Shown here piece by piece: positions 1-64,000 of a stretch of 64,000 nucleotides of DNA (the stretch's first letter is position 1; every line of letters begins with the position of its first letter). Origin of the DNA: Actinomycetes bacterium (GTDB lineage Bacteria; Actinomycetota; Acidimicrobiia; Acidimicrobiales; RAAP-2); the NCBI GenBank assembly GCA_021785695.1, contig JAJYEQ010000002.1, forward strand, positions 87,565 to 151,564. The letters run 5' to 3'. Position numbers and translations under genes: made by a program. The notes beneath the pieces are model-generated. The model searched no databases. It worked only from the letters and a program-made list of their open reading frames with translations, and had not been told where the DNA came from.

Positions 1-768
1 CTCCTGGGTGGGCGAGTAGACGTCGTTGAGCACCGCGGCCTGGTCGGGCGTCAGCGCCCATTTCCCGTCGTAGCCCAAGACGCGCGTGCGCTGGGCGAAC
101 GCGCGCAGCGCGTCGAGCTCGCGCACCTTGAGGAACGGCCCGTCGATCACCTGGAGGCCGTTGGCGCGACCAGCCATCAGGATCCGGGAGAACACGTAGT
201 GGAAGTGGTCGCCCGGGTACTCGTCGATGGCGACGCCACCGGTCAGGACCGGCATCTCGACGGACGCGGCGAAGTCGGCCGGGCCGAAGATGATGGTCTC
301 GAGCCGGGGCGACGCCGCGCAGATCTCGTCGACGTTGATCAGGCCACGGGCCGTCTCGATCTGCGCCTCGATCCCGATGTGGCCCGGCTCGAGGCCGGCG
401 TTCTTCTCCACCTGGGTGAGCAGCAGGTCGAGCGCCACCACCTCGGCGGCCGACTGGACCTTGGGCAGCATGACCTCGTCGAGGCGCGGCCCAGCTCCCC
501 CGACGACCTCGATGACGTCGCCGTAGGTCCAGGGCGTGTCCCAGGCATTCACCCGCACGCACAGCACCCGGTCGTCCCAGGCCAGGGAGCGCACGGCCTC
601 GGCGACCCGGGCCCGGGCGGCGACCTTCTCCGCGGGTGCCACCGAGTCCTCCAGGTCGAGAAAGGTCATGTCGGCCTGCACCGACGGAGCCTTGGCCAAG
701 AACCGCTCCGAGGAGCCGGGCGTGGACAGGCAGGAGCGGCGCGGGAGGCTTCGGGAGCGTTCAGACAT
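1..768 (-). CDS. CoA-ester lyase, HpcH/HpaI (citrate lyase beta) family, 3' end cut by window
   Basis: The reading frame opens with MSERSRSLPRR at 768 and stays open to base 1, so about 256 N-terminal residues are visible and the C-terminus lies outside. It is missing from the ORF track because it has no stop in the window. Family motifs seen: FLDLEDSVAP near the start, EAQIETARGLIN in the middle and FGPADFAASV later, typical of CitE/malyl-CoA lyase-like TIM-barrel enzymes that cleave or form 3-hydroxyacyl-CoA esters with Mg2+. The exact substrate (malyl-CoA, methylmalyl-CoA, citramalyl-CoA) cannot be read from sequence. The start is supported by TAGGCT six bases upstream, implying a leaderless mRNA. 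Confidence 0.85.
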   Translation of the reverse strand, partial: MSERSRSLPRRSCLSTPGSSERFLAKAPSVQADMTFLDLEDSVAPAEKVAARARVAEAVRSLAWDDRVLCVRVNAWDTPWTYGDVIEVVGGAGPRLDEVMLPKVQSAAEVVALDLLLTQVEKNAGLEPGHIGIEAQIETARGLINVDEICAASPRLETIIFGPADFAASVEMPVLTGGVAIDEYPGDHFHYVFSRILMAGRANGLQVIDGPFLKVRELDALRAFAQRTRVLGYDGKWALTPDQAAVLNDVYSPTQE

Positions 769-774
769 GCGCTG

Positions 775-780
775 AGCCTA
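775..780 (-). promoter_or_regulatory. -10 box of the CoA-ester lyase gene
   Basis: TAGGCT on the minus strand lies six bases before the ATG at 768, so transcription would start at the start codon. There is no convincing -35 box. Confidence 0.5.
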
Positions 781-896
781 CGTGACGCCCCGTGGACCCT
801 CCCGCGCCGCCGCGACGTCGGGTGACTCACCCGTGCTGACCAGGGATGATGATGTTCGCGCGCGGGTCCGCCGCCTCATCGCGGGCCCCCAGCAGG

Positions 897-902
897 TAGC
901 CT
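897..902 (+). promoter_or_regulatory. -10 box of the NlpC/P60 gene
   Basis: TAGCCT lies seven bases before the GTG at 910. This fits a leaderless transcript and supports that GTG start. No Shine-Dalgarno sequence is present. Confidence 0.5.
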
Positions 903-909
903 GACATCC

Positions 910-2004
910 GTGCCTGACGTCAAGCGCCTCCGGCGCCTCTCGTCGCCACGGCCCCGAGGGCGGTGGAGCCCTCGCCGGGCTCTTGCCAGTGCCGCGATCC
1001 TCGCCCCGCTGGCGGCTCTGTGGGTGTCGCCGGGCGCCGGGGCCGCCAACCTCACCAGCGCGCGCGACCAGGCCGCCACCTTGTACAAGCAGATCCAGTA
1101 CATCGACGGCCGCGTCGGGTTCCTGGGTCAGAAGTACGACATGACGCTGATCAAGCTGCGCGACATCACGCACGTGATCGCCAACACCAAGACGATCGTG
1201 GCCCAGATCGAGCGCCAGGTGCAGCGGGGCAACGGCCAGCTGCGCACCGACGCCATCTACGCCTACGTCACCAGCGGTGCGGCCGGGTCCAACCCCATGT
1301 TCGCCCCCACCGCCACCAAGCTCGGCGCGGTGCAGGTCTACAGCCAGGTCGCCCAGGGCAACGTGGCCACCACAGTGGCCAACTTGAAGAGCTACCGGCT
1401 CAAGCTGACCCAGGAGCGCTCCTTGCTGGCCGCCGAGGACCAGCAGGCGGCCAGCGCCGCGCGGGCCGCCGCCGGGGCCTTCCACGAGGCCAAGCTCCTC
1501 CAGGCCACCCTCCAGAACGCCCTCTCCCAGGTCAAGGGGCAGATCGCGTACTTCGTACACCAGCAGGAGGCCGCGGCGGCCGCCCAGTCCGCCGGAGCCC
1601 TGGCCAACGCCCAGCCCGCCGCCGGCTTCCCCGCGCCACCACCCAACTCGCGCGCCGACATCGCCATCCGGGCGGCGCTCTCCTACCTCGGCGTGCCCTA
1701 CGTGTGGGGCGGCGCCTCGCGCGCGGGGGTCGACTGCTCGGGGCTCGTGATGCTGGCCTACGACGCGGCGGGCATCTACCTGCCGCACTACTCGGGGGCC
1801 CAGTTCGCCGACACCGTGCGCGTGCCGCTGTGGGACCTCCAGCCGGGCGACCTGCTCTTCTACGGCTACGACGGCGACCAGCACGTCGCCATGTACCTGG
1901 GCCACGGGATGATGATCGAGGCGCCCAGCGCCGGCTACACGGTGCACATCACCCCGATCCGCCTGGGGTACGGGTTCGCGGGGGCCGGCCGGCCGCGGGC
2001 CTAG
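910..2004 (+). CDS. Secreted NlpC/P60 peptidoglycan endopeptidase with N-terminal coiled coil
   Basis: This 364-residue protein has a basic N-terminus and a hydrophobic stretch ending at GAGAANLTSA, which reads as a signal peptide. An Ala/Gln-rich helical region (about residues 45-220, likely coiled coil) follows, then a C-terminal NlpC/P60 domain. The catalytic Cys is in GVDCSGLVM (about residue 276) and the catalytic His in DQHVAMYLGHG (about residue 325). This is the RipA-like layout, in which a coiled coil restrains a gamma-D-Glu-meso-Dap endopeptidase acting in cell-wall turnover. The next gene starts three bases downstream, so the two are probably co-transcribed. Confidence 0.88.
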   Translation: MPDVKRLRRLSSPRPRGRWSPRRALASAAILAPLAALWVSPGAGAANLTSARDQAATLYKQIQYIDGRVGFLGQKYDMTLIKLRDITHVIANTKTIVAQIERQVQRGNGQLRTDAIYAYVTSGAAGSNPMFAPTATKLGAVQVYSQVAQGNVATTVANLKSYRLKLTQERSLLAAEDQQAASAARAAAGAFHEAKLLQATLQNALSQVKGQIAYFVHQQEAAAAAQSAGALANAQPAAGFPAPPPNSRADIAIRAALSYLGVPYVWGGASRAGVDCSGLVMLAYDAAGIYLPHYSGAQFADTVRVPLWDLQPGDLLFYGYDGDQHVAMYLGHGMMIEAPSAGYTVHITPIRLGYGFAGAGRPRA

Positions 2005-2007
2005 CCC

Positions 2008-2799
2008 GTGGAGCCTGTTCCCACCAGCCTGCGCCTGGGTCCCCTGACCTTCCACCTCTACGGCATCGGGCTGGCCCTGGCGGTCCTCCTCGCCTACTCG
2101 TACGCCGGCCGGCGCCTGCGGCGCGCCGGCCTGGACGACGCGCGCTGGGGACGCTTCGCCCTCGCGGTGCTGGCGGCCTCGCTCGTGGGCGCACGGGTCG
2201 CCCACGTGGCCACGAACTGGTCGCTCTACGCCGGGCATCCGGCCCAGTGGCTGGCCCTGTGGAACGGGGGGCTGTCGAGCTTCGGCGCGCTGGCGACCGC
2301 CATCCCCGTGGGACTACTCCTGCGCCGGCGGTGGTGGCCCGACACGACGCTGGCGCGCTTCGCCGACGCCGTGGTCCCCGCGCTGGTGGCCGGCTGGGCC
2401 GTCGGCCGCTTCCTGGGGCCCCAGTTCATGTACCAGGGCGGGGGCCACCTGACCCACCAGTGGTTCGGCCTGCGCTACGCGGGTCAGGTGGGCCGGCGCG
2501 TGCCCGTCCCCCTCATCCAGGGCCTCGAGGACGGCACGCTGTGGCTGGTCCTGCTGGCTCTCCAGCGCCGACTGCGCGACCGGGTGCCGGGCCTCGTGGC
2601 GTCGGTGGCGATGGTCGTGTGGGGCGTGGTGCGGACCTTCGACGAGCGCTGGCTGCTCGGCCAGCACTCCCATAGCGGCTCGGTGGGGGTGCAGCTGGCG
2701 GGAATCGCGCTGGCCGCGGCCGGCGTCGTGTGCGGGATCGTCGCCACGCGTCGCGCGGGCCGGGCCCGGGTCAGCCCAGCGGCTCGAAGCGCGCCGTGA
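2008..2799 (+). CDS. Divergent prolipoprotein diacylglyceryl transferase (Lgt)-like membrane protein
   Basis: This 263-residue polytopic protein (about seven membrane segments) follows the NlpC/P60 gene by three bases. Order and motifs resemble Lgt: LYGIGLALA, GARVAHVATN, GGLSSFGAL, VGRFLGPQF and RTFDERWL. Lgt moves a diacylglyceryl group from phosphatidylglycerol to the lipobox Cys. Several conserved Lgt positions differ. The His of the GGMSFHGG motif is Phe here, and the Asn of GRxxNFxNGE is lost, whereas the Arg of that motif and the distal R-x3-E pair remain. It may be a paralogue with changed activity. The 3' end overlaps the convergent tryptophanase gene by 29 bases. Confidence 0.65.
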   Translation: MEPVPTSLRLGPLTFHLYGIGLALAVLLAYSYAGRRLRRAGLDDARWGRFALAVLAASLVGARVAHVATNWSLYAGHPAQWLALWNGGLSSFGALATAIPVGLLLRRRWWPDTTLARFADAVVPALVAGWAVGRFLGPQFMYQGGGHLTHQWFGLRYAGQVGRRVPVPLIQGLEDGTLWLVLLALQRRLRDRVPGLVASVAMVVWGVVRTFDERWLLGQHSHSGSVGVQLAGIALAAAGVVCGIVATRRAGRARVSPAARSAP

Positions 2800-4150
2800 A
2801 GTGGCGCAGGGCCGGCGGCTCGTAGACCATCTGGTACCCCCGGAGGCTCTGGGCGTCGCAAGCCACCGCGGTGACCACCTCGATCACGTAGTCGATATGG
2901 CTCTGGGTGTACGTGCGTCGGGGAATGGCCAGGCGCACCAGCTCCAGGGGGGCGGGGTGCTCGCTCCCGTCGGGGTGGCGGCCGAACATCACCGAGCCGA
3001 TCTCCACCGAGCGCACCCCACCGGCCTCGTAGAGGGCCACGGCCAGCGCCTGCCCGGGATACGCCAGGGGAGCGATGTGCGGCAGCAGGGCCCGCGCGTC
3101 CAGGTAGACGGCGTGGCCCCCGATGGGCTTGACCACCGGCACGCCGGCCCGATCCAGGGCGTCGCCCAGGTAGGTCGTCGAGCGGATCCGGTAGCGCAGG
3201 TAGTCGTGGCTCACGGCCTCGCTGAGCCCCTGGGCCAGGGCCTCCAGGTCGCGCCCGGCCAGTCCGCCGTAGGTTGGGAAGCCCTCGGTCAGGATCAGCA
3301 GGTTGCGGCAGCGCTCGGCCAGGTCGTCGTCGTTGAGGGCCAGCCATCCCCCGATGTTGCCGAAGGGGTCCTTCTTGGCCGACATGGTCATGCCATCGGC
3401 CAGTCCGGCGATCTCGCGCACGATGTCGGCCACGTCGCGGTCGCCCTGGCCCGCCTCGCGCTCGTGGATGAACCACGCGTTCTCGGCGAACCGGCAGGCG
3501 TCCAGGAAGAGCGGCACGCCGTGGCGCCGGCAGATCGCGCTGATGCCCCGGAGGTTCTCCAGCGACACCGGCTGGCCGCCACCGGAGTTGTTGGTGATCG
3601 TGACCATCACCACCGGCACGTCGGCCCCTCGCTCGCGCAGGAGCCCGTCGAGGGCCTCGAGGTCCATGTTCCCCTTGAAGGGGTGCAGCGAGCTGGGGTC
3701 GAGCCCCTCGGCGATGACCAGGTCCACCGCCTCGGCCCCGGTGGCCTCGACGTTGGCTCGGGTGGTGTCGAAGTGCGTGTTCGAGGGCACCACGCGACCG
3801 GGGCCACCGACCGCGGTGAAGAGGATCTTCTCGGCGGCGCGGCCCTGGTGGGTGGGAATCACGTGCCGGAAGGGGAACAGGTCCTTGACCGCCGCCTCGA
3901 AGCGGAACCACGACGGCGACCCCGCGTAGCTCTCGTCACCGTGCTGGATGGCCGCCCACTGGTCGCGCGACATGGCCCCGGTTCCCGAGTCGGTCAGCAG
4001 ATCGATCAGGACGTCGTCGGCGTGCAGGCTGAAGAGGTTGTAGCCGGCCTCGCCGATGGCGGCGCGGCGACGCTCTGGGGTCGTCATGCGCAGGGGCTCG
4101 ACCGAGTGGATGCGGAACGGCTCGATGATGGTGGAGAACTCGTAGGACAT
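2771..4150 (-). CDS. tnaA: Tryptophanase (beta-eliminating lyase)
   Basis: The 459-residue PLP enzyme starts at MSYEFST. The ORF track extends it by 13 residues, but TACCAT six bases before the ATG at 4150 supports the shorter start. Tryptophanase and tyrosine phenol-lyase are near-identical in fold. Here the PLP lysine motif is TMSAKKD (TnaA style, not TMSGKKD), and the substrate-site stretch reads RSVEIGSVMFGR with Ile where tyrosine phenol-lyases have Arg. TYTQSHID is also TnaA-like. The expected reaction is L-Trp to indole, pyruvate and ammonia, with Cys or Ser as alternative substrates. No TnaC-type leader is visible, because the preceding gene ends only 20 bases upstream. Confidence 0.88.
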   Translation of the reverse strand: MSYEFSTIIEPFRIHSVEPLRMTTPERRRAAIGEAGYNLFSLHADDVLIDLLTDSGTGAMSRDQWAAIQHGDESYAGSPSWFRFEAAVKDLFPFRHVIPTHQGRAAEKILFTAVGGPGRVVPSNTHFDTTRANVEATGAEAVDLVIAEGLDPSSLHPFKGNMDLEALDGLLRERGADVPVVMVTITNNSGGGQPVSLENLRGISAICRRHGVPLFLDACRFAENAWFIHEREAGQGDRDVADIVREIAGLADGMTMSAKKDPFGNIGGWLALNDDDLAERCRNLLILTEGFPTYGGLAGRDLEALAQGLSEAVSHDYLRYRIRSTTYLGDALDRAGVPVVKPIGGHAVYLDARALLPHIAPLAYPGQALAVALYEAGGVRSVEIGSVMFGRHPDGSEHPAPLELVRLAIPRRTYTQSHIDYVIEVVTAVACDAQSLRGYQMVYEPPALRHFTARFEPLG

Positions 4151-4156
4151 GCGTCG

Positions 4157-4162
4157 ATGGTA
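4157..4162 (-). promoter_or_regulatory. -10 box of tnaA
   Basis: TACCAT on the minus strand lies six bases before the ATG at 4150, giving a leaderless tnaA transcript independent of the gene upstream. Confidence 0.5.
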
Positions 4163-4170
4163 CGCCGCGA

Positions 4171-5181
4171 CTACCAGAGCGCGTTCCACTCGGCGGCGCT
4201 GAGGCGGTCGATCTCGACGACCTCGCGGCCTTCGGTGTCCAGCAGGACTCGGTCGTCGCTGACGAAGGACGGGTGGTCCAGGCCGATGCGGCGCCAGGGC
4301 CCAAACGGGATGCGCCCGGGGCGCGACTTGGTGTAGAGCGCGCGCACCAGCAGGTGGGACGTCGATCCCGCCACGACCAGGGCCGGGCGATGCTTCTCGT
4401 GCTCGTCGGGACGCGAGGGATCGATCGCGTCGAACGGAACGTCGACCGTGACCACGGCGCCGACCAGGGCGTGCCGATCGCTCACCAGACGCGCCTCGGC
4501 CGGCGTCAGCGGCGTGCGGCGCCAGTGCGGTGGCGCCAGCGTCCCGCCGGGCGACCCGACGTCCCCCTCGGCGTCGGGACGTCGAGTGCGCGACGGTCGC
4601 GACGGTCGCGCCGGAGCCGACGACGCCTGTCGCGCCGCCCGGCGTTGGCGCCGGCGCTCGCGCACCTCCGGGTCCACCTCGCGCGGCGGGGCCATCGCCA
4701 CGGGAGCGCCGCTCGCGACCTCCACCGAGGGCAGCGCCAGCTCCGGGCTTTCGCGAAGGAGTCGTCGGCAGTGCGGCGCCGCCGCGAACTGCTCGGCGAC
4801 GGCGAAGGCCAGCAGAGCCGCTCGCCGATCGTCGCTGACCCCCTCGGCGGCCATCGCGTCCACGGCCGCGGCCAACTGGTCGAAACTGGGGCGGTCGGCG
4901 TGCTCGCCCAGCAGCTCCACGATGCGTTCCAGGTCCGGCGCCACCAGGGACTCGAGTAGGGCTCGCACGGCGGGGGCGGGCGCGTGGCTGACGAACTCGG
5001 GCACGTCGCGCCGCTCGCGCAGAGAGCGCAGCGGCAAGGCCACGGCCGGCGAGATCCGCGCTCCCGGACGGAGGTCCAGCCCATCGACGCGCTCCAGCAG
5101 CGCCTCACCGGGCAAGCGAGCCAGTCCCCGGCGCCACAGCGTCGGGCCGCTCAACGAGTCAGCGGGCGGCGTCACGTCCAT
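4171..5181 (-). CDS. Unknown protein with C-terminal MazF/PemK-like domain
   Basis: This 336-residue protein is not recognised over its first 230 residues: an acidic, Leu-rich helical part, then a Pro/Arg-rich linker (about residues 165-210). The last 100 residues look like the SH3-like fold of MazF/PemK endoribonucleases or related PemK-like proteins: GAVVTVDVPF near its start, EKHRPALVV, then SHLLVRALYTK. Standard MazF toxins are about 110 residues and follow a small antitoxin gene. Here there is no small upstream partner, and the domain is fused to a long N-terminus, so a toxin role is doubtful. The gene ends 20 bases before tnaA. Confidence 0.5.
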   Translation of the reverse strand: MDVTPPADSLSGPTLWRRGLARLPGEALLERVDGLDLRPGARISPAVALPLRSLRERRDVPEFVSHAPAPAVRALLESLVAPDLERIVELLGEHADRPSFDQLAAAVDAMAAEGVSDDRRAALLAFAVAEQFAAAPHCRRLLRESPELALPSVEVASGAPVAMAPPREVDPEVRERRRQRRAARQASSAPARPSRPSRTRRPDAEGDVGSPGGTLAPPHWRRTPLTPAEARLVSDRHALVGAVVTVDVPFDAIDPSRPDEHEKHRPALVVAGSTSHLLVRALYTKSRPGRIPFGPWRRIGLDHPSFVSDDRVLLDTEGREVVEIDRLSAAEWNALW

Positions 5182-5596
5182 AGGTGCCTAGTCACGGCCA
5201 CGCACTGTATCGGGTTGGTGCGCGCAGGGGCTAGGCGACCGGGCCCGAAGCCCGCACCCACCAGGGAACGGAGACGCGCAGCGATGCTCTCCCACCACCG
5301 AGCTGTCGTGCACGACCGTCCTTCGCCGCGGCCTCTCGGGCTCCCCGCATCCGGGCGCGGGTGCGGGCCGACCGCCGAGCCTGCGCGGGCCCCGCGCTCC
5401 ACCAACGGCCGGATCCTCCGGGGTGACCAGCGACCCCTCAACGCGACGAGGAGGGTACGCGACGGTCGTCCGCCTCTCGCCTCTCGCCTCTCGCCCCCCG
5501 GACGGGGCCACCCGACCAACCGGGCATCGTGGGCTCGAAGACCAGCGCTCGTCGCTCCCCGCTCCTGCGCGCACCGGATGCACCCTGGGTACTTCA
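5182..5596. other. Intergenic stretch without a recognisable gene
   Basis: This is 415 bases between the MazF/PemK-tailed gene and the methyltransferase gene. ORFs crossing it (131 and 193 residues on minus, 211 on plus) have low-complexity Arg/Gly/Pro composition and look like GC-rich shadows. I checked both strands by eye for RNase P, tmRNA and SRP RNA landmarks and for tRNA T-arms and found none. A short run of GCCTCTC units lies near 5475-5500. TACAGT at 5204-5209 (minus) is a possible -10 for the gene ending at 4171. Confidence 0.4.
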
Positions 5597-6262
5597 CTAG
5601 TCGAGCAGCGACGCGGTGACGACCCGCAGGACCTGAAAGGCCCCCAGCACGGGCAGCACCCGTCCTATCTGCTCGACCGACTCGGCCACCGACCGGTGCG
5701 CGGCCAGGGCCGGAGACGCGTAGAGCGATGAGCTCACGGTGGCCCGTCCCCACGGCGACCCCAGGCGGCGCAGATCACTTCGAGACAGGAAGCGCGCTGA
5801 GGCCCACGGCTCGTCGCCAAACTCCCGTCGGTGGTCGAGGCCCCACAGGCTCCTCGGGTTGAGCGAGCCCACCACGACTCGCCCGCCCGCGCGCACCACG
5901 CGAGCCATCTCGGCCACCACGAGCGCGGGGTCGACAGTGAACTCGCAGACGGTGACCGCGAGAGCGGCGTCGAAGGACCGGTCAGCGAAGGGCAGCCGAT
6001 GCGCGTCGCCGACGACCAGGTCCCCGAAGACCCGCGACCGCGCCACCGCGAGCATGGCGGGGTCGCGATCCAGCCCCACCACAACCGCCCCGACCTCTTC
6101 GAGGGCCCGCGTGAACCGTCCCGTGCCACAGCCGACGTCGAGCACGTGCGCACCCTCCGGGACCCCCAGAGCCGACCGAACACACTTCCACTCCACGTCG
6201 AACGCGAACTGGCCCCAGGGGCTCTCGAACCACCCGTCGTACCGACCAGCGCTACTGGTCAT
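5597..6262 (-). CDS. SAM-dependent class I methyltransferase (type 11)
   Basis: This is a 221-residue protein with the Rossmann-type SAM motif VLDVGCGTGRFTRAL (about residues 40-54), the acidic ribose-binding GLDRDPAML, and VVGDAHRLPFADRSFD, the usual post-II region of UbiE/type 11 methyltransferases. The substrate is unknown. Its start lies four bases below the stop of the desulfurase gene at 6266, so the two are one operon with the methyltransferase second. That pairing hints at a sulfur- or selenium-linked substrate, which is inference only. Confidence 0.85.
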   Translation of the reverse strand: MTSSAGRYDGWFESPWGQFAFDVEWKCVRSALGVPEGAHVLDVGCGTGRFTRALEEVGAVVVGLDRDPAMLAVARSRVFGDLVVGDAHRLPFADRSFDAALAVTVCEFTVDPALVVAEMARVVRAGGRVVVGSLNPRSLWGLDHRREFGDEPWASARFLSRSDLRRLGSPWGRATVSSSLYASPALAAHRSVAESVEQIGRVLPVLGAFQVLRVVTASLLD

Positions 6263-6265
6263 CGC

Positions 6266-7480
6266 TCACGGGCGCGCCGCGGCTTCCGCGATCGCCGAAG
6301 CGGCACGCTCCACGTCCTCGGCCGTGCTCCAGCGCCCCAGAGAGAGCCGGAGGGCGGCCATCGCGCGATCGTGTGAGGCCCCCATGGCCAGAAGCACCGG
6401 CGAGGGCGCATCGTCGCCCGCGTGACAGGCCGAGCCCGTAGAGGCGGCAATGGCCACCGTGCGCTCCAGAAGATCCACCGCCCGCACTCCGGCAATGCTC
6501 ACGTTCAGCGTGTTCGGCAGTCGCATCTGCGCGTGCCCGTTGAGCGTGATCCGATCTCCCAGTTGGTCCACCAGGTCGCGCCACAGGGCGTCGCGCAGCT
6601 CCCGCAGTCGATCGGACTCGCCCCCGGCCACCGCCTCGTCGGCCAACTCCGCCGCGCGACCCAAACCCACCAGGGACGCCACGTTCTCGGTGCCGGCGCG
6701 CAGCCCCCACTCCTGGCCTCCTCCCCCGACCAGGGGTGCCAAGGCGACGCCCTGGCGGATCCACAGGGCGCCCACGCCTTTGGGGGCGTACATCTTGTGG
6801 CCCACGATCGTGAGCAGATCGACACCCAGCACCTCCACGTCAACCGGGATCTTGCCCAGCGACTGCGCCGCGTCACAGTGCACCAGGACACCGTGCTGAT
6901 GGGCCAGTCGCGCGATCTCCGCGACCGGCTGGATCGTGCCGGTCTCGTTGTTGGCGTGCATGATCGACACCAGCACCGTCTCGTCGCGCATCGCGCTGGC
7001 CACCTCGGCGGGGTCGACGAGGCCGTCTTGGTCGACTCCCAGGACGCTGACCGTGACTCCCCACTCATCCCGCAAGGCGCCGCAGGCCTCCAGGACGGCC
7101 GGGTGCTCGGTCGCTTGGGTGATCACGTGAGCGGGCCCGGGCGCGAGGAGCCTCTCGCGCACCAGACCCCGAAGGGCCAGGGCGTCGGCCTCGGAGCCCG
7201 AGCCGGTGAACACCAGCCGGCCCGAGGGCGCATGGACGAGCGCGGCCACACGAGCGCGCGCGACGTCGAGGAGGGCTCTCGCCGAGCGACCGTAGGCGTG
7301 CTGACTGGACGGGTTGCCGAACTCGCGAACCAGGACCTCCGTCACGTCCTCGGCCACCCGCGGGTCGACGGGCGTGGTCGCGTTGTAGTCGAGGTAGATC
7401 GGGTCCGCGCGCAGACCCGGGTGAGCCGGTGGCGCCTTGGTCGTATCGCGCCCCCTGGTCATGTGCGACTCCCTCGTCAT
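6266..7480 (-). CDS. Cysteine desulfurase of the selenocysteine-lyase (SCLY)-like group
   Basis: This is a 404-residue fold-type I PLP enzyme. It begins with YLDYNATTPV, has the His motif TEHPAVLEA, the PLP lysine in IVGHKMYAPKGVGAL, and the active Cys in ASTGSACHAGDDAPSPVLL. That Cys loop, together with the LTIVGHK, GGGQEWGLRAGTEN and RLPNTLNVSI stretches, matches my memory of animal selenocysteine lyase better than IscS. It would release S0 (or selenium) from Cys (or Sec) to give Ala. ATG codons at residues 1 and 7 are both possible starts. A second desulfurase, IscS-like and next to mnmA, is at 42288-43442, so this copy probably has a separate role. Confidence 0.82.
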   Translation of the reverse strand: MTRESHMTRGRDTTKAPPAHPGLRADPIYLDYNATTPVDPRVAEDVTEVLVREFGNPSSQHAYGRSARALLDVARARVAALVHAPSGRLVFTGSGSEADALALRGLVRERLLAPGPAHVITQATEHPAVLEACGALRDEWGVTVSVLGVDQDGLVDPAEVASAMRDETVLVSIMHANNETGTIQPVAEIARLAHQHGVLVHCDAAQSLGKIPVDVEVLGVDLLTIVGHKMYAPKGVGALWIRQGVALAPLVGGGGQEWGLRAGTENVASLVGLGRAAELADEAVAGGESDRLRELRDALWRDLVDQLGDRITLNGHAQMRLPNTLNVSIAGVRAVDLLERTVAIAASTGSACHAGDDAPSPVLLAMGASHDRAMAALRLSLGRWSTAEDVERAASAIAEAAARP

Positions 7481-7565
7481 CGCCCGCCCCCCGCGCGCAC
7501 CGCCCGGGGTCGGGCAGACAGGCTGGGGCGGAGATGTACGTCAGCGAGTTCTCGTTGACCACCGC

Positions 7566-7571
7566 ATCGTA
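7566..7571 (-). promoter_or_regulatory. Possible -10 box of the desulfurase-methyltransferase operon
   Basis: TACGAT on the minus strand about 85 bases before the desulfurase start. The remaining sequence from 7481 to 7699 holds nothing else I recognise. Confidence 0.3.
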
Positions 7572-7699
7572 GGCGGGCGCGCCTTCGACGGGTCGCGCAG
7601 CGCCGAGGTCGCGGCGCCGGCGCCAGCTCCTTGGACGGCGTCGGGAGGTGGCGTCGGGACCAGCGGATGCCCCCCAGCCCGTGCCGGGAAGGCCAATCG

Positions 7700-7770
7700 T
7701 TACTTCAGCAGGTGCTTGGCAACCACCACGCGTTGGATCTGATTGGTGCCCTCGTAATTCTGGGTGTTCT
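7700..7770 (-). pseudogene. Displaced 3' end of acyl-CoA dehydrogenase (left attachment site)
   Basis: On the minus strand this reads TQNYEGTNQIQRVVV then AKHLLK and a stop, matching the tail TQIYEGTNQIQRVVV of the intact gene at 11535-12677. Homology stops upstream of the TQ. Most differences from the intact copy are synonymous, so the fragment comes from a real homologue rather than from random drift. It is best read as the 3' end displaced when the element inserted. A relic of a second dehydrogenase gene is the alternative. Confidence 0.75.
7701..7770. repeat. Left copy of 70-bp direct repeat (attL-like)
   Basis: Aligns without gaps to 11536-11605 with 9 mismatches. The longest exact run is TTGGTGCCCTCGTA at 7743-7756, the best candidate for the crossover core. 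Confidence 0.75.
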
Positions 7771-7859
7771 GGCCAGACAGTCCACCATGTCCACTGAGGC
7801 CGGTATTGTCTGGCGGGTCGTCTACTAGGTCCACTGAATCAATCGTGGTTTGCGTGAGT

Positions 7860-7882
7860 AGTAGGGATGAAAGTAGGGATGA
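7860..7882 (+). repeat. Tandem AGTAGGGATGA pair, left end of element
   Basis: AGTAGGGATGA occurs at 7860-7870 and again at 7872-7882, a 12-base period. A similar pair occurs near the other end at 11467-11488. Candidate integrase arm-type binding sites. Confidence 0.55.
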
Positions 7883-8042
7883 CTATTCACGGCGTGCGGG
7901 CTCTACTGGGAGGTGTGACGTGAACTCCAACGCTCTTAGAGTCCATCGCCAGCAAGTTCGTGGCCGAAGTCGTGGAGTAAACTCCCAACTTAGAGGACCA
8001 ATTGTCGGGTAATCGCGCGGTGGCATCCGCTCCAGAAAGCAC

Positions 8043-8067
8043 GGGGCCCAGGTTGTGCCTGGGCCCC
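8043..8067. terminator. Hairpin downstream of the ABC permease gene
   Basis: Perfect 10-bp stem GGGGCCCAGG, loop TTGTG, and its complement, about 75 bases past the permease stop on the minus strand. The following bases (GTGCTTTCT) are only partly U-rich, so termination is plausible but not certain. Confidence 0.55.
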
Positions 8068-8141
8068 CGATCTTCATGTCGCGGTCATGATCTGAACTTG
8101 CCACCTGGGGCTATTTCCCCGAAGAGAATACAGACTTCTTG

Positions 8142-9251
8142 CTACGAGCGATTGTGCTGGATGATCCGCACGGTCCCGAACACACAAAGCGAAGCGATGG
8201 CTAGCAAGACGAGTCCAACGATTGCCTGAAGAATCCAGAAATGGTCAGCCGGCTGATACGAAACCCAGTACGTGTAGTGGTGCAACGCCATCCACCGTTT
8301 CGCGGCGTTGAGATCGCTTGATCCTCCTGTGGATTCGAGCAAGCTGTCCACGTGAAGACCGACTGTTTTTGCTGCCTTGATACCCAGCACGTGTCCGCTG
8401 GGACCCGTGTACCACGCACGCGAGAGCCAGCTTCCTGCCGGGCCTTGGCCGTGCGATGCGACGACGCCGAGCGGCCCGGAGTTCATGCCGTTCAGGAAGA
8501 TTCGCGACGACGCAACGGCCCCGAAGTCGAAGATCCGATTGAGGTATACGCCAACAGCGAGAAGGACTCCGCCAACGATGACCATGGTGGCTGCGATCGC
8601 GGCAACTGTGCGCTTGACGAAGACCCCAATTAACGTTCCGACCGCCAGCGCGAAAAACGTCCATACTGGCATCATCCACCACGTCGTCGTGAACAACCCA
8701 GACCGCCAGTGGCTCCCGACAGCGATATTGATCACTGCGTAGGGGTGTATGTACCAGCCGCCGAGCAAGAATCCGAGCACGACAGCTACGGGCGTCACGA
8801 ACAACGTCAACATCGCAAGCGTCACGAGAACCAAGCGAGTGCGGCCGACCCCCTGCGTCCAGGCAAAGCGATAGGTACCCGACTCCATCTCTCGCGCGAC
8901 CAACGGCGCACCGACGAAGGCGCCGATCGCCAAGGGAAATAGACGAAGCGCGATGATGAGCGGCGTGAAACTTGGTATGTCGGCATATTGGTTTGCAGTG
9001 TTTGCGCACACACTGAGATCTGTAGGATGAGCGAGCGTGCAGCCCGCCGCGAGGTAACTCGCGTAACTCGCGCTCACGGCGTCACGGCCGGCGACGATGC
9101 CGATGACGAGGGTAACAAACGCTACGAAAGTGCTAATTAGCGCTGCGCGATGCTGGATCAGAGCAACGTGCAACAGCCGAAGCCACGAGACGCGTTGTCC
9201 GGAGCGGCTGTGGTCGCGCAGCGCAACTGACGAAGAAGCGACTGTCGTCAC
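8142..9251 (-). CDS. ABC-2 type transporter permease, element cargo
   Basis: This is an integral membrane protein of 369 residues with about six hydrophobic segments: one near the N-terminus (LISTFVAFVTLVIGIVAG), a central cluster (PLIIALRLFPLAIGAFVGAP, then LVTLAMLTLFVTPVAVVLGF), two further ones, and a C-terminal helix. A large outside loop precedes the last helix. The ORF track starts at 9287, inside the ATPase gene. A GGAGG seven bases before the GTG at 9251, four bases after the ATPase stop, marks the better start. It forms the channel for the ATPase encoded just upstream. The substrate is unknown; GntR-linked cassettes of this type often answer membrane-active compounds. Confidence 0.8.
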   Translation of the reverse strand: MTTVASSSVALRDHSRSGQRVSWLRLLHVALIQHRAALISTFVAFVTLVIGIVAGRDAVSASYASYLAAGCTLAHPTDLSVCANTANQYADIPSFTPLIIALRLFPLAIGAFVGAPLVAREMESGTYRFAWTQGVGRTRLVLVTLAMLTLFVTPVAVVLGFLLGGWYIHPYAVINIAVGSHWRSGLFTTTWWMMPVWTFFALAVGTLIGVFVKRTVAAIAATMVIVGGVLLAVGVYLNRIFDFGAVASSRIFLNGMNSGPLGVVASHGQGPAGSWLSRAWYTGPSGHVLGIKAAKTVGLHVDSLLESTGGSSDLNAAKRWMALHHYTYWVSYQPADHFWILQAIVGLVLLAIASLCVFGTVRIIQHNRS

Positions 9252-9255
9252 CGCG

Positions 9256-10161
9256 TCACCTCCCCGCAGGATTCGCTGAGACCGCAAGCGGGCCAGTCAT
9301 CGCTGTTGCGGATGGTTCACGCAAGTAAGCGAGCACGAGTTCATCGAGCGAGATGTTCTCGGCCACCCAGTCCTTCGGGAACTCCACCGACGCATCGATT
9401 CGCGCGACAAACTGAGTCTGTCGCCCGGCGTGCTGCGACTGGACGACAGCGAACAACGCGGCAACGCTCTCCGCGTCGTCAGTTGGCCCACTCAACACCA
9501 CGTGCTTGGACAGAAGTTCGTCAACCTGTCCCACCATCTGGACTCGACCGTGGCTCATCAAGATGAGGTAGTCGGCTACTCGTTCCAACTCGGATACGAC
9601 ATGCGAAGAGAAAATCACTGAAAGACCCTCTTCGGCCACGGCGGACATCACGACGGCCATTACTTCATGGCGTGCTAGCGGATCGAGCCGTGCGAGCGGC
9701 TCATCGAGCACAAGCAGGTCGGGCCGTCGAGCGAGCGCCAGTGCGAGGGCGAGTTGAGCCTGTTGGCCGCCGGAGAGCTTGCCGATTCGACGATCGAGCG
9801 GGATGTCGAGAGCCGCCAGGCGTGCTTCAGCGAGGTTCCGGTCGAAGTGCTGGTTCATATTGGCTGCCACGGTGAGCATTGCTCGCGCAGTGATGTGGCG
9901 ATATAACGGCGTCTCCTGGGCGACGAAGGCCACGCGTTCAAGGGAGTCGGGTGACCCGGCTCCAATCCCGCCGAGAACGGTTATCTCCCCGGTTGTTGGT
10001 GCGGTGAGTCCGACCGCACAGTGGAGCAAGGTCGTCTTACCGGCGCCGTTCGAGCCGACGAGGCCGACGATATGCCCTTCGGGTACCGCGAGGGTGCAGT
10101 CGCGGAGCGCCCAAGTGCCCCGATAGGACACACCGAGCCCGAAACTTTCGACGACGTTCAC
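9256..10161 (-). CDS. ABC transporter ATP-binding protein, element cargo
   Basis: A 301-residue ABC ATPase with Walker A in VGSNGAGKTTLLH, the Q-loop in VAFVAQETPLYRH, signature LSGGQQAQLAL, Walker B DLLVLDEPLARLDP and switch His in IFSSHVVSELERVA. A C-terminal tail of about 90 residues has no motif I know. It pairs with the permease four bases downstream and overlaps the upstream GntR gene by four bases (ATGA), so the three genes form one translationally coupled unit. Codon choice is less GC-biased than in the flanking genes, in keeping with transfer. Confidence 0.88.
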   Translation of the reverse strand: MNVVESFGLGVSYRGTWALRDCTLAVPEGHIVGLVGSNGAGKTTLLHCAVGLTAPTTGEITVLGGIGAGSPDSLERVAFVAQETPLYRHITARAMLTVAANMNQHFDRNLAEARLAALDIPLDRRIGKLSGGQQAQLALALALARRPDLLVLDEPLARLDPLARHEVMAVVMSAVAEEGLSVIFSSHVVSELERVADYLILMSHGRVQMVGQVDELLSKHVVLSGPTDDAESVAALFAVVQSQHAGRQTQFVARIDASVEFPKDWVAENISLDELVLAYLREPSATAMTGPLAVSANPAGR

Positions 10162-10661
10162 GCTGCTCCCCCTGTAGCGCCCGACTCGACGCGACGCTGG
10201 CGCGCTGTCTGTCGGTGCTCATCGTGCGGTCTACAAAAATCCCCTAACGCACTCGTGAACAGCGCGACGATGCCATCCTCATCAAGGCCGGTCGCTGCAG
10301 CTTCGCGCAGCCATCCCGTGACGAGACTGCGACGAAGCATCATCAGTTCGCTGAACCCCACCGTTTCCGGTGCCGCCTCCACGAAGGTGCCGAGACCCGG
10401 ACGCGCCCCGATGAGGCCTTTCTGCTCGAGATCCCGATATGCCTTGAGTACCGTGTTGGGATTGATCGACAGGGAAGTGACGACATCTCTAATTCGAGGG
10501 AGTTGGTCACCCCGGCGCAGGTAGCCGAGCCGGATCGCGTTCTCTACCTGTTGGACGAGTTGGAGATAGGTGGGCACGCCCGAGCGCTGGTCCAGCCGAA
10601 AAACGATGGAGGAACCGGATTCCGTCTCATCGGACGAGTTGTCGGCTTTATCTATCCTCAT
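10158..10661 (-). CDS. GntR-family transcriptional regulator (YtrA-type)
   Basis: A 167-residue protein starting at MRIDKAD. The ORF track adds 16 residues, but the -10 box lies six bases before this ATG. The N-terminal winged helix shows the GntR pattern: YLQLVQQVENAIRLGYL, GDQLPRIRDVVTSL and NPNTVLKAYRDLEQKGL. The C-terminal part is short (about 70 residues) and helical, as in the YtrA subgroup that controls neighbouring ABC transporter genes. It probably represses its own operon through the palindrome at its promoter and is released by an unknown ligand. Confidence 0.85.
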   Translation of the reverse strand: MRIDKADNSSDETESGSSIVFRLDQRSGVPTYLQLVQQVENAIRLGYLRRGDQLPRIRDVVTSLSINPNTVLKAYRDLEQKGLIGARPGLGTFVEAAPETVGFSELMMLRRSLVTGWLREAAATGLDEDGIVALFTSALGDFCRPHDEHRQTARQRRVESGATGGAA

Positions 10662-10667
10662 AGTTAA

Positions 10668-10673
10668 AGTGTA
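10668..10673 (-). promoter_or_regulatory. -10 box of the GntR-ABC operon
   Basis: TACACT on the minus strand six bases before the ATG at 10661, implying a leaderless mRNA. It sits within the quasi-palindromic operator. Confidence 0.55.
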
Positions 10674-10687
10674 CCAGAACTGGACAC
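10669..10687. promoter_or_regulatory. Candidate GntR operator
   Basis: The 19-base quasi-palindrome GTGTCCAGTTCTGGTACAC (minus strand) has half-sites GTGT-CCAG and CTGG-(T)-ACAC with one extra base in the right arm. It covers the -10 region, so binding would block transcription of the GntR gene itself. Confidence 0.5.
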
Positions 10688-10709
10688 AGTTCACGAGTGT
10701 TCTGCCCAC

Positions 10710-11073
10710 ACGTTGTTGACACCATCAGAGGGCGTTCCCTTGATAGACGTACAGAAGGCTTCATCAGATTCGTCTCCCTGATGACCATGTTGAGTCAGGA
10801 CCTCTGCCCGGGGCCGACGATCGCGTAGCGCTCCGGCGGTCAAGCGGGCTAACGGGACGATCTTCAAAATCGTTGATAACTGGGGTGTTTCAAAGGAACG
10901 GCGAATTCAACCGGTGAGCGCATCGGTCCGGTGAACTGTGAGAACACTTCAACGGGAGGACCGACGTGCAGGGACATCACGGACATCTCAGTCGCGAACA
11001 GAAGCAGCTCGCGAGATCGGCTGCACCGGGCCGATGGTCGGGCTCATGGTGCGCGATAGGCGCTCGCTCGATG
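10710..11073. other. Degraded sequence inside the integrative element
   Basis: No intact gene in these 364 bases. On the plus strand a GGGAGGA site precedes a GTG at 10966 that opens with LSREQKQLAR. A different frame continues as REIGCTGPMVGLMVRDRR. Joined by one frameshift these would read like a helix-turn-helix of the Xre type, so this may be a dead phage-like regulator. The ORF at 10938-11138 is the open part of it. Confidence 0.3.
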
Positions 11074-11448
11074 CTAAGCCCTTCGGCTGGACACCACGCC
11101 CGGGCGGCCTGACCACTGACCGACCTCGACCGCGCTGAGTCGCGACAGGTGTAGCGAGGCGATGAGATCCAACTTCACCAAGCGAATCCGGCTCAGCTGG
11201 TCACGCTCGGTCGACGGGGCCCAGGTGGGTCCCTCGGTCTCAGCCCACAAGTCAAGCATCTCAGCCACCGAGAGGCGTCGCGCGGCAACTGTAGAGGGTC
11301 TGAGGGTCATCTCCGCGGCCACTCGCTGGGCATCCTTCCTCGGTCCGCGCACGCTCCGGCTGACCTGCACTGGACGGCCCTTTTCATCCTTGCCCGCGAA
11401 GCCGCTCACCCCCCAGACGCCCCGCCGTCGTTTTCGTATCGTCGCCAC
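11074..11448 (-). pseudogene. Tyrosine recombinase (phage-type integrase), N-terminal fragment
   Basis: Starting at a GTG (VATIRKRRRGVWGVSGFAGK) the frame shows the arm-binding N-terminal domain of actinobacterial integrases, then GRPVQVSRSVRGPRKDAQRV, then a core-binding domain start (LSVAEMLDLWAE, WAPSTERDQLSRIRLVK). It stops after about 124 residues, whereas the family usually has 350-400, and the whole catalytic domain with its R-H-R-Y residues is absent. It points inward from the right repeat, 87 bases away, the normal position of an integrase beside its att site. The element can no longer move on its own. Confidence 0.75.
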
Positions 11449-11466
11449 GGATTCCAACGGTCGCGT

Positions 11467-11488
11467 GGTAGGGCTGAAGTAGGGATGA
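11467..11488 (+). repeat. Tandem AGTAGGGATGA-like pair, right end of element
   Basis: GGTAGGGCTGA (11467-11477) is followed directly by AGTAGGGATGA (11478-11488). Same orientation and sequence as the pair at 7860-7882. It lies between the integrase start and the right repeat, where arm-type sites are expected. Confidence 0.55.
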
Positions 11489-11534
11489 AATCCGAAACGT
11501 CGTGAAAAGTTGCCTCGACTCGGAGAGAAAGACC

Positions 11535-12677
11535 CTACTTGAGCAGGTGCTTTGCCACCACGACGCGCTGGATCTGGTTGGTGCCCTCGTAGATCTGGGT
11601 GATCTTGGCGTCGCGCATGAACCGCTCCACGGGGAAGTCCTTGGTGTAGCCGTAGCCGCCGAGGAGCTGGACCGCGTCGGTCGTGACGCTCATCGCCGTG
11701 TCGGAGGCGAAGCACTTGGCGGCCGCCGTGAGGTAGCTCAGACGGTGGTCGGGATCACCCGCGTCGATCGTCGCGCAGGCCTCGTAGACGAGGGCCCGGG
11801 CCGCTTCGGTCCGGATGGCCATGTCGGCGATCATGAACCGCAGTCCCTGCAGGTCGCTCAAGTGGCCCCCGAAGGCCTGCCGCTGGGGCAGGTACTGCGC
11901 CGCGTAGTCGACGGCGGCCTGCGCGATGCCCACCGCCTGCGCGCCGATCGTGGGGCGGGAGCGGTCAAGGGTGTGCATGGCGATCTTGAAGCCATCACCC
12001 TCCTCGCCGATGCGGTGGGACAGGGGCACGCGCACGTCGCGGAGCACCACCTCGCCGGTCGGCGACGCCCGCAGGCCCATCTTGTCCTCGTGCTGGGGGA
12101 ACTCCAGCCCCCACGACTTCTCCACCAGGAAGCACGTGATCCCCCGACCCCCGGCAGCCGGGTCGGTGGACGCGAAGACCGTGTAGGTGTCCGACACGCC
12201 GGCGTTGGTGATCCAGTACTTGGAGCCGTTGAGGATGTAGGAGTCGCCGTCGCGCACCGCGCGCGTGCGCATCGCCGCGACGTCGGAGCCGGCGTCGGCC
12301 TCCGAGAGGCAGTAGCTGGCCTGGATCTCGCCACTGGCGATGCGTGGCAGGTACGCGTGCTTGATCTCCTCGGAGGCGAAGTTCATGACCGGCAGCGTGC
12401 CCAGCTTGGAGATGAGCAGGGTCACCGATGTCGAGGCGCAGCCGCGCGCCACCTCCTCGGCCATGATCGCCTGGGTCACCATGTCGGCGCCGGCCCCGCC
12501 GTAGGCCTCGGGGACCCCCAGGGCCGGCAGCCCCATCTCCACGCAGGCGTCGAAGCTGTCTTGGGGGAACTCCTGCTCGCGGTCGTAGCGCGCGGCGTTG
12601 GGGGCGACGCGCTGATCGACGAAGGTCCGTAGGACGTCGCGGAACGCCCGATGCTCATTGGTCAATACGAACGACAT
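11535..12677 (-). CDS. Acyl-CoA dehydrogenase
   Basis: A full-length 380-residue FAD flavoenzyme of the short/medium-chain acyl-CoA dehydrogenase family. Motifs seen: YCLSEADAGSDVAAM and YILNGSKYWITNAG (FAD and substrate contacts), RQAFGGHLSDLQGLRF, QLLGGYGYTKDFPVER, and the catalytic Glu in QIYEGTNQIQR. It introduces the trans-2,3 double bond in acyl-CoA and passes electrons to ETF. Chain-length preference cannot be read safely. The last 70 bases double as the attachment site of the neighbouring integrative element, yet the reading frame is intact. It lies 20 bases after the small hypothetical gene upstream. Confidence 0.92.
   Translation of the reverse strand: MSFVLTNEHRAFRDVLRTFVDQRVAPNAARYDREQEFPQDSFDACVEMGLPALGVPEAYGGAGADMVTQAIMAEEVARGCASTSVTLLISKLGTLPVMNFASEEIKHAYLPRIASGEIQASYCLSEADAGSDVAAMRTRAVRDGDSYILNGSKYWITNAGVSDTYTVFASTDPAAGGRGITCFLVEKSWGLEFPQHEDKMGLRASPTGEVVLRDVRVPLSHRIGEEGDGFKIAMHTLDRSRPTIGAQAVGIAQAAVDYAAQYLPQRQAFGGHLSDLQGLRFMIADMAIRTEAARALVYEACATIDAGDPDHRLSYLTAAAKCFASDTAMSVTTDAVQLLGGYGYTKDFPVERFMRDAKITQIYEGTNQIQRVVVAKHLLK
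11536..11605. repeat. Right copy of 70-bp direct repeat (attR-like), within the acyl-CoA dehydrogenase gene
   Basis: Coding 3' end of the intact dehydrogenase gene, 61 of 70 bases identical to 7701-7770. The shared core is TTGGTGCCCTCGTA at 11578-11591. Confidence 0.75.
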
Positions 12678-12697
12678 AGTTCTTCTTTCACTGAGGA

Positions 12698-13150
12698 CTA
12701 CGCCAGCGCCACCAGGCGCTCGGCACTGACGGCGTCGACGAAGGCGCGCTGGCGCACGTAGCTGTGGCCCAGCCCCCGAAAGGGCTGCGCCACGGCGTCG
12801 CTCACCGACTCTCCCGGCACGAGGCCGAGGACCGACATCGCCGTGCGCACGTCATCGAGGTTGGGGCCCCGGCCGATGAGGCTGGCGCGCTTGGCGGCCA
12901 GCAGGGCCACGCCGAGCGCGACTTCGTGGCTGTCGTGCTCGTGCTCGAAGTCCAGCGCGGCCACGGCACGCGCCGCCAGGGTCAGAGCGAAGCCAGCGCC
13001 GGGCGCGGGCGTGCCGTGCTGGGGACCCCCAGTGCGGTGCGGGCCCCGCTGCAGGCCGACCTTGGGCCGCGCGGGCACCGGGGGCGCGACGGGAGTCGTC
13101 GGCCGTACGGCCCCGGCCGCCGGCACGGGAACAAACACTGGCTGGGTCAC
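12698..13150 (-). CDS. Hypothetical protein, Pro-rich N-terminus
   Basis: A 150-residue protein I do not recognise. The first 50 residues are rich in Pro, Ala and Gly and probably disordered. The remainder is helical with HEVALGVALLAAKRASL and VRQRAFVDAVSAERLVALA. It has no signal peptide or membrane segment. The GTG start is supported by TAGGCT six bases upstream. It is the first gene of a unit with the acyl-CoA dehydrogenase, so a link to that enzyme is possible but unproven. Confidence 0.6.
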   Translation of the reverse strand: MTQPVFVPVPAAGAVRPTTPVAPPVPARPKVGLQRGPHRTGGPQHGTPAPGAGFALTLAARAVAALDFEHEHDSHEVALGVALLAAKRASLIGRGPNLDDVRTAMSVLGLVPGESVSDAVAQPFRGLGHSYVRQRAFVDAVSAERLVALA

Positions 13151-13156
13151 CTGTCG

Positions 13157-13162
13157 AGCCTA
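13157..13162 (-). promoter_or_regulatory. -10 box for hypothetical gene and acyl-CoA dehydrogenase
   Basis: TAGGCT on the minus strand six bases before the GTG at 13150, a leaderless arrangement. Confidence 0.5.
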
Positions 13163-13173
13163 CCCCTGGCGCG

Positions 13174-14103
13174 TTAGGCGACCGTGAGCCAACCCTGGTA
13201 GCGCTCGAGCTCGCCGCGCACCGCCTGGAAGTAGGTCTCCTGGAGCCGCGAGGTGATCGGGCCGGGGCGCCCGTCGCCGACGCTGCGGTCGTCGACCGAC
13301 GCGATCGGCACGACCTCGGCCGCGGTACCGGTGAGGAACGCCTCGTCGGCCAGGTACAGGTCCGTGCGGATGAGCGTCTCGAAGCGAACCTCGTAGCCCA
13401 GGTCGGACGCGATGCTCACGACCGTCTCCTGCGTGATGCCGGGCAGGGCCCCCGCGATCGAGGGCGGCGGCGTCAGCACCACCCCGTTACGCACGACGAA
13501 GAGGTTCTCGCCGGTGCACTCCGAGATGCGGCCATCGGGTCCCAGCATGATCGCCTCGTCGTAGCCGGCCTTGATGGCCTCGATCTTGGCCAGTCCCGAG
13601 TTGAGGTACATCCCGGTGCCCTTGGCGGCGGTGGGCATGGCGTTGGGGTCGTGGCGCTGCCAGCTGGAGATCTTCATGCGAACCCCCCGGGCCAGCCCCT
13701 CGTCGCCGAGGTAGGCGCCCCACGGCCAGGCCGCGATCGCCACGCGCACCGGGGCGTTCAGCGGGTTCACGCCCATCTCGCCGTAGCCCAGGTACACCAG
13801 CGGCCGGATGTAGCAGCCACCGGGCAGGTCGTTGACGCGCACGGTCTCGAGCACCGCGTCGCACAGCTCGTCGAGCGTGAAGGGCACCTCGATCATGAGG
13901 ATCTTGCAGCTGCGCAGCAGCCGGGCCATGTGCTCGCGGAGCCGGAAGACGGCCACGCCGCGACTCGTGGGGTACGCGCGGACGCCCTCGAAGGCCCCGG
14001 TCCCGTAGTGCAGGCCGTGGCTCAGCACGTGGGTCGTCGCGTCGGCCCAGTCGACCAGCGTCCCGTCCATCCAGATCTTGCTTGTCTCGGTGATCGGCAT
14101 CAC
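13174..14103 (-). CDS. ilvE: Branched-chain amino acid aminotransferase
   Basis: A 309-residue fold-type IV PLP enzyme. Features are [14 protein letters not shown] near the N-terminus, the PLP lysine region in [33 protein letters not shown], and [12 protein letters not shown] for the phosphate site. It moves the amino group between glutamate and the 2-oxo acids of Leu, Ile and Val. The start overlaps the leuB stop by four bases (ATGA), and both read on the minus strand, so the last steps of the leucine pathway are translationally coupled. D-amino-acid transaminase is a remote alternative. Confidence 0.9.
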
Positions 14104-15122
14104 AACCTCGCTATCAGCTGCTGGGTGATCTGCGCGGTGGAGCCGTGCAGCACCCGATCCTGCAAGTCTGCCACCGCGGCCAGGACCCGTCGTGCGGCGT
14201 CGGCCTCACCGAGGTGCTCGAGCATCAGGCCGGCCGAGGCCACCGCCGCCAGCGGGTTGGCCCGCCCGGTCCCCACGATGTCGTGAGCGGCCCCGTGCAC
14301 CGGCTCGAACATCGAGGGCCCCGTGCGCTCCGGGTTGAGGTTGGCGCTGGCCGCGAAGCCGATGCCGCCCGCGACCGCTCCGGCGAGGTCCGAGAGGATG
14401 TCGCCGAACAGGTTGTCGGTCACGATGACCCCGTAGCGCGCCGGATCCTCGACCAGGTAGATGCACGCCGCGTCGACGTGGTTGTAGTCGACGCTGACCT
14501 CGGGGTAGGCCGCAGCGACCTCGGCGACCACCCGACTCCACAGATCGCCGGCGAAGGTCAGGACGTTGGTCTTGTGCACCAGCGTCAGGCGCGGCCGCGC
14601 CAGCTGGCGCGCACGCTCGAAGGCGTAGCGCACGCAGCGCTCGACGCCGAAGCGCGTGTTCACCGATCCCTGCGTCGCGACCTCCTGGGACGTCCCGCGC
14701 CTCAGGATCCCCCCCTCGCCGGCGTAGGGTCCCTCGGTGTTCTCGCGCACGATCGCGAAGTCGCAGCCCGCGGCCAGCGAGCCGGCGGCGCCGTGGAACG
14801 GCCGGTAGTTGATGTACAGGTCGAGGCCGAAGCGCAGGCGCAGCAGCAGGCCCCGCTCGAGGACCCCCCCGGGGATCCGGGAGTCACCGATGGCCGGGCC
14901 GATCGCGCCCAGGACGATGGCGTCGAATCCCCGCAGCGCCTCGAGCGTGGCGTCGTCGAGCACGAACCCGTCGCGCAGGTAGCGCGCGGCGCCCAGGTCG
15001 AACGACTCGGTGGCCAGGCGCACGCCCGCCGCCCCCACGACCGCCAGCGCGGCCTCGGTGACCTCAGGACCGATGCCGTCGCCCCCGATCACCGCGATTC
15101 GATGCCCCTGATGATCTGGCAC
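14100..15122 (-). CDS. leuB: 3-isopropylmalate dehydrogenase
   Basis: A 340-residue enzyme that oxidises and decarboxylates 3-isopropylmalate to 2-oxoisocaproate with NAD and a divalent metal. Seen: [14 protein letters not shown] at the N-terminus, [28 protein letters not shown], and the metal/NAD region [18 protein letters not shown] with [18 protein letters not shown]. The ORF track begins 70 residues earlier (15332) in promoter sequence of the divergent greA. The GTG at 15122 follows GGAGGAGGGAC, a strong Shine-Dalgarno, and gives normal length. Confidence 0.93.
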
Positions 15123-15199
15123 GTCCCTCCTCCGTCGGCCCCAGTCTGCTTGGCCCGTGCGCGCGGGGCAAACCCAGCGACCGCGATCGGGCCTCCCAC

Positions 15200-15205
15200 T
15201 AAAGT
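15200..15205 (+). promoter_or_regulatory. -10 box for greA-leuCD
   Basis: TAAAGT, about 24 bases before the greA ATG, leaving room for the GAGGAG ribosome site. No clear -35. Confidence 0.4.
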
Positions 15206-15228
15206 GAGGGCCTACCGAGGAGCGGGGC

Positions 15229-15702
15229 ATGGCGGGCGAGATACACCGGATCACCAAGGAGACTCTCGACAAGCTGCGCGAGGAGTACCACCACCTGACC
15301 ACGGTGGGCCGAACGGAGATCGCCCGCGTCATCGAGGCCGCCCGCTCGCTGGGCGACCTGTCGGAGAACGGCGACTACCACGCGGCCAAGGACGAGCAGG
15401 GCAAGATGGAGTCCCGGATTCGCCACATTGACCAGGTCATCCGGCACCACGAGCTGGTCGAGCGCGACGAGAACGCCGCCATCGTCCAGTACGCCAGCAT
15501 CGTCGAGCTGATCTACCTCGACGATCCCGACGAGCGCCAGGAGTTCTTCGTGGGATCCATCGAGGAGCGCCCGGGTGGGGTCATGGTGGCCTCGCCCACC
15601 TCGCCCCTGGGCTCCGCCCTGCTCAACCACGCGGTGGGCGACGAGCTGGACTACGAGGCGCCCTCGGGCACCTTGCGCGTGCGCATCACCGGAATCCGCT
15701 GA
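15229..15702 (+). CDS. greA: Transcription elongation factor GreA
   Basis: A 157-residue protein: an N-terminal coiled coil with the acidic tip [17 protein letters not shown], whose Asp/Glu residues coordinate the catalytic Mg2+ when the factor enters the RNA polymerase secondary channel, then the FKBP-like C-terminal domain ([21 protein letters not shown]). It rescues backtracked polymerase by stimulating RNA cleavage. The leuC GTG begins two bases after its stop, so greA heads a unit with leuC and leuD. This may be simple read-through rather than a shared function. Confidence 0.93.
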
Positions 15703-15703
15703 C

Positions 15704-17107
15704 GTGGCCGGGCGCACGCTCTACGACCGGCTCTACGACGAGCACCTGGCGTGGACGGCCCCCGGGGAGACCCCCCTCTTGTACGTCGACCTGCACCTGG
15801 TCCACGAGGTCACCAGCCCCCAGGCCTTTGACGGACTGCGCATCGCCGGCCGCCGCGTGCGCCGGCCCGATCGCACCTTGGCCACGGCCGACCACAACGT
15901 CCCCACCGACCCGCCCGCCACACCGGTGGCCGACCCCATCTCGGCTCGCCAGCTCGACGTCTTGGACGAGAACTGCCGCGAGTTCGGCATCACCGTGTTC
16001 CCCCGCGGCCACGAGAACCAGGGCATCGTCCACGTGATCGGGCCCGAGCTGGGGGTGACCCAGCCCGGCATGACCATCGTCTGTGGCGACTCGCACACTT
16101 CGACGCACGGCGCGGTCGGGGCCCTGGCCTTCGGCATCGGGACCAGCGAGGTCGAGCACGTGCTGGCGACCCAGACGCTGCCCCAGGAGCGCGCCGTGAC
16201 CCTCGCGGTCACCGTGGAGGGCGAGCTGCGCGCCGGGGTCAGCGCCAAGGACCTGGCGCTGTCCATCGTGGCGACCCTGGGGACCGGGGGCGGGACTGGC
16301 TCGGTGATCGAGTTCCGGGGCTCGGCGATTCGTGCGCTCTCGATGGAGGGGCGCATGACCGTGTGCAACATGAGCATCGAGGCCGGGGCGCGCGCGGGCC
16401 TGGTGGCCGTCGACGACACCACGATCGCCTACCTCCTGTCTCGTCCCGCCATCGCGAGCCGCCACGATCGCGACCAGCTCGTCGAGCGGTGGCGCAGCTA
16501 CGTGAGCGACGACGACGCCATCTTCGACCGCGAGGTCGTCCTGGACGCGTCTCAGATCACTCCCTCGGTGACGTGGGGAACCAATCCCGCCCAGGTGGTC
16601 GCGCTCGCCGGGGCCGTCCCCGACCCCGAGGAGCTGCCCGCGGGACCCGAGCGCGAAGCCGCGCAGCGGGCGCTGCGCTACATGGGCCTGGCGCCCGGCA
16701 CGCGCATGCGCGACGTCCCCGTCGACGTCGTCTTCATCGGCTCGTGCACCAACTCCCGCCTCGAGGACCTGCGCGCCGCGGCCGCCGTGGCGGCCGGCCA
16801 CCGGGTCGCCGCGGGCGTCCGGGCACTGGTGGTGCCGGGCTCACACCGGGTCAAGCAGGCCGCCGAGGCCGAGGGGCTGGACCGCGTCTTCGCGGAGGCT
16901 GGCTTCGAATGGCGCGAGCCGGGGTGCTCGATGTGCCTCGGGATGAATCCCGATCAGCTGGCCCCGGGCCAGCGCAGCGCCTCGACCTCGAACCGGAACT
17001 TCGAGGGCCGCCAGGGCCGGGGCGGGCGCACGCACCTGGTCTCGCCCGCCGTGGCGGCCGCCACGGCCCTCGTGGGCCGCTTCGCCGACCCCCGCGAGGT
17101 CGCCTGA
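15704..17107 (+). CDS. leuC: 3-isopropylmalate dehydratase large subunit
   Basis: A 467-residue aconitase-family enzyme. The ORF track begins inside greA; the real start is the GTG at 15704 ([14 protein letters not shown]), two bases after the greA stop. The [4Fe-4S] cysteines are in [13 protein letters not shown] and [30 protein letters not shown] and [15 protein letters not shown] are also typical. With LeuD it isomerises 2- to 3-isopropylmalate. The stop overlaps the leuD ATG by one base. Confidence 0.95.
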
Positions 17108-17724
17108 TGCTCGCCGTCTCCGTGCTCGAGGGACGCGCGGTCCCGCTGCGTCGGGCCGAGGTGGACACCGACCAGATCATCCCCTCCGCGTGGCTCAAGC
17201 GGGTCGAGCGCTCCGGGTTCGGTCGGGGCCTGTTCTCCGAGTGGCGCGACGACCCCGCCTTCGTGCTCAATCAGCCCTCCTACCAGGGAGCGACGATCCT
17301 GGTCGCCGGCCCGCACTTCGGCATCGGCTCCTCGCGCGAGCACGCCGTGTGGGCACTCCTCGACTACGGCTTCCGGGCGGTGATCGCGCCGTCGTTCGGC
17401 GACATCTTCCGCACCAATGCGGGCAAGCAGGGCTTGGTCGTCGTGCCGCTGGACAGCGCCGACGTCGACGAGCTCACCGACTGGATCACCGACGAGCCCG
17501 ACCTGGCCATCGTCGTCGACGTCGAGCACGGCCGGGTCGAGGTGCCCGCCCGCGGCTGGCAGCGGGACTTCGCGATGGACGACTGGACCCGCCAGCGCCT
17601 GATCAACGGCTGGGATGACGTCGGGCTCGCCCTGCGCCACGTCGAGGCGATCGACGCCTTCGAGGACGCCAGCACGACCCCCTCTCTGGCGGGCCTGTTC
17701 GACGGCTCGGGCCACCTCGTTTGA
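17107..17724 (+). CDS. leuD: 3-isopropylmalate dehydratase small subunit
   Basis: A 205-residue swivelling domain partner of LeuC: DTDQIIPSAWLKRVERSGFG at the N-terminus, then GPHFGIGSSREHAVWAL (substrate loop) and FGDIFRTNAGKQGLVVV. Normal length for the family. The start is fixed by the one-base overlap with leuC. The ORF track shows it fused to an out-of-frame extension from 16363, which I reject. Confidence 0.95.
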   Translation: MLAVSVLEGRAVPLRRAEVDTDQIIPSAWLKRVERSGFGRGLFSEWRDDPAFVLNQPSYQGATILVAGPHFGIGSSREHAVWALLDYGFRAVIAPSFGDIFRTNAGKQGLVVVPLDSADVDELTDWITDEPDLAIVVDVEHGRVEVPARGWQRDFAMDDWTRQRLINGWDDVGLALRHVEAIDAFEDASTTPSLAGLFDGSGHLV

Positions 17725-17750
17725 CGCCTCAGGGCCCCTGGCCGCTCGGG

Positions 17751-17756
17751 TAGGGT
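17751..17756 (+). promoter_or_regulatory. -10 box for acdS
   Basis: TAGGGT about 28 bases before the ATG at 17785, leaving space for the GAGGAGG ribosome site at 17775-17781. Confidence 0.45.
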
Positions 17757-17784
17757 CGTGCCAGACCGCGACCTGAGGAGGCCC

Positions 17785-18789
17785 ATGACTCTCGACCAGT
17801 TCCCGCGCTACCCGCTGCGTTTTGGCCCGTCGCCCCTCCAGCACCTCGACCGTCTCAGCGAGTACCTGGGCGGCGCAACCATCTGGGCCAAGCGCGAAGA
17901 CGTGAACTCCGGACTGGCCTTCGGCGGCAACAAGGTCCGCAAGCTCGAGTATCTGGTGGCCGACGCCCTGGCTCACGGCGCCGACACGCTGGTCTCCATC
18001 GGCGGCGTCCAGTCCAACCACACCCGCCAGGTCGCCGCCGCCGCCGCGGCGGTCGGTCTCAAGTGCGTGCTGATCCAGGAGAGCTGGGTCGACTGGCCCG
18101 ACGTCACCTACGACCGCGTGGGCAACATCCTCCTGTCACGACTCATGGGAGCCGACGTGCGCATCGTCCAGGCACCCTTCGGCATCGCGGCCAAGGAGAG
18201 CTGGCAGGGCGTCATCGACGAGCTGGTCGCGCACGGCCGGCGACCCTACGCCATCCCGGCGGGAGCGTCGGACCACCCCCTCGGCGGTCTGGGGTTCGCG
18301 AGCTGGGCTCTGGAGCTCGAGGAGCAGGAGCGCGAGATGGGCGTCACCTTCGACTACGTGGTGGTCTGCTCGGTCACCGGGTCGACGCAGGCGGGCATGG
18401 TCGCGGGGTTCGCCCTGTCGGGCCGTGAGCGCCAGGTGATCGGGATCGACGCCTCGGCCCGCCCCGACGAGACGCGCGCGCAGGTGACCCGCATCGCCCA
18501 GGCGACCGCCGAGCTGATCGGCGCCCGGGCGATCAGCGAGGACGACATCGTCCTCGATGAGCGCTACCACGCGGGCACCTACGGCATCCCCGACGACCGC
18601 ACCGTCCACGCGATCCGCCTGGGTGCCTCGCTGGAGGCGATGATCACCGACCCGGTCTACGAGGGCAAGTCGCTGGCCGGGCTCATCGACCTGGTCCAGC
18701 GCCACGAGATCGAGCCCGAGGCCAACGTCCTGTTCGCGCACCTGGGGGGCCAGCCAGCCCTGAACGGCTACGCCAGCCTCTTCAGCTGA
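17785..18789 (+). CDS. acdS: 1-aminocyclopropane-1-carboxylate deaminase
   Basis: A 334-residue PLP enzyme that opens ACC to 2-oxobutyrate and ammonia. It reads as a true AcdS rather than a D-cysteine desulfhydrase: [22 protein letters not shown] lysine in [53 protein letters not shown], and the diagnostic [12 protein letters not shown] (Glu after Tyr) and [13 protein letters not shown] (Leu). The start is the ATG at 17785 behind GAGGAGG, not 17758. It lies between leuD and leuA, and its product feeds isoleucine synthesis through IlvB/IlvN. In soil actinobacteria it also lowers plant ethylene, but here the metabolic role looks primary. Confidence 0.9.
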
Positions 18790-18907
18790 CCGCCGCGCCG
18801 AGGGCTCTCGCGTCGCGGGCCCGGTCTCGGGTGCGGTGGCGCCACGGGGCCCCGGTGCGAGGACCCCAACGACCACAGCGGTCCGGTCGAGCGTCGCGCC
18901 CCCCTTG

Positions 18908-20734
<1,827 letters not shown>

Positions 20735-20741
20735 AGCGCTC

Positions 20742-20747
20742 AGCATA
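20742..20747 (-). promoter_or_regulatory. -10 box of leuA
   Basis: TATGCT on the minus strand, seven bases before the leader peptide GTG. It is divergent from the -10 box of the small membrane protein gene at 20788-20793. Confidence 0.5.
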
Positions 20748-20787
20748 CTGCGACCCCCGACCGGCGAGTCGCGGCGAGACCGACGGC

Positions 20788-20793
20788 TAGGGT
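20788..20793 (+). promoter_or_regulatory. -10 box of the 50-residue membrane protein gene
   Basis: TAGGGT seven bases before the ATG at 20801, a leaderless arrangement. Confidence 0.5.
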
Positions 20794-20800
20794 GGGGCCG

Positions 20801-20953
20801 ATGCGCGTCCTCAAGGCACTGGTCAAGGTTGGGCTCATCGCCGCGGTCGTCGCCGCGGCCATCGCGGTCACCGCTGTGGTCATGAAGGGCCGGGCGGGCC
20901 GCGACATCGAGATCGATGAGTGGCCCGAGGTCCCCGCCAACCCTGCTGCCTGA
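20801..20953 (+). CDS. Small single-pass membrane protein, unknown function
   Basis: A 50-residue protein, [20 protein letters not shown] at the start, with one hydrophobic helix (about residues 9-30), a basic turn (KGRAGR) and an acidic tail ending [14 protein letters not shown]. The ORF track shows it as the end of a longer frame from 20396 that crosses the leuA promoter. A -10 box seven bases before this ATG supports the short form. It sits 28 bases before the aldo/keto reductase gene and is probably co-transcribed with it. Confidence 0.7.
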
Positions 20954-20981
20954 CAACGTGACACGCGGAAAGGGTGAGGTC

Positions 20982-21953
20982 ATGGAGTATCGCCGTCTCG
21001 GGCGCGCCGGAGTGCGCGTCAGTGCCCTGTCCCTGGGCAGTTGGGTGACCTTCGGCAATCAGGATCAGATCGCGTCGGTCGACATGGCGGTGCCGGTGCT
21101 GGATGCCGCCAAGGAGGCCGGCGTCAACTTCTTCGACAACGCCGAGGCCTACGCCGAGGGCCGGTCCGAGGAGGTGATGGGCGCCGCGCTGCGCCAGCTC
21201 GGCTGGGCTCGCCACGAGTACATGGTCTCGACCAAGCTCTTCTGGGGCATCCACAACGTCCCCAACATGCGCAACACCCTCAACCGCAAGTACCTGCTCC
21301 AGGGCCTGGAGCGATCACTCGAGCGCCTGGGGCTGGACTTCGTCGACCTCGTCTACTGCCACCGGCCCGATCCGACGACGCCCATCGAGGAGACCGTGTG
21401 GGCCATGAGCGACCTGGTCGCCCGCGGCCAGGCGCTGTACTGGGGAACCTCGGAGTGGAGCGCCGACGAGATCCGCGCGGCCATCGCGGTGGCCGAGCGC
21501 CACCACCTGCGCGCCCCGATCGTCGAGCAGCCCCAGTACAACCTGCTGTGGCGCGACCGCGTCGAGCGGGAGTACGCGCGCCTCTACGACGACGTGGGCC
21601 TGGGCACGACCATCTGGTCGCCGCTGGCTTCCGGGCTCCTGACGGGCAAGTACCTCCACGGCGTGCCCGCGGGCTCGCGGGCCACCCTGAGCGGCTACGA
21701 GTGGCTCCACGGGCTGCTGACCGACGAGGCGCGCAACCAGAAGGTGGCCGAACTCAAGGTGGTGGCCGACGAGCTGGACGTCACGCTGGCCCAGCTGTCC
21801 CTGGCGTGGTGCCTCAAGAACCCACACGTCTCCTCGGTGATCACCGGGGCCTCCTCGCCCGATCAGGTGCGCGAGAACATGGGGGCGCTCGCGGTGGTCC
21901 CGCTGCTCGACGACGAGATCATGGAGCGCATCGACGCCATCAGCCGCGCCTGA
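20982..21953 (+). CDS. Aldo/keto reductase, Kv-beta/YghZ-like
   Basis: A 323-residue NADPH-dependent TIM-barrel reductase. The catalytic residues are visible: Asp and Tyr in [15 protein letters not shown], Lys in MVSTKLFWG, His in [20 protein letters not shown] contacts follow in [14 protein letters not shown] and [16 protein letters not shown]. The closest relatives I recognise are voltage-gated potassium channel beta-subunit-like reductases. Substrate unknown, probably carbonyl or methylglyoxal detoxification. Start at the ATG after AGGGTGAGGTC; the track start at 20916 lies in the preceding gene. Confidence 0.88.
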
Positions 21954-21966
21954 GCGGCGCGCGCGC

Positions 21967-23541
21967 TCAGCGCAGCGCGATCAGGTGGATGTCGGTGATC
22001 CCGTCGGTGGCCCGCAGCCGCTCGATGACCTCTGGCGGGGTCGGCGAGGTCGTCGAAAGGACCATGAGGGCGGTGCCGGCGGCCGGATCGGGACCCACGG
22101 CCATCGACGAGATCGAGACCTCGGCGTCCCCGAGGGCCAGTCCCACGTGACCGATCATCCCCGGGCGATCGTCGTTGCGCACGACCAGCATGGTGGCGGC
22201 CGGCGGGATCTCCACGCTGTGACCGTCCACCAGCACGATGCGGGTCTCCAGCCGCTGGCCGATGGTCATGAGCGTGCCGGCCACCTCGTGGGCATCGGAG
22301 CGCACGGTGATCAGGTTGACGTACTCGCTCGAGGCGACCGACCCCTGGTCACTCCACGTGATCGAGTGCTCGGCGGCCAGCTGGGGCGCGTTCACGAAGG
22401 TCACGCCCTGGTGTCCGGTCGCCCCGAGAAGCCCCTTGAGGGCGCACAGCGTCAGGATCTTGGTGCCGGCCCCGGCGAGCTCGCCGTTGTAGATGACCTC
22501 GAGGTCGGCGGGCTGCCCGTCCAGGAGGCCCCCGATGAAGCGGCCGAGGATCTCGGCCAGGCCCATGAACGGGCGCACCACGTTGGAGACCTCGCCGGCT
22601 GCGACGTTCACGGCGAAGGGGACGAAGTCGCCGGCCAGAGCCAGCAGCACCTGCTCGGCGATGGCGACGCCGGCCTTGTCTTGCGCCTCGGCGGTCGAGG
22701 CACCCAGGTGGGGCACCACGACGACCGAGGGCAGATCGAAGAGCGGTGACTCGGTCGTGGGCTCCTTGGCGAACACGTCGAGGGCCACGCCGTGCACCTG
22801 GCCGCTGCGGATGGCCTCGGCCACGTCAGCCTCGTTGAGGATCCCCCCGCGCGAGGCGTTCACGATGCGCACGCCGGGCTTGGTGCGCGCGAGCCGGGCC
22901 GCGTCGATCAGGTTGATCGTCTCGGGCGTCTTGGGCAGGTGGATGGTGATGAAGTCGCTGCGCGCCAGCAGCTCGTCGAGCTCGAGCAGCTCCACGCCCA
23001 TGTGGCGCGCCCGCTCCGCCGTGATGTAGGGGTCGTAGGCGATCAGCTGCATGCCGAAGGCCAGCGCCCGCTGGGCGACCAGCGCGCCGATCTTGCCGAG
23101 CCCGATGATCCCGAGCGTCTTGCCGTACAGCTCGACGCCCTCCCACTGGGAGCGCTGCCACTTGCCCGCCGTCAGTGAGGCGTGGGCCTGGGGGATGTTG
23201 CGGGCCTGGGCCAGGAGCAGCGCCATGGCGTGCTCGGCGGCCGACACGATGTTGGACTGCGGAGCGTTCACGACCATGACGCCGCGCTCGGTCGCGTGGG
23301 GCACGTCGACGTTGTCCAGGCCGATGCCCGCGCGACCCACCACCACGAGGTCGCGGGCCGCGTCGAGGGTGGCGGCGTCCACCTGGGTCGCCGAGCGGAT
23401 GATGAGCGCGTGGGCGCCCTCGATGGCCGCCAGCAGCTCCTCGGGCGACAGGCCCAGGCGCACGTCGACCTCGTGGCCGGCCTTGCGCAGCTCGTGCAGC
23501 CCCGACGCCGCGATCTCCTCGGTCACCAGTATGCGGGCCAC
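21967..23541 (-). CDS. serA: D-3-phosphoglycerate dehydrogenase, long form
   Basis: A 524-residue first enzyme of serine synthesis. The N-terminal catalytic and NAD domains show IIGLGKIGALVAQRALAFG, Arg in NASRGGILNE, Glu in DVFAKEP and His in VVPHLGASTAEAQ. About 130 residues of intervening (allosteric substrate-binding) domain follow, then a C-terminal ACT domain (RNDDRPGMIGHVGLALGDAE) for serine feedback. This long form is the mycobacterial type. It lies 41 bases after the aminotransferase gene, with GGAG before the GTG start. Confidence 0.95.
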   Translation of the reverse strand: MARILVTEEIAASGLHELRKAGHEVDVRLGLSPEELLAAIEGAHALIIRSATQVDAATLDAARDLVVVGRAGIGLDNVDVPHATERGVMVVNAPQSNIVSAAEHAMALLLAQARNIPQAHASLTAGKWQRSQWEGVELYGKTLGIIGLGKIGALVAQRALAFGMQLIAYDPYITAERARHMGVELLELDELLARSDFITIHLPKTPETINLIDAARLARTKPGVRIVNASRGGILNEADVAEAIRSGQVHGVALDVFAKEPTTESPLFDLPSVVVVPHLGASTAEAQDKAGVAIAEQVLLALAGDFVPFAVNVAAGEVSNVVRPFMGLAEILGRFIGGLLDGQPADLEVIYNGELAGAGTKILTLCALKGLLGATGHQGVTFVNAPQLAAEHSITWSDQGSVASSEYVNLITVRSDAHEVAGTLMTIGQRLETRIVLVDGHSVEIPPAATMLVVRNDDRPGMIGHVGLALGDAEVSISSMAVGPDPAAGTALMVLSTTSPTPPEVIERLRATDGITDIHLIALR

Positions 23542-23582
23542 CCTGCTCCTTCCCTCACGCGTGGGTCCAGGCTACGCGCTGC

Positions 23583-24782
23583 TCAGCGCCCCTCCACCAG
23601 CGCCGCCAGCCGCCCCAGTCCCTCGACCAGGGCGTCGTCGCCCAGGGCGTAACTCAGGCGGAAGTAGCCCGGAGCGCCGAAGGCCTCACCGGGCACGACG
23701 GCGATCTGGATGCTGGCCAGTACCAGCTCGGCCAGCTCGGCCGAGGTCTGGGCCCGCTGGCCGCGCAGGTCCCGGCCGAGCAGCCCCTCGACATTGGGGA
23801 AGCAGTAGAACGCGCCCTCGGGCTCCGCGCAGCGCACGCCGTCGATGGCGTTCAGCATCGACGTCATCGTCTGGCGGCGCCGGTCGAAGGCCTGGCGCAT
23901 CTCCTCGACGGCCGACTGGTCGCCCGTCAGGGCGGCGACCGCGGCGCGCTGGGACACGTTGGAGATGTTCGAGGTCGTCTGGCTCTGGTAGGTGATGGCC
24001 GCCGCCACCACGTCGCGCGGCCCGGCGAGCCAGCCCACGCGCCAGCCCGTCATGGCGTACGACTTGGCCACGCCGTTGACGACGACCCACCGGTCGCCGA
24101 CCTCGGGGGCCACGACGGGCAGCGACACCTGGGTGGCCGACCCGTAGACCAGGTGCTCGTAGATCTCGTCGGCCAAGACCCAGATGCCGTGCTCGGCCGC
24201 CCAACGCCCGATCGCGGCCACCTCCTCGGGGGCCACCACCGCACCGGTCGGGTTCGAGGGCGAGACGAAGACGAGCACCTTGGTGCGCGCGTTGCGGTAG
24301 GGCTCCAGGTCCTCGACCCGCAGGCGGAACCCGTTCTCCTCGCTCAGGGGAACCGCCACGGGGCGGCCGCCGGCCAGGTACACCGCCTCGGGATAGGTCG
24401 TCCAGTAGGGCGCGGGGATCAGGACTTCGTCGCCCGGATCGAGCAGGGTCACGAAGGCCGTGGCCACCGCGTGCTTGCCCCCATTGGTCACCAGGACCTG
24501 GTCAGAGGTGATATCCAGGCCCGAGTCCCGCCGCGACTTCTCGACGATGGCGGCGCGCAGCTCGGGCAGCCCGGCCGTCGGCGTGTACTTGTGGTTGACC
24601 GGCTGCGCGCAGGCCCACGCGGCCGCCTCCACGACGTGCGGGGGCGTGGGAAAGTCGGGCTCGCCCGCCCCAAAGACGATCACCGGCTCACCGCGGGCCT
24701 GCAGGGCCTTGGCCTTCGCGTCCACCGCCAGGGTCGCGCTGGGGGCCAGCCCCGCCACTCGGTCACTGATCCGCGAGCCCAC
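23583..24782 (-). CDS. aspC: Aspartate/prephenate-type aminotransferase, class I
   Basis: A 399-residue fold-type I aminotransferase. [30 protein letters not shown] and [10 protein letters not shown] are typical, the PLP lysine is in [17 protein letters not shown], and [12 protein letters not shown] holds the carboxylate-binding Arg. It is of the subgroup Ib typical of aspartate aminotransferases from Thermus and actinobacteria, so aspartate-glutamate exchange is likely, although prephenate or other acceptors cannot be excluded. It diverges from serC with 38 bases between starts and runs into serA. Confidence 0.85.
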
Positions 24783-24805
24783 GCGTACTCCCCTCGGCGC
24801 CTTCG

Positions 24806-25942
<1,137 letters not shown>

Positions 25943-25966
25943 GGATCCGCGGACCCCTCCCGGCGC

Positions 25967-26997
<1,031 letters not shown>

Positions 26998-27001
<4 letters not shown>

Positions 27002-27558
27002 CGCGATCCTCTCTCGGGGTTGGTCAGCTCCTGGCCCAGCCTAGGAACGGCCAGTCGTCCGGTTCGGTGGAGCTCGACGCTGGAGTAGTCCTCCAGAGCC
27101 CGCTCGAACTCGTCACAGCTGGCCGGGGTCCCCGCCAGCATCACGGTGACGGCGCCGGGGTCCACGTCGATGATCGAGGCGCCCGCGCGTCCCAGGATGT
27201 CGAGCAGCGACGTGCGGTTCGACACGTCGGTGGCGATCGTCGCGAGCAGCAGCTCACGCTCGACGGCGTCGCGGGGCGCGATGTCCCAGATGTCCACCAC
27301 GTTGACCAGCTTGTCGAGCTGACCCATCACCTGCTCGAGGGGCGCCGACTCGGCGTCCACGACGATCGTGATGCGGGAGAAGCGCGCGTGACGCTCCGAG
27401 GGCGCCACCGCCAGCGAGTAGATGTTGAATCCCCGGCGGGCGAAGAGGCCGGCGATGCGCGCCAGCACGCCCGACTTGTTCTCCACCAGCACCGACAAGA
27501 TGTGGTGGCGCACCGGGGAGTGGACCACCTCGCCGGCGAAGGGCTCGGGCGTGTTCAT
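26998..27558 (-). CDS. ilvN: Acetolactate synthase regulatory subunit
   Basis: A 186-residue small subunit. The N-terminal ACT domain ([28 protein letters not shown]) binds valine or another branched-chain amino acid, and a C-terminal domain of about 80 residues follows. It activates IlvB and confers feedback control. Overlaps by four bases with both ilvB (upstream) and ilvC (downstream), a tightly coupled operon. Confidence 0.95.
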
Positions 27559-29270
27559 CGGGTCTCCTTGCGCTGGGAGGGGTGGACCAGGATGTCGTCG
27601 TTGCTGGCGCCGGCGGGCACCATCGGGAAGACCTTCTCGGTCGCGTCGACCCGGAAGTCGATCACCACGGGGACGTCATTGATGGCGTTGGCCTCGTCGA
27701 TCACGTCGCTCATCTCCTTGGGCGTGGTCGCGCGCAGGCCGACACACCCCATGGCCTCGGCCAGCTTGACGTAGTCGGGCAGGTCCGCCGACAGGTAGAC
27801 CTCGGAGTAGCGCTCGTCGTAGAACATCTCCTGCCACTGGCGCACCATGCCCAGGTAGGAGTTGTTGAGGATCGCGATCTTGACGGGAATCCCCTCGCTG
27901 CGAGCCGTCACCAGCTCCTGGGCCGTCATCTGGAAGCAGCCGTCGCCGTCGATGCACCACACCGTGCGGTCGGGCCGCCCGACCTTGGCGCCGATGGCGG
28001 CGGGCACCCCGAATCCCATGGTCCCCGCGCCCCCCGAGTTGACCCACGAGTTGGGCTCCTCGAAGGGCCAGAACTGCGCCGTCCACATCTGGTGCTGGCC
28101 GACCCCCGAGGCCACGATGGTGCCCTCGGGGGCGTTCGCGGCGAGCGACTCGATGACGTGCTGGGGGCGCAGGGGCCCTTCGGTGGGCTCGTCGTCGTAG
28201 GTGAGCGGGTAGGTGGTCTGCCACGAGCGGATCTCGGACCACCAGGTGTCCAGCCGCGGCGGCGTCGCCCCGGCGGCCTCCCAGGCGCGCAGCACCGCCC
28301 CGACGTCGCCTTGGATCGCCACGTCGGCCTGGCGGATCTTGCCCAGCTCGGCCCGGTCGATGTCCACGTGGATCACCCGGGCTCCGGGGGCGAAGGCCGC
28401 CGTGCGCCCGGTGACGCGGTCGTCGAAGCGCGCCCCGAGGGCGATCAGCAGGTCACTGCGCTGCATGGCGGTCACGGCGGCGTAGACGCCGTGCATCCCC
28501 GGCATGCCCAGGTGCAGCTCGTGCGAGTGCGGGAACGCCCCACGCGCCATGAGCGTCGTCACCACCGGGATCCGGGTCCGCTCGGCGAAGGCGCGCAGTT
28601 CGGCGGTGGCCCGCGACTTCAGCGTGCCGCCCCCGACGTAGAGCACGGGACGCTCGGCCGCGGCGATGAGCGCCACGGCGCGCTCCACGTCGGCCTCGTC
28701 GAGGTCGACCAGCGGATGGTATCCGGGCAGGTCGTACTCCTCGGGGCCCGCCGGGTACCACCACTCCATGGTCGACTGCGCCACGTCCTTGGGCAGGTCG
28801 ATCAGGACCGGCCCCGGCCGCCCGGTCGTGGCGAGGTGGAAGGCCGCCGCGACCGCCCGGGGAATGTCGTGGGCCGTGCGGACCAGGAAGTTGTGCTTGG
28901 TCACGCCCATCGTGATGCCGGTGATGTCGCACTCCTGGAAGGCGTCCAGGCCGATCGAGCTCGTGGCGACCTGGCCGGTGACCACCACCAGCGGCGTCGA
29001 GTCCATGTGCGCGTTGGCGATGGGGGTGACGATGTTGGTCGAGCCCGGACCGCTGGTCACCATGGCCACGCCCGGTCGTCCGGTGGCCAGCGAGTAGCCC
29101 TCGGCCATGTGCCCGGCGCCCTGCTCGTGGCGCACCAGGATGTGCCGGATGCTCGAGTCCAGCAGCGGATCGTAGACCGGCAGGATCGCCCCGCCGGGCA
29201 GGCCGAACACGGTGTCGACCCCCTGCTGCTCGAGGCTCTTGATCAGGGCTTGGGCTCCGGTGAGTTGCAC
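27555..29270 (-). CDS. ilvB: Acetolactate synthase catalytic subunit
   Basis: A 571-residue ThDP enzyme. The catalytic Glu is in [15 protein letters not shown] and the ThDP/Mg2+ motif runs from [14 protein letters not shown] to [14 protein letters not shown]. The FAD-binding middle domain and GNHxM-like region are in place. It makes acetolactate (for Val and Leu) and acetohydroxybutyrate (for Ile, from 2-oxobutyrate). GTG start. Upstream lie an attenuator terminator and a leader peptide with Leu-Leu-Val-Ile codons. Confidence 0.96.
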
Positions 29271-29294
29271 AATGCCTACTTCCGTCTGGGTAAC

Positions 29295-29320
29295 AAAAAA
29301 GGCCTCCCGTCTGGGAGGCC
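29295..29320 (-). terminator. ilvB attenuator terminator
   Basis: Perfect 8-bp stem GGCCTCCC-GTCT-GGGAGGCC followed on the minus strand by TTTTTT, 25 bases before the ilvB start. A textbook intrinsic terminator in a leader region. Confidence 0.88.
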
Positions 29321-29342
29321 ACCGGCGTCTACGAGGGCGTGA

Positions 29343-29390
29343 CTACCGGCGACCGCCCCCAATTACCAGGAGAGTCCCGCCGTTCGCCAC
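29343..29390 (-). CDS. ilvBNC leader peptide (attenuator)
   Basis: A GTG six bases after the -10 box opens a 15-residue peptide, MANGGTLLVIGGGRR (first residue GTG), then stop. The codons CTC CTG GTA ATT give Leu-Leu-Val-Ile, so ribosome stalling would report shortage of any of the three branched-chain amino acids. The stop is about 22 bases before the terminator stem. Not in the ORF track because of its size. Confidence 0.8.
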   Translation of the reverse strand: MANGGTLLVIGGGRR

Positions 29391-29396
29391 CGTGTC

Positions 29397-29426
29397 ATCT
29401 AAGCACACCCGATGCGGACGGCACAA
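29397..29426 (-). promoter_or_regulatory. ilvBNC promoter
   Basis: -10 TTAGAT (29397-29402) and a weak -35 TTGTGC (29421-29426), 18-base spacing. Transcription would start at the leader peptide GTG. Confidence 0.5.
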
Positions 29427-29445
29427 GCCAGGTCGCGGGGTTCGC

Positions 29446-31125
29446 TCAGCGGGACGTCACCGCCCCACGCTCGGCGCCCTGGACGAGTCGGGCGAACTTG
29501 TCGAGCACGCCCGTGGTGTAGCGGGGGGTGAAGGGGGCCAGGTGCGCGGCGCGCGCCGCCAGCGTGGCCTCGTCGACCAGCAGGTCGATGCGGTGGGTGC
29601 TCACGTCGATCTCGATCTCGTCGCCGTCGGCGACCAGAGCGATCGGTCCACCGTCGAGGGCCTCGGGCGCCACGTGGCCCACGCAGAACCCGTGGGTCCC
29701 CCCCGAGAAGCGCCCGTCGGTGACCAGCGCCGAGTCGCTGCCACGGCCCACGCCCTTCATCGCGCCGGTGATGGCCAGCATCTCGCGCATCCCCGGCCCG
29801 GACTTGGGTCCCTCGTAGCGCACGACGACCACCGTCTTCGGCTCGATCTCGCCGGCCAGGATCGCCGTCATGGCCGCGTCCTCCCCGTCAAAGACCCGGG
29901 CCCGACCCCGAAAGTGCAGGTCGTCGATGCCCGCCACCTTGACCACCGAGCCGCGCGGGGCCAGGGTGCCGCTGAGCACTGCGATGCCCCCCTGGGCGTG
30001 GATCGGGTGGTCCAGGTCGTGGATGACGTCGCCGTCGGGCGGGCGCGCCGCGAACTGCGCCAGGCTCTCGGCCATCGTGGCGCCGGTCACGGTGAGCGCG
30101 TCCCCGTGGAGCAGCCCGCGCTCCAGCAGGTGCGCCAGCACGACCGGGACGCCCCCGATGGCGTCGATGTCGCTCATGTGGTAGCGACCGTGGGGCTTGG
30201 TGTCGGCGATGTGCGGCACGCGAGCGGCCACGCGGTTGAAGTCCTCGAGCTCCAGGGGGACCCGGGCCTCGTGGGCGATCGCTAGGAGGTGGAGCACCGC
30301 GTTGGTGGACCCCCCCAGGGCCATCACCACGGCGATGGCGTTCTCGAAGGCCTCGCGCGTCAGGATGGCCCGGGCCGTGATCCCCTCGTCGAGCAGGTGC
30401 AGGACCGCCTGGCCCGTGCGGTAGGCGTAGTCCTCACGGCGCGGGTCGATGGCCGGGACCGAGGCGCTGCCGAGCAGCGACATGCCCAGGGCCTCCCCCA
30501 CGCTGGCCATGGTGTTGGCGGTGAACATGCCCGCGCAGCTCCCCTCGCCCGGGCAGGCGGCCAGCTCGACGGCGCGCAGCCCGTCGTCGCTGAGCGCGCC
30601 CACGGCGTTGGCGCCCACCGCCTCGAAGACCGACGTGATGTCGATGGCCTGTCCCTCCAGGTGGCCCGGCATGATCGTGCCGCCGTAGAAGAAGGCGCTG
30701 GGCACGTCGAGGCGGGCGGCCGCCATCAGCATGCCCGGCAGGGACTTGTCGCACCCCGCCAGAGTCACCAGGGCGTCGAATCGCTCGGCGTGCATGACGG
30801 TCTCCACCGAGTCCGCGATCACCTCGCGGCTCACCAGCGAGGCCCGCATGCCCTCGTGGCCCATCGAGATCCCGTCGGAGACGGCAATCGTGACGAACTC
30901 GAAGGGCACCGCGCCCGCGTCGCGGATCGCCTGCTTGGCCCGCGCCGCCAGGCGGTTGAGCGGCAGGTTGCAGGGCGTGACCTCGTTCCAGCTCGAGGCC
31001 ACTGCGACCTGCGCCTTGGCCATGTCCGCGTCGTCGAGACCCATCGCGCGCAGCATCGCGCGCGCGGGGGCCCGGCCGTTGCCCAAGGTGACCTCAGTGG
31101 ACCGGGGGGTGGGGTGGGCGTTCAT
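29446..31125 (-). CDS. ilvD: Dihydroxy-acid dehydratase
   Basis: A 559-residue iron-sulfur dehydratase making the 2-oxo acid precursors of Val/Leu and Ile. The cluster cysteines are in [25 protein letters not shown] and [16 protein letters not shown], and [22 protein letters not shown] is the conserved C-terminal block. It has its own leaderless promoter and ends just before the ilvB promoter, so it is probably regulated apart from ilvBNC. Confidence 0.96.
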
Positions 31126-31131
31126 GGGGGT

Positions 31132-31137
31132 AGTTTA
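31132..31137 (-). promoter_or_regulatory. -10 box of ilvD
   Basis: TAAACT on the minus strand six bases before the ATG at 31125. Leaderless arrangement. Confidence 0.5.
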
Positions 31138-31147
31138 CGAAGCCCGC

Positions 31148-32134
31148 TCAGCGGCGCGGGGCGGTGGCCGTGACGGTCTCGCCGAGGGCCTCGAGCTCGA
31201 CCCACGTCGAGCCGGGGCGCAGGGCGATGACGCGCCCACCCGCGGCGCGCAGGGCGATCGGCCGGCGCAAGGCGGTGTGGAACCAGCCACCGCGCTGCAG
31301 GCGCCCGTCGCTGAACACCAGGGCGGTCCCGTGGCCCATGAGGTCGGCCTCGGCGCCGATGTTGCCGACGCCGCCGATGTAGTTGACCTGGAGCACGACC
31401 ACGTTGGTCGGCGCCACGGCCACCCCGGCCGCCGTGCGCTCTGGCGCCCCGAAGATCGATCGCGTCCAGTCGTGATGGACCCCGTCCCACGTGTAGCTCA
31501 CGGCGTAGCCCGCCGGGAAGTTCACCGAGAACGTCGCCACCGGCGCCCCGCGCGCTGGGTGGCCGGACGCGACGTAGGTGAAGAGGGGCTGGGGGGGCGA
31601 GGCGCGACGGGCCTCGGCCAGCAGCCGGGTCGGGTCGAGCAGCAGGTTGTGCGGCGGCATGCGCAGCGCCGTGCGGAACATCGCGGGCCCGGCCGTCGCC
31701 TCGTCGAAGCGCTGCACCGGCGCGGTGGCGATGCTGTTGAGGGCGTAGGCCGCACCGCCCGAGAAGGCGAAGACGCCGCCCAGGGGGGACACCACCAGCC
31801 GGTCGGTGCGCCTCACCGACCGCACCGGGCCAATCACGCCGGGCAGCCGCGAGTTGAACACGGCGGCCAGGCGCGTGATGCCACCCTCGACGATCTCCTC
31901 GTAGACCACGTCGGCGTCGTTGATGCCGAACAGCGGATGCGCGTTGGGGGTGTTGTCGATCTTGACCGTGAGGGCGGGCCGGTGGGCCGCCGCGGCGGAC
32001 TCGGGCAGCCCGGTCAGGGGGGCCAGGTGCCGAGGGCGCCGTCCGGCCGCCGCGGGCGTCGCGGCGAGCAGCCCGGCCACCCCGACGGCCACGAGCCCCG
32101 CCGCGGCCGCGCGCGTCGTGGGGCGCCAGCGCAT
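31148..32134 (-). CDS. Exported DUF3048 (YerB-like) protein
   Basis: A 328-residue protein with an N-terminal signal peptide (GLVAVGVAGLLAATPAAAG). The mature part shows the DUF3048 pattern: APLTGLPE, RPALTVKIDNTPNAHP, NDADVVYEEIVEGGITRLAA, GPVRSVRRTD, and a second half with NVVVLQVNYIGGVG and FSDGRLQRGGWF. Function in the family is unknown; it lacks a lipobox Cys here. It begins four bases after gatB ends, so it shares the gat operon. Confidence 0.82.
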   Translation of the reverse strand: MRWRPTTRAAAAGLVAVGVAGLLAATPAAAGRRPRHLAPLTGLPESAAAAHRPALTVKIDNTPNAHPLFGINDADVVYEEIVEGGITRLAAVFNSRLPGVIGPVRSVRRTDRLVVSPLGGVFAFSGGAAYALNSIATAPVQRFDEATAGPAMFRTALRMPPHNLLLDPTRLLAEARRASPPQPLFTYVASGHPARGAPVATFSVNFPAGYAVSYTWDGVHHDWTRSIFGAPERTAAGVAVAPTNVVVLQVNYIGGVGNIGAEADLMGHGTALVFSDGRLQRGGWFHTALRRPIALRAAGGRVIALRPGSTWVELEALGETVTATAPRR

Positions 32135-32138
32135 CGGC

Positions 32139-33554
32139 CTAGCGCCGCGACTCCAGCTCGGCCAGCACCTGCTGACCGTTGGCCCGCCCCCGGGTGGCCT
32201 TCATCACCACGCCCACGAAGAACTGGGCCAGCTTGTCCTCGCCCGCGCGGTAGCGCGCCCATTCGTCGGGATGTTCGGCCACCGCCTGGGACACCGTGCC
32301 CGAGAGATCGTCGGCGTTCATGGGTGCGAATCCGCGTCGCTCCACGATCTCGGCCACCTCGCCACCGCCGCGCACCAGCTCGGCCAGGACCGCCTTGGCC
32401 TGGGTGGCCGACAGCGTCCCGGCCGCCTCGCGCGCGAGGACCTCGGCGAACGCGTCGGGGCGCACCTGCCCGGGCCCGTCCAGGCCGGCCAGCTCGTTGG
32501 CCGCGCGCGACAGGGCCACCGTGGCCTCCACGTCCCGGGCGACGGCCGCCTCGACGAACCCGTCCAGTCCGGCGCCGACGACGGCGTCGAGCACGTCGCC
32601 GGGCACCACGGCGCCGCGCGCCAGGCTGGCCAGGGCGGCTCGCCGCTGCGCGGGCATCGGGCCCAGGCCGTCGCGGATGCGCGCGATCATGGCGGGATCC
32701 GGCACCAGGTCGGTCAGATCGGGCTCGCGGAAGTACCGGTAGTCCTCGGCCTCCTCCTTGACCCGCATCGTGCTGGTCTCGCCGCTGCCCTCGTCCCAGT
32801 GCCGCGTCTCCTGGCGTACCTGCCCGCCCGCGAGGATCAGCTCGATCTGGCGCTCGGCCTCGTAGGCCACGGCCCGCTGCAGGCTGCGCAGGGAGTTGAG
32901 GTTCTTGATCTCGCAACGCGTGCCCAGAGGCGCGCCCGGGAGGCGCACCGAGACGTTGGCGTCCACGCGTAGGGATCCCTCCTCCATGCGCCCGTCCGAG
33001 GCGCCGGTCGCGATGAGGATCGCCCGCAGCTCGGCGACGTAGAGCCGGGCCTGCTCGGGTGAGCGCATGTCGGGCTCCGACACGATCTCCACCAGGGGCA
33101 CGCCCGCCCGGTTGTAGTCGACCAGCGACCGCTCGGCATCGTGCATGCGCCCGGTGCCGCCCAGGTGCGTGGACTTGCCGGTGTCCTCCTCGAGGTGCGC
33201 GCGCACGATCCCCACCCGGGAACCGTCGGACAGGTCGAGGTATCCCCCCTCGTTGATGGGTCGGTCGTACTGGGAGATCTGGAAGTCCTTGGGCATGTCG
33301 GGGTAGAAGTAGTTCTTCCGGTGGAAGGTCGACGCTCCGACCCGGGAGTGCAGAGCCGTCCCGATGGCCACCGCCAGCTCCACCGCCCGCGCGTTGAGCA
33401 CCGGCAGGGACCCGGGCAGCCCGAGGCACACCGGGCACACCTGGGTGTTGGGCTCGGCGCCAAAGGCGTTGGCGCAGCTGCAGAACATCTTGCTGGCCGT
33501 CAGCAGCTCGGTGTGCACCTCGAGGCCGACCACCATCTCCCAGCCCTCACGCAC
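32139..33554 (-). CDS. gatB: Asp/Glu-tRNA(Asn/Gln) amidotransferase subunit B
   Basis: A 471-residue tRNA-binding kinase subunit. MVVGLEVHTELLTASKMFC, the zinc cysteines around CSCANAF and CPVCLGLPG, YPDMPKDFQISQYDRP and the C-terminal YqeY/tail helical domain are all present. With GatA and GatC it converts misacylated Glu-tRNA(Gln) or Asp-tRNA(Asn). The GTG at 33554 overlaps gatA by eight bases; an ATG six codons later is also possible. Confidence 0.95.
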   Translation of the reverse strand: MREGWEMVVGLEVHTELLTASKMFCSCANAFGAEPNTQVCPVCLGLPGSLPVLNARAVELAVAIGTALHSRVGASTFHRKNYFYPDMPKDFQISQYDRPINEGGYLDLSDGSRVGIVRAHLEEDTGKSTHLGGTGRMHDAERSLVDYNRAGVPLVEIVSEPDMRSPEQARLYVAELRAILIATGASDGRMEEGSLRVDANVSVRLPGAPLGTRCEIKNLNSLRSLQRAVAYEAERQIELILAGGQVRQETRHWDEGSGETSTMRVKEEAEDYRYFREPDLTDLVPDPAMIARIRDGLGPMPAQRRAALASLARGAVVPGDVLDAVVGAGLDGFVEAAVARDVEATVALSRAANELAGLDGPGQVRPDAFAEVLAREAAGTLSATQAKAVLAELVRGGGEVAEIVERRGFAPMNADDLSGTVSQAVAEHPDEWARYRAGEDKLAQFFVGVVMKATRGRANGQQVLAELESRR

Positions 33555-34974
33555 CGGGCACCCCCCGTCCCGCCTCCACCACGGCGGCCGCCGCCACCAG
33601 GCGCTCCTCGCTGCGGGCCGGGCCGAGCAGCTGCACGCCGAGCGGCAGCCCGCTGGCCCCGCTCCCGAAGGGCACCGAGATGGCCGCGTGGCCGGACAGG
33701 TTGGTGGGGATGGTGAAGACGTCCGAGAGGTACATGGCCATCGGGTCGCTCACCTTGGCCCCCAGCGCGAAGGCCTCCGAGGGCGCCGTCGCCCCGAGGA
33801 GCAGGTCGGCGCTGGCGTAGGCGCGCTCGAAGGCCTCGATCATGACCGTGCGGACCTTCAGCGCCTGGCCGTAGTAGGCGTCGTAGTAGCCCGCCGAGAG
33901 CGCGTAGGTCCCCAGCATGATGCGGCGCTTGACCTCGGCGCCGAACCCCGCGGTGCGCGTCGCCACGTACATCTCGGTGATGTCGGAGCCCGCGACGCGC
34001 AGCCCGAAGCGCACGCCGTCGTAGCGCGCCAGGTTGCTGGAGGCCTCGGCCGGCGCGATGAGGTAGTACGCGCTGAGGCCGAGGCGCAACTCGGGGATGG
34101 ACACCTCGCTGAGTGTGGCGCCCGCCGCGGCCAGGACCTCGGCCGCGCCCGCGACGGCGGCCACGACCTCGGGGTCGGCCCCCTCGACCAGCTCGCGCAC
34201 GATCCCGATGCGCCGGCCCGCGACGCCTTGGTCCAGGTGCGCGATCAGCGCGGGGGCCGGGCCCGGCAGTGACGTGCTGTCGCGAGGGTCGTGGCCGGCG
34301 ATGGCCTCGAGGCTCGCGGCGGCGTCGGCCACGCTGCGGGCCAGGGGGCCGATCTGGTCGAGGGAGCTGGCAAAGGCCACCAAGCCGTAGCGCGAGACCA
34401 GCCCGTAGGTGGGCTTGATGCCGACCAGCCCGCACAGGGCGGCGGGCTGGCGGATCGAGCCACCGGTGTCGCTGCCCAAAGCGACGGGCACCATCCCCGC
34501 CGCGACCGCCGCAGCCGAGCCGCCCGACGAGCCGCCCGGCACCCGGGTGGGGTTGAGTGGGTTGCGGGTGGGGCCGTAGGCCGAGGTCTCGGTGGACGAG
34601 CCCATCGCGAACTCGTCCATGTTGGTCTTGCCCACCGGCACCGCGCCCGCCGCGAGCAGGCGCTCGACCGCAGTCGCCGTGTAGGGCGGGCGCCATCCCG
34701 ACAGGATCCGCGACCCGCACGTCGTGGGCACGCCGGTCTGGCACAGGTTGTCCTTGAGCCCCACGGGCACGCCCGCCAGGATCCCGGGGTCGCGGCCGGC
34801 CGCCACCGCGGCGTCGACGGCGGCGGCCCGCTCCAGCGCCGACTCACCCTCGACGTGGACGAAGACGTTGAGCTCTCCATTGCGCGCCGCGATGGCGGTG
34901 AGGGCCTCCTCGGTCACCGAGACGGCCGAGCGCTCGCCCGACCGCACCCGGGCGGCGATCTCCAGCGCGTTCAC
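33547..34974 (-). CDS. gatA: Asp/Glu-tRNA(Asn/Gln) amidotransferase subunit A
   Basis: A 475-residue amidase-signature subunit that releases ammonia from glutamine. The Ser-Ser-Lys triad is visible: Lys in [10 protein letters not shown], the cis-Ser in [17 protein letters not shown], and the nucleophile Ser in [16 protein letters not shown]. Overlaps gatC by four bases. Usual length. Confidence 0.96.
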
Positions 34975-35270
34975 GGCTCCTCGCCCAGGATCCGCGGGAC
35001 GGCGAAGCGCCCGTCCTCGGGCTGGGGCGCCGCGCTCAAGAACGCGTCACGCACCAGTCCCGGGCGAACCTCGTCGGCGCGCACCACGGTGCCCAGGTCC
35101 ACCGGGTGCGCCGTCGGCGCCACCCCGGTCAGGTCCAGCGCGCGCAGGTCGTTGGCGTGGTCGAGCACCTGCGCCAGCTGCCCGGTGAAGCGGTCCAGCT
35201 CCTCCTCGGTCAGGTGCAGCCGGGCCAGCCGGGCCACCTTGGCCACATCGTCGCGGGTCAACTCGCTCAC
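34971..35270 (-). CDS. gatC: Asp/Glu-tRNA(Asn/Gln) amidotransferase subunit C
   Basis: A 99-residue clamp subunit linking GatA and GatB: DDVAKVARLARLHLTEEELD, then LDLTGVAPTAHPVDL and RADEVRPGL. Full family length. The start overlaps the stop of the upstream esterase gene by four bases, so gatCAB is translated from an mRNA that begins with the esterase. Confidence 0.94.
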   Translation of the reverse strand: MSELTRDDVAKVARLARLHLTEEELDRFTGQLAQVLDHANDLRALDLTGVAPTAHPVDLGTVVRADEVRPGLVRDAFLSAAPQPEDGRFAVPRILGEEP

Positions 35271-36019
35271 GCGGGCACCAGCGAGGCGAGGAAGTCAACC
35301 ACCCGGCGCTCGATCAGCGCGGCGTCGTTGTCCATCGTGGCCACGTGATACGAGTCCTCCAGCCAGATCCGCTCGAGGGGACCACCGACCCGGGCCTGGA
35401 GGTCGTCGCCGTTGTCCGTCGTGACGACGTGATCCTCGCGACTGCTCAGCAGCAGGCTGGGGGCGACGATGTCGGCCAGGTGCTCGTACACGCCGGCCAC
35501 GCCCGCGAAGAGGCTCCTGGCGCACGCCAGCGGCGTGGTCGCGTAGGCCGCCTCGACCTGCCCGGGGCGCTTGATGTCCGAGCCGATGCCGTCGATGGTC
35601 TCGATCCCCTCGGCTAAGAGGGCGTCGAGCCCCTCGAGCAGGGCGGCGTCGGGCGGCTTGACCAGAGGATTGATGAAGACGCAGCCGGCCACGGCGCGCT
35701 GCTCGGCGATCAGCGCGGCCAGCCCTCCGCCCGCCGAGAGTCCGGCCACGGCGACCGCGGAGACCTGTGCGGCCAGCTCGTCGTAGGCCGCCAGCGCCGC
35801 CGCGCTCCAGTGCGACCAGTCCGTGGTCATCAGGTCCTCGACCGACGTCCCGTGCCCGGGCAGGAGAGGCAGCCGCACCGCGTGGCCCTGGCGCGCCACG
35901 GCCTCGGCCAAGTCCCGCAGGGACTGCGGGCTCCCGGTGAAGCCGTGCAGGACCAGCACGCCCAGGGGCCCGCCGTCGGACGCGAAGGGCTCGCTCCCCG
36001 GAATGATCGCGGACGTCAC
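35267..36019 (-). CDS. Alpha/beta hydrolase (carboxylesterase/monoacylglycerol lipase-like)
   Basis: A 250-residue hydrolase. Oxyanion region LGVLVLHGFTGSPQSL, lid region LPLLPGHGTSVEDLMTTDW, nucleophile Ser in VAGLSAGGGLAAL, acid in SSREDHVVT and His in DSYHVATMDND complete the triad. It resembles Est30-type carboxylesterases. The track start at 36121 lies in the SDR gene; the GTG at 36019 has TAGGGT seven bases upstream. First gene of an operon with gatC, gatA, gatB and the DUF3048 gene. Confidence 0.86.
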   Translation of the reverse strand: MTSAIIPGSEPFASDGGPLGVLVLHGFTGSPQSLRDLAEAVARQGHAVRLPLLPGHGTSVEDLMTTDWSHWSAAALAAYDELAAQVSAVAVAGLSAGGGLAALIAEQRAVAGCVFINPLVKPPDAALLEGLDALLAEGIETIDGIGSDIKRPGQVEAAYATTPLACARSLFAGVAGVYEHLADIVAPSLLLSSREDHVVTTDNGDDLQARVGGPLERIWLEDSYHVATMDNDAALIERRVVDFLASLVPA

Positions 36020-36026
36020 GGTCCCC

Positions 36027-36032
36027 ACCCTA
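36027..36032 (-). promoter_or_regulatory. -10 box of the esterase-gatCAB operon
   Basis: TAGGGT on the minus strand seven bases before the GTG at 36019; leaderless. Confidence 0.55.
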
Positions 36033-36062
36033 CCCACGCGCCCGCGCCGCTCCTCGGGCGCG

Positions 36063-36941
36063 TCACGCCCACAGGGTAGGCAGCTGCTCGGCCAGCGTGG
36101 CGACGTCCCAGCGGTCGTCACGCTCCAGGGCCGTGGTCATCGTCCAGTTCTGGAACAGGCGGACGGTGCCCCCCTGGGTGAAGAACACCCGCCCGGTGGC
36201 CGGGCAGTCTTGCATGGCCAGGACCGCCACGAGCGGCGAGATGTTGGCTGGGTCCCACACGTCGAACTGCGCGGCATCGGCCGGCTTGACGACGTAGTCG
36301 GCCAGGCCAGGCGTGGACTCGGTCATCCGCGTCCGCGCCGCGGGCGCGATGGCGTTGACCCGCACGCCGTAGCGTCCGAGCTCCTCGGCGGCGATGACCG
36401 TGAGGGCGGCGATGCCGGCCTTGGCCGCGCCGTAGTTGGACTGGCCCACGTTGCCGATCAGCCCCGAGGTGGACGAGGTGTTGACGATGGACGCGCGCAC
36501 CGTCTCGCCGGCCTTGGCACGCTCGCGCCAGTACGTCGCGGCGTGGCGCATCGTCACGAAGTGGCCCTTCAGGTGCACCGCGACCACGGAGTCCCAGTCG
36601 TCCTCGCTCAGGTTCACCAGGACGCGGTCCCGCAGGATCCCCGCGTTGTTGACCAGCACGTGGAGGTCGCCGAACGTGTCGATGGCGCTGCGCACCAGAC
36701 GAGCGCCGCCCTCCCACGTGGCGACGTCGTCGTGATTGGCGATCGCCTCGCCGCCGAAGGCCCGGATCGTCTCGACGACCTCGTCGGCCGGCGTCGCCCC
36801 GGTCGCGGAGCCGTCGAGCGCCCCGCCCAGGTCGTTGACGACGACGCGGGCCCCCTCGGCGGCGAAGAGGAGGGCGTGCTCGCGCCCGATGCCTCGCCCC
36901 GCGCCCGTGATGATTGCGACTCGACCTGACAGTGCACCCAC
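36063..36941 (-). CDS. Short-chain dehydrogenase/reductase, hydroxyacyl-CoA/3-oxoacyl reductase-like
   Basis: A 292-residue SDR. The cofactor motif is ITGAGRGIGREHALLFAAEG followed by VVVNDLGGALDG, typical of the branch related to the (3R)-hydroxyacyl-CoA dehydrogenase part of MFE-2. Active-site residues are Asn in LVNNAGILRD, Ser in NTSSTSGLIG and Tyr-Lys in NYGAAKAGIAAL. A C-terminal extension of about 50 residues (FFTQGGTVRLFQ) is also usual there. NAD(H)-dependent oxidation of a fatty or steroid acyl-CoA is likely. GTG start five bases after GGAGG. Confidence 0.86.
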   Translation of the reverse strand: MGALSGRVAIITGAGRGIGREHALLFAAEGARVVVNDLGGALDGSATGATPADEVVETIRAFGGEAIANHDDVATWEGGARLVRSAIDTFGDLHVLVNNAGILRDRVLVNLSEDDWDSVVAVHLKGHFVTMRHAATYWRERAKAGETVRASIVNTSSTSGLIGNVGQSNYGAAKAGIAALTVIAAEELGRYGVRVNAIAPAARTRMTESTPGLADYVVKPADAAQFDVWDPANISPLVAVLAMQDCPATGRVFFTQGGTVRLFQNWTMTTALERDDRWDVATLAEQLPTLWA

Positions 36942-36962
36942 GACGACCTCCTTGCGCGCCGA

Positions 36963-37265
36963 TCATACCGAGGGTGGCCACCCTCCTCCCCGAGGGCGGC
37001 GCCGGGCGTGCGCATGGTAGTGGTCGCCGATGGTGCGCAGCCGGTCGTCCAAGCGCCACGCGCCCACGCCCAGCTCCTCGTTGGCCACCCGAGCCAGGCG
37101 AAGCCAGAGGGCGACGCGGATCGCGGGCGGCGGCAGCGGGTCGTGGGTCCGCCAGACCACCAGGGGCACCCCGCAGGCCTCGCACTCGGCGATCCAGTAG
37201 TCGGGCCCCTCGTCGAAGCGGCGCGTTAGCGCTGCGGCCTCACACAGCTCGCACGACGGGCTCAC
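36963..37265 (-). CDS. Small zinc-ribbon protein, unknown function
   Basis: A 100-residue protein with two CxxC pairs, SPSCELCEAA and IAECEACGVPLVVWRTH, which suggests one zinc site, then a helical region ending in a His/Arg-rich tail (DHYHAHARRRPRGG). Its GTG overlaps the stop of the PASTA pseudokinase gene (GTGA), so translation is coupled. The ORF track lists it only as the end of a 344-residue antisense frame. Related small proteins occur in actinobacteria, but I know no function. Confidence 0.7.
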   Translation of the reverse strand: MSPSCELCEAAALTRRFDEGPDYWIAECEACGVPLVVWRTHDPLPPPAIRVALWLRLARVANEELGVGAWRLDDRLRTIGDHYHAHARRRPRGGGWPPSV

Positions 37266-39097
37266 CGCACGTTGACAATGATCGTCGAGCGGTACGGGAC
37301 CATCGTCCCGGGCGAGGGCAGCGTCGAGACCACCTTGGTCCACGAGCTCGTCGCGGCACCCGGACCCTTGGGCGAGAAGAAGAGCACCGCGTGGCGGAAT
37401 GCGGCGACCGTCGCGGCCGGTCCGAGACCGATCACGTTGGGTACCGGCCGCGGGCCCTGGCCCGCAACGGTGGCCGTCGTCGAGGCCACGGTGGTGGAAG
37501 TCGTGCCCGGCGCCGAGGTCGTCGTGGTCGAGGGAGGCGTCGTGGCGGCGCCCGCGGGACCGCTGCTCAGGACCAGCGTGATCGTCGCTCCCCGGGGAAC
37601 GCTGCTCGGGTCCGTCACGCCGTGGTAGCGCGTCTCGACCACCTGTCCCACGGGCAGCGTCGACACCACCGCGGCCGAGGCCGGGCACGCCCCGTGCACG
37701 CCCACGCGGCCCAGGGCGCTCTGCGCGCCGGTGCAGCTCTGGCCGGTGACACCGGGCAGCGTCACGACGGTCGGGCCGCTCGAGACGGTGACCGAGATCA
37801 CCTGGCCCGAGCCGGCCGAGACGCCCGCGGCCGGCGACTGGCTGATGATCGCGCCACGCGCGACCGACGCGGAGGCCACGTGGCGCGTCACGCTCACCGA
37901 GAAGCCATCGGCGGTCAGCTGCGACGTCGCCTGCGCCACCGTCAGACCCTCCAGGCGCGGGATCGCCTGGTGCGAGCTGAACAGCCCGAACCACCACGCG
38001 ACTCCGGCCACGACCGCCAGGATCACCACCGCCGCGACCGCGGTGGCAGTGCGGCGGCGGCGCGGCGGCGGCACGACGGGGTAGGGATCGCTCGCGCGCC
38101 GTCGCGAGGGCATCCCGGTCCCCGTCACGTCGCTGGCGCCCTCAAAGACCTGGTCCGGGTCAACATCCCGCCCCGCCAGCTCCCGGGGCGAGGGCGCGCG
38201 AAAGCCGATGGACGCCCGTGGTGCCAGCGGCGGGACCTGCTGGAGGACCGGCACGGCGCCGCGCCGGGCGACCAGTTCGACGGGAGCCTCGTCGAGTGTT
38301 GCCGCGCCCAGACGACTAGCCATCCCCGCCGCGTCCAGGCGCTGGAGGGGATCGGGCACGGTGGCTTGAGCCAGCACCATGTCGAGCGTCCCCAACTCGG
38401 GATGGGGAGGCAGCGGCGAGGCGAGTCGCGCCTGCACCGACCCCTCCACCGTGGAGGCATCGAAGGGCGCCGCACCGGTCACGGCCTCGGCCAGGATCAG
38501 CGCGAGGGCGTACACGTCGGTGGCGGGTCCGGGCAGCTCGCCGCGCACCTGCTCGGGGCTGAGGTAGCGCAGGTCGTGCACGGTGTAGCGCTGGCGGTGC
38601 ATCGCGCGCAGGCCGGCGAGGGCCACGTCGGACACGCGCACGTGACCCAGCTCGTCGACGAGGATCTTGCGCGGGCTCAGGCCCCCGTGAGTCACCTGAT
38701 GGGCGTGCATGGCGGCCAGCGCGCCCGCGACGTCGCGGCCCAGCCGCGCGGCGTCCTCGACACTGAGGAGCTCGCCGGCCGCGAGGCGATCCTCGAGCGA
38801 GCCGTTGCCCAGGTACTCGGTGACCATGAAGATGGTGCCCGACTCCTGGCCCCCATCGAAGACCCGGGCGATGTGGGGGTGGCTGAGGGTGGCCGCGCGG
38901 ATGATCTGCGTGCGAAAGGCCCGCCGGACGTCCTCGTGCTCGGCCAGATCGGACCGCAGGGTCTTGAGGGCGACGCGCCGATCGAGGGCCAGATCCTCGG
39001 CCAGATAGACCTCCGACGTGCCACCCACACCGATGGTGTCGAGGATTCGGTACCGCCCTACGACCTGATATCCGGGTGCGTACCGAAAGCTCGCCAT
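37262..39097 (-). CDS. PASTA-domain Ser/Thr kinase homologue with degenerate active site (pseudokinase)
   Basis: 611 residues: kinase-like domain (1-270), Pro/Arg-rich juxtamembrane part, one membrane helix (AVAAVVILAVVAGVAWWF), then about three PASTA repeats and a Thr/Ser-rich stretch outside. The glycine loop (GVGGTSEV), ATP-site Lys45 (RRVALKTL) and the APE-like LSPEQV are present. The catalytic loop is HGGLSPRK where active kinases have HRDLKPxN, so the base Asp, Lys and Asn are all lost. The alpha-C Glu is Gln, and DFG reads SDVAL. PknB homologues bind muropeptides or lipid II. Catalysis here is unlikely; a scaffold or sensor role is inferred. Confidence 0.9.
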   Translation of the reverse strand: MASFRYAPGYQVVGRYRILDTIGVGGTSEVYLAEDLALDRRVALKTLRSDLAEHEDVRRAFRTQIIRAATLSHPHIARVFDGGQESGTIFMVTEYLGNGSLEDRLAAGELLSVEDAARLGRDVAGALAAMHAHQVTHGGLSPRKILVDELGHVRVSDVALAGLRAMHRQRYTVHDLRYLSPEQVRGELPGPATDVYALALILAEAVTGAAPFDASTVEGSVQARLASPLPPHPELGTLDMVLAQATVPDPLQRLDAAGMASRLGAATLDEAPVELVARRGAVPVLQQVPPLAPRASIGFRAPSPRELAGRDVDPDQVFEGASDVTGTGMPSRRRASDPYPVVPPPRRRRTATAVAAVVILAVVAGVAWWFGLFSSHQAIPRLEGLTVAQATSQLTADGFSVSVTRHVASASVARGAIISQSPAAGVSAGSGQVISVTVSSGPTVVTLPGVTGQSCTGAQSALGRVGVHGACPASAAVVSTLPVGQVVETRYHGVTDPSSVPRGATITLVLSSGPAGAATTPPSTTTTSAPGTTSTTVASTTATVAGQGPRPVPNVIGLGPAATVAAFRHAVLFFSPKGPGAATSSWTKVVSTLPSPGTMVPYRSTIIVNVR

Positions 39098-39106
39098 CGC
39101 ACATTC

Positions 39107-39112
39107 ACCCTA
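39107..39112 (-). promoter_or_regulatory. -10 box of the pseudokinase gene
   Basis: TAGGGT nine bases before the ATG at 39097, giving a very short or no 5' leader. Confidence 0.45.
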
Positions 39113-39151
39113 GAGCACGTGCCCGCCCCGGCTCGGGCACGGGTACGCCCG

Positions 39152-42240
<3,089 letters not shown>

Positions 42241-42246
42241 GGCGCC

Positions 42247-42252
42247 AGTCTG
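42247..42252 (-). promoter_or_regulatory. Possible -10 box of mnmA
   Basis: CAGACT six bases before the mnmA ATG. The same hexamer and spacing precede the aldehyde dehydrogenase gene at 44803. Confidence 0.35.
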
Positions 42253-42287
42253 CCAGTCAGGATGGGCCGAGCCGCCCGCCCGCGCGC

Positions 42288-43442
42288 TCAGCCGGCCCGC
42301 AACCGGTGCACGGCCCCGCCCAGGGCCGCCACGGCCTGATCGACCTCGGCCGGGGTCGTGGCGAAGCCCAGGGTGAGGCGCACCGAGCCGCCCGCGCGGG
42401 CGGGATCCATCCCCATGGCCACCAGCACGTGACTGACGGCCGAGGCCCCGCTCGAGCAGGCCGCGCCCGCCGATGCGCACACCCCCGCCTGGTCGAGCAG
42501 GAAGACCAGCTCATCGGCGGCGAGCGACGCGAAGGTCAGGTGGGCGGTGCCCGCCAGCCGCTCGACCCCCGCGGCAGTCACCTGGCAGCCGGGCAGCGCG
42601 GCCACCGCCCGCTCGAGCCGGTCGCGCAGGCCCCTCACGCGGTCCGTGACCTGCTGGCGTTCGCGATCGTGGACCCGCAGCGCCGCGGCCAGTCCCACCG
42701 CCGCGGCCACGTCCACCGTGCCTCCCCGCCGGCCGCGCTCCTGGCCACCGCCCGCGCTGACCGCCATCAGGTCGACGGGTCGCCGCAGGACCAGCGCGCC
42801 ACTGTTGACCGGACCGCCGAGCTTGTGCGCGCACAAGGAGACCAGGTCGGCCCCCGCGGTCGCGGTGCGCAGGTCGAGCCACGGCGCGGCAGCCACGGCA
42901 TCGGTGTGGAACACCGCGGCCGACTCCTGGTGCACCCGAGCCGCGAGCTGGGCGATGGGCTCGACGACCCCGGTCTCGTTGTTGGCGGTCATCACGCTGA
43001 CCAGGGCGGTCGAGGCCTCCAGCAGGCCGGCCAGCACGTCGGCGTCGACCACGCCATCGGCCCCCACGGGGCTCTGGGCGACGCGCACGGTCTCGGACTG
43101 CGCGGCCAGCGCGTACGCCGAGTCGAGGACGGCGTGGTGCTCGATGGCCGACACCACGACGTGCGCCCGCCCGGTGCGGCGCACGGCCTCCCGGGTGACG
43201 CCGGCGATCGCCAGGTGGCACGACTCGGTCCCCCCACCGGTGAAGACCACAGCGCCCGGAGGCGACCCCACCAGCTCGGCCACCTCATCGCGCGCCTCCT
43301 CGAGCGCGCGCGCGGCGCGGCGGGACTCGCCGTGGGCCCCCGAGGGGTTGCCCACCACACCGTGCAGCCAGGGCTCCATGGCCGCGTAGACGTCGTCGCG
43401 GCGCGGAGCCGAAGCGGCGTAGTCGAGGTAGGCCGAGCTCAT
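42288..43442 (-). CDS. Cysteine desulfurase, IscS/NifS type
   Basis: A 384-residue PLP enzyme: AYLDYAASAPRRDDVYAAM, VFTGGGTESCHLAI, SAIEHHAVLDSA, the PLP lysine in LVSLCAHKLGGPVNSGAL and the active Cys in VCASAGAACSSGASAVSHVL with its long flexible loop. This is a group I enzyme handing persulfide to partners. Its location directly before mnmA suggests tRNA thiolation as main job. The start overlaps the stop of the aldehyde dehydrogenase gene. Distinct from the SCLY-like copy at 6266. Confidence 0.92.
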   Translation of the reverse strand: MSSAYLDYAASAPRRDDVYAAMEPWLHGVVGNPSGAHGESRRAARALEEARDEVAELVGSPPGAVVFTGGGTESCHLAIAGVTREAVRRTGRAHVVVSAIEHHAVLDSAYALAAQSETVRVAQSPVGADGVVDADVLAGLLEASTALVSVMTANNETGVVEPIAQLAARVHQESAAVFHTDAVAAAPWLDLRTATAGADLVSLCAHKLGGPVNSGALVLRRPVDLMAVSAGGGQERGRRGGTVDVAAAVGLAAALRVHDRERQQVTDRVRGLRDRLERAVAALPGCQVTAAGVERLAGTAHLTFASLAADELVFLLDQAGVCASAGAACSSGASAVSHVLVAMGMDPARAGGSVRLTLGFATTPAEVDQAVAALGGAVHRLRAG

Positions 43443-44803
43443 GACACGTGGAAGGACTTGACGTTGGTGAACTCGCGGACGCCCCACACCGACAGCTCGC
43501 GTCCGAACCCCGAGCTCTTGGTGCCGCCAAAGGGCAGCTCGGGCATGGAGGCGACGATGCCGTTGGCGAAGACCACACCGCACTCGAGCTCCTCGATCGC
43601 CTGGTCGATCTCGGCGTCGTCGGTGGACCAGATCGATCCGCCCAGCCCCCACGGCGAGTCGTTGGCGATGGCGATGGCGTCGTCCAGGTCGTCGGCGACG
43701 CTCACCGTCGCGACCGGGCCGAAGAGCTCCTCGCAGCCCGCCCGCGAGTGGGCCGGGACGTCGCTGAGCACCGTGGGCGCGTAGTAGAACCCCGGCCGGT
43801 CCAGCACTGCGCCGCCGGTGCGCACCACGGCGCCGGCGGCGACCGACGAGGCGACCTGCGCGGCCAGCTGGTCGAGCTGGGGGCGCGAGACGAGCGGGCC
43901 GAGCTCGACCTCGGGATCCATCGGATCACCCGTACGCACCGCCGCCATCGCGGTCGCGAAGCGGTCGAGGAACTCGTCGGCGCGATCGCGCACCACGATG
44001 AAGCGCTTGGCCGCGATGCAGGCCTGCCCGTTGTTCTGGATGCGCCCGACCACCGCCTGGCTCACCGCCAGGTCGAGATCGGCGTGCGGGGCCACGACGA
44101 AGGGGTCCGAGCCACCGAGCTCCAGCACGCACTTCTTCAGATGGGCGCCGGCCAGGCTGGCCACCGAGCGGCCGGCCCGCTCCGAGCCGGTCAGCGTGAC
44201 ACCGGCCACGCGGGGGTCGCCGATGAGCTCGCTCACGGTGTCGACCTCGACGAAGAGGTTGGTCAGCACGCCGGCGGGGAATCCCGACCGCGTGAAGAGG
44301 TCCTCGAGGAACTGCGCACTGGTGGGGACATTGGGCGCGTGCTTGAGGAGCACGACGTTGCCCGCCATGATCGTGGGGACCCCGAAGCGCACGACCTGCC
44401 ACAGGGGGAAGTTCCAGGGCATGATGGCCAGGATCGGGCCCAGCGGGTCGAAGCGGACCCCACTGCGGCGCCCGCCAGTCGCCACGGCCTCGGGGGCCAC
44501 GAAGCGCGCCGCGTTCTGCGCGAAGTAGCGCATGGTCAGTGCGCACTTGGACGCCTCACCCTTGGCGGCCGCGAAGGTCTTGCCCATCTCCCGGGTCAGC
44601 ATCTCGCCGATCACCGGGATCTCGCTCTCGATGAGCTCGGCCGCCCGGGTCATGACGAGGGCGCGATCCTCCATCGAGGTGGCGCGCCAGGTCCGGAAGG
44701 CGGCCCCGGCTGTCTCCAGGCGCGCCTCGAGCTCGGCCGGGGAGGCGGCGGGGTACTCGGCGAGGATCTCGCCCGTAGCCGGGTTGGTGGAGATGAAAGG
44801 CAT
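43439..44803 (-). CDS. Aldehyde dehydrogenase, succinate-semialdehyde dehydrogenase (GabD1)-like
   Basis: 454 residues starting at MPFISTNPATGEIL (the track adds eight residues). Cofactor region MPWNFPLWQVVRF, catalytic Glu in VLELGGSDPFVVAP and catalytic Cys in NNGQACIAAKRFIV. The IAAKRFIV and GGSDPF stretches are characteristic of NADP-linked succinate-semialdehyde dehydrogenases of actinobacteria. It could finish degradation of GABA formed by the polyamine locus at 53-63 kb, but the two are far apart and this is inference. Confidence 0.86.
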   Translation of the reverse strand: MPFISTNPATGEILAEYPAASPAELEARLETAGAAFRTWRATSMEDRALVMTRAAELIESEIPVIGEMLTREMGKTFAAAKGEASKCALTMRYFAQNAARFVAPEAVATGGRRSGVRFDPLGPILAIMPWNFPLWQVVRFGVPTIMAGNVVLLKHAPNVPTSAQFLEDLFTRSGFPAGVLTNLFVEVDTVSELIGDPRVAGVTLTGSERAGRSVASLAGAHLKKCVLELGGSDPFVVAPHADLDLAVSQAVVGRIQNNGQACIAAKRFIVVRDRADEFLDRFATAMAAVRTGDPMDPEVELGPLVSRPQLDQLAAQVASSVAAGAVVRTGGAVLDRPGFYYAPTVLSDVPAHSRAGCEELFGPVATVSVADDLDDAIAIANDSPWGLGGSIWSTDDAEIDQAIEELECGVVFANGIVASMPELPFGGTKSSGFGRELSVWGVREFTNVKSFHVS

Positions 44804-44809
44804 AGGACA

Positions 44810-44815
44810 AGTCTG
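44810..44815 (-). promoter_or_regulatory. Possible -10 box of the aldehyde dehydrogenase gene
   Basis: CAGACT six bases before the ATG at 44803, the same arrangement as before mnmA. Confidence 0.35.
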
Positions 44816-44849
44816 CCAGGCCTCCAAGCAGCCCCCGCCGCGCGGCGAG

Positions 44850-44891
44850 ACGCCACGAGGGGCGGGGCGTACGCCCCGCCCCTCGTGGCGT
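44850..44891. terminator. 42-base perfect palindrome downstream of yceI
   Basis: Two 21-base arms pair perfectly with no loop (center GGGCGTACGCCC). It starts 16 bases after the yceI stop, so it probably ends yceI transcription and insulates the aldehyde dehydrogenase gene. No U-run follows on either strand. Confidence 0.6.
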
Positions 44892-44906
44892 TGGGATCGG
44901 GCCAGG

Positions 44907-45479
44907 TCAGTCCTGCTTGGCCGCCTCCACCGACAGCTCCAGGGTCACGCGGTTGCCCACGACGAGGCTGCCGTTCTCCAAAGCGGCGTCCCACTTGACG
45001 TCGAAGTCGCGCCGGTCGATCGTGGCCGTCGCCTCGAACCCGGCCACCGTCACGCCCGCGGCCATGCCGGGGTTGGTGCCCAGGTACTCCAGGTCAAAGG
45101 TCACCGACTTGGTGATGCCGCGGATGGTCAGGTCGGCCACCAGCTCGAAGTCGTTGCCACCCTTCGCGGTCAGGCGCGTCGACTTCAAGGTGAACTGGGG
45201 GTGGTTCTCCAGGTCCAGGAAGTCCGCGCTGCGCACGTGGTTGTCGCGCATCTCGTTGTTCGTCGTGATGCTGGCGGCCTCCACCGTGGCCTCTACCGAG
45301 GTCGTCTCGAGCGTCTCGCCCATGGTGATCGTCCCGGCGAACTGGGTGAAGTTCCCGCGGACCTTCGCGGCCACCAGGTGACGGGCGACGAAGCCGATCG
45401 ACGAGTGCACGGCGTCGACCGTGTAGATACCGGGGGCCGGCAGGTTGACGTTGCGAACGTCGGCTGCGGTGCTGGTCAT
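44907..45479 (-). CDS. YceI family lipid-binding-like protein
   Basis: A 190-residue protein without signal peptide. GIYTVDAVHSSIGFVARHL, GNFTQFAGTITMGE, NHVRSADFLDLENHPQFT, ADLTIRGITKSVTFDLEYL and the C-terminal RDFDVKWDAALENGSLVVG mark the YceI/lipocalin-like beta barrel that binds polyisoprenoid chains. The precise role is unknown. It is expressed from a near-consensus promoter and diverges from marR, which probably controls it. Confidence 0.93.
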   Translation of the reverse strand: MTSTAADVRNVNLPAPGIYTVDAVHSSIGFVARHLVAAKVRGNFTQFAGTITMGETLETTSVEATVEAASITTNNEMRDNHVRSADFLDLENHPQFTLKSTRLTAKGGNDFELVADLTIRGITKSVTFDLEYLGTNPGMAAGVTVAGFEATATIDRRDFDVKWDAALENGSLVVGNRVTLELSVEAAKQD

Positions 45480-45508
45480 GATTGCTCCTTGTTGTCTGAG
45501 TGGTTCCC

Positions 45509-45538
45509 AGTATACTTGCGTTGCAAACTACTTGTCAA
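45509..45538 (-). promoter_or_regulatory. yceI promoter
   Basis: TTGACA (45533-45538) and TATACT (45509-45514) with 18-base spacing on the minus strand, followed by AAGGAG before the ATG. This is the strongest sigma70-type promoter in the window. Confidence 0.8.
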
Positions 45539-45554
45539 GCAATAGTTGCAAAAC
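45516..45554. promoter_or_regulatory. Candidate MarR operator region
   Basis: GTTGCAAA occurs at 45520-45527 and 45545-45552 in the same direction, each within a small palindrome (TTGC-gtt-GCAA and GCAA-tag-TTGC). They cover the yceI -35/-10 spacer and the marR -35 region, so one regulator could shut both promoters. Confidence 0.5.
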
Positions 45555-45567
45555 ATATTACTGCTGC

Positions 45568-45573
45568 TACAAT
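45568..45573 (+). promoter_or_regulatory. -10 box of marR-type gene
   Basis: TACAAT six bases before the GTG at 45580. Leaderless. Confidence 0.6.
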
Positions 45574-45579
45574 GGTTTC

Positions 45580-46032
45580 GTGACAACGGACATTGGAGCG
45601 TGCGCTCGCGACGAGCGGGTCGTGCTGTTCGCCCTCTTGTGGGAGACGACGGCCCGCCTCGCCCGGGATCTGGACCTGGAGATGGAGGCGCGCGGCGCCG
45701 TGCCTCTGGCCTGGTTCGAGGCGATGCTGCGCCTCGAGGAGGCGACCGAGGGTCACCTGCGGATGACGGAGGTGGCCGACGCGATCGTGCACTCCTCGGG
45801 CGGCACCACGCGACTCGTCGACCGCCTGGAAGAGGCGGGACTGGTCGCGCGCCAGCTGTGCCCGTCGGATCGCCGGGCCATCCACGTGGCACTCACCGAC
45901 GCGGGGCGCGAACGACTCGCCCAGTCCAAGCTCGTGCACATCGCGATCCTCGACTCCCGGCTCGCGCAGCGTCTCGACGCGGCCGAGCGCGCCCAGCTGC
46001 TCGAGCTGCTGGGCGCCCTCAACGCGGCCTGA
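45580..46032 (+). CDS. MarR family transcriptional regulator
   Basis: A 150-residue winged-helix regulator starting at a GTG (VTTDIGACARDERVV). The ORF-track start at 45445 lies inside yceI. The helix-turn-helix is in LRMTEVADAIVHSSGGTTRLV, the wing in GLVARQLCPSDRRAIHVALT, with dimerisation helices at both ends. It probably controls yceI and itself through the GTTGCAAA sites between the genes. Ligand unknown. Its 3' end overlaps the convergent ileS gene by 14 bases. Confidence 0.9.
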   Translation: MTTDIGACARDERVVLFALLWETTARLARDLDLEMEARGAVPLAWFEAMLRLEEATEGHLRMTEVADAIVHSSGGTTRLVDRLEEAGLVARQLCPSDRRAIHVALTDAGRERLAQSKLVHIAILDSRLAQRLDAAERAQLLELLGALNAA

Positions 46033-49000
46033 CGCGCAGCCAGACCCGCGCGTCACGACCGTCCAGCTCGAGGGCGAACCCCGGGCCCTCGCCCGCGCTC
46101 TGGTGCACGGCGGTCGCCAGCACCTCCCGGGCCAGCACGGGCCACTCATCGGCCAGGTCGTCGAGCCCACTCACCCATAGCTCGATGCGGTCGGCGATGT
46201 CGAATCCCTGACCCTTGCGCAGGTCCTGCACCTGGCGCACCACGTCGCGCAGCAGTCCGCGGCGGCGCAGGTCGTCGTCAATCTCGAGGTCGAGTGCCAC
46301 CACCGCGGTCCCGTCACGCGACACCGCGAATCCCCCCTGACTGCGCACCCGCAGCTCGAGCTCGTCGAGCCCCAGCTCGACGGTTGTGCCGGCCAGGGCG
46401 ACCGAGATGCGTCCGCCGGACTCCAGCACCTCGGCTGCGGCCGCCGAGTCGATCCGAGCCAGGGCGCCGCGCAGCTCCTTGACGGCGTCGCCCAGTCGGG
46501 GCCCCAAGACGGCGAACCGCGGCACCAGCTCGAAGCTCAGGACGTCTCCCGGGTCGGGTCGGAACTCCAGGAGATCGACATTGAGCTCGTCTTCGACCAC
46601 GCCCGCCGGTGGCCGCACGGCGTCGGCGGCCACGAACACCAGCGCGCGGCGCAGCGGCTGGCGCACCTTCACCCCCGCCTCGGCCCGGCCCGCGCGGCCC
46701 AGCGACGTGAGGTGCCGCGCCATCGACATCTCGGCCTCCAAAGTGAGGTCCACGTCGTGGACGGCGCGGGGCCAGTCCTGGAGGTGCACCGAGTCCTCGG
46801 CCGGCACCTCGTTGACCAGGTGGTAGAGGCGGTCGGCGAGGAAGGGCGTCACGGGGGCGAGCAGGAGCGCCAGGCGCTGGAGGACCTCGAGCATCGTGGC
46901 GTGGGCGGCTAGCGAGTCGCTGCGCGGCGCGCTGGCGTCGGTGCGCCAGAAGCGGCGGCGGCTCCGGCGCACGTACCAGTTCGACAGGTCGTCGACGAAG
47001 GCGCGCAGGGCGTCGGTCCCCGGCAGCGGCTCGTAGCCGTCGAGGGCCGCGGTCAGGGTGGCCGTGAGTCCCTCGAGCCGCGAGAGGATCCACCGGTCCA
47101 GGGCGGGACGCTCCGATGCGGGAGGGATCGCGGGATCCGCGGGGTCGAAGGCATTGAGCGAGGCGTAGGTCGTGAAGAAGCTGACCGCGTTCCACAGCGT
47201 GCCCAACATCTCGCGCATCGCCAGGTCGATGACCTCGAGGCTGGCCCGGGTCGACGTCCACGGGGAGCCCTGGGAGAACATCCACCACCGCAGCGCGTCA
47301 GCGCCTCGCGTGGTCAGCACGGTCCAGGGATCGATGACGTTGCCCACCGACTTGCTCATCTTGCGTCCCTGGGCGTCCACGATGTGGCCCAGGCACAAGA
47401 CGTGGCGGTACGGGCTGTGGCCGAACACCAGGGTGTTGACCGCCAGGAGTGAGTAGAACCAGCCCCGCGTCTGGTCGATCGCCTCGGCGACCAGGTCGGC
47501 CGGGAACTGGCGCGCGTCCTGGGAGCCGGGCACCAGCGGGTAGCCCACCTGCGCCGACGGCATGGCGCCCGAGTCGAACCAGGCGTCGATGACCGGCTCG
47601 ACGCGACGGGCGAGCTCCCCGCAGCTGGGGCAGGCAAAGGCGACCTCGTCGATGTCGGGACGGTGGGGCTCGATGGTGGCGGGGTCCCGCCCGGCGAGCT
47701 CCCCGAGCTCGGCGCGCGAGCCCACGCAGGTCACGTGGCCCTGGCCACAGCGCCACACCGGCAGGGGCGTGCCCCAGAAGCGATCGCGCGAGAGGGCCCA
47801 GTCGACGTTGTTGGCCAGCCACTCGCCGAAGCGCCCGTCGCGGATGTGCGCGGGGTGCCAGTCCACGTGGCTGTTCTCCGACATCATGAGGTCCTTGAGC
47901 CGGCTGGTCGCGATGTACCAGCTGGGCTTGCCCCAGTAGATGAGGATGGTGCCGCAGCGCCAGCAGTGGGGCAGCGCGTGGGTGTAGTCCTCCCGGCGCA
48001 CCAGCAGGCCGCGGCGCTCGAGCTCGTCGTTGATGTCGTGGTTGGCCTCCCGCACGCCACGGCCGGCCAGCCAGCCCGCCGCGGCGGTGAATGCGCCGTC
48101 GGGGCCGACCGGGTTGACCGTCGGCAGGCCGTGCTCGCGGGCCACGACGCGGTCGACCTCGCCGAAGGCCGGGGCCTGGTGCACCAGGCCGGTCCCCTCC
48201 TCGGTCGTGACGTACGACGCCGCCACGACGTAGCACGCGTCGACGTCCTCGGGCAGCGCCACCACGTCGAAGGGCCGGCGGTAGTGCAGGCCGACGAGCG
48301 CTGACCCGGGCAGCGTCTCGGTCACCTCGACGTCCCCCAGGACCGCCTCGACCAGGTCCGCTGCCAGCACCTGCCCGTCGACGACGGCGTAGGTGATCTC
48401 CGGGTTCACGGCCACCGCCACGTTGGACAGGAGGGTCCAGGGCGTCGTCGTCCACACCAGGAGCGACCGCACCGAGGCGAGCCCGTGCGCGGCCGCGTCG
48501 AGCACCTCCAGGCGCACCGTCGCGCTCTCGTCGACCTCGTCGCGATAGACGTCGGGCTGGCCGAGCTCGTGGCTCGACAGCGCGGTGCCGCACCGGGGGC
48601 AGTAGGGCACGACCTTCAAGTCCTCGTAGAGCAGGTCACGGTCGAACAGCTGGCGCAGCTGCCACCACACCGAGTCCACGTAGGTGGGGCTGAAGGTGAA
48701 GTAGGCGTTCTCCATGTCGGTCCAGTAGCCGATGCGCTCGGTCAGGCGTTCGAACTCGCCCACGTAGGTCATCACCGACGCGCGGCACTGGCGCACGAAC
48801 TCGGCCACGCCGATCTTCTCGACGATGTCGCGCTTGCCGGTGATGCCGAGCTGCCGCTCCACCTGCACCTCGACGGGCAGCCCGTGGGTGTCCCAGCCGG
48901 CTCGACGGTCAACGCGCCGTCCGCGCATGGTCTGGTACCGGCAGAACAGGTCCTTGTACACGCGAGCCCAGACGTGGTGGAGGCCGGGCATGCCGTTGGC

Positions 49001-49147
49001 GGTCGGCGGCCCCTCGTAGAACACCCAGGGTTCGGCGCCCGCCCGCTGCTCCATCGAGCGCGCGAAGACGTCGTGCTGCTTCCAGCGCGCGAGCTGGCCC
49101 TCCTCCAGGGACGCGAAATCCAGCTCAGCGCTGACCGGCTCGAACAC
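46019..49147 (-). CDS. ileS: Isoleucyl-tRNA synthetase, type 2
   Basis: A 1042-residue class I synthetase. The HIGH motif reads GLHHVWARVYKDLFCRYQTM after YEGPPTANGMPG, and KMSKS is in GRKMSKSVGNVIDP. The editing domain (WTTTPWTLLSN, TEEGTGLVHQAPAFGEVD) and anticodon-binding helices follow. The PPTANG signature, the HHV form of HIGH and the C-terminal layout are those of the eukaryote-like IleS2 branch, which is generally mupirocin-tolerant. GTG start behind GGAGGG. No T-box leader: the HAD gene ends 88 bases upstream. Confidence 0.94.
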   Translation of the reverse strand: MFEPVSAELDFASLEEGQLARWKQHDVFARSMEQRAGAEPWVFYEGPPTANGMPGLHHVWARVYKDLFCRYQTMRGRRVDRRAGWDTHGLPVEVQVERQLGITGKRDIVEKIGVAEFVRQCRASVMTYVGEFERLTERIGYWTDMENAYFTFSPTYVDSVWWQLRQLFDRDLLYEDLKVVPYCPRCGTALSSHELGQPDVYRDEVDESATVRLEVLDAAAHGLASVRSLLVWTTTPWTLLSNVAVAVNPEITYAVVDGQVLAADLVEAVLGDVEVTETLPGSALVGLHYRRPFDVVALPEDVDACYVVAASYVTTEEGTGLVHQAPAFGEVDRVVAREHGLPTVNPVGPDGAFTAAAGWLAGRGVREANHDINDELERRGLLVRREDYTHALPHCWRCGTILIYWGKPSWYIATSRLKDLMMSENSHVDWHPAHIRDGRFGEWLANNVDWALSRDRFWGTPLPVWRCGQGHVTCVGSRAELGELAGRDPATIEPHRPDIDEVAFACPSCGELARRVEPVIDAWFDSGAMPSAQVGYPLVPGSQDARQFPADLVAEAIDQTRGWFYSLLAVNTLVFGHSPYRHVLCLGHIVDAQGRKMSKSVGNVIDPWTVLTTRGADALRWWMFSQGSPWTSTRASLEVIDLAMREMLGTLWNAVSFFTTYASLNAFDPADPAIPPASERPALDRWILSRLEGLTATLTAALDGYEPLPGTDALRAFVDDLSNWYVRRSRRRFWRTDASAPRSDSLAAHATMLEVLQRLALLLAPVTPFLADRLYHLVNEVPAEDSVHLQDWPRAVHDVDLTLEAEMSMARHLTSLGRAGRAEAGVKVRQPLRRALVFVAADAVRPPAGVVEDELNVDLLEFRPDPGDVLSFELVPRFAVLGPRLGDAVKELRGALARIDSAAAAEVLESGGRISVALAGTTVELGLDELELRVRSQGGFAVSRDGTAVVALDLEIDDDLRRRGLLRDVVRQVQDLRKGQGFDIADRIELWVSGLDDLADEWPVLAREVLATAVHQSAGEGPGFALELDGRDARVWLRVRPR

Positions 49148-49173
49148 CTTGACCCTCCGCAGACAGTTGACCC

Positions 49174-49179
49174 ATGGTA
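49174..49179 (-). promoter_or_regulatory. -10 box of ileS
   Basis: TACCAT on the minus strand; transcription would begin about 20 bases before the GTG, just including the GGAGGG ribosome site. Confidence 0.45.
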
Positions 49180-49206
49180 GTCAGCGGCCCCTGGGGTCTG
49201 GCCGTG

Positions 49207-49235
49207 GCGGGCCGGTGGCCGGCGGGCCGGTGGCC
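49207..49235. repeat. Tandem 14-bp repeat
   Basis: GCGGGCCGGTGGCC at 49207-49220 and again at 49222-49235, just after the HAD gene stop. Self-complementary enough (GGCC...GGCC) to fold; may act as a terminator. Confidence 0.45.
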
Positions 49236-49919
49236 CTAGTCGCGGGCCGGCGAACCCCCCGGCGCGAAGTGCTGGTCGAGCCAGCTCGCCGAGAGCTCGA
49301 CCAGGGAGTTGAGGCGCAAGTCGGCCAAGGCGAAGGGGGCCTCATGGCGCTCGGCGGCCACCGGTACGGCGACCACAGCCATGCGGGCGGCCTTGGCAGC
49401 GATCACGCCGGCGGCCGAGTCCTCGAGCACCAGGCACACGCTCGGAGCGACGTGGAGGTCGCTGGCCGCACTCAGGAACACCCCGGGATGGGGCTTGCCG
49501 AAGGGCTCGTCCTCGGCCGAGCGGATCACGGCGAAGCGGTCCCGCAGCGCGAAGTGGTCGAGCACCCTCTCGATCAGCGCCATCGGCGTCGAGCTGGCCA
49601 GGGCGATGGGTCCATGCTCGCTGGCCAGGTCCAGGGCACGCACGGCACCGGGCAGCAGGCGACCACGCTGCTCGACCAGGTCGCCGACGCGAGTGAGCAG
49701 CTGGGCCACCACGTCGTCGAGGGCCGCCGGCGACCACGGGTAGCGCGCGTGCCAGTAGCGCACGACCTCCCCCACGAACATCCCCTTGGTGGCCCGGTCC
49801 TCGTGCTCGGTCACCGGGACCCCGCGCGCACCCAGGATCTCGACCTCGGCCCGGTGCCACAGGATCTCGGAGTCCACCAGGAGCCCGTCGAGGTCGAAGA
49901 TGGTGGCGCGCAACATCAC
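49236..49919 (-). CDS. HAD-superfamily phosphatase (beta-phosphoglucomutase/YniC-like)
   Basis: A 227-residue hydrolase. Motif I with nucleophile Asp is IFDLDGLLVDSEILWHRAE, motif II is IALASSTPM, motif III Lys in DEPFGKPHPGVFL and motif IV in CLVLEDSAAGVIAA. The four-helix cap between motifs I and II is typical of sugar-phosphate phosphatases such as 2-deoxyglucose-6-phosphatase. The substrate cannot be fixed. A GTG at 49919 or the next ATG is the start, with CAGAGT at 49926-49931 as possible -10. Diverges from the GNAT gene. Confidence 0.88.
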   Translation of the reverse strand: MMLRATIFDLDGLLVDSEILWHRAEVEILGARGVPVTEHEDRATKGMFVGEVVRYWHARYPWSPAALDDVVAQLLTRVGDLVEQRGRLLPGAVRALDLASEHGPIALASSTPMALIERVLDHFALRDRFAVIRSAEDEPFGKPHPGVFLSAASDLHVAPSVCLVLEDSAAGVIAAKAARMAVVAVPVAAERHEAPFALADLRLNSLVELSASWLDQHFAPGGSPARD

Positions 49920-49940
49920 CCGACCACTCTGGCACAGGCC

Positions 49941-49946
49941 TACCGT
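49941..49946 (+). promoter_or_regulatory. -10 box of the GNAT gene
   Basis: TACCGT six bases before the GTG at 49953; leaderless, and only 10 bases from the divergent CAGAGT element. Confidence 0.5.
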
Positions 49947-49952
49947 GAGGCT

Positions 49953-50837
49953 GTGGTGCAGGTGGCGCGAGCTCGACCCGAGGATCTGGCGGCAGTCGCC
50001 TCACGCATCACGGCCACGTTCGCCACCGCCGCCCAGGCGCTCGCGCACGTGGACGGCTCGGTCGACCCGACGCGCGTCCTCCAGTCGCTCGGCGGGGCCC
50101 ACGTCTGGGTCGCCCGCCGCGGCGGCGAGATCGTCGGGCACCTCACCGCCTCCCTCGTCCCGCGGGGCCCGCGTAGCGAGGCGTGGATCAGCCCGGACGC
50201 CTGGTCCTGCGACGACGTCGACGACCTCGCGGCGCTGTACGCGAGTGCGGCTCCGGCGTGGCTCGCCGAAGGGGTGCGCGACCACGTGGTGTGGTCCTTC
50301 GACCTCCCCGCCTGGACCGAGGCGTGGGGCGAGCTGGGCTTCGCCCGTGAGCTGTACCGCGGCGCCCGCTCCGCGCCGTTCGCGCCCGGCGAGGCACCCC
50401 CGGACTACCGGCTGCGGCGCGCGCGCTGGGACCCGGTGGTGGCGGCCCGGCTGTCGGCCCTGGTGGACGAGGCCGAGGAGTCGGCGCCGGTCTTCCGGCC
50501 CCGCGAGGCGGACCCCGACGACGGCTCCGCCGAGGCGCCCGGGCACTGGTACGTCGCCGAGAGCGCGGGACGCGTCGTCGCCCAGTGCCTGGCGATCGCC
50601 TATCCCCGCACCCTGGGCATCCCGCCCGGAGCGGTGCACCTGAGCGCCCTGGCCGTCACGCCGCCGCACCGGCGACACGGCGTGGCCCGCTCGCTCGTGG
50701 CCTACACGGCTCGACGCGAGCGGGTCGCCGTCGTGGACGCGACCTGGCGCAGCGCGAATCGTCCCGCCCACCGGTTCTGGGTCGGGGCCGGCTTCGCCCC
50801 CGTCGCCGTCGGCCTGCGTCGACAGATCCTGGTCTAG
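49953..50837 (+). CDS. GNAT family acetyltransferase, two-domain
   Basis: A 294-residue protein starting at a GTG (VVQVARARPEDLAAVAS). The ORF track starts 268 codons earlier in antisense sequence, which I reject. Two GNAT-like halves: the first ends near AWISPDAWSCDD, the second carries the acetyl-CoA loop VHLSALAVTPPHRRHGVARSL and the C-terminal ANRPAHRFWVGAGFAPVA. The substrate is unknown. The end overlaps the convergent glutathione peroxidase gene by four bases. Confidence 0.82.
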   Translation: MVQVARARPEDLAAVASRITATFATAAQALAHVDGSVDPTRVLQSLGGAHVWVARRGGEIVGHLTASLVPRGPRSEAWISPDAWSCDDVDDLAALYASAAPAWLAEGVRDHVVWSFDLPAWTEAWGELGFARELYRGARSAPFAPGEAPPDYRLRRARWDPVVAARLSALVDEAEESAPVFRPREADPDDGSAEAPGHWYVAESAGRVVAQCLAIAYPRTLGIPPGAVHLSALAVTPPHRRHGVARSLVAYTARRERVAVVDATWRSANRPAHRFWVGAGFAPVAVGLRRQILV

Positions 50838-51316
50838 GCGATCGCCGCCTCGACGGCCTCCACCAGGCGCGGGTCCTCGGGGGTGACCGTCGGCGCGAAG
50901 CGCGCCACGACCGCGTCGTCGACCACAAGGAACTTCTCGAAGTTCCACCGGATGTCGCCGGTGTAGCCCTCGGTGTCGGGGGTCTCGACCAGGACCTGGT
51001 AGATCGGGTGCCGCCCGTCGCCGTTCACCTCGATCTTCTCGAAGAGCGGGAAGGACACGCCGTAGGTCGTCGAGCAGAAGGTGGCGATCTCCTCGGGCGA
51101 GCCGGGCTCCTGGGCGCCAAACTGGTTGCAGGGGAATCCCACCACCGACAGGCCCCGGGGCCCGTAGCGGCGCTGGAGGCCCTCCAGGCCCTCGTACTGG
51201 GGCGTCAGGCCGCACTGGGAGGCGACGTTCACCACCAGCAGGGCCCGAGCGGGAACCGCCCGCAGCGAGAGGGGCTGCCCGGCGAGGCTGCGGATCGGGG
51301 TGTCGAGGATTGTCAT
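50834..51316 (-). CDS. Glutathione peroxidase-family thiol peroxidase
   Basis: A 160-residue thioredoxin-fold peroxidase. The active-site residues are Cys in LLVVNVASQCGLTPQYEGL, Gln in VVGFPCNQFGAQEPG and Trp in RWNFEKFLV. A second Cys in CNQF can resolve the disulfide, so this Cys-type enzyme probably uses thioredoxin rather than glutathione, which actinobacteria usually lack. Reduces hydrogen and lipid peroxides. ATG start with a -10 box six bases away. Confidence 0.93.
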   Translation of the reverse strand: MTILDTPIRSLAGQPLSLRAVPARALLVVNVASQCGLTPQYEGLEGLQRRYGPRGLSVVGFPCNQFGAQEPGSPEEIATFCSTTYGVSFPLFEKIEVNGDGRHPIYQVLVETPDTEGYTGDIRWNFEKFLVVDDAVVARFAPTVTPEDPRLVEAVEAAIA

Positions 51317-51322
51317 GGGGGG

Positions 51323-51328
51323 ACGCTA
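51323..51328 (-). promoter_or_regulatory. -10 box of the peroxidase gene
   Basis: TAGCGT on the minus strand six bases before the ATG at 51316. Leaderless. Confidence 0.5.
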
Positions 51329-51360
51329 GCGGGACCGGCCGGCGCCCACGCCGGCAGCCG

Positions 51361-51366
51361 TAGGCT
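51361..51366 (+). promoter_or_regulatory. -10 box of the quinone oxidoreductase gene
   Basis: TAGGCT six bases before the GTG at 51373. Leaderless and divergent from the peroxidase promoter 33 bases away. Confidence 0.5.
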
Positions 51367-51372
51367 TCCGGC

Positions 51373-52314
51373 GTGCTCGCCGCCGTGATCACTGAGGGCC
51401 AACTCCAGGTCGCCGAGCGGCCGGACCCCACGCCCGGGCCCGGCGAGGTGCGCATCCGGGTCGCGGCGGCCGGACTCAACGCGGCCGACCTCCTCCAGGT
51501 GGCGGGGCACTACCCCGCCCCCGCCGGCTGGCCACCCGACATCCCCGGCCTCGAGCTCGCCGGCACCGTCGACGCCACCGGACCCGGCGCCGAGAGCTGG
51601 CTGGACCGCCGCGTGTGCGCGATCGTCGGTGGTGGCGGCCACGCCACCGCGGCCCGGGTCCCGGCCGCCCACCTCCTCGCCGTGCCCGAGCACGTCGACC
51701 TGCGCGCGGCGGGCGCCTTCGCCGAGGGATTCGTCACGGCCCACGACGCCCTGGTGTCCCAGGCCGGGCTGCGCCCCGGCGAGCGCCTGGTCGTCACCGG
51801 GGCCGCCGGCGGCGTCGGGACCGCGGCCGTGCAGATCGGCGCGATGCTGGGGGCGCACACCATTGCCGTGACACGCTCGCGCGCGCACCACGACGCCCTG
51901 CGCGATCTGGGGGCCTTGGAGGCGATCCTCACCGAGGAGCTCGCCGACATCGCCCCGGTCGACGTCGTGCTCGAGCTGGTCGGGGCAGCCACGGCGGCCA
52001 CCTCCCTGGGTCGCCTCGGCCCCCACGGTCGCCTGGTGGTCATCGGCGTGGGCGGCGGCTCGCGGCTCGAGGTCGATCTGCTCGCCGTCATGCAGAGGCG
52101 CCTGCGCCTCACCGGATCCACCCTGCGATCGCGCTCGCCCGACGAGAAGGCCCGGGCCGTTGCCGCGGCCGCGACCGATCTCGGGGATCGCTGGTCCCGG
52201 GGCGGGCTGCGGGTCCCGGTCGCCGACGCGTACCCCCTCGCCGAGGTGGCGCGCGCCTACGCGGCCTTCGGCCACTCGGGACGGTTCGGACACATCGTCC
52301 TGGAGATGCCCTGA
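51373..52314 (+). CDS. NADPH:quinone oxidoreductase (MDR family, zinc-free)
   Basis: A 313-residue medium-chain reductase. N-terminal GroES-like domain (PGPGEVRIRVAAAGLNAADLLQ, PDIPGLELAGTVDATG) and Rossmann domain with LVVTGAAGGVGTAAVQIGAMLG and VVIGVGGGSRLEVDL. The Cys/His zinc ligands of alcohol dehydrogenases are absent, as expected for quinone reductases. Probably NADPH-dependent one-electron or enone reduction; pairs with the peroxidase as a small oxidative-stress group. Confidence 0.87.
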   Translation: MLAAVITEGQLQVAERPDPTPGPGEVRIRVAAAGLNAADLLQVAGHYPAPAGWPPDIPGLELAGTVDATGPGAESWLDRRVCAIVGGGGHATAARVPAAHLLAVPEHVDLRAAGAFAEGFVTAHDALVSQAGLRPGERLVVTGAAGGVGTAAVQIGAMLGAHTIAVTRSRAHHDALRDLGALEAILTEELADIAPVDVVLELVGAATAATSLGRLGPHGRLVVIGVGGGSRLEVDLLAVMQRRLRLTGSTLRSRSPDEKARAVAAAATDLGDRWSRGGLRVPVADAYPLAEVARAYAAFGHSGRFGHIVLEMP

Positions 52315-52523
52315 GCGGCACCGACGACCCAACTCCCCGAGCCGGGTCCGGGCAAGACCGCATCGACGCGGCGCACGCCGACGCCGTCGGACGAGGCGCG
52401 TCGACCTACCGCGACCCGGCCACGGGATTCCGCGTCTTCACGCGCTCCTGGCTACTGGCCCGCGGGATCTGCTGTGCGCAGGGATGCCGGCACTGCCCCT
52501 ACGGCACGACCACGACGCCGTGA
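52311..52523 (+). CDS. Small DUF5522-like cysteine-motif protein, start uncertain
   Basis: About 70 residues: GASTYRDPATGFRVFTRSWL then the cysteine block RGICCAQGCRHCPYG, the mark of the DUF5522 family (likely metal-binding). The frame has no ATG, GTG or TTG between the quinone reductase stop and the conserved part. The CTG at 52311, overlapping the upstream stop codon (CCCTGAG), is the only near-cognate start, suggesting reinitiation. The ORF track shows it as the tail of a 302-residue shadow. Function unknown. Confidence 0.6.
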   Translation: MSGTDDPTPRAGSGQDRIDAAHADAVGRGASTYRDPATGFRVFTRSWLLARGICCAQGCRHCPYGTTTTP

Positions 52524-52563
52524 GAGCTCCGCGCCCCGGGTCGCCCCGGGGCGCTGACTCCCC

Positions 52564-53682
52564 TCAGAGCAGATCGCTCAATGCCGTCGCGCTGAGGCCG
52601 TGCGCCTCGGCCACCGGACCGTAGGTCAGCTGCCCGCCCACGACGTTGACACCCTCGGCCAGCGCAGCGTCGTGACGCACCGCGTCACGCCACCCGTGGT
52701 TGGCCAGGGACAAGGCGTAGGGCAAGGTGGCATTGGCCAGGGCGGCCGTCGACGTCGCCGGGACCGCCCCGGGCATGTTGGCCACGCAGTAGAAGATCGA
52801 GCCGTTGACCTCGAAGACCGGGTCCGAGTGCGTGGTGGGATGCGTCGCCTCGAAGCACCCGCCCTGGTCGACGGAGATGTCCACGAGCACCGACCCCTCC
52901 CGCATCTCGGCCACCATGGCGTTGGTGACGAGCTTGGGCGCCTTGGCGCCCACGACCAGCACCGCGCCGATGACGATGTCCGCACCCGCGACGGCCTGCT
53001 CGACCGCCAGCGTGGAGGACGCCACCGTCTGGACCCGACCGTCGAAGTGGTGGTCGAGCGCGCGCAGCCGATCCAGGTTCTTGTCCAGGATCGTGACCTC
53101 GGCGTGCAGGCCCACGGCGATGGTGGCTGCCGCCAGCCCGGCCACGCCGGCGCCGATCACCGTCACCCGAGCCGGAGGAACACCGGGCACGCCGCTGACC
53201 AGGGTGCCGTGCCCGCCGCCCGGCCGCATCAGGTGGTGCGCTCCCATGAGCGGCGCCATGCGACCGGCCACCTCGCTCATCGGCGTGAGCAGGGGCAGCG
53301 ATCCGTCGCTGACCCGCACGGTCTCGTAGGCGATGGCCACGTTGCCCGCCTGGAGCAGGGCGTCGGTGCACTCGCGCGACGCGGCCAGGTGCAGGTACGT
53401 GAAGAGCACCTGGTCCGCCCGCGCGGCCAGGCGCGGATACTCCACGCCAATGGGCTCCTTGACCTTCATGACCAGGTCGCTGTGGGCCCACACGTCGTCG
53501 ACGTCATCGACGATCGTGCCGCCGGCGGCGACGAAGTCCTCGTCCTTGATGCCCGAGCCCAGACCCGCTCCGCGCTCGATCAGGACCTGGTGGCCCGCGT
53601 GCGAGAACTCCCGCACGCCGGCCGCCGTCACGGCGACCCGGTTCTCGTCCGTCTTGATTTCCTTGGGCACGCCAATCTTCAT
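52564..53682 (-). CDS. ald: Alanine dehydrogenase
   Basis: A 372-residue NAD enzyme interconverting alanine with pyruvate and ammonia. MKIGVPKEIKTDENRVAVT at the N-terminus, catalytic Lys in VMKVKEPIGVEYPRL and His in FTYLHLAAS, NAD motif VTVIGAGVAGLAAATIAVGL, and VDISVDQGGCFEATHPTTH. It follows potC by 37 bases on the same strand with GAGGAAACC before the ATG. In this setting it can recycle alanine made when the class III aminotransferase uses pyruvate as acceptor (inference). Confidence 0.95.
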   Translation of the reverse strand: MKIGVPKEIKTDENRVAVTAAGVREFSHAGHQVLIERGAGLGSGIKDEDFVAAGGTIVDDVDDVWAHSDLVMKVKEPIGVEYPRLAARADQVLFTYLHLAASRECTDALLQAGNVAIAYETVRVSDGSLPLLTPMSEVAGRMAPLMGAHHLMRPGGGHGTLVSGVPGVPPARVTVIGAGVAGLAAATIAVGLHAEVTILDKNLDRLRALDHHFDGRVQTVASSTLAVEQAVAGADIVIGAVLVVGAKAPKLVTNAMVAEMREGSVLVDISVDQGGCFEATHPTTHSDPVFEVNGSIFYCVANMPGAVPATSTAALANATLPYALSLANHGWRDAVRHDAALAEGVNVVGGQLTYGPVAEAHGLSATALSDLL

Positions 53683-53719
53683 GGTTTCCTCATCTATTTC
53701 TCTGGGGACGCACTGTCCC

Positions 53720-54559
53720 TCAGACCTTCTTCCTCGCCAGCACGACGCTGGTCAGCGCGAGGCCGATCCCGACCGCGAAGATCGCCGTACCGAAGACGAA
53801 CACCTGGGGCGGGATGCCCACGCGGGTCACACCGTAGACCCACACGGGGAACGGCGCGCTCGCGCCACTCAGGAAGTTCGACGTCACGAAGTCGTCGATC
53901 GAGAGGGCGAACGCCATGAGCGCACCGGCCAGGACGCCCGGCATGATCAGGGGCAAGGTGACCCGGGTGAAGGTCGTCCAGGGATTGGCCCCCAGGTCGT
54001 AGGCGGCCTCCTCGAGTGACCGGTCAAAGCCGGCCAGGCGTGCGCGCACGGTGACGGTGACGTAGGCGATCGAGAACATCACGTGGGACAGGACCAGCGT
54101 CAAGAACCCGCGTCCGATGTTGAGCGACACGAACATGCCGAGCAGCGACGCACCCAGGACGATCTCGGGCGCGGCGATGTTCAAGAAGATGATCTGCTCG
54201 AAGGCCGCCTTGCCCCGGAAGCGCGGCGGGCGGTAGCGCACCAGAGCCATGGCCAGCATCGTCCCCAGCACCGTCGAGATGAGCGTGCTGGTGATGCCGA
54301 GGCGAATCGACAGCCAGAAGGACTGCGTCAGGCCCGGGATGTCGCTCCAGTGCTTGAACCACTGATCGGTGAAGCCGTTCCACGAGAAGCTGACCAGCTG
54401 CATGGAGCCGATCGTCTTGTTGAAGGCGTAGATCATCATGATCACGATCGGGAACACCAGGTACGCGATCACCAGCCACGAGTAGACCGGCAGGAGGGCT
54501 CGGCCCCACCGGCGACGGCGCCGCGGAGCGACCGCCTCGGGCGAGGAGATCGCGCTCAC
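53720..54559 (-). CDS. potC: Spermidine/putrescine ABC transporter permease PotC
   Basis: A 279-residue permease with six membrane helices. The EAA loop that docks to PotA is EEAAYDLGANPWTTFTRVTL, and YSWLVIAYLVFPIVIMMIYAF plus KTIGSMQLVSFSWNGFTDQW at the N-terminus are typical of PotC. Overlaps potB by four bases. Imports polyamines together with PotA, PotB and PotD. Confidence 0.9.
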   Translation of the reverse strand: MSAISSPEAVAPRRRRRWGRALLPVYSWLVIAYLVFPIVIMMIYAFNKTIGSMQLVSFSWNGFTDQWFKHWSDIPGLTQSFWLSIRLGITSTLISTVLGTMLAMALVRYRPPRFRGKAAFEQIIFLNIAAPEIVLGASLLGMFVSLNIGRGFLTLVLSHVMFSIAYVTVTVRARLAGFDRSLEEAAYDLGANPWTTFTRVTLPLIMPGVLAGALMAFALSIDDFVTSNFLSGASAPFPVWVYGVTRVGIPPQVFVFGTAIFAVGIGLALTSVVLARKKV

Positions 54560-55470
54560 AGGTACTGCTCGATCGTGCGCGATCCCAGCAGGCGGGCGTA
54601 GAGGTAGATGCCGACCAGGGCGATCACCAGCAGGATCGCCGACAGCGATGCCCCGCCGGCGAAGTCGAAGTTCACCAGGAACTGGTTCTGGATGACCGTC
54701 CCGATCATGGTGTTCGACGTCCCACCCAGGATCTCCTGGTTCACGTAGTCACCGAACATCGGGATGAACGTGAGGAGGAACGCGGCGAAGATGCCCGGAA
54801 CCGTCAGGGGGAGGATCACCCGCAAGAAGCCCGCCCGCCGGGTGGCGTAGAGGTCGTAGGCCGCCTCGAGGACCCGCCGGTCGATGCGCTCGAGGGCCAC
54901 GTAGAGGGGCAGCGCGGTGAAGGGCAGGTAGTTGTAGGCGAGTCCCGCCATCACGGCGTAGCCGGTCCCGAGCACGTGGAACCCGGAGGGCAGCAGGTGC
55001 AGGTGCTTCAGTGTCCCCAGCACCACGCCGTTGTTGGCCAGGACGAACTCCCACACGATCGTGCGGATCACGAAGGACACGAAGAACGGCACCAGCAGCA
55101 TCAGCAAGAAGAAGTTCTTGCGCCGGCCCCCATAGAACGCGATCCAGTAGGCGATCGGGAACGAGACGATGAGGTCCACGATCGTCGACGCGGCCGCGAA
55201 GTACAGGCTGGTGATGAACTCCTGGTGGTACAGGCTGATCTCGCTGGGGAACTCGCCCCAGTGCCACTTCATGACGCAGGCCCCCGTCGCGGGATCGCAG
55301 GTCTTCAAAGACAGCGACAGCATGAAGGCCAGCGGCACCACGAACAGCAGCAGGAGCCAGAGCCCGGACGGCAGGCTCAGGAGGTAGGGCGCGAGCGCCC
55401 TACCTACCCGAGGCCGCCGACGTGTGGTAGCTACGCCCCCTGGATGATCGGGAGGAACAGGTTCGTCCAC
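54556..55470 (-). CDS. potB: Spermidine/putrescine ABC transporter permease PotB
   Basis: A 304-residue permease: first helix LLSLPSGLWLLLLFVVPLAFM, a periplasmic loop with two cysteines (KTCDPATGACVMKW), and the EAA loop LEAAYDLYATRRAGFLRVIL. Its GTG start lies 40 bases inside potD. The N-terminal 20 residues (basic) would be cytoplasmic, and no later start fits well, so the overlap seems real. Confidence 0.9.
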   Translation of the reverse strand: MDEPVPPDHPGGVATTRRRPRVGRALAPYLLSLPSGLWLLLLFVVPLAFMLSLSLKTCDPATGACVMKWHWGEFPSEISLYHQEFITSLYFAAASTIVDLIVSFPIAYWIAFYGGRRKNFFLLMLLVPFFVSFVIRTIVWEFVLANNGVVLGTLKHLHLLPSGFHVLGTGYAVMAGLAYNYLPFTALPLYVALERIDRRVLEAAYDLYATRRAGFLRVILPLTVPGIFAAFLLTFIPMFGDYVNQEILGGTSNTMIGTVIQNQFLVNFDFAGGASLSAILLVIALVGIYLYARLLGSRTIEQYL

Positions 55471-56729
55471 GTGTTGATCTCTTCTTGCGTCTTAAAGGGG
55501 TAGTAGTTCTTCGACAACTTCACCAGCCGCCCCGAGGGGAAGACCGTGGGCGCCTTGGCCGTCACCGACGTGGGCAGGCCGATCGAGGGTGCCATCTTCC
55601 TCAGGGCCGCGGCGTCCCATCCGGTGGGGTGCAGCAGCTGCTGGCGGGCGCTGGGCACCGGGCAGATGTAGTCGTTGTAGTACTCGACCACCGCCTGGGA
55701 CATCGGGCTGTAGTAGAAGTCCATCAGCTTCATCGCGTCCAGCGGGTTCTGGACGTACATCGGGATGCACATGTTGTCGGTCCACAGCATCAGGCCCTCC
55801 TTGGGATACATCAAGGTGAGGTCCTTGTACTTGTTGTTGAGGTTGGCCTGGAAGATGTCACCCGAGTAGCACTGGGACACGATCGTGTCGCCGTTCTTCA
55901 GGTGCTGGATGTAGCTCTGGTCGTAGTACGCCTGGACGATGCCGTCGCTGCGCTGCTGCTGGAGCTTCTTGGCCGCCTTGGACCAGTCCTTCTCGGTCGA
56001 CGAGAACGGCTCGATGCCGATGGCCAGCAGGCCCGCGGCCCCGAGCTCGAAGGGGTCCGAGAGCATGCCGACCTTGCCCGCGTACTTCTTGTCGAACAGG
56101 ATCTGGATGCTGTCGCCAGGGTCCTTGACGTGCTTGGAGTTGTAGGCCACCGACGTCCAGCCCGACTGCCAGGCCATCGTGTACTTGTTGCCCCGGTCCC
56201 ACGACGGGTTCTTCACGAGCGGCCCGGCGTACCGGTTGAAGTTCGTCATCAGCTTGTGGTCCAGCGGCACCACCCAGCCGTTCTGGAACAGGTAGCCGAG
56301 CTCGGGGTTGTTGTTGGTCATGACGACGATGTCGTAGCCCGTGTACTGGCCGGCCCCCAGGGACGGGCGGATCTTGGCGTAGAACGACGCGTTGTCCTCG
56401 ATGACCTCGTAGTAGTTGACCTTGATGCCGGTGGTCTTCGTGAACTGGTCCAGCGAAAGGTGCTTGCCGTTGAGCACGTCGATGTACAAGGGCCAGTTGG
56501 CGAAGTTGACGACGTGATGGACCTTCTGCTTCTTCCACCACGTCGGTGTCCCGACCTTGGCGTTGGGCAAACTGGCGCCCGCCATCTCGCCCCACAGCAG
56601 CGATGCCCCGGCGCCGGCACCCGCCGCCTGGAGCACGTTGCGGCGCGACAGGCGACGCTGGGTGAGCCCGCGCCAGAATGATGGGTCGATCGACCCATCT
56701 GACCCGAGCAGGCTGAACTCCTCTGACAT
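55431..56729 (-). CDS. potD: Polyamine ABC transporter substrate-binding protein PotD, Tat-exported
   Basis: A 432-residue binding protein with a twin-arginine signal (RRLSRRNVLQAAGAGAGASL). The mature part shows VVNFANWPLYIDVL, NASFYAKIRP, YDIVVMTNNNPELGYL, and the ligand-site region LMLWTDNMCIPMYVQNPLDAM. Tat export means it folds, perhaps with ligand, before leaving the cytoplasm. It lies two bases after potA. Specificity between putrescine and spermidine cannot be read off; the neighbouring catabolic genes favour putrescine. Confidence 0.88.
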   Translation of the reverse strand: MSEEFSLLGSDGSIDPSFWRGLTQRRLSRRNVLQAAGAGAGASLLWGEMAGASLPNAKVGTPTWWKKQKVHHVVNFANWPLYIDVLNGKHLSLDQFTKTTGIKVNYYEVIEDNASFYAKIRPSLGAGQYTGYDIVVMTNNNPELGYLFQNGWVVPLDHKLMTNFNRYAGPLVKNPSWDRGNKYTMAWQSGWTSVAYNSKHVKDPGDSIQILFDKKYAGKVGMLSDPFELGAAGLLAIGIEPFSSTEKDWSKAAKKLQQQRSDGIVQAYYDQSYIQHLKNGDTIVSQCYSGDIFQANLNNKYKDLTLMYPKEGLMLWTDNMCIPMYVQNPLDAMKLMDFYYSPMSQAVVEYYNDYICPVPSARQQLLHPTGWDAAALRKMAPSIGLPTSVTAKAPTVFPSGRLVKLSKNYYPFKTQEEINTWTNLFLPIIQGA

Positions 56730-56731
56730 GG

Positions 56732-57967
56732 TTAATCCCCCTCTGTTTCATTGATTTCAACCGACGTGGGCAGGGGAGCCACCGTGAAGGTGTGCTCGAC
56801 CGGCCACGTCAAGATGACCTCGTCCCCGCTGCGGGGTGCCGACTGATGACCGATGTTCTGGGCGTAGACCGTGATGTTCACGCCGATGGCCGTCTCGACG
56901 ATGTACTGGTTCCCCACGCCGGTGAACGTCGAGACGACCACGCGGCCAGTGATGGCGTTGTGGGTGGCCGGGACGTCGCTGCCCCGCTCCACGATGCCGA
57001 TCTTCTCGGGGCGCACCCCCACCTTGACATCATCGCTGGTCTCCAGCCGGGACACCCGCTGGGGCGGTACGTGCATGGTCGCACCACCGGCCACCGCGAC
57101 TCTCACCACGTCGGCCGCGCTCGACTCGATCGTGCCGGGCAGCAGGTTCGAGGCCCCGAGGAACGACGCCACGAACTCGGTGGTCGGGTTGTCGTAGACG
57201 TCCTTGGGGCTGCCCATGCCCTCGATGCGCCCGTGCCACATCACGGCCAGGCGGTTCGACATGGTCATCGCCTCCTCCTGGTCGTGGGTGACGTAGAGGA
57301 AGGTGATCCCCACTTGGGCCTGGATGCGCTTGAGCTCGATCTGCATCTGGCGGCGCAGCTTGGCGTCGAGTGCCGACATTGGCTCGTCGAGCAAGAGGAC
57401 CTTGGGCTCGTTGACGAGGGCCCGGGCCAGGGCCACGCGCTGCTGCTGGCCCCCCGACAGCTGGGACGACTGGCGCTTCTCGTAGTTGGGCAGGTCGACG
57501 ATCTCGAGCATCTCGCTCACCCGGCGGCGGATCTCGGCGCGATCGAAGCGCCGGCGGCGCAGGCCGAAGGCCACGTTCTCGAAGACGTTGAGATGCGGGA
57601 ACAGGGCGTAGGACTGGAACACCGTGTTGACATCGCGGCGGTAGGGCGGGAGGTTGGTGACGTCCTGGCCGCCCAGCAAGATGCGCCCGCGCGTGGGCTC
57701 CTCGAAGCCGCCCAGCATGCGCAGGGACGTCGTCTTCCCGCATCCCGATGGCCCGAGCAGGCTGAAGAACTCCCCCGCCTCGACCTTGAGGTTCAGGTCG
57801 TCAACCGCCGTGAGGTCGTGGAACTCCTTGGTGATGCCCACGAACTCGACGTCGGCGGACTCGACGGCGAGGATGCGGCCCGTGCGCCCGGGACGCGCCG
57901 CCTTCCCCGGGGTCCGCTCACTCGGCTCGACCGGACCGGCCGTCTCACCCTCTGCCCGCAGGGCCAT
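56732..57967 (-). CDS. potA: Spermidine/putrescine ABC transporter ATPase PotA
   Basis: A 411-residue ATPase with a 35-residue N-terminal extension. Walker [18 protein letters not shown]-loop [17 protein letters not shown], signature [16 protein letters not shown], Walker [14 protein letters not shown]-loop [13 protein letters not shown], then the C-terminal TOBE/OB regulatory domain ([11 protein letters not shown]). First gene of potA-potD-potB-potC-ald. The ATG follows GGGGAG. Confidence 0.93.
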
Positions 57968-58074
57968 GTGTCACTCCCCCCCTCTGATGCTGTCTAGCCG
58001 GTGCTGGACGGCCGCACCCTGCCGGAGCCATCGGCCCTGCCTAGCACGGCGTCTCGGTCCAGATACGGCACCCC

Positions 58075-59502
58075 TCACTCCTCGATGCTGTGCATCACGT
58101 GCTTGATGCGCGTGTAGTCCTCGAACCCGTAGGCCGAGAGGTCCTTGCCGTAGCCCGAGCGCTTGAACCCTCCGTGGGGCATCTCGGCCACCAGGGGGAT
58201 GTGCGTGTTCACCCACACGCAGCCGAAGTCGAGGTCACGGGTCAGGCGCATGGCGCGCCCGTGGTTGGCCGTCCACACCGAAGACGCCAGTCCGTAGTCG
58301 ACGCCGTTGGCGTAGGCCAGCGCCTGCGCCTCGTCCTCGAACTTCTGGACGGTGAGGACGGGGCCGAAGATCTCGCTCTGGATCATCTCGTCGTCCTGCT
58401 GCAAGTCGGCGACGACGGTGGGGGACACGAAGTAGCCCGCATCGCCGACCTGGGAGCCACCGGCCACGATCGACGCGTGCGCCGGCACCCGCTCGAGGAA
58501 GCCGGTGACTCGGGCCAGCTGGTTGACGTTGTTCACGGGCCCGAGCAGGGCGTCGGGGTTGTCGGGCAGCCCGATCACGGTGGCCTTGGCCTGCGCGGCC
58601 AGGGCGTCGACGAAGTCTCCGTAGATACTCGATTGCACCAGAATCCGCGTGGCCGCAGTGCAGTCCTGGCCGGCGTTGAAGTATCCCGCGACGGCGATGG
58701 TCTGGACGGCTGCGGACAAGTCGACGTCGTCGAAGACGAGCACCGGGGCCTTGCCGCCCAGCTCCAGGTGCGTGCGCTTGAGGGTACGCGACGCCGTGGC
58801 CGCCACCTCCATGCCCGCGCGCACCGAGCCCGTCACCGACACCATCGCCGGCACCGGGTGCTCCACCAGCGCCCGCCCGGTGTCGCGGTCGCCGCACACG
58901 ACGTTGAACACGCCGGCCGGCAGGACCTCGGCCATCAGCTCGGCCATGCGCAGGGTGGAGACCGGCGTGGAGTCACCGGGCTTGAGCACCATCGTGTTGC
59001 CCGCTGCGATGGCCGGCGCCCACTTCCACACCGCCATCATCATCGGGTAGTTCCACGGGGTGACCGCGCCGCAGACCCCGATGGGCTCGCGCCGCACGTA
59101 GCTGGTCATGCCCGTCATGTACTCGGTAGCACCCCGGCCCTCCAGCAGGCGAGCCGCTCCGGCGAAGAAGCGGATCTGGTCGAGCATCGGCGGGATCTCG
59201 TCGCTGTAGGTGAGCGCGAGGATCTTGCCGGTGTTCTCGGACTCCAGTGCGACCAGCTCGTCGACGTGGCTCTCGAGGACGTCGGCGATGCGGATGAGGG
59301 CCAGCGAGCGCTCCGCGGGCGTTGCGCGCCGCCACGACTGGAAGGCCTGCTGGGCCACCGTCACCGCCGCATCGATGTCGTCGGCGTTCGACAGCGGCAT
59401 CTCGGCGAACGCCTCCCCCGTCGCTGGATTGATCAGCGTGGCGTACTTGCCGCTCCGCGGCGCGACGTACTGCCCGCCGATGAAGTTGGCCAACTGCCGC
59501 AT
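58075..59502 (-). CDS. Aldehyde dehydrogenase, gamma-aminobutyraldehyde type (PatD/PuuC-like)
   Basis: A 475-residue NAD-linked dehydrogenase. Cofactor region VTPWNYPMMMAVWKWAPAIA, catalytic Glu in HLELGGKAPVLVFDD and catalytic Cys in NAGQDCTAATRILV; HGGFKRSGYGKDLSAYGFED near the C-terminus. These features and the polyamine genes on both sides fit oxidation of 4-aminobutanal to GABA. I choose the ATG at 59502 (MRQLANFIGGQYV) behind AAGGGG; a GTG 13 codons earlier is possible, while the track start at 59598 reaches the palindrome region. Confidence 0.87.
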   Translation of the reverse strand: MRQLANFIGGQYVAPRSGKYATLINPATGEAFAEMPLSNADDIDAAVTVAQQAFQSWRRATPAERSLALIRIADVLESHVDELVALESENTGKILALTYSDEIPPMLDQIRFFAGAARLLEGRGATEYMTGMTSYVRREPIGVCGAVTPWNYPMMMAVWKWAPAIAAGNTMVLKPGDSTPVSTLRMAELMAEVLPAGVFNVVCGDRDTGRALVEHPVPAMVSVTGSVRAGMEVAATASRTLKRTHLELGGKAPVLVFDDVDLSAAVQTIAVAGYFNAGQDCTAATRILVQSSIYGDFVDALAAQAKATVIGLPDNPDALLGPVNNVNQLARVTGFLERVPAHASIVAGGSQVGDAGYFVSPTVVADLQQDDEMIQSEIFGPVLTVQKFEDEAQALAYANGVDYGLASSVWTANHGRAMRLTRDLDFGCVWVNTHIPLVAEMPHGGFKRSGYGKDLSAYGFEDYTRIKHVMHSIEE

Positions 59503-59591
59503 ACCCACCCCTTGACTTCGCGCCAGCTCGTTCTGACTCACCGCAACTCTGCCAGATTGCGCGGGCGCGCGCAAACGCTTGAAGATGAAAT

Positions 59592-59611
59592 AAGTCACTA
59601 CTCAGTAACTT
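59592..59611. promoter_or_regulatory. Candidate Lrp-type operator
   Basis: Imperfect palindrome AAGTCACTACTCAGTAACTT (AAGT-n-ACT-n4-AGT-n-ACTT) in the spacer between the divergent dehydrogenase and lrp genes. It is AT-rich for this genome. Confidence 0.45.
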
Positions 59612-59639
59612 TCCGACGCATTCCGTCACGAGGACCGGC

Positions 59640-59645
59640 TATACT
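59640..59645 (+). promoter_or_regulatory. -10 box of the lrp-type gene
   Basis: TATACT, about 55 bases before the ATG at 59700. No convincing -35, which suits an activator-dependent promoter. Confidence 0.45.
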
Positions 59646-59699
59646 GTCGATATCCGCAGCCGAGGACCTGGTCTCCAGATCCAGAGCCGGGAGTGTCCG

Positions 59700-60245
59700 A
59701 TGCCAGCCACGTCTCCGAAATCCAGCCGAACCAAGCGCGGACGCACCTCGGTGACGGCGACTGCCTCGCCGTCAGTGCTGGAGTCCGTGACCGGCGCCTC
59801 GGCCCTCGACACCATCGACCGCGAGATCATCAGCCTCCTCCAGCAGGACGGGCGGCGCCCCTACGGGGCCATCGCCGCCGAGGTGGGACTCTCCGAGGCC
59901 GGCGTGCGACGTCGCGTCCAGCGCCTCCGCGACCTGGGCGTCATGCAGATCGTGGCCATCACCGACCCCCTGCAGCTGGGCTTCGGCCGCGAGGCGCTGG
60001 TCGGGATCCGCGTCCACGGCGACGTTCGCCAGGTGGCCGAGAAGGTGGCCGCCATCGACGAGGCGAACTACGTGGTCATGACCGCGGGCAGCTTCGACTT
60101 GATCGCCGAGGTCATCGCGGTCGACGACGACGCCCTGCTCCATCTCTTGAACGACTCGATCCGGAGCATTCCCGGAGTCACCGAGGTCGAGACGTTCGTC
60201 TATCTCAAGCTCTCCAAACAGACCTACAACTGGGGGACCAAATGA
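59700..60245 (+). CDS. Lrp/AsnC family transcriptional regulator
   Basis: A 181-residue regulator with a basic, disordered N-terminus of about 35 residues. The helix-turn-helix is in LDTIDREIISLLQQDGRRPY and LSEAGVRRRVQRLRDLGVM; the RAM ligand-binding domain follows (VGIRVHGDVRQVAEKVA, VVMTAGSFDLIAEVIAVDDD, GVTEVETFVYLKLSKQTYNW). Similar regulators sit next to putrescine aminotransferase genes and respond to amino acids or polyamine catabolites. Overlaps the aminotransferase start by four bases. Confidence 0.9.
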   Translation: MPATSPKSSRTKRGRTSVTATASPSVLESVTGASALDTIDREIISLLQQDGRRPYGAIAAEVGLSEAGVRRRVQRLRDLGVMQIVAITDPLQLGFGREALVGIRVHGDVRQVAEKVAAIDEANYVVMTAGSFDLIAEVIAVDDDALLHLLNDSIRSIPGVTEVETFVYLKLSKQTYNWGTK

Positions 60246-61663
60246 CATTGCACGAAATCATCTCCGACGGTATGGCCGTCGATAATCCCAAACGCCCGAG
60301 CCACTCGCTCTCGGAACGGGCCCGCCGCAACCTCTGGCTCCAGATGTCGCGGATGGGTGCGTACTCGAGCACCGAGGAGATCCCGATCATGGTGCGCGGC
60401 GAGGGGACGCGCGTCTACGACGCCAACGGGACCGAGTACTTCGACGGGCTGTCCGGCCTGTTCACCAACGCCCTGGGCCACGGACGCGCGGACATCGCCG
60501 AGGCGGCGGCCGAGCAGATCCGCAACATGGCGTTCTTCCCCCTGTGGACGTACGCCCATCCCAAGGCGATCGAGCTGGCCGAGAAGATCGCCAGCCTGAC
60601 GCCCGGCGACCTCAACCGCGTCTTCTTCACCACCGGCGGCGGCGAGGCCGTCGAGAGCGCGTGGAAGCTGGCCCGCCAGTACCACCGCCTCCGCGGAGAC
60701 CAGGACCGCTACAAGGTCATCAGCCGCGACGTGGCCTACCACGGGACCACCATGGGCGCCTTGACGATCACGTCCCTGGAGGGCTACCGTCAACCCTTCG
60801 AGCCGCTGGTGCCCGGTGCGATCAAGGTGCCCGCGACGAACTTCTACCGGGCACCGGTCCACGGCGACGACTACGAGGCCTTCGGCGCCTGGGCCGCCGA
60901 CCAGATCGAGGAAGCGCTCTTACGCGAAGGTCCCGAGACCGTCGCGGCGGTGTTCCTCGAGCCGGTCCAGAATGCTGGGGGGTGCTTCGTCCCGCCTCCG
61001 GGATACTGGCAGCGCGTGCGGGAGATCTGCGACCGCTACGGCGTGCTCCTCGTCTCCGACGAGGTGATCTGCGGCTTCGGGCGCATCGGCGAGTGGTTCG
61101 GCGGGTTCAAGTACGACTACGTCCCCGACATCATCACCGTGGCCAAGGGCATCACTGCGGGCTACGCGCCCCTGGGCGCGATGATCGTGTCCGATCGCAT
61201 CGCCGAGCCCTTCCAGCACGACGACACGACGTTCCCGCACGGCTTCACGTGGGCAGGTCACCCGGTGTCGTGCGCCATCGCGCTCAAGTCCATCGAGATC
61301 CTCGAGAACGAGCACGTCATCGACAACGTGCGCGCCAACCAGGACTACTTCGAGGAGCGGCTCAACACCCTGCGGGACATCCCGATCGTCGGCGACGTGC
61401 GTGGCACCGGGTACTTCTGGGGGATCGAGCTGGTCAAGGATCAGGCCACCAAGGGCAGCTGGTCGGGCGACGAGGCCGAGCGGCTGCTGCGCGGCTACGT
61501 GTCACCCGAGATGTTCCGTCGCGGGCTGATCTGCCGCTCCGACGACCGTGGCGACCCCGTGGTCCAGCTGGCCCCACCGCTCATCTCGACTCGTGATGAC
61601 ATCGACCTCATGGTTGGCATCCTCCACGAGGTGTTCACCGGAGCCGCCAGCCGCTCGTTCTGA
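60242..61663 (+). CDS. Class III aminotransferase, putrescine/omega-amino acid:pyruvate type
   Basis: A 473-residue PLP enzyme. YFDGLSGLFTNALGHGRADI, FFTTGGGEAVESAWKLARQY, SRDVAYHGTTMGALTITSLE, metal-like LVSDEVICGFGRIGEWFG and the PLP lysine in IITVAKGITAGYAPLGAMIV. This is the SpuC/omega-aminotransferase branch acting on putrescine or similar diamines with pyruvate as acceptor. ATG start overlaps lrp (ATGA), and the stop overlaps the oxidase start (TGATG), so all three are translationally coupled. Confidence 0.88.
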   Translation: MTLHEIISDGMAVDNPKRPSHSLSERARRNLWLQMSRMGAYSSTEEIPIMVRGEGTRVYDANGTEYFDGLSGLFTNALGHGRADIAEAAAEQIRNMAFFPLWTYAHPKAIELAEKIASLTPGDLNRVFFTTGGGEAVESAWKLARQYHRLRGDQDRYKVISRDVAYHGTTMGALTITSLEGYRQPFEPLVPGAIKVPATNFYRAPVHGDDYEAFGAWAADQIEEALLREGPETVAAVFLEPVQNAGGCFVPPPGYWQRVREICDRYGVLLVSDEVICGFGRIGEWFGGFKYDYVPDIITVAKGITAGYAPLGAMIVSDRIAEPFQHDDTTFPHGFTWAGHPVSCAIALKSIEILENEHVIDNVRANQDYFEERLNTLRDIPIVGDVRGTGYFWGIELVKDQATKGSWSGDEAERLLRGYVSPEMFRRGLICRSDDRGDPVVQLAPPLISTRDDIDLMVGILHEVFTGAASRSF

Positions 61664-63045
61664 TGTCCCCGCCTGACTCCCTGTGGTGGTCGGCGCTCGA
61701 GCCCACCTCGACGCGCCGGCCACCGCTAGCCAGCCACGTCGATGTCGACGTGGCGATCGTCGGTGGCGGCTTCACGGGCCTGTGGACCGCCCGCGAGCTC
61801 CTGCGCCGCGACCCCACGATCCGCGTCGCGGTCCTCGAGCGCGAGATCTGCGGCTTTGGCGCATCGGGACGCAATGGTGGCTGGGCCTCGGCCCTGTATC
61901 CCCAGAGCTTGGCCGCGCTCGAGCGACGACGTCCCGGTGACGGCGCCCGCGTAGGGGCGGTCCTGCGACAGGCCGTCGGCGACCTGGGGGTGGCGCTGAG
62001 CGCTGACGGCATCGACGCGCACTACCACCAGGGGGGCACCCTGACCTTCGCGCGCAACCCGTTCCAAGAAGAGCGCCTGCGCGCCGAGGTTGACGAGGCG
62101 CGCGGGTGGGGAGCGGGCCCCGATGACGTCGTGTGGCTCGGGCCCGACGAGGCATCCGCGCGGGCGCGGGTCGCTGGGGCCCGCGGCGCCCTCTACACCC
62201 GTCACTGCGCGCGGGTGCAGCCGGCCCTCCTGGTGCGGGGGCTGGCCGCGGTCGTCGAGTCGCTCGGGGCGCGCATCTACGAGGGAACGGCCGTCACCCG
62301 GATCCTGGCGCGCTCCGGCCGGAACCCAGCAACGGTGGTGACGGTGGCCGGGACGGTCCACGCCGAGGTCGTCGTGCGTGCCACCGAGGGCTACAGCGCG
62401 AGCCTGCCGGGCCTGCGCCGCGACCTGGCGCCCATCTACTCGCTCATGATCGCCACCGAGCCCCTGGCTCCCGCATTCTGGGAGGAGGTCGGCTTCGAGG
62501 ACCGCGAGACCTTCAATGACGGCCGTAACCTCCTGATCTACGGTCAGCGGACGGCCGACGATCGCATCGCCTTCGGGGGACGCGGTGCGCCCTACCACTT
62601 CGGCTCGGTCATCGAGCCGCGCTTCGACCACGTCGACAAGGTGTTTCGCCTGCTCGAGGCGGCGCTTTCCGAGCTGCTGCCCTCCTTCGCCGGAGCGATC
62701 ACCCACCGCTGGGGCGGCCCGCTCGGCATGCCGCGCGACCTGTCCCCTCGGGTGGCCTACGACGGACGCACGGGCCTGGCCCTGGCGGGGGGCTACACCG
62801 GCGACGGCGTCGTCCTCAGCCGCGTGGCCGCCCAGGCACTGGCCGACGCCATCACGGCACCCGATCAGTCCACCGAGTTCACCGACCTGCCCTTCGTCGA
62901 CCTCCCGCGGCGTCGCTGGGAGCCCGAGCCGTGGCGCTGGCTGGGAATCAACACCGGCCTGGCGGCCGCGACCTGGGCCGATCGCCAGGAGCGGCGCGGA
63001 CGTTCCAGCCGAGCCGGCGCGGTCGTCGATCGCCTGATGAGCTGA
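61663..63045 (+). CDS. FAD-dependent oxidoreductase, gamma-glutamylputrescine oxidase (PuuB)-like
   Basis: A 460-residue DAO-family flavoprotein. N-terminal FAD motif VDVAIVGGGFTGLWTARELL, the ASGRNGGWASALYP block, and C-terminal GLALAGGYTGDGVVLSRVAAQ. It resembles PuuB-type oxidases that deaminate gamma-glutamylputrescine and related amines to aldehydes and hydrogen peroxide. No gamma-glutamylputrescine synthetase (PuuA) gene is in the window, so a direct amine substrate is possible. Confidence 0.84.
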   Translation: MSPPDSLWWSALEPTSTRRPPLASHVDVDVAIVGGGFTGLWTARELLRRDPTIRVAVLEREICGFGASGRNGGWASALYPQSLAALERRRPGDGARVGAVLRQAVGDLGVALSADGIDAHYHQGGTLTFARNPFQEERLRAEVDEARGWGAGPDDVVWLGPDEASARARVAGARGALYTRHCARVQPALLVRGLAAVVESLGARIYEGTAVTRILARSGRNPATVVTVAGTVHAEVVVRATEGYSASLPGLRRDLAPIYSLMIATEPLAPAFWEEVGFEDRETFNDGRNLLIYGQRTADDRIAFGGRGAPYHFGSVIEPRFDHVDKVFRLLEAALSELLPSFAGAITHRWGGPLGMPRDLSPRVAYDGRTGLALAGGYTGDGVVLSRVAAQALADAITAPDQSTEFTDLPFVDLPRRRWEPEPWRWLGINTGLAAATWADRQERRGRSSRAGAVVDRLMS

Positions 63046-63057
63046 GGGACCCGAGGC

Positions 63058-63867
63058 TCAGCTGGCCGTCGCCCCGCCGCCCCCGAAGGCACCGGGCCCC
63101 AGGAGCTGGGATATCCCCGACAGGCCGTGCAGGATCCGGCGGGCCACTCCCGGCGTCAGAGGCAGGACCTGGCTCCGCGGCGGCCCGGCGATGTGCAAAG
63201 GCTGGTTGTAGCTGAGGACCGTCACGCTGAGCGACGCGGTCGCGGTCGACGACGAGGCGACCACGGTCGCCCCGGTGAACTCATTCTGGCTGCCCACCGA
63301 GACCGAGACGTCGACGCGGCCCGCCGAGGGCACCACCGAGCGCAGCAGGCCCGGCACCGCCAGGTGGGCCCCGAGGTAGGTGAAGTGGTACGTCGTCACG
63401 CCGGCCGCGTGGGTGATGGTGCGGCTGTGGTACCCCTGGATCATCGAGACGTCCGGGTGCGTGGCCTCCAGGGACCAGTCGTACAGGGAGGGGGTGTGCA
63501 CCGATTCGGCCAGCCAGGGCCGGCCCACGATGCCGGTCAGGTTGCTCGAGCCGATATAGAGGTGGTGAGGCGTCAGGACCAGTTGCGCCGCGATCGCGGC
63601 CACACCGAGCGGCAGGTTCAGTGATGCCTGCGCGGTGTCGTGGCGAAAGTCGATGCCGACGGTGCCCGAGAGCGTCGAGGCGCCCGCGTCCACGCTGAGG
63701 GCGAGCGAGGCCGTGGTCGGCGGGTAGCCGTTGAGGGCCAAGTGATCCGCGGCCGGCGCACCCGGGTTGGGGTGGCTGTCGGTGGCCGCCAGCACGACCC
63801 CGGTCACCGTGAGACCCAGGGACACCACGGCCAGGACAGCCGCACCGACGCGCTGGGTTCGGGCCAT
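63058..63867 (-). CDS. Exported protein, unknown function
   Basis: A 269-residue protein with an N-terminal hydrophobic signal (VGAAVLAVVSLGLTVTGVVL) and no lipobox Cys. The mature part is rich in Ser, Thr, Ala and Val in alternating beta-like pattern (TASLALSVDAGASTLSGTVG, AQLVLTPHHLYIGSSNLTG), recalling LppX/LprG-type lipid-binding folds of actinobacteria, but I see no certain motif. It converges on the oxidase gene with a 12-base gap and has a leaderless promoter. Confidence 0.65.
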   Translation of the reverse strand: MARTQRVGAAVLAVVSLGLTVTGVVLAATDSHPNPGAPAADHLALNGYPPTTASLALSVDAGASTLSGTVGIDFRHDTAQASLNLPLGVAAIAAQLVLTPHHLYIGSSNLTGIVGRPWLAESVHTPSLYDWSLEATHPDVSMIQGYHSRTITHAAGVTTYHFTYLGAHLAVPGLLRSVVPSAGRVDVSVSVGSQNEFTGATVVASSSTATASLSVTVLSYNQPLHIAGPPRSQVLPLTPGVARRILHGLSGISQLLGPGAFGGGGATAS

Positions 63868-63873
63868 GGCGTC

Positions 63874-63879
63874 ACCCTA
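63874..63879 (-). promoter_or_regulatory. -10 box of the exported protein gene
   Basis: TAGGGT on the minus strand six bases before the ATG at 63867; leaderless. Confidence 0.55.
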
Positions 63880-63976
63880 CCAATCATGATGATGACGTGG
63901 ACCGGGAGGAAAGTGCACGGTCGTTCATTAGGTTGATGACAAGGTGCGGCGCGTCCCGTTCCGGTTGGGTGATGTG

Positions 63977-64000
63977 GCGTGGCAGGGACAACTGCCACGC
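63977..64000. terminator. Hairpin at the window edge
   Basis: GCGTGGCAG-ggacaa-CTGCCACGC, a perfect 9-bp stem reaching the last base. It may be a terminator of a gene outside the window or a regulatory palindrome. The rest of 63880-63976 holds no gene I can support. Confidence 0.45.

Follow-up and report, generated by a model that had tools for sequence, protein, structure and literature searches.

The locus studied here raises the question of what a PASTA receptor kinase can do for the cell once the residues needed for catalysis have gone. Gram-positive bacteria monitor the state of their cell wall mainly through PASTA kinases, and it is not settled how the signal of these kinases passes the membrane. 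With a PASTA receptor that is naturally free of catalysis and is maintained by purifying selection alongside an active PknB, sensing and dimerization are separated from phosphorylation, and the non-catalytic part of the PASTA signalling mechanism becomes testable. The gene lies in a stretch of 64,000 nucleotides, called the window below, from a genome of an uncultured actinobacterial genus; the assembly comprises 1.77 Mb in 38 contigs and is 92.6% complete. The features discussed are collected in Table 1.

Table 1. Features of the pseudokinase locus, with positions in the window
Feature	Position	Strand	Basis or remark
PASTA receptor pseudokinase P0001, 611 aa	37262..39097	-	Open reading frame, ATG start
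Kinase-fold domain, aa 12-266	38300..39064	-	Pfam, AlphaFold2, Foldseek, dN/dS
Degenerate catalytic loop HGGLSPRK, aa 137-144, replacing HRDxKPxN	38666..38689	-	Sequence; degenerate in 76/76 genus orthologs
D157-V-A replacing DFG; metal-binding Asp kept in 74/76 orthologs	38621..38629	-	
β3 (VAIK) lysine K45, kept in 65/76	38963..38965	-	
Q64 replacing the αC Glu; Glu in only 7/76	38906..38908	-	
R15, taken as PknB R10, back-to-back dimer interface, 100% conserved	39053..39055	-	
L38, taken as PknB L33, dimer interface, 96% conserved	38984..38986	-	
D81, taken as PknB D76, dimer interface, 100% conserved	38855..38857	-	
Juxtamembrane motif RASIGFRAPSPRELAG, aa 294-309	38171..38218	-	Genus consensus RxSIGFRxPSxDQIxG
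Single transmembrane helix, about aa 354-372	37982..38038	-	Hydropathy
Extracytoplasmic PASTA region, aa 376-611	37265..37972	-	Pfam PASTA
ligA, conserved upstream neighbour	39152..41188	-	Synteny anchor
gatC and gatA, conserved downstream neighbours	33547..35270	-	
Zinc-ribbon ORF (ZnR), 100 aa, optional neighbour	36963..37265	-	4-nt overlap (GTGA) with the pseudokinase

Architecture and catalytic residues

The window protein has the architecture of the PASTA Ser/Thr kinases (PknB, Stk1, PrkC, StkP), with which it has in common the kinase fold, a single transmembrane helix, extracytoplasmic PASTA repeats and the N-lobe dimer residues. Pfam detects Pkinase at aa 16-222 (6e-30) and PASTA (2e-21), while the score against the NCBIfam model NF033483 (PknB_PASTA_kin) is 258.6 bits, which does not reach the equivalog cut-off of 450. 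The repeats are weaker in the pseudokinases, with 1-3 Pfam PASTA hits as against 4 in PknB. The original prediction, made from the DNA alone, was that the ATP lysine, the membrane helix and the PASTA repeats are kept, and all three were found.

Unlike the PASTA kinases, however, the protein lacks the HRD Asp, the catalytic-loop Lys, the Asn, the DFG Phe and Gly, and the αC Glu. Its loop reads HGGLSPRK, as had been noticed at the outset, and the HRD Arg and Asp, the loop Lys and the metal-binding Asn are all absent from it; the αC Glu is Gln, again in agreement with the earlier reading. DFG had been described as lost (SDVAL), which is correct for the Phe and the Gly but not for the Asp, which is retained. 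What remains of the catalytic apparatus is the β3 Lys and the DFG Asp. A pseudokinase is defined by sequence as lacking at least one of the β3 Lys, the HRD Asp and the DFG Asp (PMC12599244), and the window protein, which is missing the HRD Asp and keeps the kinase fold, falls within this definition.

AlphaFold2 predicted an intact bilobal fold for the kinase domain (pLDDT 89.5, pTM 0.89). A Foldseek search with the predicted domain placed PknA and PknB closest, with a TM score of about 0.8, and the closest solved structures are PknB, PknA and StkP. The window protein is best explained as a true receptor pseudokinase whose function has been retained, and it would presumably have no phosphotransfer activity.

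Conservation within the genus

It had been proposed to align the protein with its relatives and see whether the catalytic loss is conserved, which proved to be the case. An ortholog is present in 83 of the 90 genomes of the genus (a hand count that includes the window genome), and among the 76 distinct orthologs that were aligned not one has the complete HRDxKPxN set. The HRD Asp occurs in nine of them, all nine lacking both the loop Lys and the loop Asn; over the whole alignment the loop Lys is found once (1/76), the loop Asn never (0/76) and the αC Glu in 7/76. The residue at the HRD-Asp position varies (A, S, E or G), and a Lys stands in place of the metal-binding Asn in 60/76.

The β3 Lys is kept in 65/76 (85%) and the DFG Asp in 74/76 (97%), so that nucleotide binding or some unusual chemistry may persist. 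A nucleotide-dependent chemistry other than standard phosphotransfer, or a weak kinase activity, would be compatible with these two residues and with the recurrent Lys at the Asn position, and has precedents in SelO and SidJ (PMC12599244). We regard it as improbable, since the HRD Asp, loop Lys, Asn, αC Glu and DFG Gly have been lost together, the varied residues at the HRD-Asp position are unlike a new catalytic residue, and the β3 Lys is itself lost in 11/76.

The kinase domain of the genus pseudokinases is under purifying selection. Its dN/dS (NG86) is 0.12-0.20 when the window protein is paired with its three nearest orthologs; other close pairs give 0.03-0.10, and in each pair the value is lower than that of the linker/PASTA remainder of the same protein. 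It is extremely unlikely that the gene is a decaying pseudogene or an assembly error. The loss of the catalytic residues would suit such an origin, as would the seven genomes of 90 that have no ortholog match beyond fragments, but those genomes are mostly incomplete or fragmented, the listed genus orthologs have open frames with no stops, synteny is retained, and a dN/dS of 0.03-0.20 is not that of a decaying gene. Chance or assembly error is ruled out by the agreement of 76 distinct orthologs from independent assemblies. A DNA pattern of the catalytic loop, run against 395 genomes of the class, gave only five matches, all in the window genus; the pattern is too strict even for G000, where the loop differs, and its absence elsewhere consequently proves nothing.

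The lost positions were compared with those that are near-invariant in both active paralogue classes. The losses concentrate in HRD/K/N/DFG, in αC and in the activation loop, whereas conservation at structural and interface positions remains 90-100% in the genus pseudokinases. The dimer-interface residues R15, L38 and D81, which we take to be R10, L33 and D76 in PknB numbering, are conserved at 100/96/100%. They are equally conserved in the active kinases, and their retention may therefore reflect fold stability or homodimers only. Overall, the gene is well supported as a pseudokinase.

Conserved bacterial pseudokinases, some with transmembrane helices, are already known in the families ActPs1, ActPs2, DYD, DLHK, GLW and CP1. 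Their motifs differ from the one described here, in that the β3 Lys is replaced in most of them and the HRD Asp is Asn in ActPs2. The full ActPs2 signature (Lys to Arg, HRD Asp to Asn, deletion of DFG) is not seen in the genus orthologs, which have the Lys in 65/76, A/S/E/G at the HRD Asp and the DFG Asp in 74/76; nor is that of ActPs1, in which all three catalytic residues are substituted, two of the three being kept in most orthologs. No family in a 2025 review of bacterial pseudokinases fits the signature of a kept Lys, a lost HRD and a kept Asp together with PASTA; PASTA architecture is discussed there for no family, and the word occurs only in the title of a reference (PMC12599244). In the open-access literature searched, we found no description of a PASTA pseudokinase; an earlier description elsewhere is possible.

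Origin at the ligA locus and the juxtamembrane motif

The gene order mnmA-ligA-kinase-(ZnR)-SDR-hydrolase-gatC-gatA holds throughout the genus, and a kinase is found beside ligA in most of the order. In an order-level set of 66 sequences, taken at the ligA locus or as the nearest match, the HRD Asp is present in 64/66 (the exceptions being L058 and L200) and the β3 Lys and Asn in 66/66; in sister genera and other families the gene at the same locus is an intact kinase. The original prediction held that relatives with an intact HRD motif at this locus would point to a sequence error. Such relatives do exist, but all the genus sequences agree with one another, so that the relatives date an evolutionary loss and an error is not indicated. 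When a kinase-domain tree was calculated with the catalytic columns removed, the genus came out as one clade (98/92), nested among the ligA-locus kinases and away from PknB. Phylogenetically, the pseudokinase is derived from an active PASTA Ser/Thr kinase whose gene, in related actinobacteria, has ligA on one side and gatCA on the other.

New in the pseudokinase relative to PknB-type PASTA kinases is the juxtamembrane motif (SIGF motif), which sits in the cytoplasmic linker on the N-terminal side of the transmembrane helix. With a strict regular expression it is detected in 70/76 genus sequences, and divergent copies are visible in the remaining ones, as judged from the genus logo and five sequences inspected apart. 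None of the PknBs (0/21) and none of the active counterparts outside the family (0/60) matches the strict pattern. F299 and P302 do not vary in 69 sequences. In conservation the motif equals the folded domain (mean entropy 1.31 compared with 1.23), the linker being at 2.2. A degenerate IGF[R/S]xPS search of the 92.6% complete genome matched only the window gene and no second gene with a SIGF motif. AlphaFold2 left the motif undocked on its own kinase domain, with a pLDDT of 48-58 for the block. At this low confidence, intramolecular docking is unsupported, and an undocked motif is as expected for one that binds in trans. We infer that it is a putative docking site in trans for a cytoplasmic protein.

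Within the family, the sister genera differ in what they have kept. The kinases of g135 (four genomes) and g136 are intact and have no SIGF-type motif; those of g134 (two genomes) have intact HRD and DFG and carry the motif as PGFRAPSTDELTQ; g137 (one genome) has HSAITPTN with an intact DFG and the motif LGFRAPSPDQLTQ; and g60 (one genome) has HGAVTPAN, DFH and the motif SIGFRPPSATELTG. The best tree requires two HRD losses and one motif gain in the family. The AU test does not reject a single HRD loss (p = 0.32), and support for the motif clade is no more than moderate (83/73). The motif is thus present in two sister-genus kinases that retain HRD and DFG, and because these still-active kinases carry it, it probably arose before the loss of catalysis. 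Two active-looking sister kinases, L223 and L224, show the motif as GFRAPS at about aa 295-310.

A separate TxLG-like motif, often D-x-T-E-L-G, was observed in the juxtamembrane linker of 28/60 active ligA-locus kinases, as against 8.5 expected from shuffles. It occurs among L039-L057, L140-L168 and L178-L208, in the linker before the transmembrane helix. It is possibly a phosphosite, and its homology to SIGF, as an ancestral form, is at most suggestive.

The HRD motif has been lost independently in another family, f51 (L058, L170, L171). At the ligA-gatCA locus these three sequences have HSGIAPSN/DFA, HGGIAPSN/DFA and HLNLSPTN/DFE respectively, and the SIGF motif is absent; the PASTA kinase of L058 lies at about 4968-6990 on the plus strand. 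Borderline or dead kinases at the ligA locus were also seen in L198 and L201 of family f35 (HGDIRPSN with DLG, αC Glu absent) and in L200 of G100 (HRGITPGN).

Partners and mode of action

Only two genes of the Pkinase family are present in the assembly, namely the window gene and a canonical PknB (L001/P0003). A second, active PknB was what the original prediction suggested looking for, and at the sequence level this is one: it has an intact HRDIKPGN and DFG, and its gene follows that of a penicillin-binding protein. The contig also carries FHA and PP2C genes at a distance of about 3 kb, and besides PknB the window genome encodes FhaA-like, PP2C and GarA-like FHA proteins. The PknB query was matched in 89/89 genomes of the genus, mostly near full length, and all catalytic positions are intact in the 18 PknBs of the genus and three from other families whose alignments were inspected.

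The loss of catalytic residues in every genus member examined, together with continued selection on the domain, suggests a role as a receptor or scaffold without catalysis. In the mechanism that we propose, the PASTA repeats outside the cell have probably kept the ability to bind peptidoglycan or lipid II as ligand. Inside the cell, the kinase fold would transfer no phosphate by the standard mechanism, and probably acts by contact through the PknB-type N-lobe (back-to-back) surface, the partner being either the pseudokinase itself or the active PknB, whose gene lies elsewhere in the genome. The juxtamembrane motif would be a short docking site for a cytoplasmic protein, and the receptor would in this way modulate or localize PknB signalling without catalysis. 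Loss of activity, ligand binding by PASTA, dimerization and the role of the motif are all things that we infer, and we put the chance that this combination is right at about even.

A scaffold, a decoy or a ligand sensor had been envisaged originally, and of these the scaffold or receptor is the most economical reading. As a decoy or dominant negative, the protein would compete with PknB for muropeptide or would reduce PknB activity by forming dead heterodimers with it; a PASTA domain and an intact dimer surface combined with dead catalysis would suit such a role. A pure ligand decoy, however, needs neither a conserved kinase fold nor a cytoplasmic motif, and both are strongly conserved; we consider this role unlikely.

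The nearest known parallel in setting is the mycobacterial protein MviN (ActPs3), likewise an actinobacterial pseudokinase that belongs to wall signalling with PknB and in which the N-lobe dimer residues are conserved; PknB phosphorylates the tail of its pseudokinase, which then recruits FhaA (PMC12599244). By analogy, PknB could phosphorylate the window pseudokinase or its motif, and the phosphosite would recruit an FHA protein (FhaA or GarA) to the membrane. The FhaA-like and GarA-like proteins of the window genome would fit such a role, as would the nearly conserved Ser of the motif, which is in an R-x-S context, and the MurJ of this genome, which is a separate gene product of 541 aa without a fused pseudokinase domain. 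We think it rather unlikely all the same. FHA domains prefer pThr, whereas the motif offers a Ser, and its preceding Thr position varies. The features of ActPs3 are moreover only partly present: the back-to-back dimer residues are conserved by sequence (R15/L38/D81, 100/96/100%), but a degraded β3 Lys/DFG and a fusion to MurJ are not found. In MviN the pseudokinase is part of a fusion with the lipid-II flippase, and the β3 Lys and DFG Asp are missing (VALT, Y--) (PMC12599244), whereas the window protein is a free PASTA receptor that keeps both K45 and D157 and is derived from a local active kinase.

Receptors with a dead or dispensable kinase beside an active relative are known from HER3 and from plant EFR, which acts non-catalytically on BAK1, and these are models for allosteric co-receptor function (PMC5929906, PMC11259431). 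Their kinase family and dimer geometry differ from those of the bacterial PASTA case, which is known here from sequence. Tentatively, the non-catalytic receptor proposed above could be a similar case, in which a PASTA receptor gained a docking motif while still active, then lost catalysis at least once and perhaps twice in the family, and became an obligatory non-catalytic co-receptor of PknB. If this is true, living genera preserve the intermediate steps, from active without the motif, to active with the motif, to HRD lost with DFG intact, to fully degenerate. The family thus presents natural gradations between active kinase and pseudokinase, with the motif in place ahead of the loss, and intermediates like these are seldom available for the study of pseudokinase evolution.

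The original prediction also pointed to ZnR, as a translationally coupled protein that could be the partner. The 4-nt overlap is real: ZnR is the immediate neighbour of the pseudokinase in 64/73 orthologs, and the -4 overlap is present in 42/50 of those with a placeable start codon. Operon coupling alone does not make ZnR the partner, however, and that it is dedicated to the pseudokinase is very improbable. ZnR is optional, being absent beside the pseudokinase in at least nine genus members (nine scorable orthologs), and a whole-genome ZnR search gave no match in those of the nine genomes that it covered. In most other families ZnR is found at unrelated loci, and in the sister genus g135 it adjoins an active kinase. 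ZnR is below every Pfam cut-off and has no NCBIfam match; it has a conserved helical tail and is widespread in the order, occurring in 97/148 genomes searched.

A further gene of the window genome, at 1465-1926 on the minus strand of L210, encodes a GarA-like protein composed of a zinc ribbon and an FHA domain; an ETVALP stretch lies close to its N-terminus. The gene adjoins a glycine cleavage H-like gene, and its product is likely to be a substrate of PknB in this genome.
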